From Streptomyces sp. NBC_01233 (GTDB lineage Bacteria > Actinomycetota > Actinomycetes > Streptomycetales > Streptomycetaceae): a stretch of 64,000 nucleotides of DNA. Positions 1 to 64,000 of this stretch are shown piece by piece. Below the pieces are notes generated by a model. That model had not been told where the DNA came from. It was given only the letters and a program-made list of their open reading frames with translations, and did not search any database. The stretch spans positions 6,800,501 to 6,864,500 of the forward strand of contig NZ_CP108514.1 in NCBI RefSeq assembly GCF_035989305.1, written 5' to 3'. The position numbers were made by a program, and so were the translations under genes. Position 1 is the first letter of the stretch. Every line of letters begins with the position of its first letter.

Positions 1-108
1 TGTTGAACGATCTCCACTTGTGACGCATCGACAGGGGCCGTGTCGGTGGGCGGGGTTAAGGTCCCTCTCAAGGCGCGCGCATCAAGAACCTCAAGGAGGA
101 GATCCGGC

Positions 109-561
109 ATGAGCAGGACCGGCGGCAGCACGCACGAGGGATTCACGGCCGAGGAGCGGGCCGCGATGAAGGACCACGCCCAGGAGCTGAAGACGGCCGC
201 GCGCCGCAGCTCGCGCGCGGACAAGGCGGCGGAGGCGGAGCGGGAGGTCCTCGCGAAGATCGCCGAGATGCAGGACTCGGACCGGATCATGGCCGAGCGC
301 GTGCACGCCGTCATCACGGCCGCCGCCCCGGTCCTCGCGCCGAAGCTCTGGTACGGGATGCCCTCCTACGCCCTGGACGGCAAGGTCGTCTGTTTCTTCC
401 AGAGCGCGGAGAAGTTCAAGGCGCGCTACGCGACCCTCGGCTTCAGCGACCTGGCCAAGCTGGACGAGGGCGCGATGTGGGCGGCCGGCTTCGCCCTGAC
501 CGAGGTGACGGCCGAGGTGGAGGAGCGGATCGCCGCGCTCGTGAAGCAGGCCGTGAGCTGA
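109..561 (+). CDS. DUF1801 (YdhG-like) domain protein
   Basis: A 150-residue soluble protein of the DUF1801 group, a small alpha/beta fold sometimes named 'iron chaperone' after distant frataxin-like similarity; its biochemical role is not established. The core is visible around residues 63-140 ([19 protein letters not shown], then a conserved [10 protein letters not shown] segment). The first 60 residues are charged and Ala/Lys/Glu-rich, probably helical. ATG at 109 was chosen because a strong AAGGAGGAG ribosome-binding site ends a few bases upstream; a longer frame reaching back to position 40 has no such site. A clear hairpin terminator follows, so it is probably transcribed alone, separately from recA. 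Confidence 0.8.
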
Positions 562-591
562 CGCCCTCGCCCCGACGGATCCCGGGCCCGC

Positions 592-624
592 GAAGCCCCC
601 GCCCGGTCACCGGGCGGGGGCTTC
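592..624. terminator. Hairpin terminator after the DUF1801 gene
   Basis: GAAGCCCCCGCCCGG and its complement CCGGGCGGGGGCTTC form a 15-bp stem with a tiny loop. It lies 30 bases past the stop codon at 561. There is no T-tract, which is usual in Streptomyces. Confidence 0.85.
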
Positions 625-732
625 GGCCTACCTGGTCACGGCGGGCTCGAAGGGTGCGAGGCCAAGGAGTCCGCTACTGACGGCGCCGGGGCGGCCGCGG
701 GCCCGGCAACGGGCGGGGTGGGCGTGGCGCGC

Positions 733-760
733 TTGACAGGGAAATCGAACATCTATTCTG
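733..760 (+). promoter_or_regulatory. recA promoter with LexA SOS box
   Basis: TTGACA at 733-738 is a good -35 hexamer. TCGAACATCTATTC at 745-758 matches the actinobacterial/Gram-positive LexA site (CGAAC-N4-GTTCG) perfectly in the left half and partly in the right half (ATTCT). A TATTCT at 754-759 could be the -10, which would put the SOS box across the RNA polymerase site. This fits LexA repression of recA; lexA itself is at 45709-46503. Confidence 0.75.
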
Positions 761-863
761 ATGAGTTATCCACAGCCGAACCGGTCGTGGAGGCGCATTG
801 TCAGTGGCAGGCATTAGCGTCAATGGCGTGAAGCGATCGACTCAAGCAAACCGGGTGGAACCC

Positions 864-1970
864 ATGGCAGGCACCGACCGCGAGAAGGCTCTCGACGCCG
901 CTCTCGCACAGATTGAACGGCAATTCGGCAAGGGTGCGGTCATGCGCCTCGGCGACAAGCCGAACGACCCCATCGAGGTCATCCCCACCGGGTCGACCGC
1001 GCTGGACATCGCGCTCGGCGTCGGCGGGCTGCCCCGCGGCCGCGTGATCGAGGTGTACGGGCCGGAGTCCTCCGGTAAGACGACCCTGACCCTGCACGCC
1101 GTGGCCAACGCGCAGAAGGCCGGCGGCACCGTCGCCTTCGTGGATGCCGAGCACGCGCTCGACCCCGAGTACGCGAAGGCGCTCGGCGTGGACACCGACA
1201 ACCTCATCCTGTCGCAGCCGGACACCGGCGAGCAGGCGCTGGAGATCGTGGACATGCTCGTCCGCTCCGGTGCCCTCGACCTGATCGTCATCGACTCCGT
1301 GGCGGCCCTCGTGCCGCGCGCGGAGATCGAGGGTGAGATGGGCGACTCGCACGTGGGTCTCCAGGCCCGTCTGATGAGCCAGGCGCTCCGGAAGATCACC
1401 GGTGCGCTCAACCAGTCCAAGACCACCGCGATCTTCATCAACCAGCTCCGCGAGAAGATCGGTGTGATGTTCGGCTCGCCGGAGACCACCACCGGTGGCC
1501 GCGCGCTGAAGTTCTACGCCTCCGTACGCCTCGACATCCGCCGTATCGAGACCCTGAAGGACGGCACGGACGCGGTCGGTAACCGCACCCGCGTCAAGGT
1601 GGTCAAGAACAAGGTCGCGCCCCCGTTCAAGCAGGCCGAGTTCGACATCCTCTACGGCCAGGGCATCAGCCGCGAGGGTGGACTGATCGACATGGGCGTG
1701 GAGCACGGCTTCGTGCGCAAGGCCGGTGCCTGGTACACGTACGAGGGCGACCAGCTCGGCCAGGGCAAGGAGAACGCCCGTAACTTCCTGAAGGACAACC
1801 CGGATCTCGCCAACGAGATCGAGCGGAAGATCAAGGAGAAGCTGGGCGTGGGTGTCCGCAAGGACGCCGCCGCCGATGGCGCCGCCGCTGCGCCCGCCGA
1901 GGCCACGGCCGTGCCCGCGCCCGCGTCGAAGGCCAAGACGACGGCCAAGGCCGCCGTGGCCAAGAGCTGA
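864..1970 (+). CDS. recA: Recombinase RecA
   Basis: DNA strand-exchange ATPase that pairs homologous strands and, as a nucleoprotein filament, triggers LexA self-cleavage. The 368-residue length is normal for Streptomyces. The Walker A motif [10 protein letters not shown] lies near residue 60; conserved [12 protein letters not shown], the L1/L2 region ([35 protein letters not shown]) and the [12 protein letters not shown] segment are all intact. The last 30 residues are an Ala/Lys-rich tail typical of actinomycete RecA. ATG at 864 ([10 protein letters not shown]) matches the family start; the frame is open back to a TTG at 798, but that extension is not conserved. recX follows after only 3 bases, so the two are cotranscribed. 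Confidence 0.98.
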
Positions 1971-1973
1971 CCC

Positions 1974-2540
1974 GTGCAGGAGCAGGAAGGGGGCGGCAGG
2001 AGCAGGCGCGGTCGTGAGGACCGCCAGGAACTGCCGCCCCAGAGCCCCGAGGAGCAGGCGCGGGCGATCTGCCTGCGCCTGCTCACGGGGAGCCCGCGCA
2101 CCCGGCGCCAGCTCGCGGACGCCCTGCACAAGCGGGGCATCCCCGAGGAGGTGTCGCAGCAGGTCCTCTCCCGGTACGAGGAGGTGGGCCTGATCGACGA
2201 CGCCGCCTTCGCCGGAGCCTGGGTCGAGTCCCGGCACCGCGGCCGGGGCCTGGCCCGCCGGGCGCTCGCCCAGGAGCTCCGGACCAAGGGGGTGCACGCG
2301 ACCCTCGTGGAGGAGGCCCTGGAGCTGCTCGACTCCGAGCAGGAGGAACAGGCCGCCCGGGAGCTCGTGGAGCGCAAGCTCCGCGCCACCCGGGGCCTGG
2401 AGCGCGACAAGCGGATCCGGCGCCTCGCCGGGATGCTCGCGCGCAAGGGATACCCGGAGGGCATGGCCCTGCGGGTGGTCCGCCGTGCGCTGGAGGCGGA
2501 GGGCGAGGACGCCGACGAGCTCGGGTACCCGGGGGAGTGA
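1974..2540 (+). CDS. recX: Regulatory protein RecX
   Basis: RecX binds RecA filaments and limits RecA activity. The 188-residue protein has the typical three-helix repeats, seen as ARAICLRLLTGSPRTRRQLADAL, VLSRYEEVGLIDDAAFAGAWVESR and RRALAQELRTKGV. It starts with GTG at 1974, three bases after the recA stop, the standard arrangement that keeps the inhibitor at a low ratio to RecA. The Glu/Gly/Arg-rich first 25 residues are variable in the family. Confidence 0.95.
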   Translation: MQEQEGGGRSRRGREDRQELPPQSPEEQARAICLRLLTGSPRTRRQLADALHKRGIPEEVSQQVLSRYEEVGLIDDAAFAGAWVESRHRGRGLARRALAQELRTKGVHATLVEEALELLDSEQEEQAARELVERKLRATRGLERDKRIRRLAGMLARKGYPEGMALRVVRRALEAEGEDADELGYPGE

Positions 2541-2549
2541 GCCGCCGGG

Positions 2550-2573
2550 CCCGGGGTGGGGGTAGCCCCCGGG
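2550..2573. terminator. Possible hairpin terminator after recX
   Basis: CCCGGGG (2550-2556) pairs with CCCCGGG (2567-2573) across a short G-rich loop, 10 bases after the recX stop. The stem is short but GC-only. Confidence 0.45.
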
Positions 2574-2630
2574 TGCGGATGTCGGGGTACGCCAGTGCCA
2601 GGAGGTTTGCCCGCCAGCAGAGTTGACGGA

Positions 2631-3690
2631 ATGATGCTGCGCTACGCCCTTCAGGCCCGCCGGGACCGCACAGCCGGTTTCCTCGGTGCCATCGGTCGCA
2701 CTGCTGTGCGCGGCCGCCCGCGTCACCGCCTGCGGAACCCTCCTGGAAACGGGACTCCGCAGAAAGATCGGCACCGAGCGCTACGCATCCGCGCCCGTCC
2801 TCTTCTCCGCCGACCAGAACGTCCACGAGACCACGGTCAAGAGGAAGGGCGAGGGGGAGAAGGCCAAGACCAAGACCAAGACCAAGAGCGAGCACAAGGC
2901 CAAGCCCGTCGCCGAGCGGGCCCGGCTCCCGGCAGCCACCGTGGACGCGGTCCGTGCCGTGCCCGGCGTCGAGCGGGCCGTGCCCGAGCTCCGTTCCAGA
3001 CCGTCCCGCTGGTCAAGGCCTCCGGCGAGCCCAAGCCCTCGTACGGACACGCCTGGGCCTCCGCTGCGCTGACCCCCTTCACGATCACCGAGGGCCGTGC
3101 GCCCCGGGGCGGCGGCGAGATCGTCCTCGACCGGGCGCCGGCCGCCCGCGCGGGGCTGAAGCCCGGCTCCGAGCTCACCGTCCATTCCACCGGCGAGCCC
3201 AGGACGTACCAGGTCAGCGGGATCGCGACCACGCCCCGCGGCGACCTCGCCCGGCAGAGCACGCTGTTCTTCAGCGACGACGAGGCCCGGCGCCTCGCAG
3301 CCCGCGACGGGCAGGTCAGCGCCATCGGGGTGCTGCCCGCACCGGGTGTCGACGCCGGTGAGCTCGCCGACCGGGTCGCGCAGGCGCTGAAGGGCACCAC
3401 GGCGCAGGTCAGTACGGGGGACGAGCGCGGGCCGGTGGAGTTCCTCGACGCCGCCGGCGCCCGGATCAAGCTGGTCTCCATGGGCGGCGCGATTGGGCGG
3501 CACCTCGCTCCTGGTCGCGACCCTCGTGGTGGTCGGCACCTTCGCGCTCTCCGTCCAGCAGCGCCACCGCGAACTCGCCCTGCTGCGGCGCCGGCGGTGC
3601 GGCCGGTCGCGTACGCGGTGGTGCTGGGGGTGGGCGGATTGTTGGCCCTCGCGGCGACTTCCCTCCCGGGGAGGGTGGCCCCGGTAGAGG
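2631..3690 (+). pseudogene. Degraded FtsX-type ABC transporter permease
   Basis: Remains of a large FtsX/MacB-type permease. It begins at ATG 2631 (MMLRYALQARRDRTAGFLG), shifts by one base near 2685 into the frame reading VALLCAAARVTACGTLLETGL, returns to the first frame near 2990 (VPLVKASGEPKPSYGHAW, then a periplasmic-type domain to about 3490), shifts again near 3490 to LLVATLVVVGTFALSVQQRHRELALLR (typical FtsX membrane segment with the RHRELALLR loop), and ends with AYAVVLGVGGLLALAATSL in the first frame. Intact relatives are about 800 residues long, so large parts of the middle and C-terminus are gone. No ATP-binding subunit is adjacent. The gene is clearly inactive. Confidence 0.8.
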
Positions 3691-3771
3691 TGGCCACGGC
3701 CAAGGCCTGGCCCTGGCCCTGGTCCGGACCCGTGCGGCGCCGTTGCGGGGGCTCCGCCCCCGAGCCCCCGC

Positions 3772-3851
3772 GCCTCAAGCGCCGGCGGGGCTGAAAGATC
3801 GCCTCAAGCGCCGGCGGGGCTGAATGATCGCTTCAGACGCCGGCGGGGCTG
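3772..3851. repeat. 29-bp tandem repeat, three copies
   Basis: GCCTCAAGCGCCGGCGGGGC followed by TGAAAGATC is repeated at 3772-3800 and 3801-3829 (one mismatch); a third, partial copy (GCTTCAGACGCCGGCGGGGCTG) runs 3830-3851. The motif resembles the CGCCGGCGGGGCTG element scattered through Streptomyces intergenic regions. The third copy overlaps the end of the rhodanese gene. Confidence 0.8.
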
Positions 3852-4234
3852 TCGGTGACCGGGAGGCCGGCTGATTTCCAGGCCTGGAAGCCGCCGGTCA
3901 GGTCGGTCGCGCGGTGGAGGCCCAGGGCGTGGAGGGAGGCCGCGGCGAGGCTGGAGGCGTAGCCCTCGTTGCAGATCACCACCACTTGGAGGTCGTGGCT
4001 CGTGGCCTCGGGGGCGCGGTGGCTGCCGCGGGGGTCCAGGCGCCATTCCAGTTCGTTGCGCTCGACCACCAGCGCCCCCGGGATCAGGCCGTCGCGCTCG
4101 CGCAGGGCCTGATAGCGGATGTCCACCAGCAGGGCGCCGGCGCGGGAGGCGGCGTGCGCCTCCTCCGGGCCGACGCGGGTGTAGCCAGCGCGGACCTGCT
4201 CCAGCAGCTCGTCGATGTCGGCCGGGGCGCTCAC
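3833..4234 (-). CDS. Rhodanese-like domain protein
   Basis: A single-domain rhodanese of 133 residues that would carry persulfide sulfur on a cysteine. The active-site loop is CNEGYAS with Cys88, preceded by the usual VVVI strand; the C-terminal GGFQAWKSAGLPV motif is typical of the fold. It starts with GTG at 4234, and this codon overlaps the stop of the cysteine dioxygenase gene (GTGA), so translation is coupled. Together with that enzyme and the Cys-rich leader it suggests cytoplasmic handling of sulfane sulfur or of products of cysteine oxidation. The last codons lie in a tandem repeat, so the C-terminus may have been altered by repeat expansion. Confidence 0.88.
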   Translation of the reverse strand: MSAPADIDELLEQVRAGYTRVGPEEAHAASRAGALLVDIRYQALRERDGLIPGALVVERNELEWRLDPRGSHRAPEATSHDLQVVVICNEGYASSLAAASLHALGLHRATDLTGGFQAWKSAGLPVTDSPAGV

Positions 4235-4779
4235 TGCCAGTCCGCCGGACGCTCGACGTGCTCGAGGTGGAGCACCGGGCCGCTGCGGCTGTAGCGGCGG
4301 ATCAGCGGGAGCGGCGGGTGGTACGCGTGCACCGAGACCGCGTGCTCGGTCGGGGACTCGTTGAGGACCTCGTGCACGTGGTGGCGCCCGAAGGCCCGTC
4401 CGGTGCCCGTGTCCAGCCTGCGGCTGCGGTCGACGTCGGGGGCCAGCTCCAGCGACCGCCAGCCCTCGGAGGGCAGCCGTACGGTCAGCGAGTGTTCGGT
4501 GAGCCGGCCGCGCGCGGTGGCGAACGCGCCCCGCGATTCGGCGTGGTCGTGCCAGCCGGTGCCGGTGCCCGGCGGCCAGCCGATCAGCCAGGCCTCGCTG
4601 CCGCCCGGCCCGTCCAGCCGGATCCAGGTGCGGCCCTCGGGATCGAGCGGCAGCGAAGCCACGACGGCGGGATCGGCGGCCGTGCGGAGGGCGAAGTCGA
4701 GGAGTTCGGCGGCCGTGGGGCCCCCGGCCGTCACGGGCTCAGGGGCGTACGGGCGTGCGGTGGACGCGGGTGCAGACAT
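4231..4779 (-). CDS. Cysteine dioxygenase family protein (cupin)
   Basis: Thiol dioxygenase of the cupin fold that would oxidise cysteine to cysteine sulfinate with non-haem iron. Two cupin motifs are visible: W-H77-D-H79 in a GTGWHDHAESRGAF segment and H134-V-H136-E further on, giving the 3-His iron site of the family. The 182-residue length is normal for bacterial enzymes. ATG at 4779 (MSAPASTARP) is the likely start; an in-frame extension to 4833 exists but has no good ribosome-binding site. It is preceded by a Cys-rich leader peptide gene and overlaps the rhodanese gene, forming a small sulfur operon read leftwards. Confidence 0.85.
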   Translation of the reverse strand: MSAPASTARPYAPEPVTAGGPTAAELLDFALRTAADPAVVASLPLDPEGRTWIRLDGPGGSEAWLIGWPPGTGTGWHDHAESRGAFATARGRLTEHSLTVRLPSEGWRSLELAPDVDRSRRLDTGTGRAFGRHHVHEVLNESPTEHAVSVHAYHPPLPLIRRYSRSGPVLHLEHVERPADWQ

Positions 4780-4857
4780 GAAGGGGGACCGTTCCTGGGT
4801 TCGCGGAGGTGCGCGCAGGCCGGTGGACGGCACGGGGCGCGCGGAGGGAAGGGCGAA

Positions 4858-4944
4858 TCAGCAGGAAGGGCGACACACGCAGCCCGCGTAGCGGAGCAGG
4901 TCCATATGGACCCTCCGCCACAGGCGTACGTCGTTGCCGGTCAT
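4858..4944 (-). CDS. Cysteine-rich leader peptide of the cysteine dioxygenase operon
   Basis: A 28-codon gene ending in RYAGCVCRPSC, the ending shared by the 'putative leader peptides' found in front of sulfur-metabolism genes in Streptomyces. It reads MTGNDVRLWRRVHMDLLRY and then the Cys motif, with three Cys in the last seven codons. The stop lies 78 bases upstream of the dioxygenase start at 4779. Known poly-Cys leaders in actinobacteria act as cysteine-responsive attenuators: ribosome stalling on Cys codons changes downstream RNA folding. GC-rich complementary segments (GCGCGC pairs) lie in the 78-base gap and could form the switch, but I could not fold them. Easily missed because of its size. 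Confidence 0.85.
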   Translation of the reverse strand: MTGNDVRLWRRVHMDLLRYAGCVCRPSC

Positions 4945-4976
4945 TCGGCGAGTGAACCACGAGTCCGGGAGGACGG

Positions 4977-6551
4977 TCAATCGATCACCACGGTCGGTGT
5001 CGTCGAGGGCGCGGTTCGCCGGGGCGTGGGCGCGCCCGCCCGGACCGTGTCCGCCGCCTCGTACAGTTCCGCGGGGCGGACGCCCGCGAAGGTCGCCGCC
5101 AGATGCCCGTCCGGCCGTACGAGCAGCACGGTGTGGGCCGGCGCCCCCGGGTAGGAGTCCGCGACCAGCAGGTCGGTGCGGACCGGGAGGGCGCTGACCG
5201 CCGCGGCGAGGCGGGGCATCAGTCCGGCGCCGAGCCAGTGGCGCCGGTCCCAGACCCCGGTGCCCGGGGCGACCAGGACCACCAGCAGCCGGCCCTGCCC
5301 CAGCAGGTCCCGCAGCGGCACGGTCGACCCGTCGGGTGCGGTCACGGGCACGTTCGCCACCGGACCGCCCGGTTCGGTGGCCGTCGGGACCTCGCGTACG
5401 GCGACCGGCGGGGCGTACGTCGGCTCCGCGCCCAGCGGCCCGCGCCCCAGGTGGCCGTCGGTGAGGAGGGATTCGGCGGAGCGCGAGGCTCCGGGCAGGT
5501 AGGTGCGCAGGCCGCCGCCGGCCCGCAGCGTCGGAATCGCCTGGTCGGCCGCGCGCAGCCGGGAGGCGACCGCGGTGCGCCGCTCGCCCTCGTAGCTGTC
5601 GAGCAGGGCCTCGGACGCTCCCTGGTGCCAGGCCAGGGACAGCTTCCACGCGAGGCTCTCGGCGTCCCGGAGCCCCTCCTCGACCTCTTGGGTGCCGAGT
5701 GCGCCCAGCAGGTGCGCGGCGTCGCCGGCGAGGAAGGCGCGGCCGTCGCGCCAGCGCCGGGCGAGGCGGTGGTGCAGGGTGTGGACCCCGGTGTCGATGA
5801 GGTCGTACGGGGGCGTCTTGCCCCCGCACCACACCGCGAGGGTGTCCCGGATCAGGGTCACCAGCAGGTCGGGGGTCACCAGCTCCCCGCGGGCGGGAAG
5901 CAGCCAGTCCAGCCGCCACACCCCGTCGGGCAGCGGCCGGGAGGTGACCTCCTGCGGCGGACTGCGGTGCAGCAGGGCCTCGCCCGGCCAGGGAAGTTCG
6001 GTGCGCAGTGCGGCCACGGCGTGCCGTTCGACGGCGGTGCGGCCCGGGAAGCGGATGCCGAGCAGTTTGCGCACGGTGGAGCGGGCGCCGTCGCAGCCGA
6101 CCAGGTAACTCCCGCGCCACCACGTGGTCTCGGCGCCCCGGGTGTGGGCGGTGACCCCGTGGTCGTCCTGTTCCACGGAGTCCACACGGCTCTCGGTGAC
6201 CAACTGGACCAGCGGGTGGGCAGAGGCGGCGTCGCGCAGCCCGCGCGTCAGCGCGTGCTGCGGCACGTGCAGGGGGGCCGGGTGGTCCTCGAAGGTGATC
6301 CGCTGGGCGTCACGGCCGCGCCGCATGGTGCGCCAGGCGGCGAAGTACGCCCCCTCGTCGCGCAGCGTCGTACAGCCCAGCCGGTGGGCCATGGCCGCGG
6401 TGTCGGCGTGCAGGACGACGGTACGGGCCGGGCGCGGTTCCTCCTTGCCGGGCCCTTCGTCGAGCACGACGGAGGGCACGCCCGCGCCCGCCAGGGCGAG
6501 GGACAGGGACAGGCCGACGGGCCCCGCGCCGACGACGATCACCGGGTCCAT
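4977..6551 (-). CDS. FAD-dependent aromatic hydroxylase (PHBH-type monooxygenase)
   Basis: A flavoprotein monooxygenase of 524 residues, class A, that hydroxylates an aromatic substrate using NAD(P)H and oxygen. Visible motifs are the N-terminal FAD-binding VVGAGPVGLSLSLALAGAG, the DG motif YLVGCDGARSTVRKLLG near residue 160, and the GD motif FLAGDAAHLLGALGTQEVEEG near 280. The last 120 residues form a thioredoxin-like tail (PLRDLLGQGRLLVVLVAPG) as in polyketide-tailoring hydroxylases and phenol hydroxylases, but without a CxxC. The usual pocket sequence HxxxPxGGQGMN is replaced by HLLGALGTQEVEEG. ATG at 6551 has a GGGAGCC site. No biosynthetic partners are adjacent, so the substrate is unknown. 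Confidence 0.85.
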   Translation of the reverse strand: MDPVIVVGAGPVGLSLSLALAGAGVPSVVLDEGPGKEEPRPARTVVLHADTAAMAHRLGCTTLRDEGAYFAAWRTMRRGRDAQRITFEDHPAPLHVPQHALTRGLRDAASAHPLVQLVTESRVDSVEQDDHGVTAHTRGAETTWWRGSYLVGCDGARSTVRKLLGIRFPGRTAVERHAVAALRTELPWPGEALLHRSPPQEVTSRPLPDGVWRLDWLLPARGELVTPDLLVTLIRDTLAVWCGGKTPPYDLIDTGVHTLHHRLARRWRDGRAFLAGDAAHLLGALGTQEVEEGLRDAESLAWKLSLAWHQGASEALLDSYEGERRTAVASRLRAADQAIPTLRAGGGLRTYLPGASRSAESLLTDGHLGRGPLGAEPTYAPPVAVREVPTATEPGGPVANVPVTAPDGSTVPLRDLLGQGRLLVVLVAPGTGVWDRRHWLGAGLMPRLAAAVSALPVRTDLLVADSYPGAPAHTVLLVRPDGHLAATFAGVRPAELYEAADTVRAGAPTPRRTAPSTTPTVVID

Positions 6552-6640
6552 GATGTGGCTCCCGGTGTCCGGTATGTGATCACAGAACGTATGCAACCCA
6601 CTGGAGGTGTCTGCGTCAAGTGACACAAGAGGGCGCAACG

Positions 6641-6679
6641 CAGTGTGGTGCGGCGGATGAGTTCCGCCGCACCACACTG
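6641..6679. terminator. Strong hairpin terminator between gluD and the monooxygenase
   Basis: CAGTGTGGTGCGGCGG (6641-6656) and its exact complement (6664-6679) form a perfect 16-bp stem with a 7-base loop. It lies 60 bases past the gluD stop on the minus strand and would end the gluABCD transcript before the FAD monooxygenase gene. Confidence 0.85.
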
Positions 6680-6738
6680 GATACGCACTATGACTGCAGT
6701 CCGGTCAGCCCCGAAGGGGCGGCGAACGGGAGGTGCCG

Positions 6739-7632
6739 TCAGGCTCCGGCGGCCGTGTTCGCCCCGGGGACCGCGTCGTCGATCTCTTCCGCGCCGAGCA
6801 CCGCGCCGGTGCTCTTCTTCGACTTCCTCAGCCGGCCCTCGAGCTGGGAGGCGAAGGTGGTGAGGCCGAAGTTCACCACAATGTAGATCAGGGCGATCAC
6901 GACGAGCGTGGCGATGGTGTTGCTGTAGTTGGCCGAGATCTGCCGGTTCATGGAGAGCAGTTCCTGGAAGCCGAGCAGGGCGCCACCGAGCGCGGTGTCC
7001 TTGAGGATCACCACGAGCTGGCTGACCAGGGCCGGCAGCATCGCCGTGACGGCCTGCGGGATCAGGACGTAGAACATCGTCTGACCCTTGCGCATGCCGA
7101 TCGCCTTGGCCGCGTCGGTCTGGCCGCGGGGCAGGGAGAGCACACCGGCCCGGACGATCTCGGCGATGACGGCCGAGTTGTAGAGGACCAGGCCCGTGAC
7201 GACGGCCCAGAACGGCCGGGTGTCGGACGGGACGTCCATGAACTGCGGTGCGTACAGCGCGCTGCTGAACAGCATGAGCATCAGTACCGGGATGGCACGG
7301 AAGAACTCCACCCACGTACCGACCGGCCCCCGCACCCAGGCGTGGTCGGACAGCCGGCCGATGCCCAGCACCGCTCCCAGCGGGAGGGCGATCAGCATGG
7401 CGAGCGCCCCGGCCTTGAGGGTCTCCATCAGGCCGGGAATCAGGTACGTGGTCCACACCCGGCTGTCGGTGACGAACGGGGTCCACTTGTCGGCTTCGAG
7501 CTGGCCGTTCTCCGCCATGAGGGACAGAGCCCACCACATGAAGAGCCCGAACAGGACGATGAAGATCCCGCTGTAGATCCAGTTGCGCGCCTTGGCCTTG
7601 GGGCCGGGGACGTCGTACAGCACGGAGGTCAT
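6739..7632 (-). CDS. gluD: Glutamate ABC transporter permease GluD
   Basis: Membrane subunit of a polar amino-acid (glutamate) importer, 297 residues, His/Glu/Gln/Arg permease family. It has an N-terminal membrane segment (GIFIVLFGLFMWWALSLM), further segments, and the EAA coupling loop seen as DAAKAIGMRKGQTMFYVLIPQAV, which contacts the ATPase GluA. The charged tail after the last membrane segment (RLRKSKKSTG) is cytoplasmic. Its ATG overlaps the gluC stop (ATGA), so translation is coupled. It is the last gene of gluA-gluB-gluC-gluD and is followed by a strong terminator. Confidence 0.93.
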   Translation of the reverse strand: MTSVLYDVPGPKAKARNWIYSGIFIVLFGLFMWWALSLMAENGQLEADKWTPFVTDSRVWTTYLIPGLMETLKAGALAMLIALPLGAVLGIGRLSDHAWVRGPVGTWVEFFRAIPVLMLMLFSSALYAPQFMDVPSDTRPFWAVVTGLVLYNSAVIAEIVRAGVLSLPRGQTDAAKAIGMRKGQTMFYVLIPQAVTAMLPALVSQLVVILKDTALGGALLGFQELLSMNRQISANYSNTIATLVVIALIYIVVNFGLTTFASQLEGRLRKSKKSTGAVLGAEEIDDAVPGANTAAGA

Positions 7633-8303
7633 CGCTTCACCGCCACTCGCTTGGCCACCCAGCCCAGGAGCAGGCCGGTGGGCAGGGTCAGCAGGACGAA
7701 GCCGAGGGCGAAGATCGCGAAGACGGCGAAGAGGGCCTGCGCCTCGTTCTCCATCATTTCCTTCATCAGCAGAGCCGCCTCGGCCACGCCGATGGTCGCC
7801 GCCACCGTGGTGTTCTTGGTGAGCGCGATCAGTACGTTGGCGAGCGGTGCCACGACCGCCCGGAAGGCCTGGGGGAGCACGATCAGGGTGAGCACCTGGA
7901 AGAAGCTCAGCCCCAGTGCCCGGGCCGCCTCGGCCTGGCCGACGGGCACGGTGTTGATGCCGGAGCGCAGGGCCTCGCAGACGAAGGTGCCGGTGTAGGC
8001 GATCAGTCCGAGGACCGCGAGCCGGAAGCCGATCTCCTTGAAGGTGTCGCCGCCCAGGTTGATTTTGAGGGTCTGGCTGAGACCCAGTGAGCAGCCGATG
8101 ACCAGCAAGGTCAGCGGGGTGTTGCGCACCAGGTTGACGTACGCGGTACCGAAGCCCCGCAGCAGCGGGACCGGGCTGACCCGCATCCCCGCCAGGACGG
8201 TGCCCCAGATCAGGGACCCGACCGCCGAGTAGAGGGTGAGCTGAACCGTCACCCAGAAGGCTCCGAGCACGTCGTACTGCCCGGAATCAAGAAAATCGAA
8301 CAC
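7629..8303 (-). CDS. gluC: Glutamate ABC transporter permease GluC
   Basis: Second membrane subunit of the glutamate importer, 224 residues. Membrane segments include FWVTVQLTLYSAVGSLIWGTVLAG near the start and a last one near residue 200; the EAA loop reads EAARALGLSFFQVLTLIVLPQAF. It pairs with GluD to form the heterodimeric channel. GTG at 8303 is the start. A large hairpin sits between gluB and this gene, which probably lowers its expression compared with the binding protein. Confidence 0.93.
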   Translation of the reverse strand: MFDFLDSGQYDVLGAFWVTVQLTLYSAVGSLIWGTVLAGMRVSPVPLLRGFGTAYVNLVRNTPLTLLVIGCSLGLSQTLKINLGGDTFKEIGFRLAVLGLIAYTGTFVCEALRSGINTVPVGQAEAARALGLSFFQVLTLIVLPQAFRAVVAPLANVLIALTKNTTVAATIGVAEAALLMKEMMENEAQALFAVFAIFALGFVLLTLPTGLLLGWVAKRVAVKR

Positions 8304-8331
8304 GATGCCCTGCGCTCTCCCCAGGATGGCC

Positions 8332-8380
8332 GGTGAGGTGCGGCGCCGCCCGCGGCAGGCGGGCGGCGACGCACCTCACC
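8332..8380. promoter_or_regulatory. Intra-operon hairpin between gluB and gluC
   Basis: GGTGAGGTGC (8332-8341) pairs with GCACCTCACC (8371-8380), and the inner GCCGCCCGC/GCGGGCGGC segment extends the stem. It begins just after the gluB stop. Such structures in binding-protein ABC operons partly stop transcription or protect the upstream mRNA, raising the binding protein over the permeases. Confidence 0.7.
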
Positions 8381-8386
8381 GATGAA

Positions 8387-9238
8387 TCAGCTGCCTTCGG
8401 TGATCTGCGGGGCAGGCTCGTTCTTGTAGTTGGCCGGGCCGAGGTTCTTGTCCACGGCCTTCTGCCAGCTGCCGTCCTCGACCATCTTCTTGAGCGCGGC
8501 GTTGATCTTGGTCTGGAGCTCCTTGTCGCCCTTCTTCAGACCGATGCCGTAGTTCTCGTTGCTCATGCTCAGGCCGACGAGCTTGAACTTGCCCTTGTTC
8601 TTCTCCTGCGCGGCGTAGCCGGCCAGGATGGAGTTGTCCGTGGTCAGGGCGTCAACGGCCTTGTTCTCCAGGCCGGTGAGGCACTCGGAGTAGCCACCCT
8701 GCTCCAGCAGGTCGGCCTCGGGGGCCAGGGTCTTCTTGACGTTCTGCGCCGACGTCGAGCCGGTGACCGAGCAGAGCTTCTTCTTGTTCAGGTCCTCGAC
8801 CTTGGTGATGCTCGTGTCGTCGGCACGGACCAGCAGGTCTTGGTGCGCGAGGAAGTACGGGCCGGCGAAGTCGACCTGCTCCTTGCGCTTGTCGTTGATC
8901 GAGTACGTCGCGACGACGAACTTCACGTCGCCGTTCTTGATCAGGTTCTCGCGCTCGGCGCTGACGGCCTGCTTGAACTCGATCTGGTTCGGCTCGTAGC
9001 CGAGCTCCTTGGCCACGTACGTGGCGACGTCGACGTCGAAGCCGGTGTACTTGCCGTCGGGGGTCTTCAGACCGAGACCGGGCTGGTCGTACTTGATGCC
9101 GACGACGATCTTGTCCTTGGCGGCGCCGGACGCACCGCCGTCACTGGCGGCGTCCTGCTTGCTGCCGCCACAGGCGGTCGCGGTCAGGGAAAGGGCGACG
9201 GCGACGGCCGCGGCCGCAGCGGCCTTGGAGATCTTCAT
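8387..9238 (-). CDS. gluB: Glutamate-binding lipoprotein GluB
   Basis: Extracellular solute-binding protein (SBP family 3) of the glutamate importer, 283 residues. The signal peptide MKISKAAAAAAVAVALSL ends in a lipobox LTATAC with lipidated Cys23, followed by a flexible Gly/Ala/Ser linker; mature domain starts near KIVVGIKYDQPG. Domain signatures include GFDVDVATYVAKELG and the hinge motif NGDVKFVVATYSINDKRKEQVDFAGPY (each read in pieces). GAGGGAAG lies upstream of ATG 9238. It lies 118 bases after gluA and before a stem-loop, consistent with a high copy number relative to the permeases. Confidence 0.94.
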   Translation of the reverse strand: MKISKAAAAAAVAVALSLTATACGGSKQDAASDGGASGAAKDKIVVGIKYDQPGLGLKTPDGKYTGFDVDVATYVAKELGYEPNQIEFKQAVSAERENLIKNGDVKFVVATYSINDKRKEQVDFAGPYFLAHQDLLVRADDTSITKVEDLNKKKLCSVTGSTSAQNVKKTLAPEADLLEQGGYSECLTGLENKAVDALTTDNSILAGYAAQEKNKGKFKLVGLSMSNENYGIGLKKGDKELQTKINAALKKMVEDGSWQKAVDKNLGPANYKNEPAPQITEGS

Positions 9239-9356
9239 GGTGAACTTCCCTCGGATGAGACGTTGTTGAACGACGAGCGACGCTTACGGCGTACGCACGG
9301 CCGACAGGAACCGTTCCGGCAGTGATCCGCATACGGATGACTACCAGACGAGACCC

Positions 9357-10142
9357 TCAGTGGTGCAGGATCTTCGACAGGAAGTCCTTGGCACGGTCAC
9401 TGCGCGGGTTGCTGAAGAACTGCTCGGGGGTGGCCTCTTCGACGATCTTTCCGTCGGCCATGAAGACGACCCGGTTGGCCGCCGAGCGGGCGAAGCCCAT
9501 CTCGTGCGTGACGACCACCATGGTCATCCCCTCGCGGGCGAGCTGCTGCATGACCTCCAGCACCTCGTTGATCATCTCCGGGTCGAGAGCCGAGGTCGGC
9601 TCGTCGAACAGCATGACCTTCGGCTCCATGGCCAGCGCCCGGGCGATCGCCACGCGCTGCTGCTGGCCGCCGGAGAGCTGCGCCGGGTACTTGTCGGCCT
9701 GCGAGCCGACGCCCACCCGGTCCAGCAGGGCCACCGCCTTCTCGCGCGCTGCGGTCCCGTCGGTCTTGCGGACCTTGACCTGGCCCAGCATGACGTTCTC
9801 CAGCACCGTCTTGTGCGCGAAGAGATTGAACGACTGGAAGACCATGCCGACGTCGGCGCGCAGCCGGGCCAGTTCCCTGCCCTCCGAGGGCAGCTCCTTG
9901 CCGTCGAGCGTGATGGTGCCCGAGTCGATGGTCTCCAGACGGTTGATCGTCCGGCACAGCGTGGACTTGCCCGATCCCGAGGGACCGATCACGACGACTA
10001 CCTCACCGCGGGCAATGCTCAGATCGATGTCCTGAAGCACGTGCAGCGCGCCGAAGTGCTTGTTGACGTTGCTCAGTACGACCAGGTCGTCCGCGGCACC
10101 GGCCGCGTCCTGCACGTCCTTGGTCACTGATACTCCGCTCAT
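9357..10142 (-). CDS. gluA: Glutamate ABC transporter ATP-binding protein GluA
   Basis: Cytoplasmic ATPase of the importer, 261 residues. Walker A is [10 protein letters not shown]-loop MVFQSFNLF, signature LSGGQQQR, Walker [13 protein letters not shown] and the switch His in [11 protein letters not shown]. The first 18 residues before [11 protein letters not shown] are an extra N-terminal stretch. It is the first gene of the operon, which runs leftwards; ATG at 10142 has GGAGGA about 13 bases upstream. The family (GluA in Corynebacterium, GlnQ in others) energises uptake of glutamate. Confidence 0.94.
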
Positions 10143-10438
10143 CGGCTTCTTGCTCCGTCCTCCTCGGTTGGGAGGACAGTAGTGACGTCACGCCCACAAC
10201 GTCATCACATCTGAGGGAGAATTGAGGATAACGATCCGGCTTCCTCGGATACGCTCCGTGCGCGGCACCGGCACGGCCGGGCGCGGCACGTACCGGGTGC
10301 ATAACGGAAGGCGCGCCGCAGCGGAACCCCCTTGACGTGGGACGCCGCATCGGCGTGTATGCATGATGGCCACCCTTTGGCCATCCGTGTGACCATGCCC
10401 GGCGAAGCCCGGGAGCGAGAAGAGGAGAGGGGGACGAC
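10143..10438. promoter_or_regulatory. Divergent promoter region of gluABCD and the two-component system
   Basis: This 296-bp gap holds no gene. GTGACGTCAC at 10182-10191 is a perfect 10-bp palindrome about 40 bases upstream of gluA, with another TGACGTTGTG-like copy at 10195-10204 on the minus strand, a possible operator. GTCCTCC/GGAGGAC (10157-10163 and 10171-10177) could form a hairpin covering the gluA ribosome-binding site. On the plus side GAAGAGGAGAGGGGGA serves the response-regulator gene. Confidence 0.45.
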
Positions 10439-11164
10439 ATGAGACTGCTGCTCGTCGAGGACGACGATCACGTCGCCGCCGCCCTGTCCGCGATCCTCGC
10501 CCGGCACGGCTTCCAGGTCACCCACGCCCGCAGCGGCGAGGAAGCCCTGCAGGCGCTGCTGCCCGCCGGGGCCCTGCCCGGCGCGTCTCCCTACGGGGTG
10601 ATCCTGCTCGACCTCGGCCTGCCCGACCAGGACGGCTACGAGGTGTGCGGCAAGATCCGCAAGCGCACCGCCACCCCCGTCATCATGGTGACCGCGCGGG
10701 CCGACGTACGCTCCCGCATCCACGGGCTGAACATGGGCGCCGACGACTACGTCACCAAGCCCTACGACACCGGCGAGCTCCTCGCCCGCATCCACGCCGT
10801 CGCCCGGCGCACGGGTGCCTCCGAGGAGGCCGCGGCCACCGGGACCGGTACGCCCGCGACGGTCCGGCTCGGCCCCGTCAGCATCGAGCTGCCCAACCGC
10901 CGGGTCAGCGTGGACGGCGCCGACGTGCCGCTCACCCGCAAGGAGTTCGACCTGCTGGCCCTGCTCGCGCAGCGGCCCGGCGTCGTCTTCCGCCGCGAGC
11001 AGATCATCAGCGAGGTGTGGCGCACCAGCTGGGAGGGGACCGGGCGCACCCTGGAGGTCCACGTCGCCTCGCTGCGCTCCAAGCTGCGCATGCCCGCCCT
11101 GATCGAAACCGTCCGCGGGGTGGGCTACCGGCTCGTCACTCCGACCGCCCCGACCGCCCCCTAG
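10439..11164 (+). CDS. OmpR/PhoB-family response regulator
   Basis: Two-component transcription regulator, 241 residues. The receiver domain has the acidic pocket VEDDD (residues 6-10), phosphoacceptor Asp58 in ILLDLGLPD, Thr in VIMVTAR, and Lys in DYVTKPYD. The C-terminal winged helix is recognised by VPLTRKEFDLLALLAQRPG and the ending TLEVHVASLRSKL...IETVRGVGYRL. The sensor kinase gene starts 13 bases downstream, so both are cotranscribed. The signal and targets are unknown; a location next to gluABCD is not proof of a link. Confidence 0.93.
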   Translation: MRLLLVEDDDHVAAALSAILARHGFQVTHARSGEEALQALLPAGALPGASPYGVILLDLGLPDQDGYEVCGKIRKRTATPVIMVTARADVRSRIHGLNMGADDYVTKPYDTGELLARIHAVARRTGASEEAAATGTGTPATVRLGPVSIELPNRRVSVDGADVPLTRKEFDLLALLAQRPGVVFRREQIISEVWRTSWEGTGRTLEVHVASLRSKLRMPALIETVRGVGYRLVTPTAPTAP

Positions 11165-11176
11165 GGGTCCTCTGCC

Positions 11177-12589
11177 GTGCGCGCCCGATTGCTCCCGCTG
11201 CTCGTCATCCTGATGGCGGGCACGCTGCTCGCGCTGGGCTTCCCGCTCGCGGTGAGCCTGGCCGCCGGACAGCAGCAGCGGGTGGTGGTCGACCGCATCG
11301 ACGACAGCGCCCGGTTCGCCGCCCTCGCCCAGCTCGTCATCGACGCCCAGGGCTCCGGATCCACCGGCGCCGACGCCCGCCGCGAGACCCTCCAGCTCGA
11401 ACTCGGCCGCTACCAGGAGCTGTACGGCATCCGCGTCGGCATCTTCTACCGCGACGACAACGACATGGCCCGCTCGCCCAGCTGGTGGCAGCTCCCGGAG
11501 TCGGGCGAGGGCCGCCGGGCCTTCGAGGAGGCCCTCGCAGGCCGGCGCAGCCACGATCCGCCGCAGGTGTGGCCCTGGCAGACCCACGGCCGACTGCTCG
11601 TCGTCTCCCCGGTCGTCCTCGACGGCGACGTGGTCGCGGTCGTCGCCACCGACTCGCCGACCGACCTGATGCGCGGCCGGATCCTGCAGGGCTGGCTGCT
11701 CATCGCGGGCGGCCTCGCCGCCGCCATGCTGGTCGCCTTCGGCGCCGCCCTGAGGCTCACCAGCTGGGTGCTCAAGCCCGTGCAGACCCTGGACGCGGCC
11801 GCCCACGGCATCGCCACCGGACGGATGAACTCGCGCGTCGCGGCCGCCGGCGGACCTCCGGAACTCCAACGCCTGGCCCGTTCGTTCAACGAGATGGCCG
11901 ACAACGTCGAAGAGGTACTGGAGCAGCAGCGGGCGTTCGTCGCCGACGCCTCCCACCAGCTGCGCAACCCGCTCGCGGCGCTGCTCCTGCGGATCGAGCT
12001 GCTCGCCCTCGAACTGCCCGAGGGGAACGAGGAGATCGCCTCCGTACGCACCGAGGGCAAACGCCTGACCCAGGTGCTGGACGACCTCCTGGACCTGGCG
12101 CTGGCCGAGCACGCCTCCGCCGAGATCAGCCTCACCGACATCGGGGCGCTGACCGCCGAGCGGGTCGCCGCGTGGCGCCCGTACGCGGAGGAGAAGGGCG
12201 TACGGCTCACCGAGACGGGCCGCACCGCCGTCACCGGCTGGGCCGACCCCATCGCCCTGTCCAGCGCGCTCGACGCCGTCATCGACAACGCCCTCAAGTT
12301 CACCCCTGAAGGTGAGGAGGTCGAGGTGTCGGTCGCCGCCGAGGGGCGCGTCGCCCGCGTGGTCGTCGCCGACCGCGGACCCGGCCTCACCGAGGAGGAG
12401 CTGCTCCGCGTCGGCGACCGCTTCTGGCGCAGTGGCCGCCACCAGAACATCAAGGGCTCCGGGCTCGGCCTGTCGATCTCCCGCGCGCTGCTCGCCGCGG
12501 GCGGCGGATCCCTCTCGTACGAGACGAACCCGCCGCACGGGCTGCGGGTGACCGTGTCCGTGCCGCGCACCGGCCCCCACGGCGCCTGA
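11177..12589 (+). CDS. Two-component sensor histidine kinase
   Basis: Membrane sensor kinase of 470 residues. Membrane segments at about 4-29 and 174-195 flank an extracytoplasmic domain of some 145 residues. A HAMP linker (LKPVQTLDAAAHGIATGRM) is followed by the HisKA dimerisation box with the phosphorylated His in FVADASHQLRNPLAALLL, then an ATPase domain with the N box DNALKF, G1 DRGPGL and G2 GSGLGLSIS. GTG at 11177 is the start. Its last 140 bases overlap, on the other strand, the 3' end of the GH85 gene. Confidence 0.92.
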   Translation: MRARLLPLLVILMAGTLLALGFPLAVSLAAGQQQRVVVDRIDDSARFAALAQLVIDAQGSGSTGADARRETLQLELGRYQELYGIRVGIFYRDDNDMARSPSWWQLPESGEGRRAFEEALAGRRSHDPPQVWPWQTHGRLLVVSPVVLDGDVVAVVATDSPTDLMRGRILQGWLLIAGGLAAAMLVAFGAALRLTSWVLKPVQTLDAAAHGIATGRMNSRVAAAGGPPELQRLARSFNEMADNVEEVLEQQRAFVADASHQLRNPLAALLLRIELLALELPEGNEEIASVRTEGKRLTQVLDDLLDLALAEHASAEISLTDIGALTAERVAAWRPYAEEKGVRLTETGRTAVTGWADPIALSSALDAVIDNALKFTPEGEEVEVSVAAEGRVARVVVADRGPGLTEEELLRVGDRFWRSGRHQNIKGSGLGLSISRALLAAGGGSLSYETNPPHGLRVTVSVPRTGPHGA

Positions 12590-14828
12590 GCCGCTGCCAG
12601 ACGAGGGTGGCGCGGGCCGGGGCCGAGGCCGCGTACAGCTCGTCCACGGCCCGCACCTCGAAGGCGGCCGCCCGCTCCCGCCCGGCCCGCGGGACGGCCG
12701 GGAGGTAGAAGGCGGTACCGCACGTGCCACCGAGGAAACGGCGGGTGCCGTCGGGCAGGACGCGCGACACCTCGTAGTGGCGCGGCTGCCGGTGCGGGCC
12801 GGCCGCGCCGCGCCAGGACAGGCGCAGCCAGGCCCTTCCGTCCCGCCGGGCCGAGGCGGCGACGGCCGGCGCGGTGGGCGGGGCCGGGCGCCCGGGGCGA
12901 GGGGTGTCGTGTACCGACAGGGCGCCGAGCCGCCACACCGCCGGCTCCTTCCCCCGTGCGGTGATCCGTACGGCCAGGGCGTACGCGGTCCTCCCCGCCA
13001 GCGCCCCGAGCCCGGCCCGCGCCGTGCGCCAGCCCTGCCCGCGGTCCGTGCTTCCGGCGGGCAGCCACGTGTACGGGACCGGCTCGCCGGGGGCGGCGGG
13101 CTCGCGGACGGCCACGCCGACCTCCACCGAGACGGGCCCCGACCCGCTGGCGTGCACCAGCTCCAGGACGCTCCCGCGGGTCAGCGGCAGCCGCGTGGAG
13201 TGCAGCCCGATGACCGCCGGGGCGCTCAGGGCGCCCGCGACCAGCAGGCTGGAGCCGCCGCGCCAGGCGTCCGCGAAGTCCAGGGTGACGGAGGGGCGTT
13301 CGCCGGCCGTGTCCACCACCCAGCGGCGGCCCGGGAGCCGGTCCTGGAGCCCGAGGTGGTTCCAGGGCGTGTCGGAGACGGCCTTGCCGTTCTCGTACCA
13401 GCGCAGCCCGTGCCCGGTGTTGAAGCAACAGGCGAAGGGGAGCCCGGTGACCGTGGACCGGTCGGCGACGGCCGTGGCCGGGGCCCGCCAGCCGGACGCG
13501 GCCCCGGACCCGGAGGCGGATTCGGGGGCGGGTCTCGCGGGGTCCAGGGACTCGCCCGTCCAGAACCGGTCGTCGGCGCGGTGGAACGCGCCGGGCGAGC
13601 GGTCGGTGAGGTGGTTGCGGGTCCACTCGGGCCGGTAGAAGCCGTAGCTGACGACGTGCTCGCGGTCGCGCGGGATGATCGCGTCCCAGGGGACGGCGGA
13701 GTCCCAGCCGCGGGATTCCGTGTCCACGGCCGCCCACAGCTCGTGGCGGGAACGCCCCAGCCGGTCGGCGAGCGCTCCCGACGAGGCCAGGGTCTGCGCG
13801 GTCCGGCGGAAGTCCACGAACATCGTGTCCGCGACCTTCCCGCCCCGGTCCTCGAAGAACTCCTGGTTGAGCTGGTTGAGGGCGCCCTGCCAGCCCACCC
13901 GGCCCGTGGTGTTCATGGCGTCGTACCAGGTGATGCGCAACCCGTGCGGCGCGCCCGCGGCCCGCAGGGCGCGCAGGAACTCCCGCATCCGGGCGGCCAG
14001 CTCGCTGTCGCCGCCGTCCGTCTCGGCGTTCACGAACCAGCCGTCGAAGCCGTACGTCCGCGCCACCTGGACGAGCTTGTCCGCGAGCGGGAACCGGCCG
14101 AGGGCGTCCCGCTGCACCAGGTCGCGGGTCCACCGGAGGTCGCCGCCGTAGGCGACGGGCGGCAGGAACACGTTGCCCAGCACCCGGACCCCGTTGCGGT
14201 GGGCGGCGTCGACCACGGGCGCGTTCGGGGCGAGCACGATGCCCTCGCCGGCGGAGCCGCCCCAGAAGACCAGCTCGTCGATGTACGCCCAGTGCGTGAG
14301 CGCGTAGTAGTCGGCGGTCGGGGAGCCCTGGGAGGGGTTCCCGGCGGTGGGCCCGAAGGACACGAGGGAGGCGATCCGGGCCTGGCCGGCCCGGGCGCCC
14401 CGGTGCGCCGGGACCGGGGTGAACCGCTGCGCCAGGGGCACGGTCGCGGTGTTGTGGGCCAGGTCGGGGTCCCCCTCCGGGCTCCACTGGAGGAGCGAGC
14501 GCCACACGATCCCCGGGCCGGGGCTCCCCGCCGGGAGGGAGTCCGGGAACCAGTACGAGGCGTACGGGGCCAGGTCGGCCGGGGCCGGCGGGGCGGGCGG
14601 GGCGGGCGTGATCGGGGCGTCGGGGGCGGCGGGCGCCGGCGCGGCGTAGGCGTACGGGGCCTGGCCCGCCGCGCCCAGCAGTGCGGCGGCCCCGGCTCCG
14701 GCGGCCAGCACCGCGCGCCGGGACGGTCGTACGGGCGCGGCGGGCGGCGTATGAGGGTAGACGCCGTTGCGCGTCCCGCTGATCTTGCCGGTCTCGCTGG
14801 TCTCGTCGGTCTCGCTGGTCTCGGCCAT
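12450..14828 (-). CDS. Secreted GH85 endo-beta-N-acetylglucosaminidase
   Basis: Endoglycosidase that cuts between the two GlcNAc residues of the N-glycan core. The first 60 residues carry a twin-arginine-type signal (PSRRAVLAAGAGAAALLGAAG), so export by Tat is likely. The GH85 catalytic pair is visible as Asn267-Ala-Glu269 in GFDGWFVNAETDGG, followed by the conserved RITWYDAMNTTGRVGWQ; the catalytic domain spans roughly 80-440, then beta-sandwich domains. The ATG at 14828 has GAGGAG upstream. The last 46 residues are Arg-rich, low in complexity and run antisense through the end of the kinase gene, so the original stop was probably lost and the tail is an extension. It lies 25 bases downstream of the GH5-type gene in the same operon. 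Confidence 0.85.
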   Translation of the reverse strand: MAETSETDETSETGKISGTRNGVYPHTPPAAPVRPSRRAVLAAGAGAAALLGAAGQAPYAYAAPAPAAPDAPITPAPPAPPAPADLAPYASYWFPDSLPAGSPGPGIVWRSLLQWSPEGDPDLAHNTATVPLAQRFTPVPAHRGARAGQARIASLVSFGPTAGNPSQGSPTADYYALTHWAYIDELVFWGGSAGEGIVLAPNAPVVDAAHRNGVRVLGNVFLPPVAYGGDLRWTRDLVQRDALGRFPLADKLVQVARTYGFDGWFVNAETDGGDSELAARMREFLRALRAAGAPHGLRITWYDAMNTTGRVGWQGALNQLNQEFFEDRGGKVADTMFVDFRRTAQTLASSGALADRLGRSRHELWAAVDTESRGWDSAVPWDAIIPRDREHVVSYGFYRPEWTRNHLTDRSPGAFHRADDRFWTGESLDPARPAPESASGSGAASGWRAPATAVADRSTVTGLPFACCFNTGHGLRWYENGKAVSDTPWNHLGLQDRLPGRRWVVDTAGERPSVTLDFADAWRGGSSLLVAGALSAPAVIGLHSTRLPLTRGSVLELVHASGSGPVSVEVGVAVREPAAPGEPVPYTWLPAGSTDRGQGWRTARAGLGALAGRTAYALAVRITARGKEPAVWRLGALSVHDTPRPGRPAPPTAPAVAASARRDGRAWLRLSWRGAAGPHRQPRHYEVSRVLPDGTRRFLGGTCGTAFYLPAVPRAGRERAAAFEVRAVDELYAASAPARATLVWQRLRRRGGRCAARTRSPAARAAGSSRTRGIRRPRRAARGRSTGRARSP

Positions 14829-14853
14829 GCGGGGCTCCTCGCGAGGGGATCGG

Positions 14854-16107
14854 TCAGGTCACGTCGTGCACGCGCAGCACCTCGGTGATGCCGCGCGCCG
14901 ACAGGTGGGCCGGGTCCTCGGCCTGCTCCGCCAGGACCACCGAGGGGCGCACCCCCTGGGCCGTCAGCGCGGCCCACGCTTCGAAGAACGTGCCGCCCGG
15001 GGCGCACACCGACCGGCCCGGCGCCTCCTGCGCCCCGCCGACGTCCACGGCGAGCGCGGTGGAGCGCACGGCCGGGCGGTGCGCACGGCCCCGCCACTCC
15101 TCGGCGATCCGGGCCACGACGGCGCCGGCCGGTTTGGTCCGGCGGTCGTTGGTGAGCAGGCCGAGGCCGTACTCCAGCTCCGGGAAGTCCGCGAGCTCCC
15201 GGGACACGTCGTGCGAGCACCACCAGGTCACGCCCCACAGGTCCGGGCAGTCCAGCGCGTTCGTGACGGTGGCCTCGGTGAACCGCGCCGCGTGCTCCGG
15301 CCGGATCAGCGGCGCCGGGGTGCCGACCTCCTGGAGCCACACGGGACGGTGCGGGTCGAGGGCCCAGGCCTTGGAGAGCTCGATGAGGTACGCGGCATGG
15401 TGCTCGGTCGCGGTCCCGCGCCCGCCGTGGCGCTGCGCGGTGCCGTTGAAGACCCAGGAGTGCACGGCGGTGGCCGCGCCCAGCCGGGCCGCCTGGGCCG
15501 GCGTGAAGGGGTGCCCGTCCTGGTACCAGGCGGCGTCGTACTCGGCGTGCAGGTGCAGCCGCCCCGGTGCGCCCTGCTCGCAGGCGGCGAGCATCCGCTC
15601 CAGCCAGCGGCAGGCCTGGTCCCGGGTGATCCGGTCGGGGTCGGGGTGCGGGGCGTCGGAGAACTGGTTGATCTCGTTGCCCACGGTCATGCCCAGGAAG
15701 TTCGGCCGGTCGGCGAGCGCGGCGGCCAGCGTGCGCAGGTACTCCTGCTGCCCGTTGACCGCATCCGGGTCGGTGAAGAGGTTGCGCCGGTGCCAGGTCC
15801 GGGTCCAGGCCGGCAGGAAGTCGAAGCTCGACAAGTGGCCCTGCAGCCCGTCCACGTTGACGTCGAGCCCGCGTTCGGCGGCCGCGTCCGCGAGCGCGAC
15901 GAGCTGTTCCACAGCGCGCGGGCGGATCAGCGTCCGGTTCGGCTGGAAGACCGGCCACAGCGGGAACACGCGGACGTGGTCCAGCCCGAGCGCGGCGATC
16001 GAGTCGAGGTCGGCCCTGACCTCGTCGAGGTCGAAGTCCAGCCAGTGGTGGAACCATCCGCGGGCCGGCGTGTAGTTGGCGCCGAAGCGGAGCGCGTCAT
16101 CGTGCAC
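14854..16107 (-). CDS. GH5-type beta-mannosidase-like glycosidase
   Basis: A TIM-barrel glycosidase of clan GH-A, 417 residues, no signal peptide, so cytoplasmic. Acid/base Glu145 lies in GMTVGNEINQF and the nucleophile Glu260 in VWLQEVGTPAP, the NE...E pair of GH5. The N-terminal LRFGANYTPARGWFHHWLDFD and the genomic company of GH85 and GH38 resemble GH5_18 enzymes that split Man-beta-1,4-GlcNAc; subfamily assignment is inference. GTG at 16107 was chosen because AGGACG lies just upstream; the frame is open to another GTG at 16149. It is the first gene of the leftward operon, divergent from GH38, with the LacI operator 145 bases upstream. Confidence 0.75.
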   Translation of the reverse strand: MHDDALRFGANYTPARGWFHHWLDFDLDEVRADLDSIAALGLDHVRVFPLWPVFQPNRTLIRPRAVEQLVALADAAAERGLDVNVDGLQGHLSSFDFLPAWTRTWHRRNLFTDPDAVNGQQEYLRTLAAALADRPNFLGMTVGNEINQFSDAPHPDPDRITRDQACRWLERMLAACEQGAPGRLHLHAEYDAAWYQDGHPFTPAQAARLGAATAVHSWVFNGTAQRHGGRGTATEHHAAYLIELSKAWALDPHRPVWLQEVGTPAPLIRPEHAARFTEATVTNALDCPDLWGVTWWCSHDVSRELADFPELEYGLGLLTNDRRTKPAGAVVARIAEEWRGRAHRPAVRSTALAVDVGGAQEAPGRSVCAPGGTFFEAWAALTAQGVRPSVVLAEQAEDPAHLSARGITEVLRVHDVT

Positions 16108-16251
16108 AGGGCGTCCTGGAGTTCTGGGGGAATTCACCGGATGGGCCACAACCTGCCGGTGTGGATGAGGAAAGTCAACAGGGCCTCAGGCTTGGCTACT
16201 TATGCGCTTCAGTCCAGTTGACACAAGGGTTCTGTTGGCTGGAACCTGAGG

Positions 16252-16271
16252 GAACTAATGCGGTTTAGTTC
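16252..16271. promoter_or_regulatory. LacI-family operator between the GH5 and GH38 genes
   Basis: GAACTAATGCGGTTTAGTTC is a 20-bp palindrome with a central CG; the two half-sites match at 8 of 10 positions (GAACTAA and TTAGTTC arms are exact). This size and central CG are the standard form for LacI/GalR regulators. It sits 27 bases upstream of the GH38 start. A TTGACA lies at 16218-16223. The likely repressor is the LacI protein encoded at 20537. Confidence 0.7.
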
Positions 16272-16298
16272 TGGCTGGCCACAGGGAAGCATGTGGAA

Positions 16299-19200
16299 AT
16301 GGACAGCGGAATTTCGGTCACGGCGGTCACCACTCCGGCCCTCTTCACCGGGCCGCCGGAAACGCCCGCGCAGGTGGTCCGCGTGCGCATCCGCAGGGAG
16401 CGTCCGGCCGGTCCGCTGTACGTCACCGTGCGCGGCGACGGCCTCACCACGCCGCACCCGCGCATCCTGCGCGCGGACACGGACGCGGACGCGGACGCGG
16501 ACACGGATCCGGCCGCGAAGGACGCGGCCGCGGACGGGACGGAGCGCGAAGCCACCGTCGAGGTCGCCGTCCGTACCGGGGCCGCCGCCCCCGGGGAGCT
16601 GCTGGCCGCCACCGCCCGTGTCACCACCCCCGACGGGCGCCCCCTCGCCGAGCTGCCGTTCGGGCTGACCGTCGCCGAGCCCGGCTGGACCGTCCGGCTC
16701 GTCCCGCACTTCCACTACAACCCGATGTGGTGGAACACCCAGGCCGCCTACACCGCCCTGTGGGACGCCCCGCCACGGCCCGGCGAGGCGGAGCGGGGAT
16801 GGGAGTACGCGGGCGTGCCCGCCTTCACCCTGGTCCCGCTCCACCTCCAACAGGCCCGCGAGGAACCGGCGTACCGCTTCGTGCTCTCCGAGGTCGACTA
16901 CCTCAAGCCCTACTGGGACACCCGTCCCGCCGGCCGCGCCGAGCTGCGCGCGCTGATCGCCGAGGGGCGCGTCGAGATCGTCGGCGGCACCTACAACGAA
17001 CCGTCCACCACGCTCACTTGCGCCGAGACCACCGTCCGCAGCGCCCTCCACGGCCTCGCCCTGCACCGCGGCACCCTCGACGCCGACCCCCGCACCGCCT
17101 GGCAGCTCGACGTCTTCGGCCACGACCCGTCCTTCCCCGCCCTGATGTCCGGCTGCGGACTCGACTCCGCCGTCCTCGCCCGCGGCCCGCACCACCAGTG
17201 GGGCCCGATGACGGACCGGTGGGGCGACCCGCTGCGGGCGCCCACGGCCATGCAGCTGCCCGCCGAGTTCGAGTGGATCGCGCCCGGCGACGACGGCGGG
17301 CAGGGTCTGCTGCTCCACTACCTGCCCGCGCACTACTCGGCCGGCTGGCCCTCCCACCGCGCACCCGACGCCGAGAGCGCCGCCGAGCAGCTGCTGGACC
17401 TGTACGAACTGCTGCGCATCCGCGCCGCCACCCGCAACGTCCTGATCCCCATGGGCACGGACTTCTCCTGGCCCCACCGCTGGGGCCTGGACGTGCAGCA
17501 CGCCTGGAAACGCCGTTACTGCTGGCCGCGCATGGAGCACTCCGGCCCGCGCGCCCACTTCGACGCCGTCCGGGCCGAGTTCGCCGCGCGCGGGGAGCGG
17601 CCGCTGCCGGTGACCCGGGAGATGGGGCCGGTCTACACCGGCAAGGACGTCACCTACATCGACGTGAAGCAGGCCCACCGGGCCGCCGAGAACCTCCTCG
17701 AACAGGCCGAGGCGTTCGCCGCACTGGCCTGCGCCGAGGGACTGCTCGACTATCCGGCGCAGACACTGGCCAAGGCCTGGCGGCACCTGCTCCACGACGC
17801 GGTGACCGGGACCTTCTCCGACCAGGTGTACCTGGACCTGCTCCCGACCTGGCGGGAGGCGCACGAACTGGCCGCCGCCGTACGGGAGGAGGCGCTCGCC
17901 GCGCTCACCGGCGCGGCCGACACCCGCGGGCCGTCGCCGCTCGCGGTGACCGTGCACAACCCGGTGTCCTGGACGCGGACCGACCTGGTCCGGACGTCCG
18001 TCGACCTGGCCGCGCTGGGGCTGACGGCCGCGGAGGCGCACCGGATCACCGTCCGTGACGCCGAGGGCCGGTACGCGCCCGTCCACATCGAGGCGGCGGC
18101 CGAAGCCGTGGCCGAGGTGGTGTTCCTCGCCGTGGCGGTTCCCTCGCTCGGGCACCGGACCTGGTGGCTGGAGGCAGCACGGCCGCCGCTCCCGCGGCCC
18201 GCCGCCTCGGGCGGCTGGGAGCCGGCGGACGGCCTCACCGTGCAGAACGAGTTCTTCCGCGCCGAGGCCGATCCGGCGCGAGGCGGCGGCCTCGCCCGGC
18301 TGCAGGACCGGCGCACCGGGCGGGAACTCCTGCGCGCCGGGGAAGTGGACGAACTGGTCGTGCAGGACGAGTACCCCCAACACCCCTACTTCGAGGAGGG
18401 CCCCTGGCACCTGCTGCCGAAGGGGCCGGGCACCGGTTCGGGTTCTGCGCCCGCCGCGTCCTGCCGGGTCGAGCGGGGGCCGCTCGGGGCGCGGATCGTC
18501 GCGACCGGGCGCACCGGGCCGGTCCGCTGGACCCGCACCACCACCCTGTGGGAGGGCCTCGACCGGGTGGAACTGACCACGCGGATCGACGAGTTCGACG
18601 GCTCCGACCAGCTGGTGCGGCTGCGGATCCCGGCGGACGTGCCAGGGGCGGTCCCGGTCGCGGAGACGGCTGCCGCCACCGTGGGACGCGGCTTCGCCTT
18701 CCCGGAGGCGGATGCGGGGGCCGACCACGTCCGGGCTCCGTGGACCCTGGACAGTCCGTGCCTCAATTGGTTCGCGCTCTCGGCGCCGCTGGCCGGGCCG
18801 GACCGGGCGCTGGGCGCGGCGGAGATCGTGCTGCCGGACGCCGGAACTCCAGACGGGCTGCGGGAGTTGGTCACCGCGCTCGGCCGGTACGGGGTCACCG
18901 CCACCCCGACCCGGCCCGCCGGTCCGCGCTGGGGCGACCTGGCGGTGGACAGCAGCCTCCCGGACTTCCGGATCGCCCTCGGCGGCCCCGGGGCCAATAC
19001 CTTCACGGCGGCGGTTCTGGAGGGGGCCGATCCCGCCTACGCACAGGAGGTACGAGAACACGCGCGGACGTGGATCCCGGCCCGGGCCCGGCTCCGCGCA
19101 CTGTGGAGCCCCGGCTGCGACCTGACCGGCATCCGGGACCTGCCGGTCCTGGTGCACACCGGCTCACCGGCGGAACTCGCCCGGACCGTCGCCGCCTCGG

Positions 19201-20540
19201 GCCGCCTGCCGGGCGCCGGGCAGCCGGCCGAGGAGGCCGCGCACGAAGTCCCGTACGCGAACCGGACCGTCGGGATCCTGGTCCGGGGCACGCCCGGCTT
19301 CGCCGTGGACACGGCGGGCCGGCTGCACAGCAGCCTCATGCGCTCGTGCACCGGCCGCCCCGGCGGCGCCTGGATGGACCCTCCCCGGCGCACCGCCCCG
19401 GACGGCAGCTCCTTCCAGCTCCAGCACTGGACGCACGTCTTCGAGCACGCGCTGGTGGCGGGCGAGGGGGACCGGCGGGAAGTGGACCTGGCGTGCCGGG
19501 GGCGGGAGTTCAACAAGCCCCTCACCGCGGTGACGGGAGTGCCGGCGGGCGGACCGCGCCCGCCGTCCCGTTCCCTCCTCGGCGTGGAACCGGCCGGCCG
19601 GGTGCTGGTCGAGGCCGTGAAACGCGGCGAGGAGGGCGGACTGGCCGTCCGGCTCCGCGAAACGCACGGCAGCCCGGCGGCGCCCGAGGTGCTCTGGCCC
19701 ACCGGGGCGAGCGCCGAAGCGGACCTGCTGGACCGCCCGCTGGGCCCCTTCGGGGCGGGCATCGGCGGTGCGGCCACCACCACTGTGCTGCTGCGCACAT
19801 CCTCCGGCATGCCGCTGCGGGAGGGCGGACGAGAGCTCCACCAGCCGGTGTTCAGCCGGTACTGGCTGCACAACACGGGGACGGCTCCGCTGGGGGACGC
19901 GCCGTACACGGTGACGTGTGACGGCCCGGCGTCCGCCGCGACGGTGACCCTCGCCTCCCACGCCGGTGCGGGCGGCCCGGTCGCACTGGAGGTCCGCGCC
20001 CCCGACGGCTGGCACACCTCCTGGACCCGGCGGACCACGGAGCCGGCGCCCGGCGGGTACGAGCGCATCCCGCTGGGCGTGACGCCCACTGCCGCGGCCG
20101 AACCCGGCGAACACTTGGTCCGGATCCTCGCCGCCACCCCCGCGGGGGAGTTCGAGGACGTGCTGACCGTGACCGTCCCCGGCGGCCCCGTCCCCGCGGG
20201 GCTGTGGGTCGAGGCGCCCGACCGGCAGGTCGTCGTCGCCCCCGGCGCGCGCGGCCTCGTACGGGCCCGGATCGGCAGCACCGGCGTCCGCAGCGCGCTG
20301 ACGGGCCGCGCCTACGCCGTCTCCCCTTACGGAACCTGGCAGTTGACGGCACCCGCCGCCCTGCCCCTGCACGTACCGGCGGACGAGCCGGCCGAGGTGG
20401 AGTTCGAGGTGCGGCCGCCGCTCGACACCCCTCCCGGGGAGTACTGGATCGCGGTCAAGGCCACCTGCCAGGGCAGGATCGCGTACGGTCCGGCCATTGC
20501 CCTCCGTATTCCGCCGCTGACGCACCCGAAGGACGAATGA
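16299..20540 (+). CDS. GH38 alpha-mannosidase, very large, with C-terminal NEW3-like domain
   Basis: Retaining alpha-mannosidase, 1413 residues against about 850-1050 for usual bacterial GH38. Residues 1-125 form an extra beta-rich domain. The GH38 catalytic domain begins with VPHFHYNPMWW (137-144); the nucleophile is Asp271 in AWQLDVFGHDPSFPALM, and VEIVGGTYNEPSTT precedes it. In most GH38 enzymes the first motif reads H-x-D and supplies two zinc ligands; here it reads H139-Y-N141. Middle beta domains include TVQNEFFRAE (typical GH38 C-terminal region), and the last 150 residues resemble an NPCBM-associated NEW3 domain. No signal peptide. ATG 16299 has GGGAAG upstream; a GTG at 16293 is too close to it. 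A Ala/Asp repeat (DADADADTD) lies near residue 65. Stop overlaps the lacI-type start (ATGA). Confidence 0.85.
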   Translation: MDSGISVTAVTTPALFTGPPETPAQVVRVRIRRERPAGPLYVTVRGDGLTTPHPRILRADTDADADADTDPAAKDAAADGTEREATVEVAVRTGAAAPGELLAATARVTTPDGRPLAELPFGLTVAEPGWTVRLVPHFHYNPMWWNTQAAYTALWDAPPRPGEAERGWEYAGVPAFTLVPLHLQQAREEPAYRFVLSEVDYLKPYWDTRPAGRAELRALIAEGRVEIVGGTYNEPSTTLTCAETTVRSALHGLALHRGTLDADPRTAWQLDVFGHDPSFPALMSGCGLDSAVLARGPHHQWGPMTDRWGDPLRAPTAMQLPAEFEWIAPGDDGGQGLLLHYLPAHYSAGWPSHRAPDAESAAEQLLDLYELLRIRAATRNVLIPMGTDFSWPHRWGLDVQHAWKRRYCWPRMEHSGPRAHFDAVRAEFAARGERPLPVTREMGPVYTGKDVTYIDVKQAHRAAENLLEQAEAFAALACAEGLLDYPAQTLAKAWRHLLHDAVTGTFSDQVYLDLLPTWREAHELAAAVREEALAALTGAADTRGPSPLAVTVHNPVSWTRTDLVRTSVDLAALGLTAAEAHRITVRDAEGRYAPVHIEAAAEAVAEVVFLAVAVPSLGHRTWWLEAARPPLPRPAASGGWEPADGLTVQNEFFRAEADPARGGGLARLQDRRTGRELLRAGEVDELVVQDEYPQHPYFEEGPWHLLPKGPGTGSGSAPAASCRVERGPLGARIVATGRTGPVRWTRTTTLWEGLDRVELTTRIDEFDGSDQLVRLRIPADVPGAVPVAETAAATVGRGFAFPEADAGADHVRAPWTLDSPCLNWFALSAPLAGPDRALGAAEIVLPDAGTPDGLRELVTALGRYGVTATPTRPAGPRWGDLAVDSSLPDFRIALGGPGANTFTAAVLEGADPAYAQEVREHARTWIPARARLRALWSPGCDLTGIRDLPVLVHTGSPAELARTVAASGRLPGAGQPAEEAAHEVPYANRTVGILVRGTPGFAVDTAGRLHSSLMRSCTGRPGGAWMDPPRRTAPDGSSFQLQHWTHVFEHALVAGEGDRREVDLACRGREFNKPLTAVTGVPAGGPRPPSRSLLGVEPAGRVLVEAVKRGEEGGLAVRLRETHGSPAAPEVLWPTGASAEADLLDRPLGPFGAGIGGAATTTVLLRTSSGMPLREGGRELHQPVFSRYWLHNTGTAPLGDAPYTVTCDGPASAATVTLASHAGAGGPVALEVRAPDGWHTSWTRRTTEPAPGGYERIPLGVTPTAAAEPGEHLVRILAATPAGEFEDVLTVTVPGGPVPAGLWVEAPDRQVVVAPGARGLVRARIGSTGVRSALTGRAYAVSPYGTWQLTAPAALPLHVPADEPAEVEFEVRPPLDTPPGEYWIAVKATCQGRIAYGPAIALRIPPLTHPKDE

Positions 20541-21622
20541 GACAGGTCATGGCCCGCAGACCCACGATCAAGGACATCGCCCGGCAGGCCGGGGTGTCGG
20601 AGAGCGCCGTCTCGTTCGCGCTCAACGACCGGCCCGGCGTCTCGCAGGACACCCGGGCCCGGATCCGCCGCGTCGCCGAGGAACTCGGCTGGCAGCCCAA
20701 CAGCGCCGCCCGCGCCCTGTCCGGCGAACGGTCCGGAGCCGTCGGGCTGGTCCTCGCCCGGCCCGCGCACACGCTCGGCGTGGAGTCCTTCTTCCTCCAG
20801 CTCGTCTCCGGCATCCAGGAGGTCCTCTCCGCCGCCCGGACCGCGCTGCTGTTCCAGGTCGTCGAGGACATCGACGCCGAATGCGCGGTCTACCGGCGCT
20901 GGTGGGCCGAACGGCGGGTCGACGGGGTCCTCGTCGTCGACCCGCGCATGCGGGACCCGCGCCCGGCCCTCCTCGGGGAGCTGGGCCTGCCCGCGGTCAC
21001 CATCGGCGAGCCCGAGCCCGCCGACGGCTCCTCCCCGGCCCCGGAGGTCCCCGAGGCCGTGGTGGTCTCCTCGGTGCGGGCCGACGACGCCGGGGCCATG
21101 GCCCAGGTCCTGGACCACCTGCACGGGCTGGGCCACCGCCGGATCGTCCACATCGCCGGGCTCCCCGGCCTGGCCCACACCGTCCGCCGGATGGACTCCC
21201 TGCGGACCGAGGCCGCGCGGCGCGGACTCGGCCCGGACCAGGTGCGCTCGGTGGTCACCGACTACTCCGACGCCGAGGGCGCGGCGGCCACCCGCCGGGT
21301 GCTCGCCGAGCCGCAGCCGCCGACCGCACTCGTCTACGACAACGACGTGATGGCCGTCGCCGGGAGCGCGGTCGCCGCCGAGCTGGGCATCCCCGTACCG
21401 GGCCGGCTCTCGGTCGTGGCCTGGGACGACTCCGCGCTCTGCCGGGTCACCCACCCCCGGCTCACCGCCCTCGTGCGCGACACCGCCGGCTTCGGCCGGC
21501 TCGCCGCCGAGGAGCTCCTCGCCGTCCTCGCGGGCGGGCCGCCCGGGGTCCGGATCAGCGAGCAGCCGCGACTGGAGCCTCGCGAGAGCACGGCGCCGCC
21601 CCCGGCGCATACTGAATCCTGA
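20537..21622 (+). CDS. LacI-family transcriptional regulator of the glycan cluster
   Basis: DNA-binding regulator of 361 residues. The N-terminal helix-turn-helix reads TIKDIARQAGVSESAVSFALN with the hinge helix PNSAARALSGERSG; the rest is the periplasmic-binding-like sensor domain (VGLVLARP..., VVAWDDSALC). The ATG at 20537 overlaps the GH38 stop, and GAAGGAC is placed correctly for it, so it is translationally coupled to its target gene. It very probably binds the palindrome at 16252-16271 and responds to mannose- or GlcNAc-containing fragments, which is inference from gene order. Confidence 0.9.
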   Translation: MRQVMARRPTIKDIARQAGVSESAVSFALNDRPGVSQDTRARIRRVAEELGWQPNSAARALSGERSGAVGLVLARPAHTLGVESFFLQLVSGIQEVLSAARTALLFQVVEDIDAECAVYRRWWAERRVDGVLVVDPRMRDPRPALLGELGLPAVTIGEPEPADGSSPAPEVPEAVVVSSVRADDAGAMAQVLDHLHGLGHRRIVHIAGLPGLAHTVRRMDSLRTEAARRGLGPDQVRSVVTDYSDAEGAAATRRVLAEPQPPTALVYDNDVMAVAGSAVAAELGIPVPGRLSVVAWDDSALCRVTHPRLTALVRDTAGFGRLAAEELLAVLAGGPPGVRISEQPRLEPRESTAPPPAHTES

Positions 21623-21642
21623 ACCCTTCCTGGAGCCGCCCC

Positions 21643-22674
21643 GTGATCACCCCCGCCGCCCCCTTCCCCGCACCGCGCGCCGGCGCGGCCGCCGGCCCGA
21701 CGGTGGCGATCGACATCGGCGGTACGAAGATCGCCGGTGCGCTGGTGCACCCCGACGGCACGATGACCGCCACCACCCGCCGGGCGACCCCGCGCGGAGT
21801 GGACGCGGAGGGTGTCATGGCGGCGGTGAGCGAGGTCGTGGCCGACCTGTCCGGCTCCCCGCTGTGGGCCTCGGCGGTCCGCTGCGGGATCGGCAGTGCC
21901 GGCCCGGTGGACACTTCCCGGGGCACGGTCAGCCCGGTGAACATCGGGGCGTGGCGGGAGTTCCCGGTCCAGGCCCGGGTGGCGGCGGAACTGGCGGCGC
22001 GCGGGGCCGAGCTGCCGACCGTACTGGCCGGGGACGGCGTGGCGATGACCGCCGCCGAGCACTGGCTGGGCGCGGCGCGGGGGCACGCGAACGCGCTCTG
22101 CATGGTCGTCTCCACGGGCGTGGGCGGCGGCCTCATCCTGAACAACCAGCTACACCCCGGCCCCACGGGCAACGCGGGCCACATCGGCCACATCAGCGTG
22201 GCCTTCGACGGCGAACCGTGCGTCTGCGGCAGCCGCGGCTGCGTCGAGTCGGTCGCCTCCGGCACGGCGATCGCCCGCTGGGCCCGGGACCAGGGCTGGA
22301 CCCCGGCGGCCGGCGCGAGCAGCGGGAACGGCACGGGGAGCACGCGGGACGCCTCGGCCGCCGGCGTGGCCGCGGCCGCCGCCGCGGGCGACCCGATCGC
22401 CCTGGCCGCCTTCGACCGCGCGGGCCGTGCGCTCGCCGCCGCCATCGCCGCCACCGCGACCCTCGTCGAAACGGACATCGCCGTCATCGGCGGCGGGGTC
22501 GCCGCCTCCGGCGACATCCTCTTCGCCCCGATCCGCACCCACCTCGAGGCCTACGCCACGCTCTCCTTCGTCAAGGAGCTCCGGGTGGTCCCGGCGACCC
22601 TGGGCACCCACGCGGGCCTGATCGGCGCGGCCGCCGCGGCGATGATGCTGCTGCCGTCGCCTCCGCCCCCATAG
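21643..22674 (+). CDS. ROK-family sugar kinase
   Basis: Cytoplasmic sugar kinase of 343 residues. The phosphate-binding motif is IDIGGTKIAGALV near residue 23; the ROK signature with zinc-binding cysteines is GNAGHIGHISV...CVCGSRGCVESVASG near 180-210; a catalytic Asp is in LAGDGVAMTAAEHW. An Ala/Gly/Ser-rich insert near 220-240 is unusual but in frame. It follows the regulator after 20 bases and starts with GTG. In N-glycan catabolic loci such kinases phosphorylate mannose, GlcNAc or ManNAc; which one applies here cannot be read from the sequence. Confidence 0.9.
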   Translation: MITPAAPFPAPRAGAAAGPTVAIDIGGTKIAGALVHPDGTMTATTRRATPRGVDAEGVMAAVSEVVADLSGSPLWASAVRCGIGSAGPVDTSRGTVSPVNIGAWREFPVQARVAAELAARGAELPTVLAGDGVAMTAAEHWLGAARGHANALCMVVSTGVGGGLILNNQLHPGPTGNAGHIGHISVAFDGEPCVCGSRGCVESVASGTAIARWARDQGWTPAAGASSGNGTGSTRDASAAGVAAAAAAGDPIALAAFDRAGRALAAAIAATATLVETDIAVIGGGVAASGDILFAPIRTHLEAYATLSFVKELRVVPATLGTHAGLIGAAAAAMMLLPSPPPP

Positions 22675-22716
22675 GGCCCGGCCGCCTCGCTCCCGCCCTC
22701 GCCCCCAGAGGGGACG

Positions 22717-23712
22717 TCAGGACTTGACCGACCGGTAGTACCGGCCCGCGCCCTCGTGCAGCTTCAGGGGATCGGTGTAGATCGCCGTCCGCAGGTCCAC
22801 CAGCTGCGCCGCGTGGACCTCGCGCCCGACCAGGTCGCGGCTGAGGATCACCGTCCGCGTCAGCTGCTCCGTCAGGGCGGGGTCCGTCTCCGCCGTGGTC
22901 ACCAGCAGGTTCGGCACGGCCAGGGTCGTCACCGCACTGGTGTTGCGCGCCCGCGCGTACGCGTCCTGCGGCATGACCGCCGTCCGGTAGTAGCGCGCCG
23001 GGCTGCCGCTCCCCTGCAACTGCTCCACCAGGTCGCCGAGCTGCACGAGCCGGATCTGGAACCGCTCGGACAGCTCGCGCACCGCGTTCGTCGGCAGGCC
23101 GCCGGACCAGAAGAAGGCGTCGATCCGGCCGGCCTCCAGCTCGCCCGGCATCGTGTCGATGCCGATGGACACCGGCGTGACGTCCAGCACCGGGTCCAGC
23201 TCCGCCGCCGTGAGCAGCCGCTCCGAGACGAGCCGCACCCCGGACCCCGGCTGGCCGATCGCGACCCGCTTGCCCCGCAGGTCCCGGGCCGACTGCACCG
23301 GGGAGTCGGCCGGCACCACCAGCTGCACGTAGTCGTCGTAGAGCCGGGCGACCCCGCGCAGCAGGTCCGCGCGCGGCTTCCCGTCGAGCCGGTACTTGGC
23401 GACCGCGTCCGCCGTCGCCACCGTGAAGTCCGCCTCACCGGAGGCCACCCGCTTCAGGTTCTCCTGCGAGCCCTCGCTGGTCTCCAGCCGCACGTCCACC
23501 CCGGGCACGTCCCGCCCGAGCGCCTGCTGCAGCAGCTGCCCGTACCGGTGGTAGACCCCGGTCCGCGCGCCCGTGCTGATGGTCAGTTCGCCCTGCAGTT
23601 CCGGCTCCCCGAAGGGCTTGAGCCACCAGGTCAGGACGCCGAGCACGGCCAGTACGGCCACCAGGACCCGCAGGGCGTGGCGCCTGCTGATCCGGGGCGG
23701 TACGAGAGGCAT
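22717..23712 (-). CDS. TAXI-family TRAP transporter solute-binding protein, membrane-anchored
   Basis: Extracytoplasmic binding protein of the TAXI group, 331 residues. A cytoplasmic start ([12 protein letters not shown]) is followed by one membrane segment ([19 protein letters not shown]), which may be an uncleaved anchor. The domain begins [19 protein letters not shown], the typical TAXI opening, and continues with [20 protein letters not shown] and [16 protein letters not shown]. The TRAP permease genes that normally accompany such proteins (fused 4TM/12TM) are not present nearby, so it is an orphan here. ATG at 23712 faces away from miaB, with which it shares a 138-bp divergent gap. Confidence 0.88.
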
Positions 23713-23850
23713 GTCCGCGATCCTGCCATCCGTCCGCCGCCTTGTCACGGCGCGGCCGCCCGGGCACCCGCCCCGGTCCCCCCGGCCGCCCTGCCGCGGC
23801 CGGTCGCACGCGGGACCGGAGGGCTCCCGGGTACCGCCTACCCTTGTTGC

Positions 23851-25371
23851 ATGACCAGCAGCGACCGGAGCCAGGCAGTGGACGAGAAGCGAAGCTACGA
23901 GGTGCGCACCTACGGGTGCCAGATGAACGTGCACGACTCCGAGCGACTTTCCGGTCTGCTGGAGGACGCCGGTTACGTCCGGGCACCCGAGGGCTCCGAC
24001 GGCGACGCCGACGTCGTGGTCTTCAACACCTGCGCGGTCCGCGAGAACGCCGACAACAAGCTGTACGGCAACCTGGGCCGGCTGGCCCCGATGAAGACGA
24101 AGCGCCCCGGCATGCAGATCGCCGTCGGCGGCTGCCTCGCCCAGAAGGACCGCGACACGATCGTCAAGAAGGCCCCCTGGGTCGACGTCGTCTTCGGTAC
24201 GCACAACATCGGCAAGCTCCCCGTGCTGCTGGAGCGCGCCCGCATCCAGGAAGAGGCGCAGGTCGAGATCGCCGAGTCGCTGGAGGCGTTCCCCTCCACG
24301 CTCCCGACCCGCCGCGAGTCCGCGTACGCCGCCTGGGTCTCGATCTCCGTCGGCTGCAACAACACCTGCACCTTCTGCATCGTTCCGGCGCTGCGCGGCA
24401 AGGAGGAGGACCGCCGGCCCGGTGACATCCTCGCCGAGGTGGAGGCCCTGGTCGCCGAGGGCGTCTCGGAGATCACCCTGCTCGGCCAGAACGTGAACGC
24501 GTACGGCTCCGACCTGGGCGACCGCGAGGCCTTCAGCAAGCTGCTGCGCGCCTGCGGCCAGATCGAGGGCCTGGAGCGGGTCCGTTTCACCTCCCCGCAC
24601 CCGCGCGACTTCACGGACGACGTGATCGCCGCGATGGCCGAGACCCCGAACGTGATGCCGCAGTTGCACATGCCGCTGCAGTCCGGCTCGGACCCGATCC
24701 TCAAGGCGATGCGCCGCTCGTACCGGCAGGAGCGGTTCCTCGGCATCATCGAGAAGGTCCGCGCCGCGATCCCGCACGCCGCGATCTCCACCGACATCAT
24801 CGTGGGCTTCCCCGGTGAGACGGAGGAGGACTTCCAGCAGACGATGCACGCGGTGCGCGAGGCCCGCTTCGCGAACGCCTTCACCTTCCAGTACTCCAAG
24901 CGGCCCGGCACCCCCGCCGCCGACATGGACGGGCAGATCCCCAAGGAGGTCGTGCAGGACCGCTACATGCGCCTGGTCGCCCTCCAGGAGGAGATCTCCT
25001 GGGAGGAGAACAAGAAGCAGGTCGGCCGCACCCTGGAGGTCATGGTTGCGGAGGGCGAGGGCCGCAAGGACGGCGCCACGCACCGGCTGTCGGGCCGCGC
25101 CCCCGACAACCGCCTGGTCCACTTCACGAAGCCGGAGCAGGAGGTACGCCCCGGCGACGTGGTCACCGTGGACATCACCTACGCCGCCCCGCACCACCTC
25201 CTGGCCGAGGGCCCGACGCTGACCGTGCGCCGCACCCGCGCCGGCGACGCCTGGGAGAAGCGCAACGCCGCCCCGGCCCAGCCCGCGGGCGTCATGCTCG
25301 GCATCCCGACCCTCGGGGTCCCGGCCCCCCTCCCGGCCACCACGTCGGGCTGCGCGGTGCCGCAGGGCTGA
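23851..25371 (+). CDS. miaB: tRNA methylthiotransferase MiaB
   Basis: Radical-SAM enzyme that adds a methylthio group to i6A37 of tRNAs, the step after MiaA (encoded at 26966). Residues 1-140 form the UPF0004 domain with three Fe-S cysteines in YGCQMN, NTCAVRE and GGCLAQ. The radical-SAM cluster motif is CNNTCTFC near 170. A C-terminal TRAM domain ([11 protein letters not shown]...[18 protein letters not shown]) follows, then a 50-residue Pro/Ala-rich tail common in Streptomyces. The 506-residue length is normal. The ATG at 23851 gives the known N-terminus [11 protein letters not shown]. Confidence 0.96.
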
Positions 25372-25521
25372 GCCGAATCCGGCCGCGCCGGAGTTTGAGG
25401 CGCGGGGCCCGGCCGGAGCCCCGGGGCTTGCAGGCGCGCGGACGAGGGCGGCTACGAGGCAGCATGGCCGCCCCGCCCCGCCCCGCCCCGCCCGAGCCGC
25501 GCTGGCGTTAGGCTGCGGATC

Positions 25522-26229
25522 ATGCTCGTAGCCGCTGCCGTCTGTCCCGCCCCGCCCCTGCTCGTGCCGGAGGTCGCCGCGGGGGCCGCCGCCGAACTCG
25601 GCGACGCCCGCACCGCCTGCTCCGACGCGCTCGCGGTGCTCGCCGCCTCCCGGCCCGACCTGCTGGTCGTGGTCGGCGCCGCCGACCGGGACCACCGCGG
25701 CCCCTACCCGCAGGGCGCCCGCGGCAGCTTCCGCGGCTTCGGCGTCGAGAGCGACGTACAGCTCGGGGAAGGCGATGAGGGGCCCCGCCTGCTGCCCCCG
25801 TCGCTCGCCGTCGGCGCCTGGCTGCTGCGGCACGCGCGGTGGGGCGCAGCCCCCGTCGAGGGGCTGGGCGTGGGGGAGCCGACGGACACCGCGCGCTGCC
25901 TGGAGACCGGCCGGGAGCTCGCTGCTCGCGACGCCCGGGTCGCGCTGCTCGTCATGGGTGACGGCAGCGCGCGACGGACCCTCAAGGCCCCCGGCTACCT
26001 CGACGAGCGCGCCGCCGACTTCGACGCGGCCGCCGCCCGCGCCCTGGGCGCCGCCGACACGGCCGCCCTCGCCGCGCTCGACGCCGAGCTCGCGGCCGAA
26101 CTCCAGGCCGCCGGCCGGGCCCCCTGGCAGGTGCTGGCGGGCGCCGCCGAGGGCGCGGGCCTCGAGGGCCGCCTGCTGTACGAGGACGCGCCGTACGGGG
26201 TCGGCTACTTCGTGGCCGCCTGGTCGTAG
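25522..26229 (+). CDS. Class III extradiol dioxygenase-like (LigB-type) protein
   Basis: A 235-residue protein with the fold of the catalytic B subunit of class III extradiol dioxygenases / MEMO-like proteins: VAAAVCPAPPLLVPEV at the start, then LLVVVGAADRDHRGPYPQG and VALLVMGDGSARRTLKAPGYLDERA. It is conserved between miaB and miaA in Streptomyces, but its reaction is unknown. The iron-ligand pattern of true dioxygenases (paired His near the N-terminus) is not evident: the start reads CPAPP instead of a clear H-x-P. It may therefore be a structural relative without that activity. It is convergent with the antitoxin-like gene, with a shared terminator. Confidence 0.75.
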   Translation: MLVAAAVCPAPPLLVPEVAAGAAAELGDARTACSDALAVLAASRPDLLVVVGAADRDHRGPYPQGARGSFRGFGVESDVQLGEGDEGPRLLPPSLAVGAWLLRHARWGAAPVEGLGVGEPTDTARCLETGRELAARDARVALLVMGDGSARRTLKAPGYLDERAADFDAAAARALGAADTAALAALDAELAAELQAAGRAPWQVLAGAAEGAGLEGRLLYEDAPYGVGYFVAAWS

Positions 26230-26249
26230 CCGGGGCTCCGGAAGACGCC

Positions 26250-26285
26250 GAAGGGGCGCGGGAGCCGTTGGTCCCGCGCCCCTTC
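26250..26285. terminator. Bidirectional terminator between convergent genes
   Basis: GAAGGGGCGCGGGA (26250-26263) pairs perfectly with TCCCGCGCCCCTTC (26272-26285) over an 8-base loop. It serves the dioxygenase-like gene on the plus strand and the antitoxin-like gene on the minus strand. Confidence 0.9.
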
Positions 26286-26295
26286 CGGAAGCGCG

Positions 26296-26541
26296 TCAGG
26301 AGGTGGTCGGCGGCGTCGTACCGCCGGGGGCGTCCTTGTGCGCGATCTTGCCCAGGGCGTCCTTCGCCTTGCCCGTACCGCTCGTGATCCGGTCGCTGTA
26401 CTTGCCGTGGGTCTTGGAGTCCACGGCCTTGGCCACCTTGTCCAGACCCTCGCCGATCTTGCCCTCGTGCTGTTGCGCGAGGCCCTCGACCTTCTCCTTC
26501 GCCGGAGCGAGCTTGGCCTTCAGATTGTCCAGCAGGCCCAT
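26296..26541 (-). CDS. Antitoxin-like small protein (MT0933/Rv0909 type)
   Basis: An 81-residue charged protein that reads MGLLDNLKAKLAPAKEKVEGLAQQHEGKI and continues with DKVAKAVDSKTHGKYSDRI, the pattern of the Rv0909-type antitoxin family of actinobacteria. In Mycobacterium the partner is the Rv0910 toxin; no such gene is adjacent here, so calling it an active antitoxin would be unsafe. The protein looks mostly helical. A small acidic gene follows upstream on the same strand, 23 bases away. Confidence 0.75.
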   Translation of the reverse strand: MGLLDNLKAKLAPAKEKVEGLAQQHEGKIGEGLDKVAKAVDSKTHGKYSDRITSGTGKAKDALGKIAHKDAPGGTTPPTTS

Positions 26542-26564
26542 GGGTCACCTTCCGTTGGCGGTCG

Positions 26565-26780
26565 CTACGTGCGGGCGCCCTCGCCGGCTTCGCTGTCCGC
26601 GGCCACCTCGGCCGACTGCTGCTTCGGGATCTCCACGGCTTCCGCCGCCGGGGCCTCCGCAACAGCCGGCCCGGCCTCGGCCTCTTCGGCCGCACCGGAC
26701 TCCGCCGTCAGGGCCTCGGTAGCGACCTCCTCGGTCGCAGCCTCTTCCTTACGACGAAAAAACCGATCAAAAACGCCCAT
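26565..26780 (-). CDS. Small acidic protein, conserved, function unknown
   Basis: A 71-residue protein: a basic start (MGVFDRFFRRKEEA) followed by an Ala/Glu-rich, very acidic body and an ending EIPKQQSAEVAADSEAGEGART that recurs in Streptomyces proteins at this locus (some databases call them 'gliding motility protein', without support). ATG at 26780 has a GGGAG site; an in-frame ATG at 26792 is also possible. It is upstream of the antitoxin-like gene in the same direction and divergent from miaA. The sequence looks disordered; I do not assign a function. Confidence 0.65.
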   Translation of the reverse strand: MGVFDRFFRRKEEAATEEVATEALTAESGAAEEAEAGPAVAEAPAAEAVEIPKQQSAEVAADSEAGEGART

Positions 26781-26965
26781 GTCTACTCCCATAACGTTAC
26801 TCGTGTGAGTGAAGTTCCGCCTTGGCCGGACCGGCCTCCGCCGGGCGTACGCAGGGCGCATGCCGGGCCGGAACCTCGCCAGGGCAACGACCCTGCCCAC
26901 ACCCCGTCACGTAACTCGATCGGGTACATGGCCGTGTCTTGACCGGGGGCTGCGAGACTGGGGCA

Positions 26966-27904
26966 GTGAGGAAAGCAGCCCCCGCCCCGCGGGTCATCGC
27001 CGTCGTCGGTCCCACCGCGGCAGGAAAGTCAGACCTGGGCGTCGCCCTGGCCCGCCAATTCGACGGCGAAGTCGTCAACGCCGACTCCATGCAGCTGTAC
27101 CGGGGGATGGACATCGGCACCGCCAAGCTGACGACCGAGGAGCGCGGTGGAGTCCCGCACCACCTCCTCGACATCTGGGACGTCACCGACACCGCCAACG
27201 TGGCCGAGTACCAGCGCCTGGCCCGCCTGGAGATCGACAAGCTGCTCGCCGAGGGCCGCACGCCCGTCCTCGTCGGCGGCTCAGGCCTGTACGTCCGGGG
27301 TGCCCTGGACGTCATGGAGTTCCCCGGCACCGACCCCGAGGCCCGCGCCCGGCTGGAGGACGAGCTCACGCTGCGCGGCTCCGGCGCCCTGCACGCCCGC
27401 CTCGCCGCCGCCGACCCGGCCGCGGCCCGGGCCATCCTGCCCGGCAACGGCCGTCGCATCGTCCGCGCGCTGGAGGTCATCGAGATCACCGGACGCCCCT
27501 TCACCGCCAATCTGCCCGGCCACGAGTCCGTCTACGACACCGTGCAGATCGGCGTCGACGTCGCGCGGCCGGAGCTCGACGAGCGGATCGCGCTGCGCGT
27601 GGACCGGATGTGGGAGGCCGGGCTGGTGGACGAGGTCCGCGCGCTGGAATCCCGCGGACTGCGCGACGGAATCACCGCTTCCAGGGCGCTCGGCTACCAG
27701 CAGGTGCTCGCCGCGCTCGCCGGGGAGTGCACCGAGGACGAGGCCAGGGCGGAGACCGTCCGGGCGACCAAGCGGTTCGCCCGCCGCCAGGACTCCTGGT
27801 TCCGCCGCGACCCGCGCGTGCACTGGCTCAGCGGAGCCGCCGCCGACCGGGGGGAACTCCCCGGACTCGCGCAGTCGTTGGTCGAACGAGCGGTCACAGC
27901 CTGA
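26966..27904 (+). CDS. miaA: tRNA dimethylallyltransferase MiaA
   Basis: Transfers a dimethylallyl group from DMAPP to A37 of tRNAs reading U-starting codons; its product is the substrate of MiaB. 312 residues. P-loop VVGPTAAGKSDL near residue 15, then NADSMQLYRGMDIGTAKL and VGGSGLYVRG, and the tRNA-binding region SRALGYQQVL...RATKRFARRQDSWFRRD are all intact. GTG at 26966 (VRKAAPAPR) was preferred; the frame extends to a TTG at 26939. In Streptomyces this modification also affects translation of the rare UUA codon. Confidence 0.95.
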   Translation: MRKAAPAPRVIAVVGPTAAGKSDLGVALARQFDGEVVNADSMQLYRGMDIGTAKLTTEERGGVPHHLLDIWDVTDTANVAEYQRLARLEIDKLLAEGRTPVLVGGSGLYVRGALDVMEFPGTDPEARARLEDELTLRGSGALHARLAAADPAAARAILPGNGRRIVRALEVIEITGRPFTANLPGHESVYDTVQIGVDVARPELDERIALRVDRMWEAGLVDEVRALESRGLRDGITASRALGYQQVLAALAGECTEDEARAETVRATKRFARRQDSWFRRDPRVHWLSGAAADRGELPGLAQSLVERAVTA

Positions 27905-27908
27905 TCAC

Positions 27909-27965
27909 GTGATGGCATCGGGACGCCCCGGGCGCCCGTTGCGGGGCCGGGGGCGTGCCATCATC
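27909..27965. terminator. Probable hairpin terminator after miaA
   Basis: GATGGCA (27911-27917) pairs with TGCCATC (27956-27962), with an inner ACGCCCC/GGGGCGT stem offset by a small bulge. It lies just past the miaA stop. Confidence 0.5.
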
Positions 27966-28030
27966 AAACTTCTGCGGGTGCGGTCACCTGCGGTGAATGG
28001 CGGCGCACTGAGTCCGAGTGGGGAGGGCGC

Positions 28031-28549
28031 GTGGCGATGGAGGCCGGCCCTCGCGACACCGGGCGGGACGACACCCGACGGGAAGCGGATCCGACGCTTC
28101 TCGACGGTACGGACGGGCCCGCAGGCCTCGGGCTGCCCGCGGATCCCGCGCGGCTGACCCCCGACGGCCCGGACGCCCCGGACACCGCCGAGGCTGAGGC
28201 GGCCGCAGGCCCCGAGTACGAGGTGGAACTGCGCCCGCAGCGCCGCCTGCGCCTGTGGCAGATCGCCCCCATCGCCATGCTCGCCGCCGCCGGCTCGCTG
28301 ATGTTCGCCTTCCCGCTCGCCTTCGAGTTCGGCGACGGCGGAGCCGTGGTCGCCATGCTCGGCTTCCTGATCAGCTGCTGCGCCGGAGGCTGGGGCATGA
28401 TGGCCGCCCGAAGGGTCGGCTACACGTGGCCCGGGCTCCCGGCCCGGGGGAGCGGCCGCCGCCCGGACTGGCGCATGGCCGCGCTGTACGCCGTGATCGC
28501 GCTGGCCGTCGTGGGCCTGGCCGTGTACCGGGTCGCCCGGCTGCGCTGA
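28031..28549 (+). CDS. Membrane protein of unknown function
   Basis: A 172-residue protein. The first 80 residues are polar, Pro/Asp/Ala-rich and acidic. Three membrane segments follow: WQIAPIAMLAAAGSLMFAF, VVAMLGFLISCCAGGWGMM and MAALYAVIALAVVGLAVY. It starts with GTG at 28031 (GGGAGGG upstream) or ATG at 28037. It sits between miaA and dapF as in other Streptomyces and has no recognised domain. Confidence 0.75.
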   Translation: MAMEAGPRDTGRDDTRREADPTLLDGTDGPAGLGLPADPARLTPDGPDAPDTAEAEAAAGPEYEVELRPQRRLRLWQIAPIAMLAAAGSLMFAFPLAFEFGDGGAVVAMLGFLISCCAGGWGMMAARRVGYTWPGLPARGSGRRPDWRMAALYAVIALAVVGLAVYRVARLR

Positions 28550-28621
28550 CCGGCCCTCCCGCAGGGGTCCGCGTACTGGACCGTGCGGCGCCGCTGAGCT
28601 GGGCCTCGGTACCATGGGCGG

Positions 28622-29497
28622 GTGACGCAGCGCACCCTCTCCTTCCTCAAGGGCCACGGCACCGAGAACGACTTCGTGATCGTCCCGGACCCGGACAACG
28701 CCATCGAACTGCCCGCCTCCGCGGTCGCGAAGCTGTGCGACCGGCGGGCCGGCATCGGCGCGGACGGCGTCCTGCACGTCGTCCGGTCCGCCGCGCACCC
28801 GGAGGCGGCCCACCTCGCCGGCGAGGCGGAGTGGTTCATGGACTACCGCAACAGCGACGGCTCCATCGCCGAGATGTGCGGCAACGGCGTGCGCGTCTTC
28901 GCCCGCTACCTCCAGTACGCCGGCCATGTCGAGCCCGGGGACCTGGCCGTCGCCACCCGCGGCGGGATCAAGCGGGTACACCTGGACAAGACCGGCGACG
29001 TCACCGTCTCCATGGGCCGCGCCGAACTCCCCGAGGGCGAGGTCACGGTCAGCGTCGGCTCCCGGAGCTGGCCCGCGCGCAACGTGAACATGGGGAACCC
29101 GCACGCGGTGGCCTTCGTTGAAAGCCTCGACGACGCAGGGAACCTCTACACCGCCCCGCCCTTCAGCCCGGCGTCCGCCTACCCGACGGGTGTCAATGTC
29201 GAGTTCGTCGTCGACCGCGGCCCCCGGCACGTCGCCATGCGCGTCCACGAGCGCGGCTCCGGCGAGACCCGCTCCTGCGGCACCGGCGCCTGCGCCGTCG
29301 CCGTGGCCACCATCCGCCGCGACGGCGTGGACCCGGCCGTCACCGGCGCACCGGTCACGTACACCGTCGACCTCCCGGGCGGAACCCTGCACATCACGGA
29401 ACACCCCGACGGGCAGATCGACATGACCGGACCGGCCGTGATCGTGGCCGCGGGCGAGTTCGACGCGGCCTGGCTCAACGAAACGGCTTTCGCCTGA
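28622..29497 (+). CDS. dapF: Diaminopimelate epimerase
   Basis: Converts LL- to meso-diaminopimelate for lysine synthesis; Streptomyces cell walls use the LL form, so here it mainly feeds lysine. 291 residues. The two catalytic Cys are in MCGNGVRVFARYL and SCGTGACAVAVA, one in each of the two mirror-like halves. The opening FLKGHGTENDFVIV and GIGADGVLHV are conserved. GTG start at 28622. Confidence 0.95.
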   Translation: MTQRTLSFLKGHGTENDFVIVPDPDNAIELPASAVAKLCDRRAGIGADGVLHVVRSAAHPEAAHLAGEAEWFMDYRNSDGSIAEMCGNGVRVFARYLQYAGHVEPGDLAVATRGGIKRVHLDKTGDVTVSMGRAELPEGEVTVSVGSRSWPARNVNMGNPHAVAFVESLDDAGNLYTAPPFSPASAYPTGVNVEFVVDRGPRHVAMRVHERGSGETRSCGTGACAVAVATIRRDGVDPAVTGAPVTYTVDLPGGTLHITEHPDGQIDMTGPAVIVAAGEFDAAWLNETAFA

Positions 29498-29637
29498 AGC
29501 TTCCCTCTAATGGGTGATCCGTTTCACGCTGAGCGAGAGGTGGACTGCGCCACGTGGTGGGGTCGGTAACATCAGGCACCGGCCCTGAGGGCTCACCCCA
29601 TGCCCGCCACCGCCGGTCGAAGCCGCCGGAGGTGCCC

Positions 29638-31719
29638 ATGAGTGCAGAGGCCACGAACCCCGAAGCACACCCCGAAGCGCGCCCTGAGCTCCGCAGACGG
29701 GGCCGGACCAGGCTCGATCTGCGCCGGCTCGGGCGAGCGGCCCTGCTCGGGCCCACGTCCCGGGACCGGCTCCCGGACGCCATCGGCCACGTCGCCGAGG
29801 CCCACCGCGCCCACCATCCGGACGCCGATCTGTCCCTTCTGCGAAGGGCGTACCTCCTCGCGGAGACCTCGCACCGAGGCCAGATGCGAAAAAGTGGTGA
29901 GCCGTACATCACACATCCGCTCGCCGTCACCCTGATCCTCGCCGAACTCGGCGCCGAGACCACCACCTTGACGGCCTCTCTGCTCCACGACACCGTCGAG
30001 GACACCGAGGTGACCCTCGATCAGGTCCGTGCGGAGTTCGGCGACGAGGTCTGCTTCATCGTCGACGGGGTCACCAAGGTCGAGAAGATCGACTACGGCG
30101 CCGCCGCCGAACCCGAGACCTTCCGCAAGATGCTCGTCGCCACCGGCAACGACGTCCGCGTCATGTCCATCAAACTCGCCGACCGGCTGCACAACATGCG
30201 CACCCTCGGCGTGATGCGCCCCGAGAAACAGGCCCGCATCGCCAAGGTCACCCGCGACGTCCTCATCCCGCTGGCCGAACGGCTCGGCGTCCAGGCCCTG
30301 AAGACCGAGCTGGAAGACCTCGTCTTCGCGATCCTGCACCCCGAGGAGTACGAGAGCACCCGCGCGCTCATCGCGGCCCACGCCGGGGAACGCGACCCGC
30401 TGCCCGCCATCGCCGACTCCGTACGGGCCGTCCTGCGCGACGCCGGCATCGCCGCCGAGGTACAGGTCCGGCCACGCCACTTCGTCTCCGTGCACCGCAT
30501 CGCCCGGACGCGCGGCGAGCTGCGCGGCTCCGACTTCGGCCGCATCCTCGTCCTCGTCGGCGAGAACGCCGACTGCTACGGGGTGCTCGGGGAGCTGCAC
30601 ACCTGTTTCACCCCGGTCGTCTCGGAGTTCAAGGACTTCATCGCCACCCCGAAGTTCAACCTCTACCAGTCGCTGCACACCGCCGTCGCCACGCCCGAGG
30701 GGTACGTGGCCGAGGTCATCGTGCGGACCCGCCAGATGCACCGCGTCGCGGAGGCCGGCGTGGTGGCGCTCGGCAACCCGTACGCCACCGCGACGCCCGA
30801 CGCCGCCGCCGACGCCGACGAGGAGCGGGTGGACCCCACCCGGCCCGGCTGGCTGTCCCGGCTGCTCGACTGGCAGCAGTCGGCGCCCGACCCCGACACC
30901 TTCTGGAGCGTGCTCCGCGCGGAGCTGGCCCAGGACCGGGAGATCACCGTGTTCCGGGCCGACGGGGGAACACTGGGCCTGCCCGCCGGGGCCAGCTGTA
31001 TCGACGCCGCCTACGCCCAGCACGGCGAGGCGGCCCACGGCTGTATCGGCGCCCGGGTCAACGGGCGCCTCACCTCCCTGTCCTCCCCGCTGTCCGACGG
31101 CGACACCGTGCAGCTGCTGCTCGCGCAGGACGCCTCCTCGGGACCGGCCGCCGAATGGCTGGACCACGCGCGGACCCCGGCCGCCCGGATCGCCATCAGC
31201 AGCTGGCTCGAATCCCATCCCGACCGGGCCATGTCCACCACCTCCGCCGCGCGGGCGCCGCTGTCGGTGATCGGGGCCCGGGGCGGCGGGGGCAACGCGG
31301 TCGCCGACCTGCCGGACGCCACCGTGCGGCTCGCCGGGTGCTGCACTCCGGTGCCGCCCGATGCCGTCGCCGGCTTCCTGGTCCGGGGCGGGGCCGTGAC
31401 CGTCCACCGCATCCACTGCGCGGCGGTGGCGCAGATGCGCGCCGTGGGGCGCACCTCCGTCGCCGTGCACTGGCGGGCCACGGCCGACTGCCGGGTCACC
31501 CTGCTCGCGGAATCGTTCGGCCGCCCGCACCTGCTGGCCGACCTCACCGAGGCCATCGCCCGCGAGGGGGTCGAGGTGGTCTCCGCGACCGTGGAACCCC
31601 CGGTCGAGCAGCGGGTCCGGCACAGCTACACCCTGCAGCTGCCGGACGCGGCCGGGCTGCCCGCGCTGATGCGCGCCATGCGGGACGTGCCGGGCGTGTA
31701 CGACGTGCGCCGGGCATAA
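29638..31719 (+). CDS. rshA: RelA/SpoT homologue (RshA-like)
   Basis: A second (p)ppGpp-metabolising protein of Streptomyces, besides the main RelA. 693 residues. The hydrolase HD domain is intact: LLHDTVEDTE near residue 118, and MSIKLADRLHNMRTL near 180. The synthetase domain is present from about 275, but the stretch that normally reads (E)xYDLVGIRV and carries an essential Asp is replaced and shortened to DFGRILVLVGENADCY; downstream FKDFIATPKFNLYQSLHT is conserved and EVIVRTRQMH replaces E-IQIRT. A TGS domain (430-490), a CC motif (LAGCCTPVPPDA) and an ACT domain end the protein. It is probably a hydrolase-dominant enzyme. ATG 29638 has a CCGGAGG site. Confidence 0.85.
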   Translation: MSAEATNPEAHPEARPELRRRGRTRLDLRRLGRAALLGPTSRDRLPDAIGHVAEAHRAHHPDADLSLLRRAYLLAETSHRGQMRKSGEPYITHPLAVTLILAELGAETTTLTASLLHDTVEDTEVTLDQVRAEFGDEVCFIVDGVTKVEKIDYGAAAEPETFRKMLVATGNDVRVMSIKLADRLHNMRTLGVMRPEKQARIAKVTRDVLIPLAERLGVQALKTELEDLVFAILHPEEYESTRALIAAHAGERDPLPAIADSVRAVLRDAGIAAEVQVRPRHFVSVHRIARTRGELRGSDFGRILVLVGENADCYGVLGELHTCFTPVVSEFKDFIATPKFNLYQSLHTAVATPEGYVAEVIVRTRQMHRVAEAGVVALGNPYATATPDAAADADEERVDPTRPGWLSRLLDWQQSAPDPDTFWSVLRAELAQDREITVFRADGGTLGLPAGASCIDAAYAQHGEAAHGCIGARVNGRLTSLSSPLSDGDTVQLLLAQDASSGPAAEWLDHARTPAARIAISSWLESHPDRAMSTTSAARAPLSVIGARGGGGNAVADLPDATVRLAGCCTPVPPDAVAGFLVRGGAVTVHRIHCAAVAQMRAVGRTSVAVHWRATADCRVTLLAESFGRPHLLADLTEAIAREGVEVVSATVEPPVEQRVRHSYTLQLPDAAGLPALMRAMRDVPGVYDVRRA

Positions 31720-31945
31720 GGCCCGGGCCCCGCCCGCCGGGGGAGCACGGAGGTCCGCCCGGACGCCGCCCGGACGTCCGCCGCAACCCCGCCCAGGCGT
31801 CGGCCAGCCCCTGCCCGGGCATCGGGTCCGCCCTCGCTCCTGCGTCAGTGCGGAGTAGGCCGGGACGGCCCCGGAAGGCCCCGTTCGGGTGGAAACGTCG
31901 CGCGCCGTACGCGGCCGTGCGGCGGGCGCTGGTAAGCGGTGGTGG
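31720..31945. other. Intergenic gap before the M1 peptidase gene
   Basis: Very GC-rich spacer with imperfect short repeats (CGCCCGGACG-type). I see no gene and no clear promoter in it. Confidence 0.5.
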
Positions 31946-33394
31946 ATGCAGCTCTCCTCCCCCCGCCTGCGCGCCGCTCTGCTCGCCGCGGCCTCCCTGA
32001 CCCTCGTCGCCGCCGTACTGCCTCCGCCGAAGCCGCTGGGCATCGGCGACCCGCTCTTCCCCGAGCTCGGGAACCCCGGGTACGACGTGCTCTCGTACGA
32101 CCTGTCCTTCGCGTACAAGGACAACCGCAGCCCGCTCGACGCGGTCACCGTCATCGACGCCCGTGCGCTGGAGCCGCTGGAGCGGATCAACCTGGACTTC
32201 ACCCACGGCAAGGTGGCGTCCGCCGAGGTCAACGGGGAGCCGGCCCGGTTCGAGAGCGTGGGGGAGGACCTCGTGCTGACCCCCGCGCGGGCGGTGGCGG
32301 ACAACGGGCCGCTGCACATCACCGTCCGCCACACCAGCGACCCGCGCGGACGCGGGGACGGCGGCTGGGTGCCCACCGAGGACGGCCTGGCCATGGCCAA
32401 CCAGGCGGACGCCGCCCACCGCGTGTTCCCCTGCAACGACCACCCCGCCGACAAGGCCTTCTTCACCTTCCGGATCACCGCCCCGCCCGGGCTCACGGCC
32501 GTCGCCAACGGGGTGCAGGTGGTCCCCGCGATGCGCCTCGGCTCCTCGAAGACGTGGACGTACCGGACCCGGCACCCCATGGCCACGGAACTGGCCCAGG
32601 TCTCGGTGGGCCGGTCCGCCGTCGTGCACGGCACCGGCCCGCACGGGCTGCCGCTGCGCGACGTGGTCCCCGCGGCGGACCGGGAGCGGCTGGACCCCTG
32701 GCTGAAGAAGACCGCCGGGCACATCGCGTGGATGGAGGAGCGGGTCGGCCGCTACCCCTTCGAGAACTACGGGATCCTGATCGCGCGGGCGACGACCGGC
32801 TTCGAGCTGGAGACCCAGACCCTCTCGCTCTTCGAGCACAGCCTGTTCGCGGGCGAGGGCTACCCCGAGTGGTACGTCGAGTCCGTGATGGTCCACGAGC
32901 TCGCCCACCAGTGGTTCGGCGACAGCGTCACCCCGCTGACCTGGTCCGACCTGTGGCTCAACGAGGGACACGCCACCTGGTACGAGGCCCTGTACGCGGA
33001 CGGGCTGGGCAAGTACTCCCTGGAGCGGCGCATGCGCGAGGCGTACCAGCGCTCCGACCAGTGGCGGGCGGCGGGCGGCCCCCCGGCCGCACCGAAGCCC
33101 GCCGCGCCCGGCGAGAAGATCGGGCTCTTCCGGCCGGTGGTCTACGACGGGTCCGCGCTGATCCTCTACGCGCTGCGGCAGGAGATCGGCACCGAGGCCT
33201 TCGACCGGCTGGAGCGGCGCTGGGTGTCGCAGCACCGGGACGGGGTCGCGGGCACGGCCGACTTCGTACGCCTGGCCTCGGAGGAGGCCGGCCGGGACCT
33301 TGGGGCCTTCCTGGAGCCCTGGCTGTACGGCAAGACCACCCCGGCGATGCCCGGGCACCCGGAGTGGAGCACCCCGGCCGCGTCCCGCAAATAA
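31946..33394 (+). CDS. Secreted M1-family metallopeptidase
   Basis: Zinc aminopeptidase-like enzyme of the M1 (gluzincin) family, 482 residues, exported by a Sec-type signal peptide (MQLSSPRLRAALLAAASLTLVAAVLP). The zinc motif is His317-Glu-Leu-Ala-His321 with third ligand Glu340 (VHELAHQWFGDS, then WLNEGHATWYE), with the exact 18-residue spacing. The substrate-binding GxMEN loop reads GFELETQT. It lacks the long C-terminal helical domain of full-size aminopeptidase N, as is typical of this actinobacterial subgroup. The frame extends to a GTG at 31889, but the ATG gives a proper signal peptide. Confidence 0.9.
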   Translation: MQLSSPRLRAALLAAASLTLVAAVLPPPKPLGIGDPLFPELGNPGYDVLSYDLSFAYKDNRSPLDAVTVIDARALEPLERINLDFTHGKVASAEVNGEPARFESVGEDLVLTPARAVADNGPLHITVRHTSDPRGRGDGGWVPTEDGLAMANQADAAHRVFPCNDHPADKAFFTFRITAPPGLTAVANGVQVVPAMRLGSSKTWTYRTRHPMATELAQVSVGRSAVVHGTGPHGLPLRDVVPAADRERLDPWLKKTAGHIAWMEERVGRYPFENYGILIARATTGFELETQTLSLFEHSLFAGEGYPEWYVESVMVHELAHQWFGDSVTPLTWSDLWLNEGHATWYEALYADGLGKYSLERRMREAYQRSDQWRAAGGPPAAPKPAAPGEKIGLFRPVVYDGSALILYALRQEIGTEAFDRLERRWVSQHRDGVAGTADFVRLASEEAGRDLGAFLEPWLYGKTTPAMPGHPEWSTPAASRK

Positions 33395-33533
33395 AGAGTG
33401 TGACCGGTGAGGAACGGGCATGTCACCATCGACGAGGCCGTTCGGGGAATCCCCCGGCGGTGTGGCACGTTGGACGTGACAGTTAACGTGCCTGTTCACG
33501 TGCCAGTGCTATTCGAATCGACGTAAGGATCCA

Positions 33534-35039
33534 ATGACCTCCTCTTCTTCCCCTTCCCAGGACGCGCGGGACGCACAGGACGTGCCGGACCCGCAGAGCT
33601 TCACCGAGAGCCTTCGGGCCGATGCCCTGATGGAAGAGGACGTCGCCTGGAGCCACGAGATCGACGGAGACCGGGACGGCGAGCAGTTCGAACGCTCGGA
33701 GCGCGCGGCCCTGCGCCGCGTGGCCGGCCTCTCCACCGAGCTCGAAGACGTCACCGAGGTCGAGTACCGGCAGCTGCGCCTGGAGCGCGTCGTTCTCGTC
33801 GGTGTCTGGACCTCCGGCACGGTGAACGACGCGGAGAACTCCCTCGCGGAGCTCGCCGCCCTCGCCGAGACCGCGGGTGCTCTCGTACTCGACGGTGTGA
33901 TCCAGCGCCGCGACAAGCCGGACCCGGCCACCTTCATCGGATCGGGCAAGGCGCGCGAGCTGCGTGACATCGTCATGGAGAGCGGCGCCGACACCGTCGT
34001 CTGCGACGGCGAGCTCAGCCCCGGCCAGCTCATCGCCCTCGAGGACGTCGTCAAGGTGAAGGTGGTCGACCGGACCGCCCTCATCCTCGACATCTTCGCC
34101 CAGCACGCCAAGTCCCGAGAGGGCAAGGCACAGGTCGCCCTCGCGCAGATGCAGTACATGCTGCCGCGACTGCGCGGCTGGGGTGCCTCGCTGTCCCGGC
34201 AGATGGGTGGCGGCGGCGGTGGCGGCATGGCCACCCGAGGCCCCGGTGAGACCAAGATCGAGACCGACCGGCGACGGATTCGCGAGAAGATGGCGAAGAT
34301 GCGCCGGGAGATCGCGGAGATGAAGACCGGCCGCGACATCAAGCGGCAGGAACGGCGCCGCAACAAGGTGCCCTCGGTCGCCATCGCCGGCTACACCAAC
34401 GCGGGCAAGTCCTCGCTGCTCAACCGCCTCACGGGCGCGGGCGTCCTGGTGGAGAACGCACTGTTCGCCACCCTCGACCCGACCGTGCGCCGGGCCGAGA
34501 CGCCCAGCGGCCGGGTCTACACCCTGGCCGACACGGTCGGCTTCGTCCGGCACCTGCCGCACCACCTCGTCGAGGCGTTCCGCTCCACGATGGAGGAGGT
34601 CGGTGACTCCGACCTGATCCTGCACATCGTGGACGGCTCGCACCCGGCGCCGGAGGAGCAGCTGGCGGCGGTGCGCGAGGTGATCCGCGAGGTCGGCGCG
34701 GTCAACGTGCCCGAGATCGTGGTGATCAACAAGGCGGACGCCGCGGACCCGCTCGTCCTGCAGCGGCTGCTGCGGATCGAGCGGCACTCGATCGCCGTAT
34801 CGGCGCGGACGGGACTGGGCATCGAGGAACTCCTCGCGCTCATCGACTCCGAGCTGCCGCGGCCCGAGGTCGAGGTGGAGGCCATGGTGCCGTACACGCG
34901 CGGCTCGCTGGTCGCCAAGGCGCACGCCGAGGGCGAGGTGATCTCCGAGGAGCACACCCCGGACGGCACCCTGCTCAGGGCGCGGGTCCACCAGGAGCTG
35001 GCGGCGGACCTGGCACCGTACGCGCTCGCGAAGCAGTGA
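33534..35039 (+). CDS. hflX: GTPase HflX
   Basis: Ribosome-splitting GTPase of the OBG-HflX family that rescues stalled 70S ribosomes under stress. 501 residues. The N-terminal HflX domain holds IQRRDKPDPATFIGSGKARELR; a Gly-rich loop (GGGGGGGM) and a coiled coil (RRIREKMAKMRREIAEMK) precede the GTPase domain with G1 GYTNAGKSS, G2 FATLDPTVRR, G3 DTVGF and G4 NKAD. The first 60 residues are an actinomycete-type extension. A 25-base gap follows the region of CACGTT/AACGTG repeats upstream; a strong terminator follows. Confidence 0.95.
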   Translation: MTSSSSPSQDARDAQDVPDPQSFTESLRADALMEEDVAWSHEIDGDRDGEQFERSERAALRRVAGLSTELEDVTEVEYRQLRLERVVLVGVWTSGTVNDAENSLAELAALAETAGALVLDGVIQRRDKPDPATFIGSGKARELRDIVMESGADTVVCDGELSPGQLIALEDVVKVKVVDRTALILDIFAQHAKSREGKAQVALAQMQYMLPRLRGWGASLSRQMGGGGGGGMATRGPGETKIETDRRRIREKMAKMRREIAEMKTGRDIKRQERRRNKVPSVAIAGYTNAGKSSLLNRLTGAGVLVENALFATLDPTVRRAETPSGRVYTLADTVGFVRHLPHHLVEAFRSTMEEVGDSDLILHIVDGSHPAPEEQLAAVREVIREVGAVNVPEIVVINKADAADPLVLQRLLRIERHSIAVSARTGLGIEELLALIDSELPRPEVEVEAMVPYTRGSLVAKAHAEGEVISEEHTPDGTLLRARVHQELAADLAPYALAKQ

Positions 35040-35085
35040 GCGGGCCGGACGGCTTGCCGCTTTGACGGCTTGACGGCTTGACGGG

Positions 35086-35118
35086 CGAGGGCCCCCTGCG
35101 GTGTGCAGGGGGCCCTCG
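35086..35118. terminator. Terminator between hflX and the protease gene
   Basis: CGAGGGCCCCCTGC (35086-35099) pairs perfectly with GCAGGGGGCCCTCG (35105-35118) over a 5-base loop, between two convergent genes, so it probably acts in both directions. Confidence 0.9.
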
Positions 35119-35170
35119 GTCGTTCGGTCCTGCCCAACGGTGTGGGCAGGGGCTGGAGCTGGGGCTGGAG

Positions 35171-36346
35171 CTACTTGAACTTGCGGCTGACGGCCTCGAA
35201 GACGCCCTTCGCCTCCGGACCCAGCCGGGGTCCGGCCAGCCAGCCCGCCTTGGCCGGGCCGATCGAGGTGTTCGACACCAGCGCCGGCTTGCCGTCGGCG
35301 CCCGCCGCGACCCAGCCGCCACCGGAGGAACCGCCGGTCATGGTGCAACCGATGCGGTACATCGCCGGGTCGGTCGCGTTCAGGGACAGCCGGCCCGGCT
35401 TGTCCGTGCACTGGAAGGCCTTCTGGCCGTCGAACGGAGCCGCCGCCGGGTAGCCGGTCGCCGTGATGCTCGCGACCTTCGGCACGGCCGGCGCGGCGAA
35501 CTCGACCGGGAGCGCCGAACCGACCGTCTCCTCCAGGGACTTGCCGCTGCCCTTCTCGGGCGTCACGTGCAGCACCGCGAAGTCGAACGGCGCACCCGCG
35601 CCACCGGTCGGGCCGCCGGTCGCGATCCACTGGTCCGAGGTCTGCGCCCAGTCGCTCCACCAGACGCCGTACGGGGCCACCTGCTCGCGGGGCGCGCCCT
35701 TGAGCTGCGCCGAGGGCTTGCCCGCGTTGTTGTAGGACGGGACGAAGGCGATGTTGCGGTACCAGCCGCCGGACTTGCCCGCGTGCACACAGTGGCCCGC
35801 GGTCCAGACCATGTTGGACTTGCCGGGGTGAGCCGGGTCCTTGACCACGGTCGCGGAGCAGACCATCGAGCCCTCGGGCCCGTCGAAGAAGACCTTGCCG
35901 GACTCCGGAACGCTCTGGTGGTAGGGCGGGTTTGCCGGCTTGGCCGTCACCGGGGCCGGGGCCGGGGTCGGGTCGGTGACGCCCTGGTCCTTGCCCGCGT
36001 CCGGGTCGACGGACGGGCGCTGCGGCTGCTCGGCGTCACGCATGCGGTCCGGGTCCCACAGGCCCTCGATGATCGGGTTTATGTAGTCGCCCGCCTCGCG
36101 GAGCCAGTCCTCCTGCTTCCAGTTCTTCCACTCACCCCCCCTCCACTTCTCCAGGTCGATGCCGCGCTCTTTGAGCTTCTCCTTGAGCTGGTCCGGGATC
36201 TTGATCCCGTCCGGGCCGGGGAGGCTCGCCGCCACGGTCGGCTTGGCGTCGCCGCCGGCCTCCTCGTCGCCGGGGCCGCAGGCAGCTGCGGTCAGCGCGA
36301 GCGCGGCCGCGCACAGGATCGCGGTGACCGGTCGGTTCGGTCGCAT
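35171..36346 (-). CDS. Secreted trypsin-like serine protease, probable lipoprotein
   Basis: Extracellular S1-type protease of 391 residues. Signal peptide MRPNRPVTAILCAAALALTA with a likely lipobox ending at Cys23. A Pro/charged linker of about 110 residues includes a Lys/Trp-rich stretch (LEKWRGGEWKNWKQEDW). The catalytic triad is readable: His in VWTAGHCVHAG, Asp in PFDFAVLHV, Ser in TMTGGSSGGGWV; the Cys beside the His and the CTMTGG Cys suggest disulfides. Substrate not predictable. ATG 36346 has GGGGGACG upstream; no divergent operator is obvious before the siderophore operon. Confidence 0.88.
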   Translation of the reverse strand: MRPNRPVTAILCAAALALTAAACGPGDEEAGGDAKPTVAASLPGPDGIKIPDQLKEKLKERGIDLEKWRGGEWKNWKQEDWLREAGDYINPIIEGLWDPDRMRDAEQPQRPSVDPDAGKDQGVTDPTPAPAPVTAKPANPPYHQSVPESGKVFFDGPEGSMVCSATVVKDPAHPGKSNMVWTAGHCVHAGKSGGWYRNIAFVPSYNNAGKPSAQLKGAPREQVAPYGVWWSDWAQTSDQWIATGGPTGGAGAPFDFAVLHVTPEKGSGKSLEETVGSALPVEFAAPAVPKVASITATGYPAAAPFDGQKAFQCTDKPGRLSLNATDPAMYRIGCTMTGGSSGGGWVAAGADGKPALVSNTSIGPAKAGWLAGPRLGPEAKGVFEAVSRKFK

Positions 36347-36586
36347 GTCGTTCGTCCCCCTGGTGGTTTCGAGGCGTGGAGTGCAGCCCCCCACTATGCC
36401 GCTGCCGCCCATGACGACACAGCCCGGGGCCGTGGTTCCTGTTGCCCGCCCCTGCGCGGCAAGGATCTTGGGGCCACCCGTGATCCGTCGCCGTCACCGT
36501 CGTTGGTACGTACGGGGGATGGGGGAGCAGCGTTGGTGTTCGAGGCGCAATCCGGAAGAGCGTTCAGTGCGGGAGGACCGACACTC

Positions 36587-37996
36587 GTGGCTTTGACCGA
36601 GCCGGCCGCGACGGCGGCCGCGACACAGATCCCGCCGCAGGACGCGCCCCAAGTGGCGCCACAGGGCAGCCGGGTACCGGGCCGAGGCGAACGCGGCGGC
36701 GCCGTCGCCGCCGACGGGATCCTGCGCAGGCAGGCGCAGCGGGAGTCCGCCGCCCGGACGTACGCGCGCTCCCTGCCCATCGTCCCGGTGCGGGCCCGGG
36801 GGCTGACCATCGAGGGCGCCGACGGCCGGCGCTACCTCGACTGCCTCTCCGGCGCCGGCACCCTCGCCCTCGGGCACAACCACCCGGTGGTGCTCGAAGC
36901 CGTCCGTGGGGTCCTCGACTCGGGGGCCCCGCTGCACGTGCTCGACCTCGCGACCCCGGTCAAGGACGCTTTCACCACCGAGCTGTTCACCAACCTGCCG
37001 CCGGCGCTGGCAGCCGACGCGCGCATCCAGTTCTGCGGGCCGGCCGGTACGGACGCCGTGGAGGCCGCCCTCAAACTGGTGCGCACCGCGACCGGGCGGT
37101 CCGGCCTGCTCGCCTTCACCGGGGCCTACCACGGCATGACCGCAGGGGCGCTGGACGCCTCGGGCGGCGCCCAGGACGTACGGGTGACCCGGCTGCCGTA
37201 CCCGCAGGACTTCCGCTGCCCGTTCGGTGTCGGCGGCGCCGCGGGCGCCGAACTCGCCGCGCGCTGGACGGAGAACCTGCTGGACGACCCCAAGGGCGGG
37301 GTACCCGCCCCGGCCGGCCTGATCGTCGAACCCGTACAGGGCGAGGGCGGAGTCATTCCCGCCCCGGACGCCTGGCTGCGCCGGATGCGCGAGATCACCA
37401 CGGCGAGGGGGATCCCGCTGATCGCCGACGAGGTGCAGACGGGCGTGGGCCGCACCGGTGCCTTCTGGGGAGTCGACCACGCCGGGGTGGTGCCGGACGT
37501 GATGGTCCTGTCCAAGGCGATCGGCGGCAGCCTGCCGCTCGCGGTGATCGTGTACCGGGCCGGCCTGGACGTATGGGTCCCCGGAGCCCATGCCGGAACC
37601 TTTCGCGGCAACCAGCTCGCCATGGCCGCCGGAACCGCCACGCTCGCCTTCGTGCGAGAGAACCGCCTCGCCGAGCGCGCCGCCGTCCTCGGCGAGCGGA
37701 TGCTGACGGCCCTGCGCGGTCTGGCCGCCGGCCATCCCTGCATGGGGGACGTCCGGGGCCGGGGCCTGATGATCGGCGTCGAACTCGTCGATCCCGAGAC
37801 CGGGGCCGCCGCACCGGCCCTTGCCGCGGCCGTCCGCCAGGAGTGCCTGGACCGCGGCCTGATCGTCGAACTCGGCGGCCGCCACGGCGCCGTAGTCCGC
37901 CTGCTCCCCCCGCTGACCCTGACCGACGAGCAGGCCGCGGCGGTCCTGGACCGCCTGGCCGACGCCATCCCGGCCGCCGCCCGCCGGACCCACTGA
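36587..37996 (+). CDS. Diaminobutyrate-2-oxoglutarate aminotransferase-like enzyme (siderophore operon)
   Basis: PLP-dependent class III aminotransferase, 469 residues, most like the enzymes that make L-2,4-diaminobutyrate from aspartate semialdehyde (RhbA/EctB type). Visible are LDCLSGAGTLALGHNHP, GPAGTDAVEAALKL, FTGAYHGMTAG, the PLP Asp in LIADEVQTGVGRTG and Lys in VLSKAIGGSLP. The first 45 residues are an Ala/Pro-rich extension. GTG at 36587 has GGAGGA upstream. It opens the siderophore operon, followed after 16 bases by the first synthetase, and presumably supplies its diamine part. No DmdR/IdeR-type iron box is visible in the 240 bases upstream. Confidence 0.88.
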   Translation: MALTEPAATAAATQIPPQDAPQVAPQGSRVPGRGERGGAVAADGILRRQAQRESAARTYARSLPIVPVRARGLTIEGADGRRYLDCLSGAGTLALGHNHPVVLEAVRGVLDSGAPLHVLDLATPVKDAFTTELFTNLPPALAADARIQFCGPAGTDAVEAALKLVRTATGRSGLLAFTGAYHGMTAGALDASGGAQDVRVTRLPYPQDFRCPFGVGGAAGAELAARWTENLLDDPKGGVPAPAGLIVEPVQGEGGVIPAPDAWLRRMREITTARGIPLIADEVQTGVGRTGAFWGVDHAGVVPDVMVLSKAIGGSLPLAVIVYRAGLDVWVPGAHAGTFRGNQLAMAAGTATLAFVRENRLAERAAVLGERMLTALRGLAAGHPCMGDVRGRGLMIGVELVDPETGAAAPALAAAVRQECLDRGLIVELGGRHGAVVRLLPPLTLTDEQAAAVLDRLADAIPAAARRTH

Positions 37997-38012
37997 CCTG
38001 CGAGGACCCGCG

Positions 38013-40829
38013 ATGCCAGAGCCGCACCAGTCCAGCCCCACCACCCCCAACCCCCTCCCGGAAACCGCACCCGCCCCCCAACCACCACTGTCGTCGGCTC
38101 CCGCCCACCGGTCGTCACCGCTGCCGGCCCCCGGCCCCGTACGCGACACCGCCGGCTCCTCGCTTCCCACACCGACGCCGGATCCCGCACCGACCCCCCA
38201 GCCCCAACCACCCACCCCGGACTCCGCAGCGAGCCCGTCCCCCCGCCCGATCGAGGACCGGCACCCGTGGCCGACTTCGGCTGTGTCTCCCGATACGGCC
38301 GCTCCCGGCCCCGGAGTGAGTCCGTCGGTCGGCCCGATCGAGGACCGGCACCCGTGGCCGACTTCGGCTGTGTCTCCCGATACGGCCGCTCCCGGCCCCG
38401 GAGTGAGTCCGTCGGTCGGCCCGATCGAGGACCGGCACCCGTGGCCGACTTCGGCTGTGTCTCCCGATACGGCCGCTCCCGGCCCCGGAGTGAGTCCGTC
38501 GGTCGGCCCGATCGAGGACCGGCACCCGTGGCCGACCTCGGCCGCGTCGCCCGACACCTCCGCGCCGGGCCCTGTGGTGGGGCAGTCGGCCCGCCCGATG
38601 GAGGACCGGCCGCTGTTGCCGACTTCTGAGGTGTCTCCCGACACCGCGCCGAGCCCCGCGGTGAGCCCATCGGCCCCCCAGATGGAAGGCCGGCAGCAGT
38701 GGTCGACATCTGCAGCGTCTCCCGACGCCGCCACCGTCCCGGGTGCGGCCACGGCGCTGCCCACTCCCGCCGACGACACCCCGGCAGCGCCCCCCGCCGC
38801 CCCGCGAGGCGCCGACGGTGGGCAGGCCCCCCTTGCCGCCAGACCGCACGGGACCTCCGCAGACCCGGTCGCGGGCTCCTGCTCCGGTATGCCGGCCCAC
38901 CCCGGCGGGGCCACCCCGGAGCACGAGGCCGAGGGCCCGGCGGGCACCCCCACCGATCCGCGAGGCAGCGAGGCCTGGCAGCTCGCCGCCGACGGCACCG
39001 GCGCATCGGTCACCGTGCCGCGCCAGAAGGACGGCACGCCCAGAGCCCGTTCCGGGTGGTCTGGCCCTGTCTGGCCCGAGCCGGCCGCGCTGCCCGACCT
39101 CCTGGACCACCCGGACCCGGCCGTTGCCGCCGAGGCCGCGGCAGTGGAGAACCTGCTCCGGTGCTGGGTCCGAGAAGCCGGTATCGGCCGTCCCGACGGC
39201 CCCACCGGAACCCCGCTTCGCATCCCCCTCCCCGCATCAGGCACCGCCGCACTCGTCGCCGTCCGCTACTGGTCCCAGGCCGGCTGGCACCGATTCGGCC
39301 CGGCCCGGCTCGAAGGCTCCCCCACCGGCGCACCCTGCCTGGACGCCGTCACCTTCGCCTCCCTCATCGCCCGTGAGGGAACCAGAGGTGGCCGCGGCGG
39401 CGCCGACCTCGTCGGCCGGGTCGCCGACTCGGTGCGCCGTACCACCGAGTTCATCGCCGACCGACGCGAGCGCCCCACCACCCCGGCCCCCGTGGACGGG
39501 GACCGCTTCCTCACAGCCGAGCAGTCACTCCTTCTCGGTCACCCCCTCCAACCCGACCCGAAGAGCCGCGAAGGACTCTCCGAAGCCGAGGCGCGTCACT
39601 ACTCGCCCGAACTCCACGGCTCCTTCCCCCTGCACTGGTTCGCGGTAGACCCCTCCGTCCTCGCCACCGAATCGGCCTGGACCGAGCGCGGACGCCCCGT
39701 CTCCGCGTCCCAGCTCCTCGGCCGACTCGCCCCCGGGCTCCCGCTGCCCGACGGCACCACCCCCCTTCCCCTGCACCCTTGGCAGGCCCGCGACCTGCTC
39801 CAGCGCCCCGCTGTCACCGCCCTCCGCGACGCAGGGCTTCTGCACGACCTGGGCCCGCACGGCGAACCCTGGTACCCCACCTCCTCCGTCCGCACCGTCC
39901 ACCGTCCCGGCGCTCCCGCGATGCTCAAGCTCTCCCTGGGCCTGCGCATCACCAACTCCCGCCGCGAGAACCTCCGCAAGGAACTGCACCGGGGCGTCGA
40001 GGTCCACCGGTTGCTCCGCACCGGCCTGGCCGAGCAGTGGCAGGCGGTCCACCCCGGCTTCGACATCGTCCGCGACCCCGCCTGGGTCGCCGTGGACGCC
40101 CCGGACGGCACCCCCGTTCCCGGACTCGACGCCCTGCTGCGCCACAACCCCTTCCGCTCGGGCGACGACGCCGTCTGCATCGCCGCGCTCACCGCTCCCC
40201 GCCCGTGGCCCGGCCGGACCACCATGAACTCCCGCCTCGCCGAACTCGTCTCCCGCCTCGCCGCCGCCACCGGACGCAGCACGTCCGCCGTCGCCGCCGA
40301 GTGGTTCCTGCGCTACCTCGACCACGTGGTCCTGCCGGTCCTCGCCTTCGACGCGCTCGCCGGTATCGCGCTCGAAGCGCACCAGCAGAACACCCTGGTC
40401 CTCCTCGACCCGGCCGGCTGGCCGAGTGGCGGCCGCTACCGCGACAACCAGGGCTACTACTTCCGCACGTCCCGCCGCGCGGAACTGGAGCACCGGCTCC
40501 CCGGCATCGGCAGCGCCAGCGACACCTTCGTCTCCGACGCCGTCACCGACGAACGCTTCGCCTACTACCTGGGCATCAACAACGTGCTCGGCCTCATCGG
40601 CGCCTTCGGATCCCAGCGGCTCGCCGACGAGCGCGTGCTCCTCGCCGCCTTCCGCCGCTTCCTCGCCAAGGCTGCGGGCCTCGGCCCGCTCCCCACGCGG
40701 CTGCTCGACTCGCCCACCCTGCGCTGCAAGGCGAATCTGCTCACCCGCCTGGGAGGTCTCGACGAGCTGGTCGGTCCCGTCGACACCCAGTCCGTCTACG
40801 TCACCATCACCAACCCCCTTCACGATTGA
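38013..40829 (+). CDS. NIS siderophore synthetase (IucA/IucC family) with repeat-rich N-terminal extension
   Basis: ATP-dependent synthetase that joins a carboxylate such as citrate to an amine or alcohol. 938 residues, whereas the family is about 580-640. Residues 1-350 are Pro/Ser/Ala/Thr-rich and contain a 29-residue tandem repeat. The IucA/IucC core starts near 352. Motifs: TAEQSLLLGHPLQPDPKSR, LPLHPWQ, SSVRTVH, KLSLGLRITNSRRE, HQQNTLVLL and RDNQGYYF. ATG 38013, with GAGGAC upstream, is the start; translation through the extension is implied by an open frame and lack of a better start close to the core. The core is followed by an FhuF-like C-terminal part. Confidence 0.85.
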   Translation: MPEPHQSSPTTPNPLPETAPAPQPPLSSAPAHRSSPLPAPGPVRDTAGSSLPTPTPDPAPTPQPQPPTPDSAASPSPRPIEDRHPWPTSAVSPDTAAPGPGVSPSVGPIEDRHPWPTSAVSPDTAAPGPGVSPSVGPIEDRHPWPTSAVSPDTAAPGPGVSPSVGPIEDRHPWPTSAASPDTSAPGPVVGQSARPMEDRPLLPTSEVSPDTAPSPAVSPSAPQMEGRQQWSTSAASPDAATVPGAATALPTPADDTPAAPPAAPRGADGGQAPLAARPHGTSADPVAGSCSGMPAHPGGATPEHEAEGPAGTPTDPRGSEAWQLAADGTGASVTVPRQKDGTPRARSGWSGPVWPEPAALPDLLDHPDPAVAAEAAAVENLLRCWVREAGIGRPDGPTGTPLRIPLPASGTAALVAVRYWSQAGWHRFGPARLEGSPTGAPCLDAVTFASLIAREGTRGGRGGADLVGRVADSVRRTTEFIADRRERPTTPAPVDGDRFLTAEQSLLLGHPLQPDPKSREGLSEAEARHYSPELHGSFPLHWFAVDPSVLATESAWTERGRPVSASQLLGRLAPGLPLPDGTTPLPLHPWQARDLLQRPAVTALRDAGLLHDLGPHGEPWYPTSSVRTVHRPGAPAMLKLSLGLRITNSRRENLRKELHRGVEVHRLLRTGLAEQWQAVHPGFDIVRDPAWVAVDAPDGTPVPGLDALLRHNPFRSGDDAVCIAALTAPRPWPGRTTMNSRLAELVSRLAAATGRSTSAVAAEWFLRYLDHVVLPVLAFDALAGIALEAHQQNTLVLLDPAGWPSGGRYRDNQGYYFRTSRRAELEHRLPGIGSASDTFVSDAVTDERFAYYLGINNVLGLIGAFGSQRLADERVLLAAFRRFLAKAAGLGPLPTRLLDSPTLRCKANLLTRLGGLDELVGPVDTQSVYVTITNPLHD
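38247..38757 (+). repeat. 87-bp tandem repeat (VNTR) inside the siderophore synthetase gene
   Basis: Three identical 87-bp units start at 38247, 38334 and 38421. A fourth (38508) diverges after about 30 bases, and fifth (38595) and sixth (38676) units are degenerate. The unit encodes 29 residues beginning PIEDRHPWPTSA and ending GVSPSVG. Three exact copies beside degraded ones point to recent expansion. The length is a multiple of three, so copy-number change keeps the frame. Confidence 0.95.
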
Positions 40830-40861
40830 CGCGTCGGCGCCGACGCGGAGAAGAGCCCCCG

Positions 40862-41560
40862 ATGCGCTCCACCGACACACCCGCCCACTCCGCCGGCTCC
40901 GCCACCGACGCCCTCGGCGCCATCGAGGTGGTGGAGCACACCGTCGAACCACGGCTCAACGCCGACCTGTTGCCGCTACTCGCCGAAGCCGACCTGCTCG
41001 ACTCGCCGGCCCTCTGGGGCAGCGCCGCCACAACCGCCGGAGCCTTCCGCCTCGAACCCGTACGGCCGGGCCGGGACCTCGGGCTCCTCACCGGCTGGAT
41101 GAACGATCCCGAGGTGGCCGCCTACTGGGAACTCGCCGGCCCCGCCGCGGTCACCGCGGCCCACCTACGGGCGCAGCTCGACGGCGACGGCCGCAGCATC
41201 CCCTGCCTAGGCCTCCTCGACGGCACGCCGATGAGCTACTGGGAGATCTACCGGGCCGACCTCGACCCGCTTTCTCTCCACTACCCGGCGCGCCCCCACG
41301 ACACGGGTATCCACCTGCTCATCGGAGACGGCACGAACCGCGGCCGCGGCCTGGGCACGACCCTGCTGCGCGCCGTCGCCGACCTCGTGCTCGGCAACCG
41401 CCCCCGCTGCACTCGTGTCATCGCGGAACCGGACATCCGCAACACCCCCTCCGTATCTGCCTTCCTGAACTCCGGTTTCCGCTGCTCCGCGGAAATCGAC
41501 CTCCCCGAGAAGCGCGCTGCCCTGATGATCCGGGAGCGGGCGCTGCGCAATCTCCTCTGA
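40862..41560 (+). CDS. GNAT acetyltransferase of siderophore type (RhbD/IucB-like)
   Basis: N-acyltransferase of 232 residues resembling those that acylate hydroxylamines in hydroxamate siderophores. After a variable 60-residue start, the domain runs from FRLEPVRPGRDLGLLTGWMNDPEVAAYW through PMSYWEIYRADLDPLSLHYPARPHDTGIHLLIGD to RGLGTTLLRAVADLVL (acetyl-CoA loop) and AFLNSGFRC (motifs read in pieces). It starts 32 bases after the first synthetase. No N-hydroxylating monooxygenase is encoded in the operon, so its real acceptor is open. Confidence 0.85.
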   Translation: MRSTDTPAHSAGSATDALGAIEVVEHTVEPRLNADLLPLLAEADLLDSPALWGSAATTAGAFRLEPVRPGRDLGLLTGWMNDPEVAAYWELAGPAAVTAAHLRAQLDGDGRSIPCLGLLDGTPMSYWEIYRADLDPLSLHYPARPHDTGIHLLIGDGTNRGRGLGTTLLRAVADLVLGNRPRCTRVIAEPDIRNTPSVSAFLNSGFRCSAEIDLPEKRAALMIRERALRNLL

Positions 41561-41611
41561 GTGCCGCCCAACAAGCCCTGACCGTCGTCGCCGCTTCGCA
41601 CCTCTCCCTTA

Positions 41612-41637
41612 GAAAACTCTGCGTCGCGCAGCAAAGT
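41612..41637. promoter_or_regulatory. Small hairpin between the acetyltransferase and second synthetase genes
   Basis: AACT-CTGCG / CGCAG-caa-AGTT can fold into a short stem with a TCG loop in the 98-bp gap. It may separate expression of the two halves of the operon. No iron-box palindrome was found here. Confidence 0.35.
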
Positions 41638-41658
41638 TCCCGATCTTCGAGGAGTCCC

Positions 41659-43551
41659 GTGCCGAACCTCCACGCAGCCCCCGACTCGACGGAACCCGCC
41701 GTGCCACCGTCGCCCCAGCACCCCTGCACACCGCCCGAACTCAACGGTCCGACCTGGGACTTCGCCGCCCGTCGGCTGCTCGCCAAGATGATCGCCGAGT
41801 TCGCCTACGAGGAGGTCGTCAGCCCCGTCCCCGCCCCGGCCGCCGCCGGCGACGCATGGACCCTGGCCCTCGACGACGGCAGCAGTCTCGGTTTCCGTGC
41901 CCGCCGCCGCTCCTACGACAGCTGGCACGTCGTCGCCGACACCATCACCCTCACGCCGCCGCCGGCCGCACCCCAGGCACCCACGGCCTCCGGTAACCCG
42001 ACCGCCTCCGGTAACCCGACCGCCTTCGGGGACCCGTACGCCTTCCTCGTCCGGGCCCGCACCCTCCTCGGACTCGACGGACCCACCCTCGGCCACCTCG
42101 TCCGCGAACTCAGCGCCACCCTCGCCGCCGATGCCCGGATCGACCACACCGCCCTCACCGCCGACGTCCTCGCCGACCTCGACTACGCCGCACTCGAAGG
42201 GCACCAGACCGGCCACCCCTGGCTCGTCCTCAACAAGGGCCGCATCGGACTCTCCGCCTCCGACACGGCCTCCTGGGCCCCCGAGGCCCGCACCCGCCAG
42301 CGCCTGCCGTGGCTCGCCGCCCACACCTCGCTCGCCGCCTACCGCGGCACCGCCGGACTGGAGGACCCCGCCCGCCTCTACTCCGCCGAGCTCGACCCCG
42401 TCACCCGCGCGGCCTTCGACCAGACGCTCCGCGACCGCGGCCTCGACCCGCTCCACTACCTCTACCTACCGGTCCACCCCTGGCAGTGGGACGAGGTCGT
42501 CCTCCCCCTCTTCGCCCCTGCGCTCTCCTCCGGCGCCCTCGTGCCGCTCCCCGCCGATCCCGACCTGCGCCTGCCCCAGCAATCGATCCGCACCTTCCTC
42601 AACCTCAGCCACCCCGACCGGCACAGCGTCAAACTCCCGCTCTCCGTCTTCAACACCATGGTCTGGCGTGGCCTGCCTTCCGACCTCGCCCTCGCCGCCC
42701 CTGCCGTCACCGCCTGGATCCACTCCCTCCGCGACGCCGACCCCTTCCTGCGCGACGAGTGCCGGGTCGTCCTGCTCGGCGAGGTCGCCTCCGTCACCGT
42801 CCGCCACCCGGTGTACGAAGAGCTCCCCGAGGTCCCCTACCAGTACAAAGAGCTCCTCGGTGCGATCTGGCGCGAGCCCCTCACCGGACTCCTCGCCCCC
42901 GGCGAGCGCGCCCGCACCCTCGCCTCGCTCCTCCACACCGACCCGCGCGGCCGGTCCTTCACCGCCGAGCTCGTGGCCAGGTCCGGGCTGACCCCCTCCG
43001 TCTGGCTGCAGCGCCTCTTCGCCGCCCTCCTGCCGCCGCTGCTCCACTTCCTCTACAGCTACGGCACCGTCTTCTCCCCGCACGGCGAGAACGCCATCGT
43101 GATCTTCGACGAGCACGACGTCCCGGTCCGGCTCGGGGTCAAGGACTTCGTGGACGACATCAACATCAGCGACGAACCGTTGCCCGAGCTGGCCTCCCTG
43201 CCCGAGGAGGTCCGGGCGGCCCTGCTCACCGAGCCCGCCGACTTCCTGCCGCAGTTCATCCACTCCGGGCTGTTCGTCGGCGTCTTCCGCTACCTCTCGG
43301 CCCTGTGCGAGGACCGCCTCGGCGTCCCGGAGGACGAGTTCTGGTCCCTCGTACGGGCGGAGATCCTGCGTTACCAGGCCCGCTTCCCGGAGCTCAAGGA
43401 CCGCTACGAGCTCTTCGACCTGCTCGGCGAACGCATCGGGCGGCTCTGCCTCAACCGGAACCGGCTCTACGAGGACGGCTACCGCGACCGCCCCGACCGC
43501 CCGCACGCCGTGCAGCACGGCACCGTACCCAACCCCTTGTACCGGCCTTGA
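41659..43551 (+). CDS. NIS siderophore synthetase (IucA/IucC family), second copy
   Basis: A second synthetase, 630 residues, normal length. Motifs: GHQTGHPWLVLNKGRIGLS near residue 175, LPVHPWQWDE, QQSIRTFLNLS, VKLPLSVFNTMVWRG, SPHGENAIVIF and VKDFVDDINIS, all typical of IucA/IucC. A short repeat (ASGNPTASGNPTAFGDP) near residue 112 is a small low-complexity insertion. GTG at 41659 has GAGGAG upstream. Two different synthetases in one operon imply a two-sided product, for example citrate joined at both ends; the chemistry of the product cannot be deduced further from sequence. Confidence 0.9.
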   Translation: MPNLHAAPDSTEPAVPPSPQHPCTPPELNGPTWDFAARRLLAKMIAEFAYEEVVSPVPAPAAAGDAWTLALDDGSSLGFRARRRSYDSWHVVADTITLTPPPAAPQAPTASGNPTASGNPTAFGDPYAFLVRARTLLGLDGPTLGHLVRELSATLAADARIDHTALTADVLADLDYAALEGHQTGHPWLVLNKGRIGLSASDTASWAPEARTRQRLPWLAAHTSLAAYRGTAGLEDPARLYSAELDPVTRAAFDQTLRDRGLDPLHYLYLPVHPWQWDEVVLPLFAPALSSGALVPLPADPDLRLPQQSIRTFLNLSHPDRHSVKLPLSVFNTMVWRGLPSDLALAAPAVTAWIHSLRDADPFLRDECRVVLLGEVASVTVRHPVYEELPEVPYQYKELLGAIWREPLTGLLAPGERARTLASLLHTDPRGRSFTAELVARSGLTPSVWLQRLFAALLPPLLHFLYSYGTVFSPHGENAIVIFDEHDVPVRLGVKDFVDDINISDEPLPELASLPEEVRAALLTEPADFLPQFIHSGLFVGVFRYLSALCEDRLGVPEDEFWSLVRAEILRYQARFPELKDRYELFDLLGERIGRLCLNRNRLYEDGYRDRPDRPHAVQHGTVPNPLYRP

Positions 43552-43603
43552 TTCCTCGTCGGTGCACGCGCTGTCGGTGGGGCCCCGTAGGGTTGGCAGT
43601 GCT

Positions 43604-45574
43604 ATGACGAAGCCCTCCCTCCCCGACCTGCTGCACGCCGCCGTCTCCGCCGTCGGCGGCACGGAGCGCCCCGGCCAGGTGACCATGGCCGAAGCCGTCG
43701 CCGAAGCGATCGACGACAACTCCCACCGGCTCATCCAGGCCGGTACCGGTACCGGCAAGTCCCTGGGCTACCTGGTGCCGGCCCTCGCCCACGGCGAGCG
43801 CGTGGTCGTGGCCACCGCGACCCTCGCGCTCCAGCGGCAGCTCGTCGAGCGTGATCTGCCCCGGACGGTGGAGGCACTGCATCCGCAGCTGCGCCGCCGC
43901 CCGCAGTTCGCCATGCTCAAGGGCCGGTCGAACTATCTGTGCCTGCACCGCCTGCACGAGGGTGCTCCGCAGGACGAGGAGGAGGGCCTCTTCGACCAGT
44001 TCGAAGCGGCCACCCCCACCAGCAAGCTCGGCAAGGACCTGCTGCGCCTGCGCGACTGGGCGGACGAGACGGAGACCGGCGACCGCGACGACCTGACCCC
44101 GGGCGTCTCGGACAAGGCCTGGTCGCAGATCTCCGTCTCCTCGCGCGAATGCCTGGGCGCGACGAAGTGCGCGTACGGGGCCGAGTGCTTCGCGGAGGCC
44201 GCCCGCGAGCGGGCCAAGCTCGCGGACGTGGTCGTCACCAACCACGCGCTGCTCGCCATCGACGCCATCGAAGGCGCTCCTGTGCTGCCGCAGCACGAGG
44301 TGCTGATCGTGGACGAGGCCCACGAGCTGGTCTCCCGGGTCACCGGCGTCGCCACCGGCGAGCTCACGCCCGGGCAGGTCAACCGGGCCGTGAAGCGTGC
44401 GGCCAAGCTGGTCGACGAGAAGACCACCGACTCCCTGCAGACCGCGTCCGAGTCCTTCGAGCGGGTCATGGAGCTGGCGCTCCCGGGCCGCTTGGAGCAG
44501 GTTCCCGAAGACCTCGGCTACGCGCTGATGTCGCTGCGCGACGCCGCGCGCAACGTGATCTCGGCGATCGGCTCGACCCGCGACAAGTCCGTCCAGGACG
44601 AGGACGCGGTGCGCAAGCAGGCCCTGGCCGCGGTGGAGAGCGTCCACGGGGTGGCGGAGCGGATCACCAACGGCTCCGAGTACGACGTAGTCTGGTACGA
44701 GCGCCACGACCGCTTCGGCGCCACCCTCCGGGTCGCCCCGCTGTCGGTGTCCGGCCTGCTGCGGGAGAAGCTGTTCGAGGACCGCTCGGTGGTCCTGACC
44801 TCGGCCACCCTCAAGCTGGGCGGTGACTTCAACGGTGTCGCGGCCTCCCTGGGGCTGTCTCCCGAGGGGGTCGAGGGGGACGACGTCCCCGTCTGGCGTG
44901 GCCTCGACGTCGGCTCGCCCTTCGACTACCCGAAGCAGGGCATCCTCTACGTCGCCAAGCACCTGGCCACGCCGGGCCGCGAGGGGACCCGTGGCGACAT
45001 GATGGACGAGCTCGCCGAGCTGATCGAGGCGGCCGGCGGCCGGACCCTCGGCCTCTTCTCCTCCATGCGCGGTGCCAAGGCGGCCGCCGAGGAGCTGCGC
45101 GGCCGGCTGGACAACCCGATCCTGCTCCAGGGCGAGGAGACCCTCGGCGAGCTGATCAAGGCCTTCGCCGCGGACCCGAAGACCTGCCTGTTCGGGACGC
45201 TGTCACTCTGGCAGGGCGTGGACGTGCCCGGCCCCAGCTGCCAACTCGTGGTCATGGACCGGATTCCCTTCCCGCGCCCCGACGACCCGCTGATGAGTGC
45301 CCGCCAGAAGTCGGTGGAGGAGCACGGCGGCAACGGCTTCATGGCCGTCGCGGCCACCCATGCCGCCCTGCTGATGGCGCAGGGCGCGGGTCGTCTCGTA
45401 CGAGCCACGGGCGACCGGGGTGTCGTCGCGGTGCTGGACCCCCGGCTGGCCACGGCCCGGTACGGGAGCTTCCTGCGGGCCACGCTGCCTGACTTCTGGT
45501 ACACCACGGACCGCAACCAGGCCCGCCGCTCCCTGGCGGCGATCGACGCGAAGGCCAAGGCCGACGGTACGTAG
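43604..45574 (+). CDS. DinG-type ATP-dependent DNA helicase with Fe-S cluster
   Basis: Superfamily 2 helicase of the XPD/DinG type, 656 residues. Walker A is QAGTGTGKSLGYL near residue 47, Walker B VDEAHEL, motif III TSATL, and motif VI QGAGRLVRATGDRGVV. Cys113, Cys183, Cys189 and Cys195 have the spacing of the 4Fe-4S domain. Such helicases unwind R-loops and repair intermediates. It is convergent with lexA. I see no SOS box close upstream of ATG 43604, although the gene is often damage-related. Confidence 0.9.
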   Translation: MTKPSLPDLLHAAVSAVGGTERPGQVTMAEAVAEAIDDNSHRLIQAGTGTGKSLGYLVPALAHGERVVVATATLALQRQLVERDLPRTVEALHPQLRRRPQFAMLKGRSNYLCLHRLHEGAPQDEEEGLFDQFEAATPTSKLGKDLLRLRDWADETETGDRDDLTPGVSDKAWSQISVSSRECLGATKCAYGAECFAEAARERAKLADVVVTNHALLAIDAIEGAPVLPQHEVLIVDEAHELVSRVTGVATGELTPGQVNRAVKRAAKLVDEKTTDSLQTASESFERVMELALPGRLEQVPEDLGYALMSLRDAARNVISAIGSTRDKSVQDEDAVRKQALAAVESVHGVAERITNGSEYDVVWYERHDRFGATLRVAPLSVSGLLREKLFEDRSVVLTSATLKLGGDFNGVAASLGLSPEGVEGDDVPVWRGLDVGSPFDYPKQGILYVAKHLATPGREGTRGDMMDELAELIEAAGGRTLGLFSSMRGAKAAAEELRGRLDNPILLQGEETLGELIKAFAADPKTCLFGTLSLWQGVDVPGPSCQLVVMDRIPFPRPDDPLMSARQKSVEEHGGNGFMAVAATHAALLMAQGAGRLVRATGDRGVVAVLDPRLATARYGSFLRATLPDFWYTTDRNQARRSLAAIDAKAKADGT

Positions 45575-45656
45575 CGGTCCGCCGGTCCCGGGGAGCAGGA
45601 ATTCCGGGGCGGCCGGGGGCGAACCCGGGGCGAACGAGTTCCGGGGGCACATGAAA

Positions 45657-45689
45657 GCCCCCGGGACCGGCGCAGTGGGTCCCGGGGGC
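45657..45689. terminator. Bidirectional terminator between dinG-type gene and lexA
   Basis: GCCCCCGGGACC (45657-45668) pairs perfectly with GGTCCCGGGGGC (45678-45689) across a 9-base loop between the two convergent genes. Confidence 0.9.
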
Positions 45690-45708
45690 CGGATGGAGGC
45701 GGCGGGGG

Positions 45709-46503
45709 TCAGACCCGACGCAGCACTGCAACGACCTTGCCGAGGATGGTCGCGTCATCGCCGGGGATCGGCTGGTAGGCGGCGTTGTGCGGGAGGAGCC
45801 AGACATGGCCGTCCTCGCGCTTGAAGCGCTTGACGGTGGCTTCGCCGTCGAGCATCGCGGCGACGATGTCGCCGTTCTCCGCGACGGGCTGGCGGCGGAC
45901 CGTGACCCAGTCGCCGTCACAGATGGCGGCCTCGATCATCGAGTCGCCGACGACCTTGAGGACGAAGAGCTCGCCGTCGCCGACGAGCTGGCGGGGGAGC
46001 GGGAACACGTCCTCGACCGACTCCTCGGCGAGGATCGGGCCGCCGGCCGCGATCCGGCCGACCAGGGGAACGTAGGAGGCGGCGGGCTTGCCGGTGGTGT
46101 CGGTGGGCTGCGAGCTGGGCTGGTCGGAGCCGCGTACCTCGTAGGCGCGGGGGCGGTGCGGGTCGCGGCGCAGGAAGCCCTTCCGCTCGAGGGCCATCAG
46201 CTGGTGGGCGACCGACGAGGTACTGGACAGGCCGACCGCCTGGCCGATCTCCCGCATGGACGGCGGGTAACCCCGACGCTGCACGGAGTCGCGAATGACC
46301 TCGATGACCCTCCGCTGCCGGTCCGTGAGCCCGGAGCTGTCGGCGCGGATGCCTGGAGGTCGACCTGGCAGCGAGCGTGCGGGGCGTACTACGGGCTCCG
46401 CATCCGGGTTCAGGTTTGCGTCGTTCATGGCATGCACCGGCTCGAGTCGGCTCTGGGAGCGGTTCTGGGCAGTGATGGTGGCACTGTCTGCGGTGGTGGT
46501 CAC
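45709..46503 (-). CDS. lexA: SOS repressor LexA
   Basis: Repressor of the DNA-damage response that cleaves itself when bound to RecA filaments. 264 residues. The N-terminal winged HTH is at about 85-145 ([23 protein letters not shown], then [14 protein letters not shown]). The Ala-Gly cleavage site lies in GRIAAGGP; the catalytic Ser is in VVGDSMIEA and Lys in [10 protein letters not shown]. The first 80 residues are a Streptomyces-type extension. GTG at 46503 with GAGAGGGG upstream gives the family N-terminus [10 protein letters not shown]. It is probably self-regulated through the boxes upstream. Confidence 0.96.
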
Positions 46504-46566
46504 GTCGGCCCCTCTCGAAATGTTCTCCCTAGCTGGACAACGGTAGTAGCTTTCGAAAGGTTGCGC

Positions 46567-46580
46567 CAAACACACGTTCG
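46567..46580 (-). promoter_or_regulatory. LexA SOS box upstream of lexA
   Basis: Read on the minus strand, CGAACGTGTGTTTG matches CGAAC-N4-GTTCG with one mismatch and lies 64 bases upstream of the lexA start, fitting autoregulation. Confidence 0.75.
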
Positions 46581-46642
46581 AGTGAAAAATCGGGGATCGT
46601 CCGGCGTGGGCACATCAAGGGGTGTATGGACGATCGGCTCAC

Positions 46643-46656
46643 CGAACGCGGGTTCG
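46643..46656. promoter_or_regulatory. Second, perfect SOS box between lexA and nrdR
   Basis: CGAACGCGGGTTCG has both half-sites exact (CGAAC-N4-GTTCG). It lies 76 bases from the first box, 140 bases from lexA and 340 from nrdR. It may give cooperative control of lexA or serve an unrecognised transcript. Confidence 0.6.
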
Positions 46657-46820
46657 ATCCGCGTCCGTTGCTTACGCTACCCTTCCCGGTCGGGTCGCCG
46701 CCGTCCGGGCCCGTGCCGGCCTGTGTCGCCGGCGCCGGCCTGCGCCCAGTGTGGCATCGAAGGGCCTCGTGACCGCCTGGCGGACACCGCGACACGCAGA
46801 GCCACGAAAATCCACCCCAA

Positions 46821-46866
46821 CCCAAGATCTAGTGGTTGGATGGGTGCTGCCACCCAGAAGTAGTGG
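46821..46866 (+). promoter_or_regulatory. Twin NrdR boxes upstream of nrdR-nrdJ
   Basis: CCCAAGATCTAGTGGT (46821-46836) is followed after 16 bases by CCCAGAAGTAGTGGT (about 46853-46867). The two resemble each other, and spacing of about three helical turns between centres is the hallmark of paired NrdR sites in front of ribonucleotide reductase operons. Confidence 0.65.
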
Positions 46867-46999
46867 TCCTCGGGTCTGTTGAGGCTCCTGGGATCGCATA
46901 TGCTGGTGGCTGCTCCACGAGCCCCCGACAGAGTCCGTCTCTGTTGTTCAGGGGCCTGTGGGGTGATTCTGTCGTGCCAAGAGGGAGGGTGAGGGAACC

Positions 47000-47512
47000 G
47001 TGCACTGCCCCTTCTGCAGGCACCCCGACAGCCGTGTCGTCGACAGCCGCACCACGGACGACGGTACGTCGATCCGCAGGCGCCGTCAGTGCCCCGACTG
47101 CTCCCGTCGCTTCACGACGGTGGAGACGGCCTCGCTGATGGTGATCAAGCGCAGCGGGGTGACGGAACCCTTCAGCCGTACCAAGGTCATCTCCGGCGTG
47201 CGCAAGGCGTGCCAGGGGCGGCCGGTCACCGAGGACGCCCTCGCCAAGCTCGGCCAGCGGGTCGAGGAGGCGGTGCGCGCCACCGGGAGTGCCGAGCTGA
47301 CCACCCACGACGTGGGTCTGGCCATTCTCGGCCCGTTGCAGGAGCTCGACCTGGTCGCCTACCTGCGCTTCGCGTCCGTCTACAAAGCGTTCGACACCCT
47401 TGAAGACTTCGAGACCGCCATCGTGGAACTGCGCGAGCCGCGGCCTCATTCCGGTGAGTGCGAGCCCCGAGGGACCGCTTCGGTCCCCGTGCCCGCCTCC
47501 GCCTCCGACTGA
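47000..47512 (+). CDS. nrdR: Transcriptional repressor NrdR
   Basis: ATP/dATP-sensing repressor of ribonucleotide reductase genes. 170 residues. The N-terminal zinc ribbon has Cys pairs in [10 protein letters not shown] and [13 protein letters not shown]; the ATP-cone follows ([24 protein letters not shown] to [17 protein letters not shown]). The last 20 residues are variable. GTG start. nrdJ is 171 bases downstream in the same direction, the standard Streptomyces arrangement. Confidence 0.97.
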
Positions 47513-47683
47513 CCGGACGGCCCGCGCCGTGATGCGCATGCATCAGGGCGCGGCCGGTCGGTCCGGAGGCCCCTCCCGGCGGGAGCCGGGGGAGAAAAAA
47601 CGTAGAAACAGACACACAGCACCGTGCCGCGGAATAGCGCTGGCACTTTAGGGCGTTTTTGCCCGCATATGGGAGGAAGCGGC

Positions 47684-50572
47684 ATGACAGAGACGGCGAG
47701 CGGCTCGGCACGAGGTTCCCGCGCCAAGGGGACCAAGACTGCCAAGGGCGGCCTGCGTATCGAGCGCATCCACACCACCCCGGGCGTGCACCCGTACGAC
47801 GAGGTGAGCTGGGAGCGCCGTGACGTCGTCATGACCAACTGGCGCGACGGCTCGGTCAACTTCGAGCAGCGCGGCGTCGAGTTCCCCGACTTCTGGTCGG
47901 TGAACGCGGTCAACATCGTCACCAGCAAGTACTTCCGCGGCGCGGTCGGCACCCCGCAGCGCGAGACCGGTCTGAAGCAGCTGATCGACCGGATCGTGAA
48001 GACGTACACGAAGGCCGGCGAGGACTTCGACTACTTCTCGTCGCCCGCCGACGTGGAGATCTTCGAGCACGAGCTGACCTACGCCCTCCTGCACCAGATC
48101 TTCAGCTTCAACTCCCCGGTGTGGTTCAACGTCGGCACGCCCCAGCCGCAGCAGGTCTCCGCCTGCTTCATCCTGGCCGTCGACGACTCCATGGAGTCGA
48201 TCCTCGACTGGTACAAGGAAGAGGGCATGATCTTCAAGGGCGGCTCCGGCGCCGGCCTGAACCTCTCCCGCATCCGCTCCTCCAAGGAGCTGCTTTCCTC
48301 CGGCGGCAACGCCTCCGGCCCGGTCTCCTTCATGCGCGGCGCCGACGCGTCCGCGGGAACGATCAAGTCGGGCGGCGCCACCCGCCGTGCGGCCAAGATG
48401 GTCGTCCTGGACGTGGACCACCCGGACGTCGAGGCCTTCATCGAGACCAAGGTGAAGGAGGAGGAGAAGATCCGTGCCCTGCGCGACGCGGGCTTCGACA
48501 TGGACCTGGGCGGCGACGACATCACGTCCGTCCAGTACCAGAACGCCAACAACTCCGTCCGCGTGAACGACGAGTTCATGACGGCCGTCGAGAACGGCAC
48601 CGAGTTCGGCCTGCGTGCCCGCATGACCGGTGAGGTCATCGAGAAGGTCGACGCCAAGGCGCTCTTCCGCAAGCTCGCCGAGGCCGCGTGGGCCTGTGCC
48701 GACCCGGGCATCCAGTACGACGGTGTGATCAACAACTGGCACACCTGCCCCGAGTCCGGCCGCATCACCGCGTCCAACCCCTGCAGCGAGTACATGCACC
48801 TGGACAACACGTCCTGCAACCTCGCCTCGCTCAACCTGATGAAGTTCCTCAACGACGACGGCAAGGGCAACCAGTCCTTCGACGCCGAGCGCTTCGCCAA
48901 GGTCGTCGAGCTCGTCATCACCGCGATGGACATCTCCATCTGCTTCGCCGACTTCCCGACGCAGAAGATCGGCGAGAACACCCGCGCCTTCCGCCAGCTG
49001 GGCATCGGCTACGCCAACCTCGGCGCCCTGCTGATGGCCACCGGCCACGCGTACGACTCGGACGGCGGCCGCACCCTCGCCGCGTCGATCACCTCGCTGA
49101 TGACCGGTACGGCGTACAAGCGCTCCGCTGAGCTGGCCGCCATCGTCGGCCCGTACGACGGCTACGCCCGCAACGCCGAGTCCCACAAGCGCGTCATGAA
49201 GCAGCACGCCGACGCCAACGCCGTCGCACCGCGCACCGAGGACCTCGACAACGTCATCTGGGCCGCGGCCACCGAGGCCTGGCAGGACGTCCTGCGCCTC
49301 GGCGAGAAGAACGGCTTCCGCAACTCCCAGGCCTCCGTCCTCGCGCCGACCGGCACCATCGGTCTCGCGATGTCCTGCGACACCACCGGTGTCGAGCCGG
49401 ACCTGGCCCTGGTCAAGTTCAAGAAGCTCGTCGGCGGCGGCTCGATGCAGATCGTCAACGGCACCGTCCCGCAGGCCCTGCGCCGCCTGGGTTACCAGGA
49501 GGAGCAGATCGAGGCGATCGTCTCCCACATCGCCGAGCACGGCGTGGTCGTCGACGCCCCGGGCCTGAAGACCGAGCACTACTCGGTGTTCGACTGCGCC
49601 ATGGGCGAGCGCTCCATCTCCGCGATGGGTCACGTCCGCATGATGGCCGCGATCCAGCCCTGGATCTCCGGCGCGATCTCGAAGACGGTCAACATGCCGG
49701 AGACGGCGACCGTCGAGGAGATCGAGGAGATCTACTTCGAGGCGTGGAAGATGGGCGTCAAGGCGCTCGCGATCTACCGCGACAACTGCAAGGTCGGCCA
49801 GCCCCTCTCCGCGAAGAAGAAGGAAGAGGAGAAGGAGGAGGTCACCGCCAAGACGGAGGAGACCATCCGCGCGGCCGTCGAGAAGGTCATCGAGTACCGG
49901 CCGGTCCGCAAGCGCCTCCCGAAGGGCCGCCCGGGCATCACCACCTCCTTCACGGTCGGTGGCGCCGAGGGCTACATGACCGCGAACTCCTACCCGGACG
50001 ACGGTCTGGGCGAGGTCTTCCTGAAGATGTCCAAGCAGGGCTCGACCCTCGCGGGCATGATGGACGCCTTCTCGATCGCCGTCTCGGTCGGCCTGCAGTA
50101 CGGCGTGCCGCTGGAGACCTACGTCTCGAAGTTCACCAACATGCGCTTCGAGCCGGCCGGCATGACGGACGACCCGGACGTGCGGATGGCGCAGTCGATC
50201 GTCGACTACATCTTCCGCCGCCTGGCGCTCGACTTCCTGCCCTTCGAGACCCGCTCGGCCCTCGGCATCCACACCGCCGAGGAGCGCCAGCGCCACCTCG
50301 ACACCGGCTCCTACGAGCCCCTCGAGGACGAGCTGGACACCGAGTCCCTGACCCAGTCGGTCCCGCTGGCCGCGGTGCCGTCGGCGCCGAAGCCGGCCGT
50401 GACCGTCGCGGTCCCGGCCCCGAAGACGGCGCACAGCAACGCCGAACTGGTCGAGATGCAGCTCGGGGTCTCCGCCGACGCCCCGCTCTGCTTCTCCTGC
50501 GGTACGAAGATGCAGCGCGCCGGCTCCTGCTACATCTGCGAGGGCTGCGGATCCACCAGCGGCTGCAGCTGA
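47684..50572 (+). CDS. nrdJ: Vitamin B12-dependent class II ribonucleotide reductase
   Basis: Adenosylcobalamin-dependent enzyme that makes deoxynucleotides without needing oxygen. 962 residues. The active-site signature ASNPCSEYMHLDNTSCNL near residue 365 and SVLAPTGTIGLAMSCDTTGVEP near 550 are clear. A charged Lys/Glu segment (about 708-720) leads to the C-terminal part, which ends in CFSCGTKMQRAGSCYICEGCGSTSGC, the redox-active Cys tail. ATG 47684 has GGGAGGAAG upstream. It is cotranscribed with or close to nrdR. No cobalamin riboswitch is visible in front. Confidence 0.97.
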   Translation: MTETASGSARGSRAKGTKTAKGGLRIERIHTTPGVHPYDEVSWERRDVVMTNWRDGSVNFEQRGVEFPDFWSVNAVNIVTSKYFRGAVGTPQRETGLKQLIDRIVKTYTKAGEDFDYFSSPADVEIFEHELTYALLHQIFSFNSPVWFNVGTPQPQQVSACFILAVDDSMESILDWYKEEGMIFKGGSGAGLNLSRIRSSKELLSSGGNASGPVSFMRGADASAGTIKSGGATRRAAKMVVLDVDHPDVEAFIETKVKEEEKIRALRDAGFDMDLGGDDITSVQYQNANNSVRVNDEFMTAVENGTEFGLRARMTGEVIEKVDAKALFRKLAEAAWACADPGIQYDGVINNWHTCPESGRITASNPCSEYMHLDNTSCNLASLNLMKFLNDDGKGNQSFDAERFAKVVELVITAMDISICFADFPTQKIGENTRAFRQLGIGYANLGALLMATGHAYDSDGGRTLAASITSLMTGTAYKRSAELAAIVGPYDGYARNAESHKRVMKQHADANAVAPRTEDLDNVIWAAATEAWQDVLRLGEKNGFRNSQASVLAPTGTIGLAMSCDTTGVEPDLALVKFKKLVGGGSMQIVNGTVPQALRRLGYQEEQIEAIVSHIAEHGVVVDAPGLKTEHYSVFDCAMGERSISAMGHVRMMAAIQPWISGAISKTVNMPETATVEEIEEIYFEAWKMGVKALAIYRDNCKVGQPLSAKKKEEEKEEVTAKTEETIRAAVEKVIEYRPVRKRLPKGRPGITTSFTVGGAEGYMTANSYPDDGLGEVFLKMSKQGSTLAGMMDAFSIAVSVGLQYGVPLETYVSKFTNMRFEPAGMTDDPDVRMAQSIVDYIFRRLALDFLPFETRSALGIHTAEERQRHLDTGSYEPLEDELDTESLTQSVPLAAVPSAPKPAVTVAVPAPKTAHSNAELVEMQLGVSADAPLCFSCGTKMQRAGSCYICEGCGSTSGCS

Positions 50573-50606
50573 AAATAGGTAACCGCCAGGCATGAAGTGC
50601 CTGGTC

Positions 50607-50642
50607 AGAGCGGGGAGTCGGGGAATACCGACTCCCCGCTCT
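50607..50642 (+). terminator. Terminator after nrdJ
   Basis: AGAGCGGGGAGTCGG (50607-50621) pairs perfectly with CCGACTCCCCGCTCT (50628-50642) over a 6-base loop, followed by CGCTTTG. Confidence 0.9.
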
Positions 50643-50680
50643 CGCTTTGCCGATTGTATGCATGCATGCGGTGCAACGGA

Positions 50681-51076
50681 TCAGGGGGCTTTCCCGGCCT
50701 CCGACGCGGCCCGGGCCCGAGCCCGCTCGATCTCGTTGATATGGGCTTCCGTCCACTGGCGGAGCGCGGTGATCGGCTCCGCGAGGCTGCGGCCGAGCTC
50801 CGTCAGGTCGTATTCGACCCGGGGCGGAACGGTGGGATACACGGTGCGGGTGACGAACCCGTCGGCTTCGAGTCCGCGCAGAGTCTGAGTGAGCATCTTC
50901 TGCGACACGCCCTCGATGCGCCGGCTCAAGTCGGTGTACCGCAGGGTGCCTGCGAGGAGGGCGTCCACGGCCAGAATGGTCCACTTGCCGGAGATGTGAT
51001 CGAGGACCTGGCGTGTCGGGCACTTCGCGGAGTAGACGTCGGCCGGCAGCCCGGACGATTCCACAATGGTCTCCAT
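50681..51076 (-). CDS. HxlR-family (DUF24) regulator
   Basis: Small winged-helix regulator of 131 residues of the HxlR/YodB type. The conserved redox-sensing Cys is Cys19 in YSAKCPTRQVLDHISGKWTI; LLAGTLRYTDLSRRIEGVSQKMLTQTLRGLEADGFV forms the DNA-binding unit (read in pieces). Relatives use this Cys to sense quinones, diamide or aldehydes and often repress a divergent oxidoreductase, as here. ATG 51076. Confidence 0.92.
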   Translation of the reverse strand: METIVESSGLPADVYSAKCPTRQVLDHISGKWTILAVDALLAGTLRYTDLSRRIEGVSQKMLTQTLRGLEADGFVTRTVYPTVPPRVEYDLTELGRSLAEPITALRQWTEAHINEIERARARAASEAGKAP

Positions 51077-51116
51077 GCGGGGAGAGTAACGCACAAAATA
51101 GTGCCTTCTTCCTATC

Positions 51117-51131
51117 GGAGAGCGACTCTCC
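51117..51131. promoter_or_regulatory. Palindromic operator between HxlR and nitroreductase genes
   Basis: GGAGAGCGACTCTCC has exact 6-bp arms around CGA and lies 14 bases before the nitroreductase start and 40 from the regulator start. It is a plausible HxlR binding site. Confidence 0.5.
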
Positions 51132-51144
51132 AATAGTGAGTGAC

Positions 51145-51822
51145 ATGACGAGTCCCACGATGTCTGTCGCAGAAGCGATCCGTACCCGCCGCACCGTCCG
51201 CCATTACCTGCCCGACCCGATCCCGGATGCCACGCTCGACGCGCTTCTCGGTCTCGCCGTTGAGGCCCCCACCAGCTGGAACCTGCAGGACCGGTCGATC
51301 GTCGCGGTATCCGGGGACGAGGGCCGTGCGGGGCTGGCATGGGCCACGGGGGGCCAGCCCCAGCCGCAAGAGGCTCCTGTCGTACTGGTCTTCGTCGCCG
51401 AGCCTCAGTCCTGGCGTGATGACCACAACGACGTCTACGAGCAGGCGCGGCGCGGCGGTGCGTGGAGCGACGAGTTCGTCGCGATGTTCGCCGCCGCATC
51501 ACGGGCGTTCCAGGAGGATCTCGACCGGCGGGGTCTGCTCCGGGAGTACGCGGTCAAGGACGCCGTGATCGCGGCCTCCTTCGTGATGCTTGCCGCCACG
51601 GAGATGGGCCTGGCGACTTCGCCCATGAACGGCTGGGACGAGGACAAGGTGAAGAAGGTGATCGGTATCGGTGACCGTGACGACCTGGCCATCGCCCTGT
51701 TGGTGTCGGTCGGCTACCCGGCGGAGGACCGGCGCCATCCGGGGCGGCGTGCCCGGGAGCGCACCGTGTTCCGCGAATCGTACGGGGCCGACGGCGCGGG
51801 GAATGCCGCACGCCAGGAGTAA
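51145..51822 (+). CDS. Nitroreductase-family protein
   Basis: FMN-dependent NAD(P)H oxidoreductase, 225 residues. The opening VAEAIRTRRTVRHYLPDPIP contains the conserved FMN phosphate-binding Arg residues; APTSWNLQ matches the family's PS..N.Q motif; AATEMGLATSPMNGWDEDKVKKVIGI is the C-terminal FMN contact. Substrates are usually quinones or nitroaromatics. ATG 51145 was chosen; a GTG nine bases upstream is possible. Divergent from the HxlR gene, which probably controls it. Confidence 0.9.
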   Translation: MTSPTMSVAEAIRTRRTVRHYLPDPIPDATLDALLGLAVEAPTSWNLQDRSIVAVSGDEGRAGLAWATGGQPQPQEAPVVLVFVAEPQSWRDDHNDVYEQARRGGAWSDEFVAMFAAASRAFQEDLDRRGLLREYAVKDAVIAASFVMLAATEMGLATSPMNGWDEDKVKKVIGIGDRDDLAIALLVSVGYPAEDRRHPGRRARERTVFRESYGADGAGNAARQE

Positions 51823-51903
51823 GTGCCCTGTACCAGTACACCGGGTGGGGCCGCGACGGACTCACCGTCCGGCGTAGCCCGCGCGCAGCTGACCGGCAGG
51901 TCA

Positions 51904-51937
51904 CGAAGGGGACCGGCCCGAGGCCGGCCCCCCTTCG
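51904..51937. terminator. Terminator after the nitroreductase gene
   Basis: CGAAGGGG...CCGGCC and GGCCGG...CCCCCTTCG form an imperfect GC-rich stem about 80 bases past the stop. Confidence 0.6.
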
Positions 51938-52071
51938 CCGTGTCCCTGCATTCCGTACGCCCGCCCGGACACGGAGCCGGGACGACGTCGAGACCTCTGA
52001 GGCTTGGCGCGCAGGGGGTGGTCGTGGCAGGCTCCGGGCATGATCAAGAGAATCGAGTCCTCCGTCCGCCT

Positions 52072-53202
52072 GTGAGCGGGACGCCCGGGACCGGACTGCC
52101 CGGAACCACGACCACGTTGTTTCAGCACGCCCTCCGGCTGCATCGGCTGCATCGGCTGACGCCGGACAAGCCCCTTTTCCGTAGCGGGGAGCCGTTTCCG
52201 GACGGGGGAGGGCGTCGGAGCGGACCCCGGCGGGATCGGCCGCTCGACCACACCCTCCGCGGCATCGACGTCGCGGAGGGTGTGGTCGAGTACTTCCGTG
52301 ACGCAAGGGCCTCGCCGCCCGAGTTGGCCGGCAGACTCCGATGCCTTCCCGTGACGGTCTGCCACAACGAGCACATCAGCGGCGCAGCCTTGAGGGCTCC
52401 GGCAGCGAGGGCCAGGGAAACCGGCCGGTGGCTGGTCCGGCACGGGACCGACACCGGCACGGTGGGCGTCGGGCTGGCCCTGCTCGCCGAGGTCGGCACG
52501 GTGGACGACATCCCGAGGATCCAGACCATCGGCCTGCTCTCCAACGCCTTCGGCCCCCTTGCGGCCCGCGCCCTGGAACGCCTGCCGGGCGGTGTCGACG
52601 CACTGATCTGGCTCGCGGAGCGGGTCACCGGCTGGGGCCGGGGCCATGGGGTGGAGACGCTGTGCGGGCACGCCGACGATCACCCGGCCGTCCGCCCCTG
52701 GCTGCTGCGGAGGGCCGCCGACGGCGACTTCCTCAACAGCTACTTCGCCTCCGATGTCGCGGAAGCGGCCAGGCTCCACGAGATCATCGCGGACTCCGGG
52801 GACGACGCCGAAGTGGTGGACCACACGGGGCGGATCCTCCACGTGATGACGTACTGCGAGGGCATGGGGACTTCGCTCCGCCACTACCCGCATGCGCTCG
52901 CGGTGATGGAGGCCCACGTCCGCCACCTAGGGCGCCTGGGGCCGACTGCCGAGCGCTACTTCGCAGCGGCGACGGTCGCCCACTACCTGACCAAGGAATC
53001 ACCCGCCTGGTCCGACGACGCCGGCGCCACGGCGCGTTGGGCCCGGGCCAGGGCGTCCTACCTGACCCTGGTCGACCGTGCGGACTGGTGCGACACGGCG
53101 CGGGAGGGACTCGCGGCCGGGGACGGGCAACTGACGTGGCTCGCGGACTCCGTGGCGCCGGAGCTCGAACTGCGGGCCTTTCCCCACCAGGGACCTGGCT
53201 GA
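52072..53202 (+). CDS. Hypothetical protein, HEAT-like Streptomyces family
   Basis: A 376-residue protein I do not recognise by function. It is Leu/Ala/Arg-rich and probably all-helical. Conserved-looking stretches are AGRWLVRHGTDTGTVGVGLALLAEVG, DDIPRIQTIGLLSNAFGPLAARAL, ALIWLAERVTGWGRGHGVETLCG and RPWLLRRAADGDFLNSYFA (each partly read); the repeating helical pattern recalls HEAT-like repeats. GTG at 52072 is a tentative start, overlapping the stop of an 11-codon frame starting at 52040. An 18-bp perfect inverted repeat lies inside the first part. No signal peptide or membrane segment. Confidence 0.7.
   Translation: MSGTPGTGLPGTTTTLFQHALRLHRLHRLTPDKPLFRSGEPFPDGGGRRSGPRRDRPLDHTLRGIDVAEGVVEYFRDARASPPELAGRLRCLPVTVCHNEHISGAALRAPAARARETGRWLVRHGTDTGTVGVGLALLAEVGTVDDIPRIQTIGLLSNAFGPLAARALERLPGGVDALIWLAERVTGWGRGHGVETLCGHADDHPAVRPWLLRRAADGDFLNSYFASDVAEAARLHEIIADSGDDAEVVDHTGRILHVMTYCEGMGTSLRHYPHALAVMEAHVRHLGRLGPTAERYFAAATVAHYLTKESPAWSDDAGATARWARARASYLTLVDRADWCDTAREGLAAGDGQLTWLADSVAPELELRAFPHQGPG
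52243..52290. repeat. 18-bp perfect inverted repeat inside a hypothetical gene
   Basis: CTCGACCACACCCTCCGC (52243-52260) and its exact complement (52273-52290) are separated by 12 bases, within codons 58-73 of the gene starting at 52072. It would form a very stable hairpin in the mRNA. Confidence 0.9.
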
Positions 53203-53216
53203 CGCCGTGAACCACC

Positions 53217-53254
53217 GAGGCGGGCAGGTCCCCCCGGGGGGACCTGCCCGCCTC
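53217..53254. terminator. Bidirectional terminator (38-bp perfect palindrome)
   Basis: GAGGCGGGCAGGTCCCCC (from 53217) and its complement to 53254 form a perfect 19-bp inverted repeat without spacer, between convergent genes. In RNA the central CCCGGG would form the loop. Confidence 0.9.
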
Positions 53255-53262
53255 CGGCATTC

Positions 53263-54231
53263 TCAGTGGGGGATGCGGCGGGGCGGGCGGGTGACGAGGT
53301 CCTCGCGGAATTCCGCGATCCGGGAATGCACCTGGCGTATCAGGTGGGTGTCCTCGATGCGGTCCAGGTAGAGGCAGCGCGCGGCCAGGCCCGGCAGGTC
53401 GAAGGCGAAGCACAACGACATCAGCGGGTTCACGAAGAGCTCGCTGCCCTGGGTGCGGGAGGTGAACTGCACGTCGCCGAAGGAGCCCCGGACAGCTGCG
53501 GCGATCGAGCCGTTGACGATGCTGGGGCGGTCCGGCGTGCGGTCCTGGGCATGGGCCACCGCGTCCAGGAAGAGCGCGCCCTCGCGGGTGGCGCGCGGCA
53601 CGGAGAACGCGCCGAGGTACGCTCCCGCGCGCTCCAGCGCCGCGATGTTCTCCAGGACCAGGGCGTGGCTGACCCCGTGGTACGCGTCCACGCCGAAGCC
53701 GACCGACACGACGAGCCGTTCCGGTACGTCGTCCAGCGGGGCCAGCGCCGCCACGCTGGTCAGGTCCTCCTCGGGGGTACCGAGGCCCGCTTCGTCGCCC
53801 CGCATCAGGATGTCCGTGCCGCCGTCGACCAGGACGATCGCGTCGATGCGGTGGAGGTCCACCAGCGCGCGGTAGGCGGCGCGCAGCGGCTGCACCCCGA
53901 TCTGCGGGAAGGCGTACACGCGCGCCGGGTAGCCGTGCAGCCGGAGCCACTGGGCCAGCGTCCGCTCGGGGAAGTACGTCTGGTGCGGTGCGGAGTCGGG
54001 TGTGATGACGGCGAGGTCGGGAGCGGCCCACTCCTCGAGGGGCAGTCCGGCGAGGGAGCTGAAGGAGAGGTTCGCCAAGTGGACCTCCTTGCCCTGGTGC
54101 AGGAGGGAGAGGGCGATCGGCAGGCCGGCGTAGATGTCGAAGCCGCCGCCCGCGCCGGCGACCAGGATGCGTTCGGCGTCGGCGAGGCGGGCGAAAAGCG
54201 GGTTGGTGTGCAGGGCCGTCATGGCGATCAT
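53263..54231 (-). CDS. DUF1152 domain protein
   Basis: A 322-residue soluble protein of the DUF1152 family. It opens with ILVAGAGGGFDIYAGLPIALSLLHQGKEV, a dinucleotide-type Gly-rich loop, and has VLVDGGTDILMRGDEAGLGTPEEDL and VVSVGFGVDAYHG (motifs in pieces). The reaction is unknown. ATG at 54231 or, equally possible, ATG at 54222; neither has a strong ribosome-binding site. It is divergent from the NAT gene with an 85-bp gap. Confidence 0.8.
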   Translation of the reverse strand: MIAMTALHTNPLFARLADAERILVAGAGGGFDIYAGLPIALSLLHQGKEVHLANLSFSSLAGLPLEEWAAPDLAVITPDSAPHQTYFPERTLAQWLRLHGYPARVYAFPQIGVQPLRAAYRALVDLHRIDAIVLVDGGTDILMRGDEAGLGTPEEDLTSVAALAPLDDVPERLVVSVGFGVDAYHGVSHALVLENIAALERAGAYLGAFSVPRATREGALFLDAVAHAQDRTPDRPSIVNGSIAAAVRGSFGDVQFTSRTQGSELFVNPLMSLCFAFDLPGLAARCLYLDRIEDTHLIRQVHSRIAEFREDLVTRPPRRIPH

Positions 54232-54316
54232 TGTGCGGGGTGCGGCGAGCCGGTGCCCCGGGAATTCACGGCGGCGCTATGCCGACGCGCACGGGGGAAC
54301 GGGGAAGCGGTGAGCC

Positions 54317-55156
54317 ATGTGGAGCGGTGACGAGCTGGACCTGGACGCGTATCTCGCGCGGATCGGATATCAGGAGAACCCGGGGGAGAGCCGGGAACTC
54401 CGGCCGGACCTGGCCACGTTGTACGCAGTGCACAGGGCCCATACCGCGGCCATCCCCTTCGAGAGCCTGGACGTCCTGCTCGGCCGCCCCGTCGCGCTGG
54501 ACGTCAAGTCGATCGAGGACAAGCTCGTGCACGCCCGCCGGGGCGGCTACTGCTACGAGCAGAACTCGCTGCTGGCCGCTGCCCTGGAGCGGATCGGCTT
54601 CGAGGTCTCCGGACGCGGTGCCCGCAACCGCACCCGCGGGGACTCCCTCCTGGCAGTGACGCACGCCGTCCTCGTCGTCACGGTCGAGGGCGAACCATGG
54701 CTGTGCGACGTGGGGTTCGGCCACCAGGGCCCCCGTGAGCCGGTTCCGTTTGGGCGCCCCGGCGTCGCAGTCGAGCAGGGGGAGTGGACGTACCGCGTCC
54801 GCGAGGAAGAGGACGGCATCCTCGTGCTGTGCCTCCTGCGCGGTGGGACCTGGCGGGACCTGTACGCCTTCTCCCCACAGCGTTACCACCCCGTCGACTA
54901 CGTCCTGCTCAACCACTACAGCTCCACCCACCCCCGCTCCTCCTTCGTGGGGCGGCTCGTCGTCCACTACCCGGGCGATTCCGTCCGCCGGGCGCTCGTC
55001 GGGCGGGAGCTCACCCTCCTGCATCCCGACGGTCGGGCCGAGAGGAGGGCCGTCGGCTCGGACGAGCTGCTCGCCGTACTCGACCGGGAGTTCGGACTTC
55101 GCCTGGCCGAGCGGGATGCGGCGGAACTGGTGCGGATCCACTGCGCCGGGGACTGA
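54317..55156 (+). CDS. Arylamine N-acetyltransferase
   Basis: Acetyl-CoA-dependent NAT of 279 residues. The Cys-His-Asp triad is complete: Cys79 in RRGGYCYEQN, His116 in AVTHAVLVV and Asp131 in LCDVGFG. The opening LDAYLARIGYQ and PFESLDVLLGRPV are typical. In actinomycetes these enzymes detoxify arylamines or form amide bonds in ansamycin synthesis; no such cluster is near, so detoxification is the safer guess. Confidence 0.94.
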   Translation: MWSGDELDLDAYLARIGYQENPGESRELRPDLATLYAVHRAHTAAIPFESLDVLLGRPVALDVKSIEDKLVHARRGGYCYEQNSLLAAALERIGFEVSGRGARNRTRGDSLLAVTHAVLVVTVEGEPWLCDVGFGHQGPREPVPFGRPGVAVEQGEWTYRVREEEDGILVLCLLRGGTWRDLYAFSPQRYHPVDYVLLNHYSSTHPRSSFVGRLVVHYPGDSVRRALVGRELTLLHPDGRAERRAVGSDELLAVLDREFGLRLAERDAAELVRIHCAGD

Positions 55157-55188
55157 CCCGGGCCGCGCCTGGCCCGTACGATGGCGCA

Positions 55189-55794
55189 GTGCTGGTCAAG
55201 TGGATTCGCTGCACGGTGACGGACCGACGCGGGTTCGAGCGCGGGCAGCGAAAATGGGCGGGGCTGCCGGGCGAGCCGGGTTTCCGGGGGCAGGGCGGCG
55301 GCTGGAGCCGGGGCCGGCAGGGGGTCGCGCATGTCTTCGCGTTCTGGGAGAGCCGGTCCTTCTACGACTCCTTCATGGCCCGCTCGCACGACCGGCTGGC
55401 CGCCGCGCAGAACGGCACCTACACCGACCTGCGGGTCACCCTCTTCGACCACCGCTTCGACGTGAAGACCGGCTTCGAGCCGCGCTTCACCGACGCCGAC
55501 GTGGTGCGGGTCGCGCACACCCGCGTCCGGGAGGGCCGGGTCGACCACTTCGCCCTGATGCAGGAGAAGGTGTGGAATCCGGCCATGGCGGGCTCGCCCG
55601 GGATGATCCGCGGTCTCTTCGGGGAGGCCCCGGGCCGGGAGTTCCTGGTGCTGTCGATGTGGCACGCGGCCGCCGAGCACGGCAAGTACCGGCAGGAGCG
55701 GGTCGAGCGGCTCTCCCTGCGCGCCCAGATCCAGGCCGATGTCGAGGCCCTCACCGGTGACGTGGTCGACCTCGAACCGTCCTGGACGGTATGA
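55189..55794 (+). CDS. YdbC-family (DUF4937) protein
   Basis: A 201-residue protein: LVKWIRCTVTDRRGFERGQRKWAGL and GVAHVFAFWESRSFYDSFM suggest the DUF4937/YdbC group, a ferredoxin-like fold related to small monooxygenases; VWNPAMAGSPGMIRG and FLVLSMWHAAAEHGKY are a second half of the same kind. Function unknown. GTG at 55189 is the start, 32 bases after the NAT stop. Confidence 0.75.
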   Translation: MLVKWIRCTVTDRRGFERGQRKWAGLPGEPGFRGQGGGWSRGRQGVAHVFAFWESRSFYDSFMARSHDRLAAAQNGTYTDLRVTLFDHRFDVKTGFEPRFTDADVVRVAHTRVREGRVDHFALMQEKVWNPAMAGSPGMIRGLFGEAPGREFLVLSMWHAAAEHGKYRQERVERLSLRAQIQADVEALTGDVVDLEPSWTV

Positions 55795-55866
55795 CCGTAC
55801 GACTACCGCCAGGCCGTTCGGCGTGCCCGGTGCACCGGTCGGCCGATGGCCGAATAGGGTCGTGGG

Positions 55867-56526
55867 ATGGCTCGACCACGGCGCATCGTCCTTGTCCGGC
55901 ACGGGGAATCGGAGGGGAACGCCGACGACTCAGTGTACGAACGCGAGCCCGACCACGCCCTGCGGCTGACCCGGAACGGGCGCGAGCAGGCTGCGGCGGC
56001 CGGGGTGCGGCTGCGTGAGCTCTTCGGCGAGGAGACCATCAGCGCGTACGTCTCCCCCTACCGCCGGACCCTGCAGACCTTCCGCGAGCTCCGGCTGGAC
56101 CCGGCCCGGGTCCGGATGCGCGAGGAGCCGAGGCTGCGCGAGCAGGACTGGGGGAACTGGCAGGACCGGAACGACGTACGGCTGCAGAAGGCGTACCGGG
56201 ACGCGTACGGGCACTTCTTCTACCGGTTCGCGCAGGGCGAGTCCGGGGCCGACGTGTACGACCGGGTCGGGTCCTTCCTGGAAAGCCTCTACCGCAGCTT
56301 CGAGGCCCCGGACCACCCCGAGAACGTCCTGCTGGTGACGCACGGGCTGACGATGCGGCTGTTCTGCATGCGCTGGTTCCACTGGTCGGTCGCCGAATTC
56401 GAGGCCCTGTCCAATCCCGGCAACGGCGAATTCCGGGTGCTCCTGCGGGGCCCGGACGGCCGGTACCGGATGGACCGCCCGTTTGAGCGGTGGACCACAC
56501 CCGAGCCTTATGACCTGGACGGCTAG
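55867..56526 (+). CDS. Histidine phosphatase family protein
   Basis: Phosphoglycerate-mutase-like phosphatase of 219 residues. The phosphorylated His12 is in VLVRHGESEGN; the second catalytic His159 is in LLVTHGLTMRLF; Arg in SPYRRTLQT completes the pocket. WGNWQDR and RFAQGESGADVYDRV are typical of the group. Substrate unknown. It is followed after 11 bases by the ADP-ribosylglycohydrolase gene, suggesting a common transcript. Confidence 0.92.
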   Translation: MARPRRIVLVRHGESEGNADDSVYEREPDHALRLTRNGREQAAAAGVRLRELFGEETISAYVSPYRRTLQTFRELRLDPARVRMREEPRLREQDWGNWQDRNDVRLQKAYRDAYGHFFYRFAQGESGADVYDRVGSFLESLYRSFEAPDHPENVLLVTHGLTMRLFCMRWFHWSVAEFEALSNPGNGEFRVLLRGPDGRYRMDRPFERWTTPEPYDLDG

Positions 56527-56537
56527 AGTGACCCGCG

Positions 56538-57455
56538 ATGACGCCTGACTCCACTCCCGAACGGCGCTACGCACGCGCCATGTCCAGCCTCCGCGGGCTG
56601 GCACTGGGTGACGCCCTGGGCTCCCAGTACTTCGTCCCCGTGAACTACCCATTGCTCAAGCGGCGCGAGCTGCCCGCCGGCACCGAGACGCTGCAGTGGA
56701 CCGACGACACCGAGATGGCCTGCTCGGTGGTGGCCGTGCTGGCCGAGCACGGACGGATCGACCAGGACGCGCTCGCGCGTTCCTTCGCCCACCACCACGA
56801 CTTCGACCGGGGCTACGGGCCCGCGGTCAACCGGATGCTGCGGCTGGTGCGGGAGGGCGAGGACTGGCGCACCCTGGCCGCGGAACTGTTCAACGGGCAG
56901 GGCTCGTGGGGCAACGGCGCCGCCATGCGGATCGCGCCGCTGGGCGCCTGGTACGCCGACGACCCGGAGCAGGCCACTCACCAGGCGGAGATCTCGGCCT
57001 ACACCACCCACCAGCACCGCGAGGCCGTGTGCGGGGCGATGGCCGTCGCCGCGGCGGCCGCGCTGGCCGCCGCTCCGGACAGTCCGCCGAAGGCCTCCGA
57101 CCTGCTGGACGGAGTGATCGCGCTGGTGCCGCGCAGCGCCGTGGGCGCCGGGCTGCGGCGGGCGCGGGACATGCTGGACTACGGCGATGCGACCACGGTC
57201 GCGGCGGTTCTGGGCTGCGGGCGGCGCACGAGCGCCCATGACACCGTGCCGTTCGCCTTGTGGTCCGCGGCGCGTGCGCTGGACGACTACGAGCGGGCGT
57301 TCTGGACCACCGCGCAGGTGGGCGGAGACGTCGACACGACCTGCGCGATCGTCGGGGGAGTGCTGGGGGCACGCGGGGACGCGGTGCTGCCGGCCGCGTG
57401 GCTGGCACGTACCGAGGCCCTGCCGGCCTGGCTGCCGGAGTCGGCGGCGCGCTGA
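56538..57455 (+). CDS. ADP-ribosylglycohydrolase family protein
   Basis: Mg-dependent hydrolase of the ARH/DraG fold, 305 residues, that would remove ADP-ribose from proteins, nucleic acids or small molecules. Metal-binding motifs are complete: GLALGDALG near residue 20, WTDDTEM near 55 and GGDVDTTCAIVGGVLGA near 260. ATG 56538. Coexpression with the histidine phosphatase may reflect a role in ADP-ribose metabolism, but that is inference. Confidence 0.92.
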   Translation: MTPDSTPERRYARAMSSLRGLALGDALGSQYFVPVNYPLLKRRELPAGTETLQWTDDTEMACSVVAVLAEHGRIDQDALARSFAHHHDFDRGYGPAVNRMLRLVREGEDWRTLAAELFNGQGSWGNGAAMRIAPLGAWYADDPEQATHQAEISAYTTHQHREAVCGAMAVAAAAALAAAPDSPPKASDLLDGVIALVPRSAVGAGLRRARDMLDYGDATTVAAVLGCGRRTSAHDTVPFALWSAARALDDYERAFWTTAQVGGDVDTTCAIVGGVLGARGDAVLPAAWLARTEALPAWLPESAAR

Positions 57456-57624
57456 CGGATCGCCGCTCCGGGCGTCCGGGGCGGGGTGAAATGAGTCCTT
57501 CCGATTGTCACGGTCCTGCCACAGGGCTCTTTTGATCCTGTTCAAAACCGCCTGCCGCCGGCCTACTCTGTCCGCTGCGCCGCCCCCGAGGAACGATGGG
57601 GCGGCCGACAGGGGAGGAAACCCG

Positions 57625-59391
57625 ATGTCAGAGAACACCGGCGGGGCGGACGAAGCCCGGTCCAAGGACCCGAAGGACTCGAAGGCCCCCGACGGCACCG
57701 TCAACGCAGGTGCCACGGCCGGGGATTCGCCCGCAAGTCCGGCTCCGACGGCTCCGGCGGCGCCCGCTGCTCCGGCCGGAAGCACACCCACCGGCCCGGC
57801 TGGTCCACCGTCGGCGGGGCCCGCCGACGCCGCCGCGTGGCAGGCCTGGCAGGCGCACCAGCACCAGCAGCGCCCATGGCCCGGCGCACACGCGCCGTCC
57901 GTGACGCCCTCGTGGGTCACGCGCGTGCGCCCCGCCGAGGCAGCCCCCATCGCGACCGCCACCCTCCTCGCCGCCCTCGCCGCCGGCCTCGCGGCCGCAC
58001 TGCTCCTCGGTGACGGCATGGGTCCCGGCCTGCTGCTCGCGCTGCTGCCCGCCGTCGTCGCCGCGTACGTCGCCGCCCGCACGGCACGGCGTACGGCCCG
58101 GCCCTGGACCGTGGTCTGGGCGATCGGCTGCCTCGCCCTCCTCGCCGTACCCGCCCTGCGCGACTCCGCCTGGCCGTCCACGCTCGCGATCCTGTCCGCC
58201 GTCCTGCTGGGCGCGTTGGCCCTGCACGGCAGCCGTACCTGGCCCGGCGTCCTGCTCAGCCCGCTCGGCTTCTTCGACTCCGCCGTCTCCGGGCTCGCCT
58301 GGGCCCTGGTCGGACTGCGGTCGCGCGGCGGGGTCGGCAGGGACCGCTGGCTGCCCATCGCCAAGGCGACCGCCGTCGCCGTGGCCCTCCTGGTGGTCTT
58401 CGGCGCGCTGTTCGCCTCCGCCGACGCCGCCTTCGCCGACCTCCTGAGCGGCCTGATGCCCGACGTGTCGACCGAGAACGGGCCCATCCGGTTCCTGCTC
58501 TTCCTCCTCGGCACGCTCATCGCGCTCGCCGCCGCCCGCACCGCCGCGGCCCCGCTGCGCTGGGACCGGATCAAGGTGGCCCCGGGGAAGCCGCGCTCCC
58601 GGGTCGAATGGGCCCTTCCCCTCGTCGTGCTCAATCTGCTCTTCGCCGGCTTCAACGCCGTCCAGCTGGCCGTCCTGTTCGGCGGCTACGACAAGGTCCT
58701 GGAGAGCACCGGTCTCAGCTATGCCGAGTACGCCCGCCAGGGCTTCTGGCAGCTGCTGTGGGCCACCCTGTTCACGCTCGCGGTGATCGCGCTCGCCCTG
58801 CGCTGGGCCCCGCGCTCCGGAGCGGGCGACCGCCGCTTCGTCCGGATCGTCCTCGGCGTGCTGTGCGCGCTGACCCTGGTCGTCGTCGCCGCCGCGCTGC
58901 GCCGGATGGACCTCTACGTGGACGCGTACGGGCTGACCAGGCTGCGCGTGTCGGTGGCCGCGATGGAGCTGTGGCTCGGGCTGGTCATCGTACTGATCAT
59001 GGCTGCCGGGGTGTTCGGCGCACGCTGGCTGCCGCGCGCGGTCGCGGGCAGTGCGGCCGCAGCCGTCCTGGCCTTCGGCCTGCTGTCCCCCGACGGGATG
59101 GTCGCCGAGCGGAACGTCGCCCGCTTCGAGGACGCAGCCAAGATCGACCTGGCCTATTTCCAGTCCCTGTCGGCCGACGCCGCGCCCGCCCTGGACCGGC
59201 TGCCCGAGCCCCAGAGGTCCTGCTCCCTTCGCGGGATCAACGACGAGATGTCCAGGGCCGGAGACGTCCCCTGGTACGCCATGAGCCTGGGCGAGTACCG
59301 GGCCCGGCAGATCCTGCGCGAGCGACCGGTGACGGCCCCGTACGAGGTCTGCTCGCGCCTGGGCGCCTTCGGAAGCCGCCTGGAGTACTAG
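57625..59391 (+). CDS. DUF4173/DUF4153-type membrane protein
   Basis: Integral membrane protein of 588 residues. A Pro/Ala/Gly-rich cytoplasmic start (1-100) is followed by roughly twelve membrane segments, e.g. PIATATLLAALAAGLAAALLL, VVWAIGCLALLAVPAL, FLLFLLGTLIALAAA and LWLGLVIVLIMAAGVFG, then a short soluble tail. The central VVLNLLFAGFNAVQLAVLFGGYDKVLESTGLSYAEYARQGFWQLL (in pieces) is the DUF4173 signature. Function unknown. ATG 57625 has GGGGAGGAAA upstream. Its TAG stop is inside the CTAG target of the IS701 element, so the protein is unchanged by the insertion. Confidence 0.85.
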   Translation: MSENTGGADEARSKDPKDSKAPDGTVNAGATAGDSPASPAPTAPAAPAAPAGSTPTGPAGPPSAGPADAAAWQAWQAHQHQQRPWPGAHAPSVTPSWVTRVRPAEAAPIATATLLAALAAGLAAALLLGDGMGPGLLLALLPAVVAAYVAARTARRTARPWTVVWAIGCLALLAVPALRDSAWPSTLAILSAVLLGALALHGSRTWPGVLLSPLGFFDSAVSGLAWALVGLRSRGGVGRDRWLPIAKATAVAVALLVVFGALFASADAAFADLLSGLMPDVSTENGPIRFLLFLLGTLIALAAARTAAAPLRWDRIKVAPGKPRSRVEWALPLVVLNLLFAGFNAVQLAVLFGGYDKVLESTGLSYAEYARQGFWQLLWATLFTLAVIALALRWAPRSGAGDRRFVRIVLGVLCALTLVVVAAALRRMDLYVDAYGLTRLRVSVAAMELWLGLVIVLIMAAGVFGARWLPRAVAGSAAAAVLAFGLLSPDGMVAERNVARFEDAAKIDLAYFQSLSADAAPALDRLPEPQRSCSLRGINDEMSRAGDVPWYAMSLGEYRARQILRERPVTAPYEVCSRLGAFGSRLEY

Positions 59392-60778
59392 TACTGCAAC
59401 CGCATGTGGGGGTCGTGGCCCCGTCGTTGGTAGTGGCAGCGGCGGGCTCGGGCTTGGCTGCGGCGTCGGAAGTGTGACCAGTGGAGACGGTGCTCGTTGG
59501 TGTGGCAGCGGGGCGTGAGGACGACGTGCCCGATCATCCGGCGGATCTCCGGGACGCTGAGGGGTATGAGGTCTTGCTCGTCGTCTCCGCTGCCCCTTTT
59601 GCGGCTTCTGCGGCACGGATGGCCGTGAGGTAGGCCAGGACGGCCATGGCGAGGGTGATGTGCCGGTACCAGGCCCGGTAGAGCCGCACCTGGTAGTGGT
59701 CGAGCCCGCATTCACCCTTCGCGGTCTGGAAGCACTCCTCCACCGCCCACCTGGCTCCGGCGGTCCTGACCAGGTCTTTCAGCCGGGAAGTGACGGGGCC
59801 GTAGCAGACGTAGTAGGCGATGTCGGTGGGGTCGGACAGATTGCGGCGGGCGAGCACCCAGTGCCCGGATCCGCCCTCCCAGGTGGGCCGGATCGCGACG
59901 CGGGCCCAGTGGTAGATCCGCTGGCCGTGGGCGCCGGCTCCGGCGGAGATCCGCTTCCATGCCTGCTTCGGCAGGGCCGCGATCAGCTCGTCGACGCGCG
60001 CGTCGCGGCCGTCGGCGGTGATCACGGTGTCGTTGACCTTCGTCGCCAGCACATACGCGGCCCGGCGTTCTTCCAGCCAGGCACGGAAGTGTTTGACCTG
60101 CCCGTATGCCTCGTCCGCGGTGACCCAGGCGAAGGGAACAGCCGCGTCGATGGCGCGTTGCAGCATCCACTTGAGGTGCTCGATCTTCGTGGCGAACGGC
60201 ACCGTGTCGTCGATTCCGGCTGCCCGGCAGCGGTCGCGGTCGTCCGTCCAGGACTTCGGGACGTAGAGTTCCCGGTCGATCAGCGCCCGCCCTTTGGCGG
60301 ATGCGTAGGCGAGGAAGGTGCCGATCTGGCAGTTCTCGGTGCGGCCAGCGGTGCCGGAATACTGCCGCTGGACCCCTGCTGACCTGGTGCCCTTCTTCAG
60401 GAACCCGGTGTCGTCCCCGATGAGCACGCCGTTTCTGGCGCCGATGGTCTCCACGACGAAGTCCCGGACATCGTCCCGGACCGCGTTCTCGTCCCATTCG
60501 GAGTGATTGAGCAGGCGTTGCACACCGTCCGGGCGGAGCTGGCCGACCTGCTCGGCCAGCGTCCACCCGTTCTTCTTCTCCAGCGGAGCAAGCAGGCCCC
60601 TGAGGTAGTCCAGAGCCCGATCACGTGGCTCCGACCTGCCAAAACGATGCCCGAACCGGGCATGCAAGTCCGCTACACCCTCGGACCACGACTCGATCTG
60701 CTCGACCGTCAGCGTTTGATCACACAGTCACAACAACGAGCATCGACGCCAACCGTCACGCCACATGCGGTTGCAGTA
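59392..60778. mobile_element. Complete IS701-family insertion sequence (1387 bp)
   Basis: The ends are perfect 18-bp inverted repeats: TACTGCAACCGCATGTGG at 59392-59409 and its complement at 60761-60778. A direct repeat CTAG flanks the element (59388-59391 and 60779-60782), the YTAR-type 4-bp target of IS701 elements. One transposase gene fills the element. Perfect ends, intact target duplication and an open transposase frame indicate a recent, probably still active copy. Confidence 0.95.
59534..60667 (-). CDS. IS701-family DDE transposase
   Basis: Transposase of at least 377 residues. The DDE residues are readable: Asp85/86 in VLIGDDTGFLKKGTRSAGVQRQ, Asp in WVTADEAYGQVKHF, and Glu in RWAVEECFQTAKGE. 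The first usual start is TTG at 60667 (LHARFGHRFGR), but the family's upstream segment EQIESWSEGVADL is also encoded in frame up to about 60715 without ATG or GTG; a CTG there or the TTG must be used. Confidence 0.92.
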   Translation of the reverse strand: MHARFGHRFGRSEPRDRALDYLRGLLAPLEKKNGWTLAEQVGQLRPDGVQRLLNHSEWDENAVRDDVRDFVVETIGARNGVLIGDDTGFLKKGTRSAGVQRQYSGTAGRTENCQIGTFLAYASAKGRALIDRELYVPKSWTDDRDRCRAAGIDDTVPFATKIEHLKWMLQRAIDAAVPFAWVTADEAYGQVKHFRAWLEERRAAYVLATKVNDTVITADGRDARVDELIAALPKQAWKRISAGAGAHGQRIYHWARVAIRPTWEGGSGHWVLARRNLSDPTDIAYYVCYGPVTSRLKDLVRTAGARWAVEECFQTAKGECGLDHYQVRLYRAWYRHITLAMAVLAYLTAIRAAEAAKGAAETTSKTSYPSASRRSAG

Positions 60779-60803
60779 CTAGGGGTCGCGGCGCCGGGAG
60801 AGT

Positions 60804-60857
60804 TCGTACGAGAGCCCGGGCGCGGGGAACGGTCCCCGCGCCCGGGCTCTCGTACGA
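60804..60857. terminator. Very strong hairpin terminator after the MFS gene
   Basis: A 25-bp perfect stem (TCGTACGAGAGCCCGGGCGC, plus GGGGA, against its complement) closes a 4-base loop. It lies 8 bases past the MFS stop on the minus strand, and before the IS insertion it would also have ended the membrane-protein transcript. Confidence 0.95.
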
Positions 60858-60864
60858 CAGGGGT

Positions 60865-62418
60865 TCAGGCGGCCGGGCCGCCCTGTGCGGCCGCGCCGGC
60901 CAGGGCGTCCAGGTCGCTCTTGCGCACCCGGATCACCAGCAGGGCGGTGGCCAGGGCCAGGCCCGCCATCGCCACGGCGGCGAAGAACGCGGTGGAGATG
61001 CCCTGGGCGAGGACGAGGTCTCCCCAGGGGTCGGGCAGCTGCCGGGTCTCCTTGAAGGCGGCCAGCTGGTCGGGATCCGCCTGCGCCATGAAGGCCGGGA
61101 CCTGCTTCGCGGCCTCGTCGCGGCTGGCCGTGCCGAAGACGGTGACCAGGATGGACAGGCCCAGCGAGCCGCCCACCTGCTGGCTGGCGTTGAGCAGCCC
61201 GGAGGCCGCGCCGGCCTCCTTCGGCGCCACCCCGGAGACGGCGGTGAGGGTGAGGGTCACGAAGTTGAGGCCCATGCCGAAGCCGAAGAGCAGCATCGGC
61301 CCGAGCACTCCGGAGACGTACGAGCTGTCGGTCCGGAGGAAGGTCAGCCAGGCCAGCCCGGTTCCGGTGAGCGCGGACCCGATGACCATGAAGGGCTTGG
61401 GGCCAAAGCGCGGCAGGAACCGCTGCGAGAGGCCGGCGGCGGTGACGATGGCGACGGTCACGGGCAGGAAGCCGAGCCCGGACTGGATCGGGGAGAAGCC
61501 CAGCACGTTCTGCACGAACTGGACGATGAAGAAGAACATGCCGAACATCGCCGCCGCGAGGCCGAGCATGATCACGTACGTGCCGGTGCGGTTGCGGTCG
61601 GCGAACATGCGCAGCGGGATGATCGGCTCGCGGGCCCGAGACTCGATGACGACGAAGAGCGCGAGCAGAACGAGGGCCGCGGCGAAGGAGCCGATGGTGA
61701 GTGCATCGCGCCAGCCGTCCTCCGAGGCGCGGATGAACCCGTAGACGAGCGAGGCCATGCCGCCGGTGGAGGTGAGGGCTCCGGCGATGTCGAAGCGCCC
61801 GGGGTGTCGCTCGGACTCGGTGATGTAGAGCGGGGTGAGGACCGCGATCAGCACGCCGATAGGGACGTTGACGAAGAGCACCCAGCGCCAGTCGAGCCAC
61901 TCGGTCAGCATGCCGCCGGCCAGCAGGCCGATCGCGCCGCCGCCCGCGGACACGGCCGCGAACACCCCGAACGCCCGGTTCCGTTCGGGGCCTTCGGGAA
62001 AGGTCGTGGTGATCAGGGCGAGCGAGGTCGGGGAGGCGATCGCGCCGCCCACCCCTTGCAGGGCGCGGGCCGCGAGCAGTTGCCAGGGCTCCTGGGCGAA
62101 TCCGCCGAGGAGGGAGGCCAGGGTGAAGAGCAGGATTCCGGACAGGAACACGCGGCGCCGGCCCAGGATGTCACCGGCCCGGCCGCCGAGCAGCAGCAGG
62201 CCGCCGAAGGTGAGGGTGTAGGCGCTGAGCACCCAGGAGAGGTCGGTGGTGCTGAAGCTGAGCGCGTCCTGGATGTGCGGGAGTGCGATGTTCACGATCG
62301 TCGCGTCGAGGACGACCATGAGCTGGCACGCGGCGATGACGGCGAGCGCCACTCCGGGACGCCCCTCGCGGCGGGCCGCCCCCGGTATCCGGGGTGTGGC
62401 GAGTTGAGAGCTTGTCAC
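60865..62418 (-). CDS. DHA2-type MFS drug/proton antiporter
   Basis: Fourteen-segment exporter of the EmrB/QacA group, 517 residues. The first segment carries LMVVLDATIVNIALPHIQ (motif D1); motif A is GGRAGDILGRRRVF; motif C-like GVGGAIASPTSLALI and AGGGAIGLLAGGMLTEW follow. Repeats of membrane segments continue to LALATALLVIRV and a short Ala/Gly tail. GTG at 62418, preceded by a run of Gs, is the start. Two palindromes upstream indicate control by a TetR-type repressor. The compound exported is unknown. Confidence 0.93.
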   Translation of the reverse strand: MTSSQLATPRIPGAARREGRPGVALAVIAACQLMVVLDATIVNIALPHIQDALSFSTTDLSWVLSAYTLTFGGLLLLGGRAGDILGRRRVFLSGILLFTLASLLGGFAQEPWQLLAARALQGVGGAIASPTSLALITTTFPEGPERNRAFGVFAAVSAGGGAIGLLAGGMLTEWLDWRWVLFVNVPIGVLIAVLTPLYITESERHPGRFDIAGALTSTGGMASLVYGFIRASEDGWRDALTIGSFAAALVLLALFVVIESRAREPIIPLRMFADRNRTGTYVIMLGLAAAMFGMFFFIVQFVQNVLGFSPIQSGLGFLPVTVAIVTAAGLSQRFLPRFGPKPFMVIGSALTGTGLAWLTFLRTDSSYVSGVLGPMLLFGFGMGLNFVTLTLTAVSGVAPKEAGAASGLLNASQQVGGSLGLSILVTVFGTASRDEAAKQVPAFMAQADPDQLAAFKETRQLPDPWGDLVLAQGISTAFFAAVAMAGLALATALLVIRVRKSDLDALAGAAAQGGPAA

Positions 62419-62443
62419 TGAGGATCCCCCCCCCAAAGTGAAA

Positions 62444-62465
62444 TAGTGAACGCATTCGTTCACTA
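62444..62465. promoter_or_regulatory. TetR-type operator O1 upstream of the MFS gene
   Basis: TAGTGAACG-CATT-CGTTCACTA has perfect 9-bp arms. It lies 26 bases before the MFS start. Confidence 0.8.
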
Positions 62466-62489
62466 CGGGGCCACGGTAGGAGCCGATCC

Positions 62490-62513
62490 TTAGGGAACGC
62501 AAGCGTTCTCTAA
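62490..62513. promoter_or_regulatory. TetR-type operator O2 upstream of the MFS gene
   Basis: TTAGGGAACGC-AA-GCGTTCTCTAA matches its complement at 10 of 11 arm positions and shares the core GAACG-N4-CGTTC with O1. Centres are 47 bp apart. Confidence 0.75.
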
Positions 62514-62683
62514 GCCTCGATCCACCGGCGTGGTTCGGAAGTGATCTTCTGGCGGGTTTCTGTGCCGGTTCCGGGTCGGTGCTTGTAGGTGGGCAGGTTG
62601 TAGCTGCTGGTCTGCCCAGCGTTTCCACGTGTTCGGTTCCGGTTGGGCCCTGGCGGGCGGGGGGTGGGCAGGGGCGGTTCGTG
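62514..62683. other. Sequence between the operators and the IS1380 transposase
   Basis: No gene is visible. The left end of the IS1380-type element must lie here, but I cannot fix its inverted repeat because the right end is outside the window. A tetR gene would normally start here. Confidence 0.5.
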
Positions 62684-64000
62684 TCAGCCGGCTGGTCCGT
62701 GGACGGTGTCGAAGAGGTGTGTCCAGGCGTGCTGCCAGGGCCAGTTGTGCGGTAGGTGCAGGGTGACGCGCCGGGCGGAGCGGGCGGTCCGGGCCGGAAC
62801 GTGGATCAGGTGGGTGCGGAGGGTGGCGGTGGTGGCCTTGGCGTGGAAGGCGGAGGTCAGCGCACCGGTGGCCCGCAGCAGGTTGTAGGTCATGGCCCAC
62901 AGGGTCAGCCAGGCCGCGTTGGCGTGGAAGTGTCCGGACGGCAGGTGGGCCAGAGCTGCGGCTTTGCTGTCGGCGATGACCTGCTCGACGACGGCGTGGT
63001 GACGGTGTTCCCGCTCGGCCTGGAGCGTTCCGGCGGGGTTGTCGGTGAAGAACGGGTGGTAGCGCCAGACGGGGAACAGCTCGCCCTGGTCACCCACGAC
63101 GGTGGGTTTGGCCAGGTCACGGACGCGGCGCACGATCAGCCGGGCGGTGACCTGTTCCGCCTTCTTGCGGCCGGCGAAGGCGGTGTAGGCGGGTATCTCG
63201 GCGACTTCGGCGCCGGAGATGAGCTCTCCGGTGTCGGGGTCGGGCACCGCGGTGGGATAGGTGATCTGCTGCCATGCCTGGTCGGGGATGCTGTGGATGG
63301 CCCGTTTGATGGAGGGGTTCATGCCGGTGGTGACCGAGAAGCGGGCCCCGGCCCGGCGGCAGGCGGCGATGACACCGGCGTTGTAGAACTGTGAATCCGC
63401 CCGCAGGATACGGGTCCCGGTGCAGCCGGCCTCCCGGGCGGCGGCCAGGGCTTCACTGACGAACTTGGGGGCGCCGCGGGCATCGGCCGCTTTGCCGCGG
63501 CGCATCCGCACCCCGGCGATCACCGGGCGGGAGTGCGGGGTGCAGATCGTGGCGAGCAGGGGGTGCAGGGTGCGTACGCCTTTGAACCGGCCGTACTCGG
63601 CGCCCTGCTTGGCCCGGCCGTAGACCCGTTTGTGGGTGGAGTCGACATCGATGAACGCCTTCTCGCCCGCGCCGGGCAGCAGCGGGGTATGCGCGGCCAG
63701 AGCGGCCAGGAACCTGCGGTGCACCGCGTGGAGCTGAAGTGCGTGACCGTGGGTGAACGCGCGCAGAAACGTGCCCAGCGTGGACGGCGCACGGACGCCT
63801 GCGAACAACACGGGCATCGCGCCGTGGCGCAGGACGTGAAGGTCATCGATGCTGTCCGCACCCGCGGCCATCCCGGCCACGATGCTGGTGACCTTGGCAT
63901 CCGCCGCCGCACCCGCACCGTTCTTCGCCCCGGTCAGCTTCACCTTCTCCGCGGCCAGACGGGCAAGCCCGCACCGCTCGGCCAGGCGCATCACCGGGAC
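62684..64000 (-). CDS. IS1380-family transposase, cut by the window edge
   Basis: DDE transposase, 436 residues visible; the N-terminal part lies beyond 64000. Recognisable are AFIDVDSTHKRVYGRAKQGAEYGRFKG (first Asp), RILRADSQFYNAGVIAAC (second Asp), and ERHRHHAVVEQVIADSKAAALAHLPSGHFHANAAWLTLWAMTYNLLR near the end (Glu/Asp region; read as EHRHHAVVEQ). The family usually has 450-490 residues, so little is missing. The visible frame is undamaged. Confidence 0.88.
   Translation of the reverse strand, partial: VPVMRLAERCGLARLAAEKVKLTGAKNGAGAAADAKVTSIVAGMAAGADSIDDLHVLRHGAMPVLFAGVRAPSTLGTFLRAFTHGHALQLHAVHRRFLAALAAHTPLLPGAGEKAFIDVDSTHKRVYGRAKQGAEYGRFKGVRTLHPLLATICTPHSRPVIAGVRMRRGKAADARGAPKFVSEALAAAREAGCTGTRILRADSQFYNAGVIAACRRAGARFSVTTGMNPSIKRAIHSIPDQAWQQITYPTAVPDPDTGELISGAEVAEIPAYTAFAGRKKAEQVTARLIVRRVRDLAKPTVVGDQGELFPVWRYHPFFTDNPAGTLQAEREHRHHAVVEQVIADSKAAALAHLPSGHFHANAAWLTLWAMTYNLLRATGALTSAFHAKATTATLRTHLIHVPARTARSARRVTLHLPHNWPWQHAWTHLFDTVHGPAG
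62684..64000. mobile_element. Partial IS1380-family element at the right edge
   Basis: Defined here only by its transposase gene; the left boundary is somewhere in 62514-62683 and the right end is outside the window. Confidence 0.75.

Follow-up and report, generated by a model that had tools for sequence, protein, structure and literature searches.

Loci for N-glycan use that hold a GH5_18 gene together with a regulator, an importer and other glycosidases were reportedly described from gut and soil actinobacteria by Higgins et al. 2021 (ACS Chem Biol 16:701-711), and among solved structures ScGH5_18 of Streptomyces cattleya comes closest to the GH5_18 enzyme treated here. The system that we describe differs from those loci in that its candidate importer and its Ams1-type GH38 are encoded by a separate, unlinked operon that belongs to another lineage.

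According to PMC6160142 and PMC10154615, GH85 enzymes cut the chitobiose core, GH38 enzymes trim alpha-mannose and GH5_18 enzymes cut Man-beta-1,4-GlcNAc. The Cutibacterium acnes GH38/GH5_18 locus, as presented in PMC6160142, resembles ours in its GH38, for which Ams1 is the representative structure, in a GH5_18 acting on Man-GlcNAc, in cytoplasmic trimming of the core and in having sugar ABC-transporter genes and a regulator nearby; unlike in our window, the transporter genes are inside the locus, and GH20 and GH18 are present where the window has GH85. In the high-mannose pathway of Bifidobacterium longum (PMC10154615), GH38 enzymes likewise remove alpha-mannose down to the core and a GH5_18-type enzyme takes the final step. 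There three GH38 genes and a GH125 gene share one operon, whereas here one Ams1-type GH38 is found in a remote operon and a different GH38 in the cluster.

The stretch of DNA analysed, termed the window, is 64,000 nucleotides of Streptomyces sp. NBC_01233 (C1:6800501-6864500 of a 10.3 Mb genome in four contigs, called G000 below). Between a histidine kinase gene and miaB it carries a block with GH85 and GH5_18 genes on the minus strand and, divergently on the plus strand, GH38, LacI and ROK genes (Table 1). A preliminary description had placed these five genes around one divergent promoter, and all five are there. The cluster type is already known, and the window GH5_18 is, judged by sequence, orthologous to the crystallised S. 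cattleya enzyme. Scans of the window for tRNAs and Rfam families, and for sigma-70-type promoters between the divergent genes, were empty.

Table 1. Features of the window cluster, its flanks and the remote operon (window positions unless a contig or locus is named).
Feature	Position	Strand	Remarks
Response regulator/histidine kinase pair	10439-12589		one flank of the cluster
GH85 endo-beta-N-acetylglucosaminidase	12450-14828	minus	PF03644 (E 3.3e-74) and GH85_C
GH5_18 beta-mannosidase	14854-16107	minus	GTG start; phmmer match to 7lr7; no signal peptide seen
Weaker second operator-like palindrome	16196-16215	.	core 16199-16212, 2 mismatches
Putative LacI-type operator GAACTAATGCGGTTTAGTTC	16252-16271	.	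27 bp before GH38 start
GH38 (not Ams1 type)	about 16299-20540	plus	Glyco_hydro_38N, middle, 38C and NEW3 domains
LacI-family regulator	20549-21622	plus	alternative start: ATG at 20537, overlapping GH38 stop
ROK-family sugar kinase	21643-22674	plus	E 1e-60; AGHIGH motif
TAXI/NMT1-type substrate-binding protein gene	about 22717-23577	minus	between ROK and miaB
miaB	about 23896-25371		other flank of the cluster
Remote SBP-permease-permease-Ams1-type GH38 operon	G000:C1:8719502-8725928 = L126:9502-15928		1.9 Mb from window

The block had also been proposed to be an accessory insertion in a core region. We inspected 19 genomes that lack the cluster at this position: 12 genus genomes without GH5_18 at E <= 1e-60 and seven with an importer-bearing cluster elsewhere. 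The kinase was present in all 19; miaB lay inside the fetched 14 kb in 15, at 1.2-7.4 kb from the kinase, and was absent from that stretch in four. No cluster genes were found between kinase and miaB in the 15, which bears out the proposal. Several cluster-free genomes have a kinase-miaB gap of about 1.2 kb, with room for the TAXI/NMT1-type gene alone. GH5_18 itself occurs in 136 of 246 genus genomes (E <= 1e-60); a plasmid search gave four records, two from the same S. cattleyicolor strain, and the best 80 named relatives all come from Streptomyces and two close genera.

The GH85 protein was expected to be secreted by a Tat-type route, and in addition to its domain match it has a twin-arginine-like N-terminus (SRRAVLAAGAG; signal judged by eye). 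Its catalytic Asn-x-Glu pair is intact (DGWFVNAETDG), and its closest PDB entries are 2vtf, 3fha and 3fhq. The usual stop is lost, leaving a C-terminal extension of about 48 residues (window 12450-12590), and because of this loss GH85 overlaps the 3′ end of the kinase gene antiparallel by 140 bp; in 11 of 11 relatives inspected the protein ends within 0-6 residues of the usual stop point. The GH5_18 protein, for which a Pfam search gave no match, matches ScGH5_18 (7lr7) over its full length with phmmer, at E 6.6e-218 across residues 6-416, and the S. cattleya record at 76.6%, with BlGH5_18, BlMan5B and 6gvb as further characterised matches. The stretches VGNEINQF and WLQEVG, whose Glu residues we take to be catalytic, are both conserved (7lr8 has Ala in the first). 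With ScGH5_18 as its nearest solved structure, the presumed cytoplasmic GH-A enzyme with its NE/E pair is placed in GH5_18 rather than in another GH5 subfamily. Kinship with GH5_18 alone does not fix a role, since in Actinoplanes two family-5 enzymes placed near GH5_18 act in the opening of sporangia, one of them yielding no product on seven polysaccharides (PMC12691653).

The window GH38 has the N-terminal, middle and C-terminal domains of the family and its nucleophile, which we take to be the Asp in AWQLDVFGHDPS. In the metal site HFHYN replaces HFHYD (codon 16719-16721); the substituted Asp is presumably a metal ligand, by eukaryotic GH38 structures. HxHYD is kept in 118 of 118 readable homologs among the best 120 of 2153 with E <= 0.001 (P0037 and P0056 lack coverage of the motif; P0067 was read by eye). 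P0005, from Streptomyces sp. 147326 and the closest among the homologs listed, keeps the metal Asp and has FSH in place of FGH after the nucleophile. Matches of the window enzyme to 7ufr-7ufu and Ams1 are weak (E about 1e-5), and against the Ams1-type relatives of GH5_18 loci it shows 23-29% identity over stretches of 103-363 residues. By these comparisons it belongs to a GH38 subgroup other than the Ams1-type enzymes of GH5_18 loci, and the presumed metal ligand is substituted as well; the earlier assignment to GH38 stands with these two corrections. Of the named loci (classes defined below; some contigs end early), four of the 29 importer-less ones and five of the 49 importer-bearing ones were seen to have a window-type GH38, and none was found in the 21 kb of L002, the nearest named relative. 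The gene is otherwise constrained, with dN/dS of 0.20-0.26 against four relatives, and its product is probably both dispensable and impaired in this strain.

The Asp to Asn change and the GH85 stop loss might together suggest a cluster in decay that has ceased to support the use of N-glycans by this strain. We hold this to be the least probable of the explanations considered: all five cluster genes are open, with dN/dS of 0.17-0.40 against four relatives, GH85, GH5_18 and the remote GH38 keep their active-site motifs, and the window GH38 is absent from most related loci anyway.

No ABC importer of the kind that a Gram-positive glycan utilisation locus would include was found within the cluster block, an absence pointed out in the preliminary description, which expected a transporter elsewhere. 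The substrate-binding protein (SBP) of an importer that lies inside its GH5_18 cluster (locus L036) was used as a query against G000. The best of nine matches, at 37% identity, opens the remote operon of Table 1, which is now a candidate for that transporter. Its GH38 is of the Ams1 type (E 2.4e-255) with the HAHID motif intact, its SBP has a lipobox-like LSTAAC (by eye), and no LacI gene was found in 20 kb of L126 around it. The best reading is that this operon encodes the importer for the window pathway, with the SBP specificity suggested by the neighbouring genes. The Bifidobacterium gene set, with which the window had been equated, is matched by window and remote locus together and not by the window alone. 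Near the remote operon lie a gene with an eCIS core domain (L126:1944-3632) and a trypsin/STAND NTPase/TPR gene (L126:4213-8643).

The 80 named GH5_18 loci were sorted by script, those with importer genes at most 4.5 kb upstream of GH5_18 being termed importer-bearing. There are 49 of these, mostly with the full SBP-permease-permease set and a few cut or partial, and 46 have an Ams1-type GH38 downstream. In 29 the importer is absent between LacI or ROK and GH5_18; two fell in neither class. One of the 29, L079 (Streptomyces sp. CB01635), is a second GH5_18 locus beside the importer-bearing L069, with LacI present, the importer absent and only a 29% GH85-like neighbour. The remote SBP was sought in 49 genomes; 25 of them represent importer-bearing loci (25 of the 49), and the other 24 represent all the importer-less loci except L014, L017, L019, L021 and L079 (24 of the 29). 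An ortholog was found in 24/24 importer-less genomes (76-95%) and in 0/25 importer-bearing genomes, where matches were at most 40% over most of the length, apart from one 45% fragment. An even sample of 246 genus genomes, with the six best candidates scored per genome and 71% or more counted as an ortholog, gave 20 with the remote SBP, all 20 having GH5_18. It was present in each of the 17 genomes with a GH5_18 of at least 85% (the window's included), on the same contig in nine, 0.8-3.4 Mb apart, and on another contig in eight. The other three (G036, G162 and G121) carry genes of a second cluster lineage, termed lineage C below: G036 and G162 have GH5_18 and an Ams1-type GH38 next to an importer of this type, together with LacI-like sequence and the operator, and in G121 lineage-C pieces lie at contig ends. 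The two samples overlap in part and clade members share ancestry; the 24/24 co-occurrence may go back to a single event retained by all descendants seen.

The operator core CTAAANCGCATTAG has four sites with at most one mismatch in G000, compared with none for the reversed control: the remote SBP is preceded by two, and the window and a tRNA-Ser hold one each. The same operator is thus at both loci and rare elsewhere in the genome. With up to two mismatches the window holds two matches, compared with 0.01 expected, and both are in the divergent promoter. Before the remote SBP, a two-mismatch match to GAACTAATGCGGTTTAGTTC lies 175 bases from the ATG, and a second copy 107 bases further out. Within 500 bases ahead of the remote SBP, 22 of 24 clade genomes have a best site with at most two mismatches, against 3-6 mismatches for the reversed control. 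A scan of 25 genomes gave 1-5 core sites each, the reversed control giving none in 20 and at most two in any. The tRNA-Ser site (G000:C1:4468448, CCAAACCGCATTAG), conserved and operator-like, was rejected as it sits in sequence read by eye as a tRNA-Ser gene; its 14 bases recur in at least 24 of the 25 genomes scanned, G067 included, and were counted as a tRNA match. Other weak matches of the 20-base pattern, one two-mismatch site among them, were rejected because the conserved core is absent. Clade genomes with two remote sites have them mostly 105-107 bases apart (116 in L147, 156 in L151); the 105-107 base spacing (L126:9203-9323 and clade relatives) is about ten helical turns, as might suit a DNA loop.

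LacI is missing between ROK and GH5_18 in two of the 24 clade genomes, L032 (S. toxytricini) and L077, and elsewhere in these genomes nothing closer than a 35% relative was found. These same two are the ones without a recognisable remote operator (3 and 6 mismatches), and neither retains the cluster operator (5 and 6 mismatches). The 22 genomes with LacI all keep a remote operator with at most two mismatches, and 21 of them a cluster operator with at most one; the exception, L020, has LacI and remote operators with an unrecognisable cluster operator. By the permease tree (89/96), L032 and L077 may share one LacI loss.

Taking these observations together, we think it likely that the window cluster and the remote operon form a hybrid, two-piece N-glycan regulon, controlled in trans by one LacI. 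They might instead be separate, with a general oligosaccharide importer serving the window pathway and the remote operon, under another regulator, handling some other alpha-mannoside such as fungal mannan fragments. The distance of 1.9 Mb and the low identity of the remote SBP to the in-cluster one would fit such a separation, as would the eight further G000 SBPs that weakly match the in-cluster SBP and the fact that Ams1-type GH38 enzymes are not necessarily restricted to N-glycans. It is nevertheless unlikely, given the near absence of the shared operator from the rest of the genome, the joint presence and absence of remote SBP and importer-less cluster (24/24 and 25/25), the loss of operators jointly with LacI, and the occurrence of the same importer and GH38 types inside GH5_18/GH85 clusters. 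One such lineage-C cluster, L192, is complete, with LacI, operator, same-type importer, GH5_18, GH85 and GH38; L191 has the arrangement in part.

The ancestry of the two pieces was examined in trees. For GH5_18 (36 rows) the clade joins the importer-bearing lineage A, and support for the split from lineage C is 100/100. For the Ams1-type GH38 (27 rows; L193 was left out, its match being in two pieces) the clade's remote gene falls with lineage C, with the split from A supported at 100/100, and in the first-permease tree (31 rows) the remote gene is again with lineage C, at 100/100. For LacI (32 rows, L191 at half length) the clade is nested among lineage-A rows, the two C rows do not fall together, and A and C are unseparated. 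In gene order the remote operon agrees with importer-bearing clusters, GH5_18 and GH85 aside, as it would if it were the clade's own ancestral importer and GH38, relocated and diverged. Such a relocation is very improbable, however, and was rejected on the trees, which place the remote GH38 and permease with C against A; moreover L016, an intermediate that has lost the cluster importer, has the remote importer with a lineage-A GH38 still beside GH85.

It seems reasonably probable, if less so than the regulon itself, that in the clade of S. lavendulae, S. virginiae, S. avidinii and their kin the regulator and core enzymes came from one cluster and the importer and alpha-mannosidase from another, the two having an operator code in common. 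In L033, L034 and L037 the same kinase and miaB flank an importer-bearing cluster; most simply, then, the window cluster is such a cluster without its importer and GH38. An ancestral single cluster would have lost its own importer and Ams1-type GH38, and a second cluster lineage with the same operator would have supplied the replacements, in whichever order. Lineage-C clusters and the remote operon have no flanks in common, and at the remote site a loss in place would therefore look like a partial acquisition.

Gene content, shared operator, distribution, conflict between trees and joint absence of LacI and operators are read directly from the genomes; the pathway that they suggest would run as follows. 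Extracellular GH85 would free N-glycans by a cut between the two core GlcNAc residues, and the resulting Man(n)GlcNAc, the presumed substrate of the ABC importer of the remote operon, would be taken up. The cytoplasmic Ams1-type GH38 would remove alpha-mannose, GH5_18 would cleave the leftover Man-beta-1,4-GlcNAc and the ROK kinase would phosphorylate a product sugar. The ROK motif AGHIGH matches the ManNAc kinase 6jdc, the two glucokinases compared having Glu there (ExGH), and mannose and ManNAc have an axial C2 group in common; mannose or ManNAc as the substrate is a guess, offered as a lead. The window LacI is predicted to bind and repress both loci through the CTAAANCGCATTAG core and to be released by a sugar derived from N-glycans.

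Among the literature matches listed there is no published account of this regulon or its LacI in Streptomyces, and as far as our searches show the division of the cluster is new, the importer and the main alpha-mannosidase being encoded by a separate operon that has another ancestry and carries the same operator. The working of an importer-less glycan cluster would be explained in this way, with a candidate importer, operator and regulator named, and uptake judged from a single locus is seen to be potentially misleading. The genome set, which spans in-cluster and distant importers, an intermediate and two LacI-less members, offers a clean case of catabolic clusters dissolving and re-forming via a shared operator. 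If the proposal is true, an uptake module would be exchangeable without rewiring, by way of an operator code common to both lineages.
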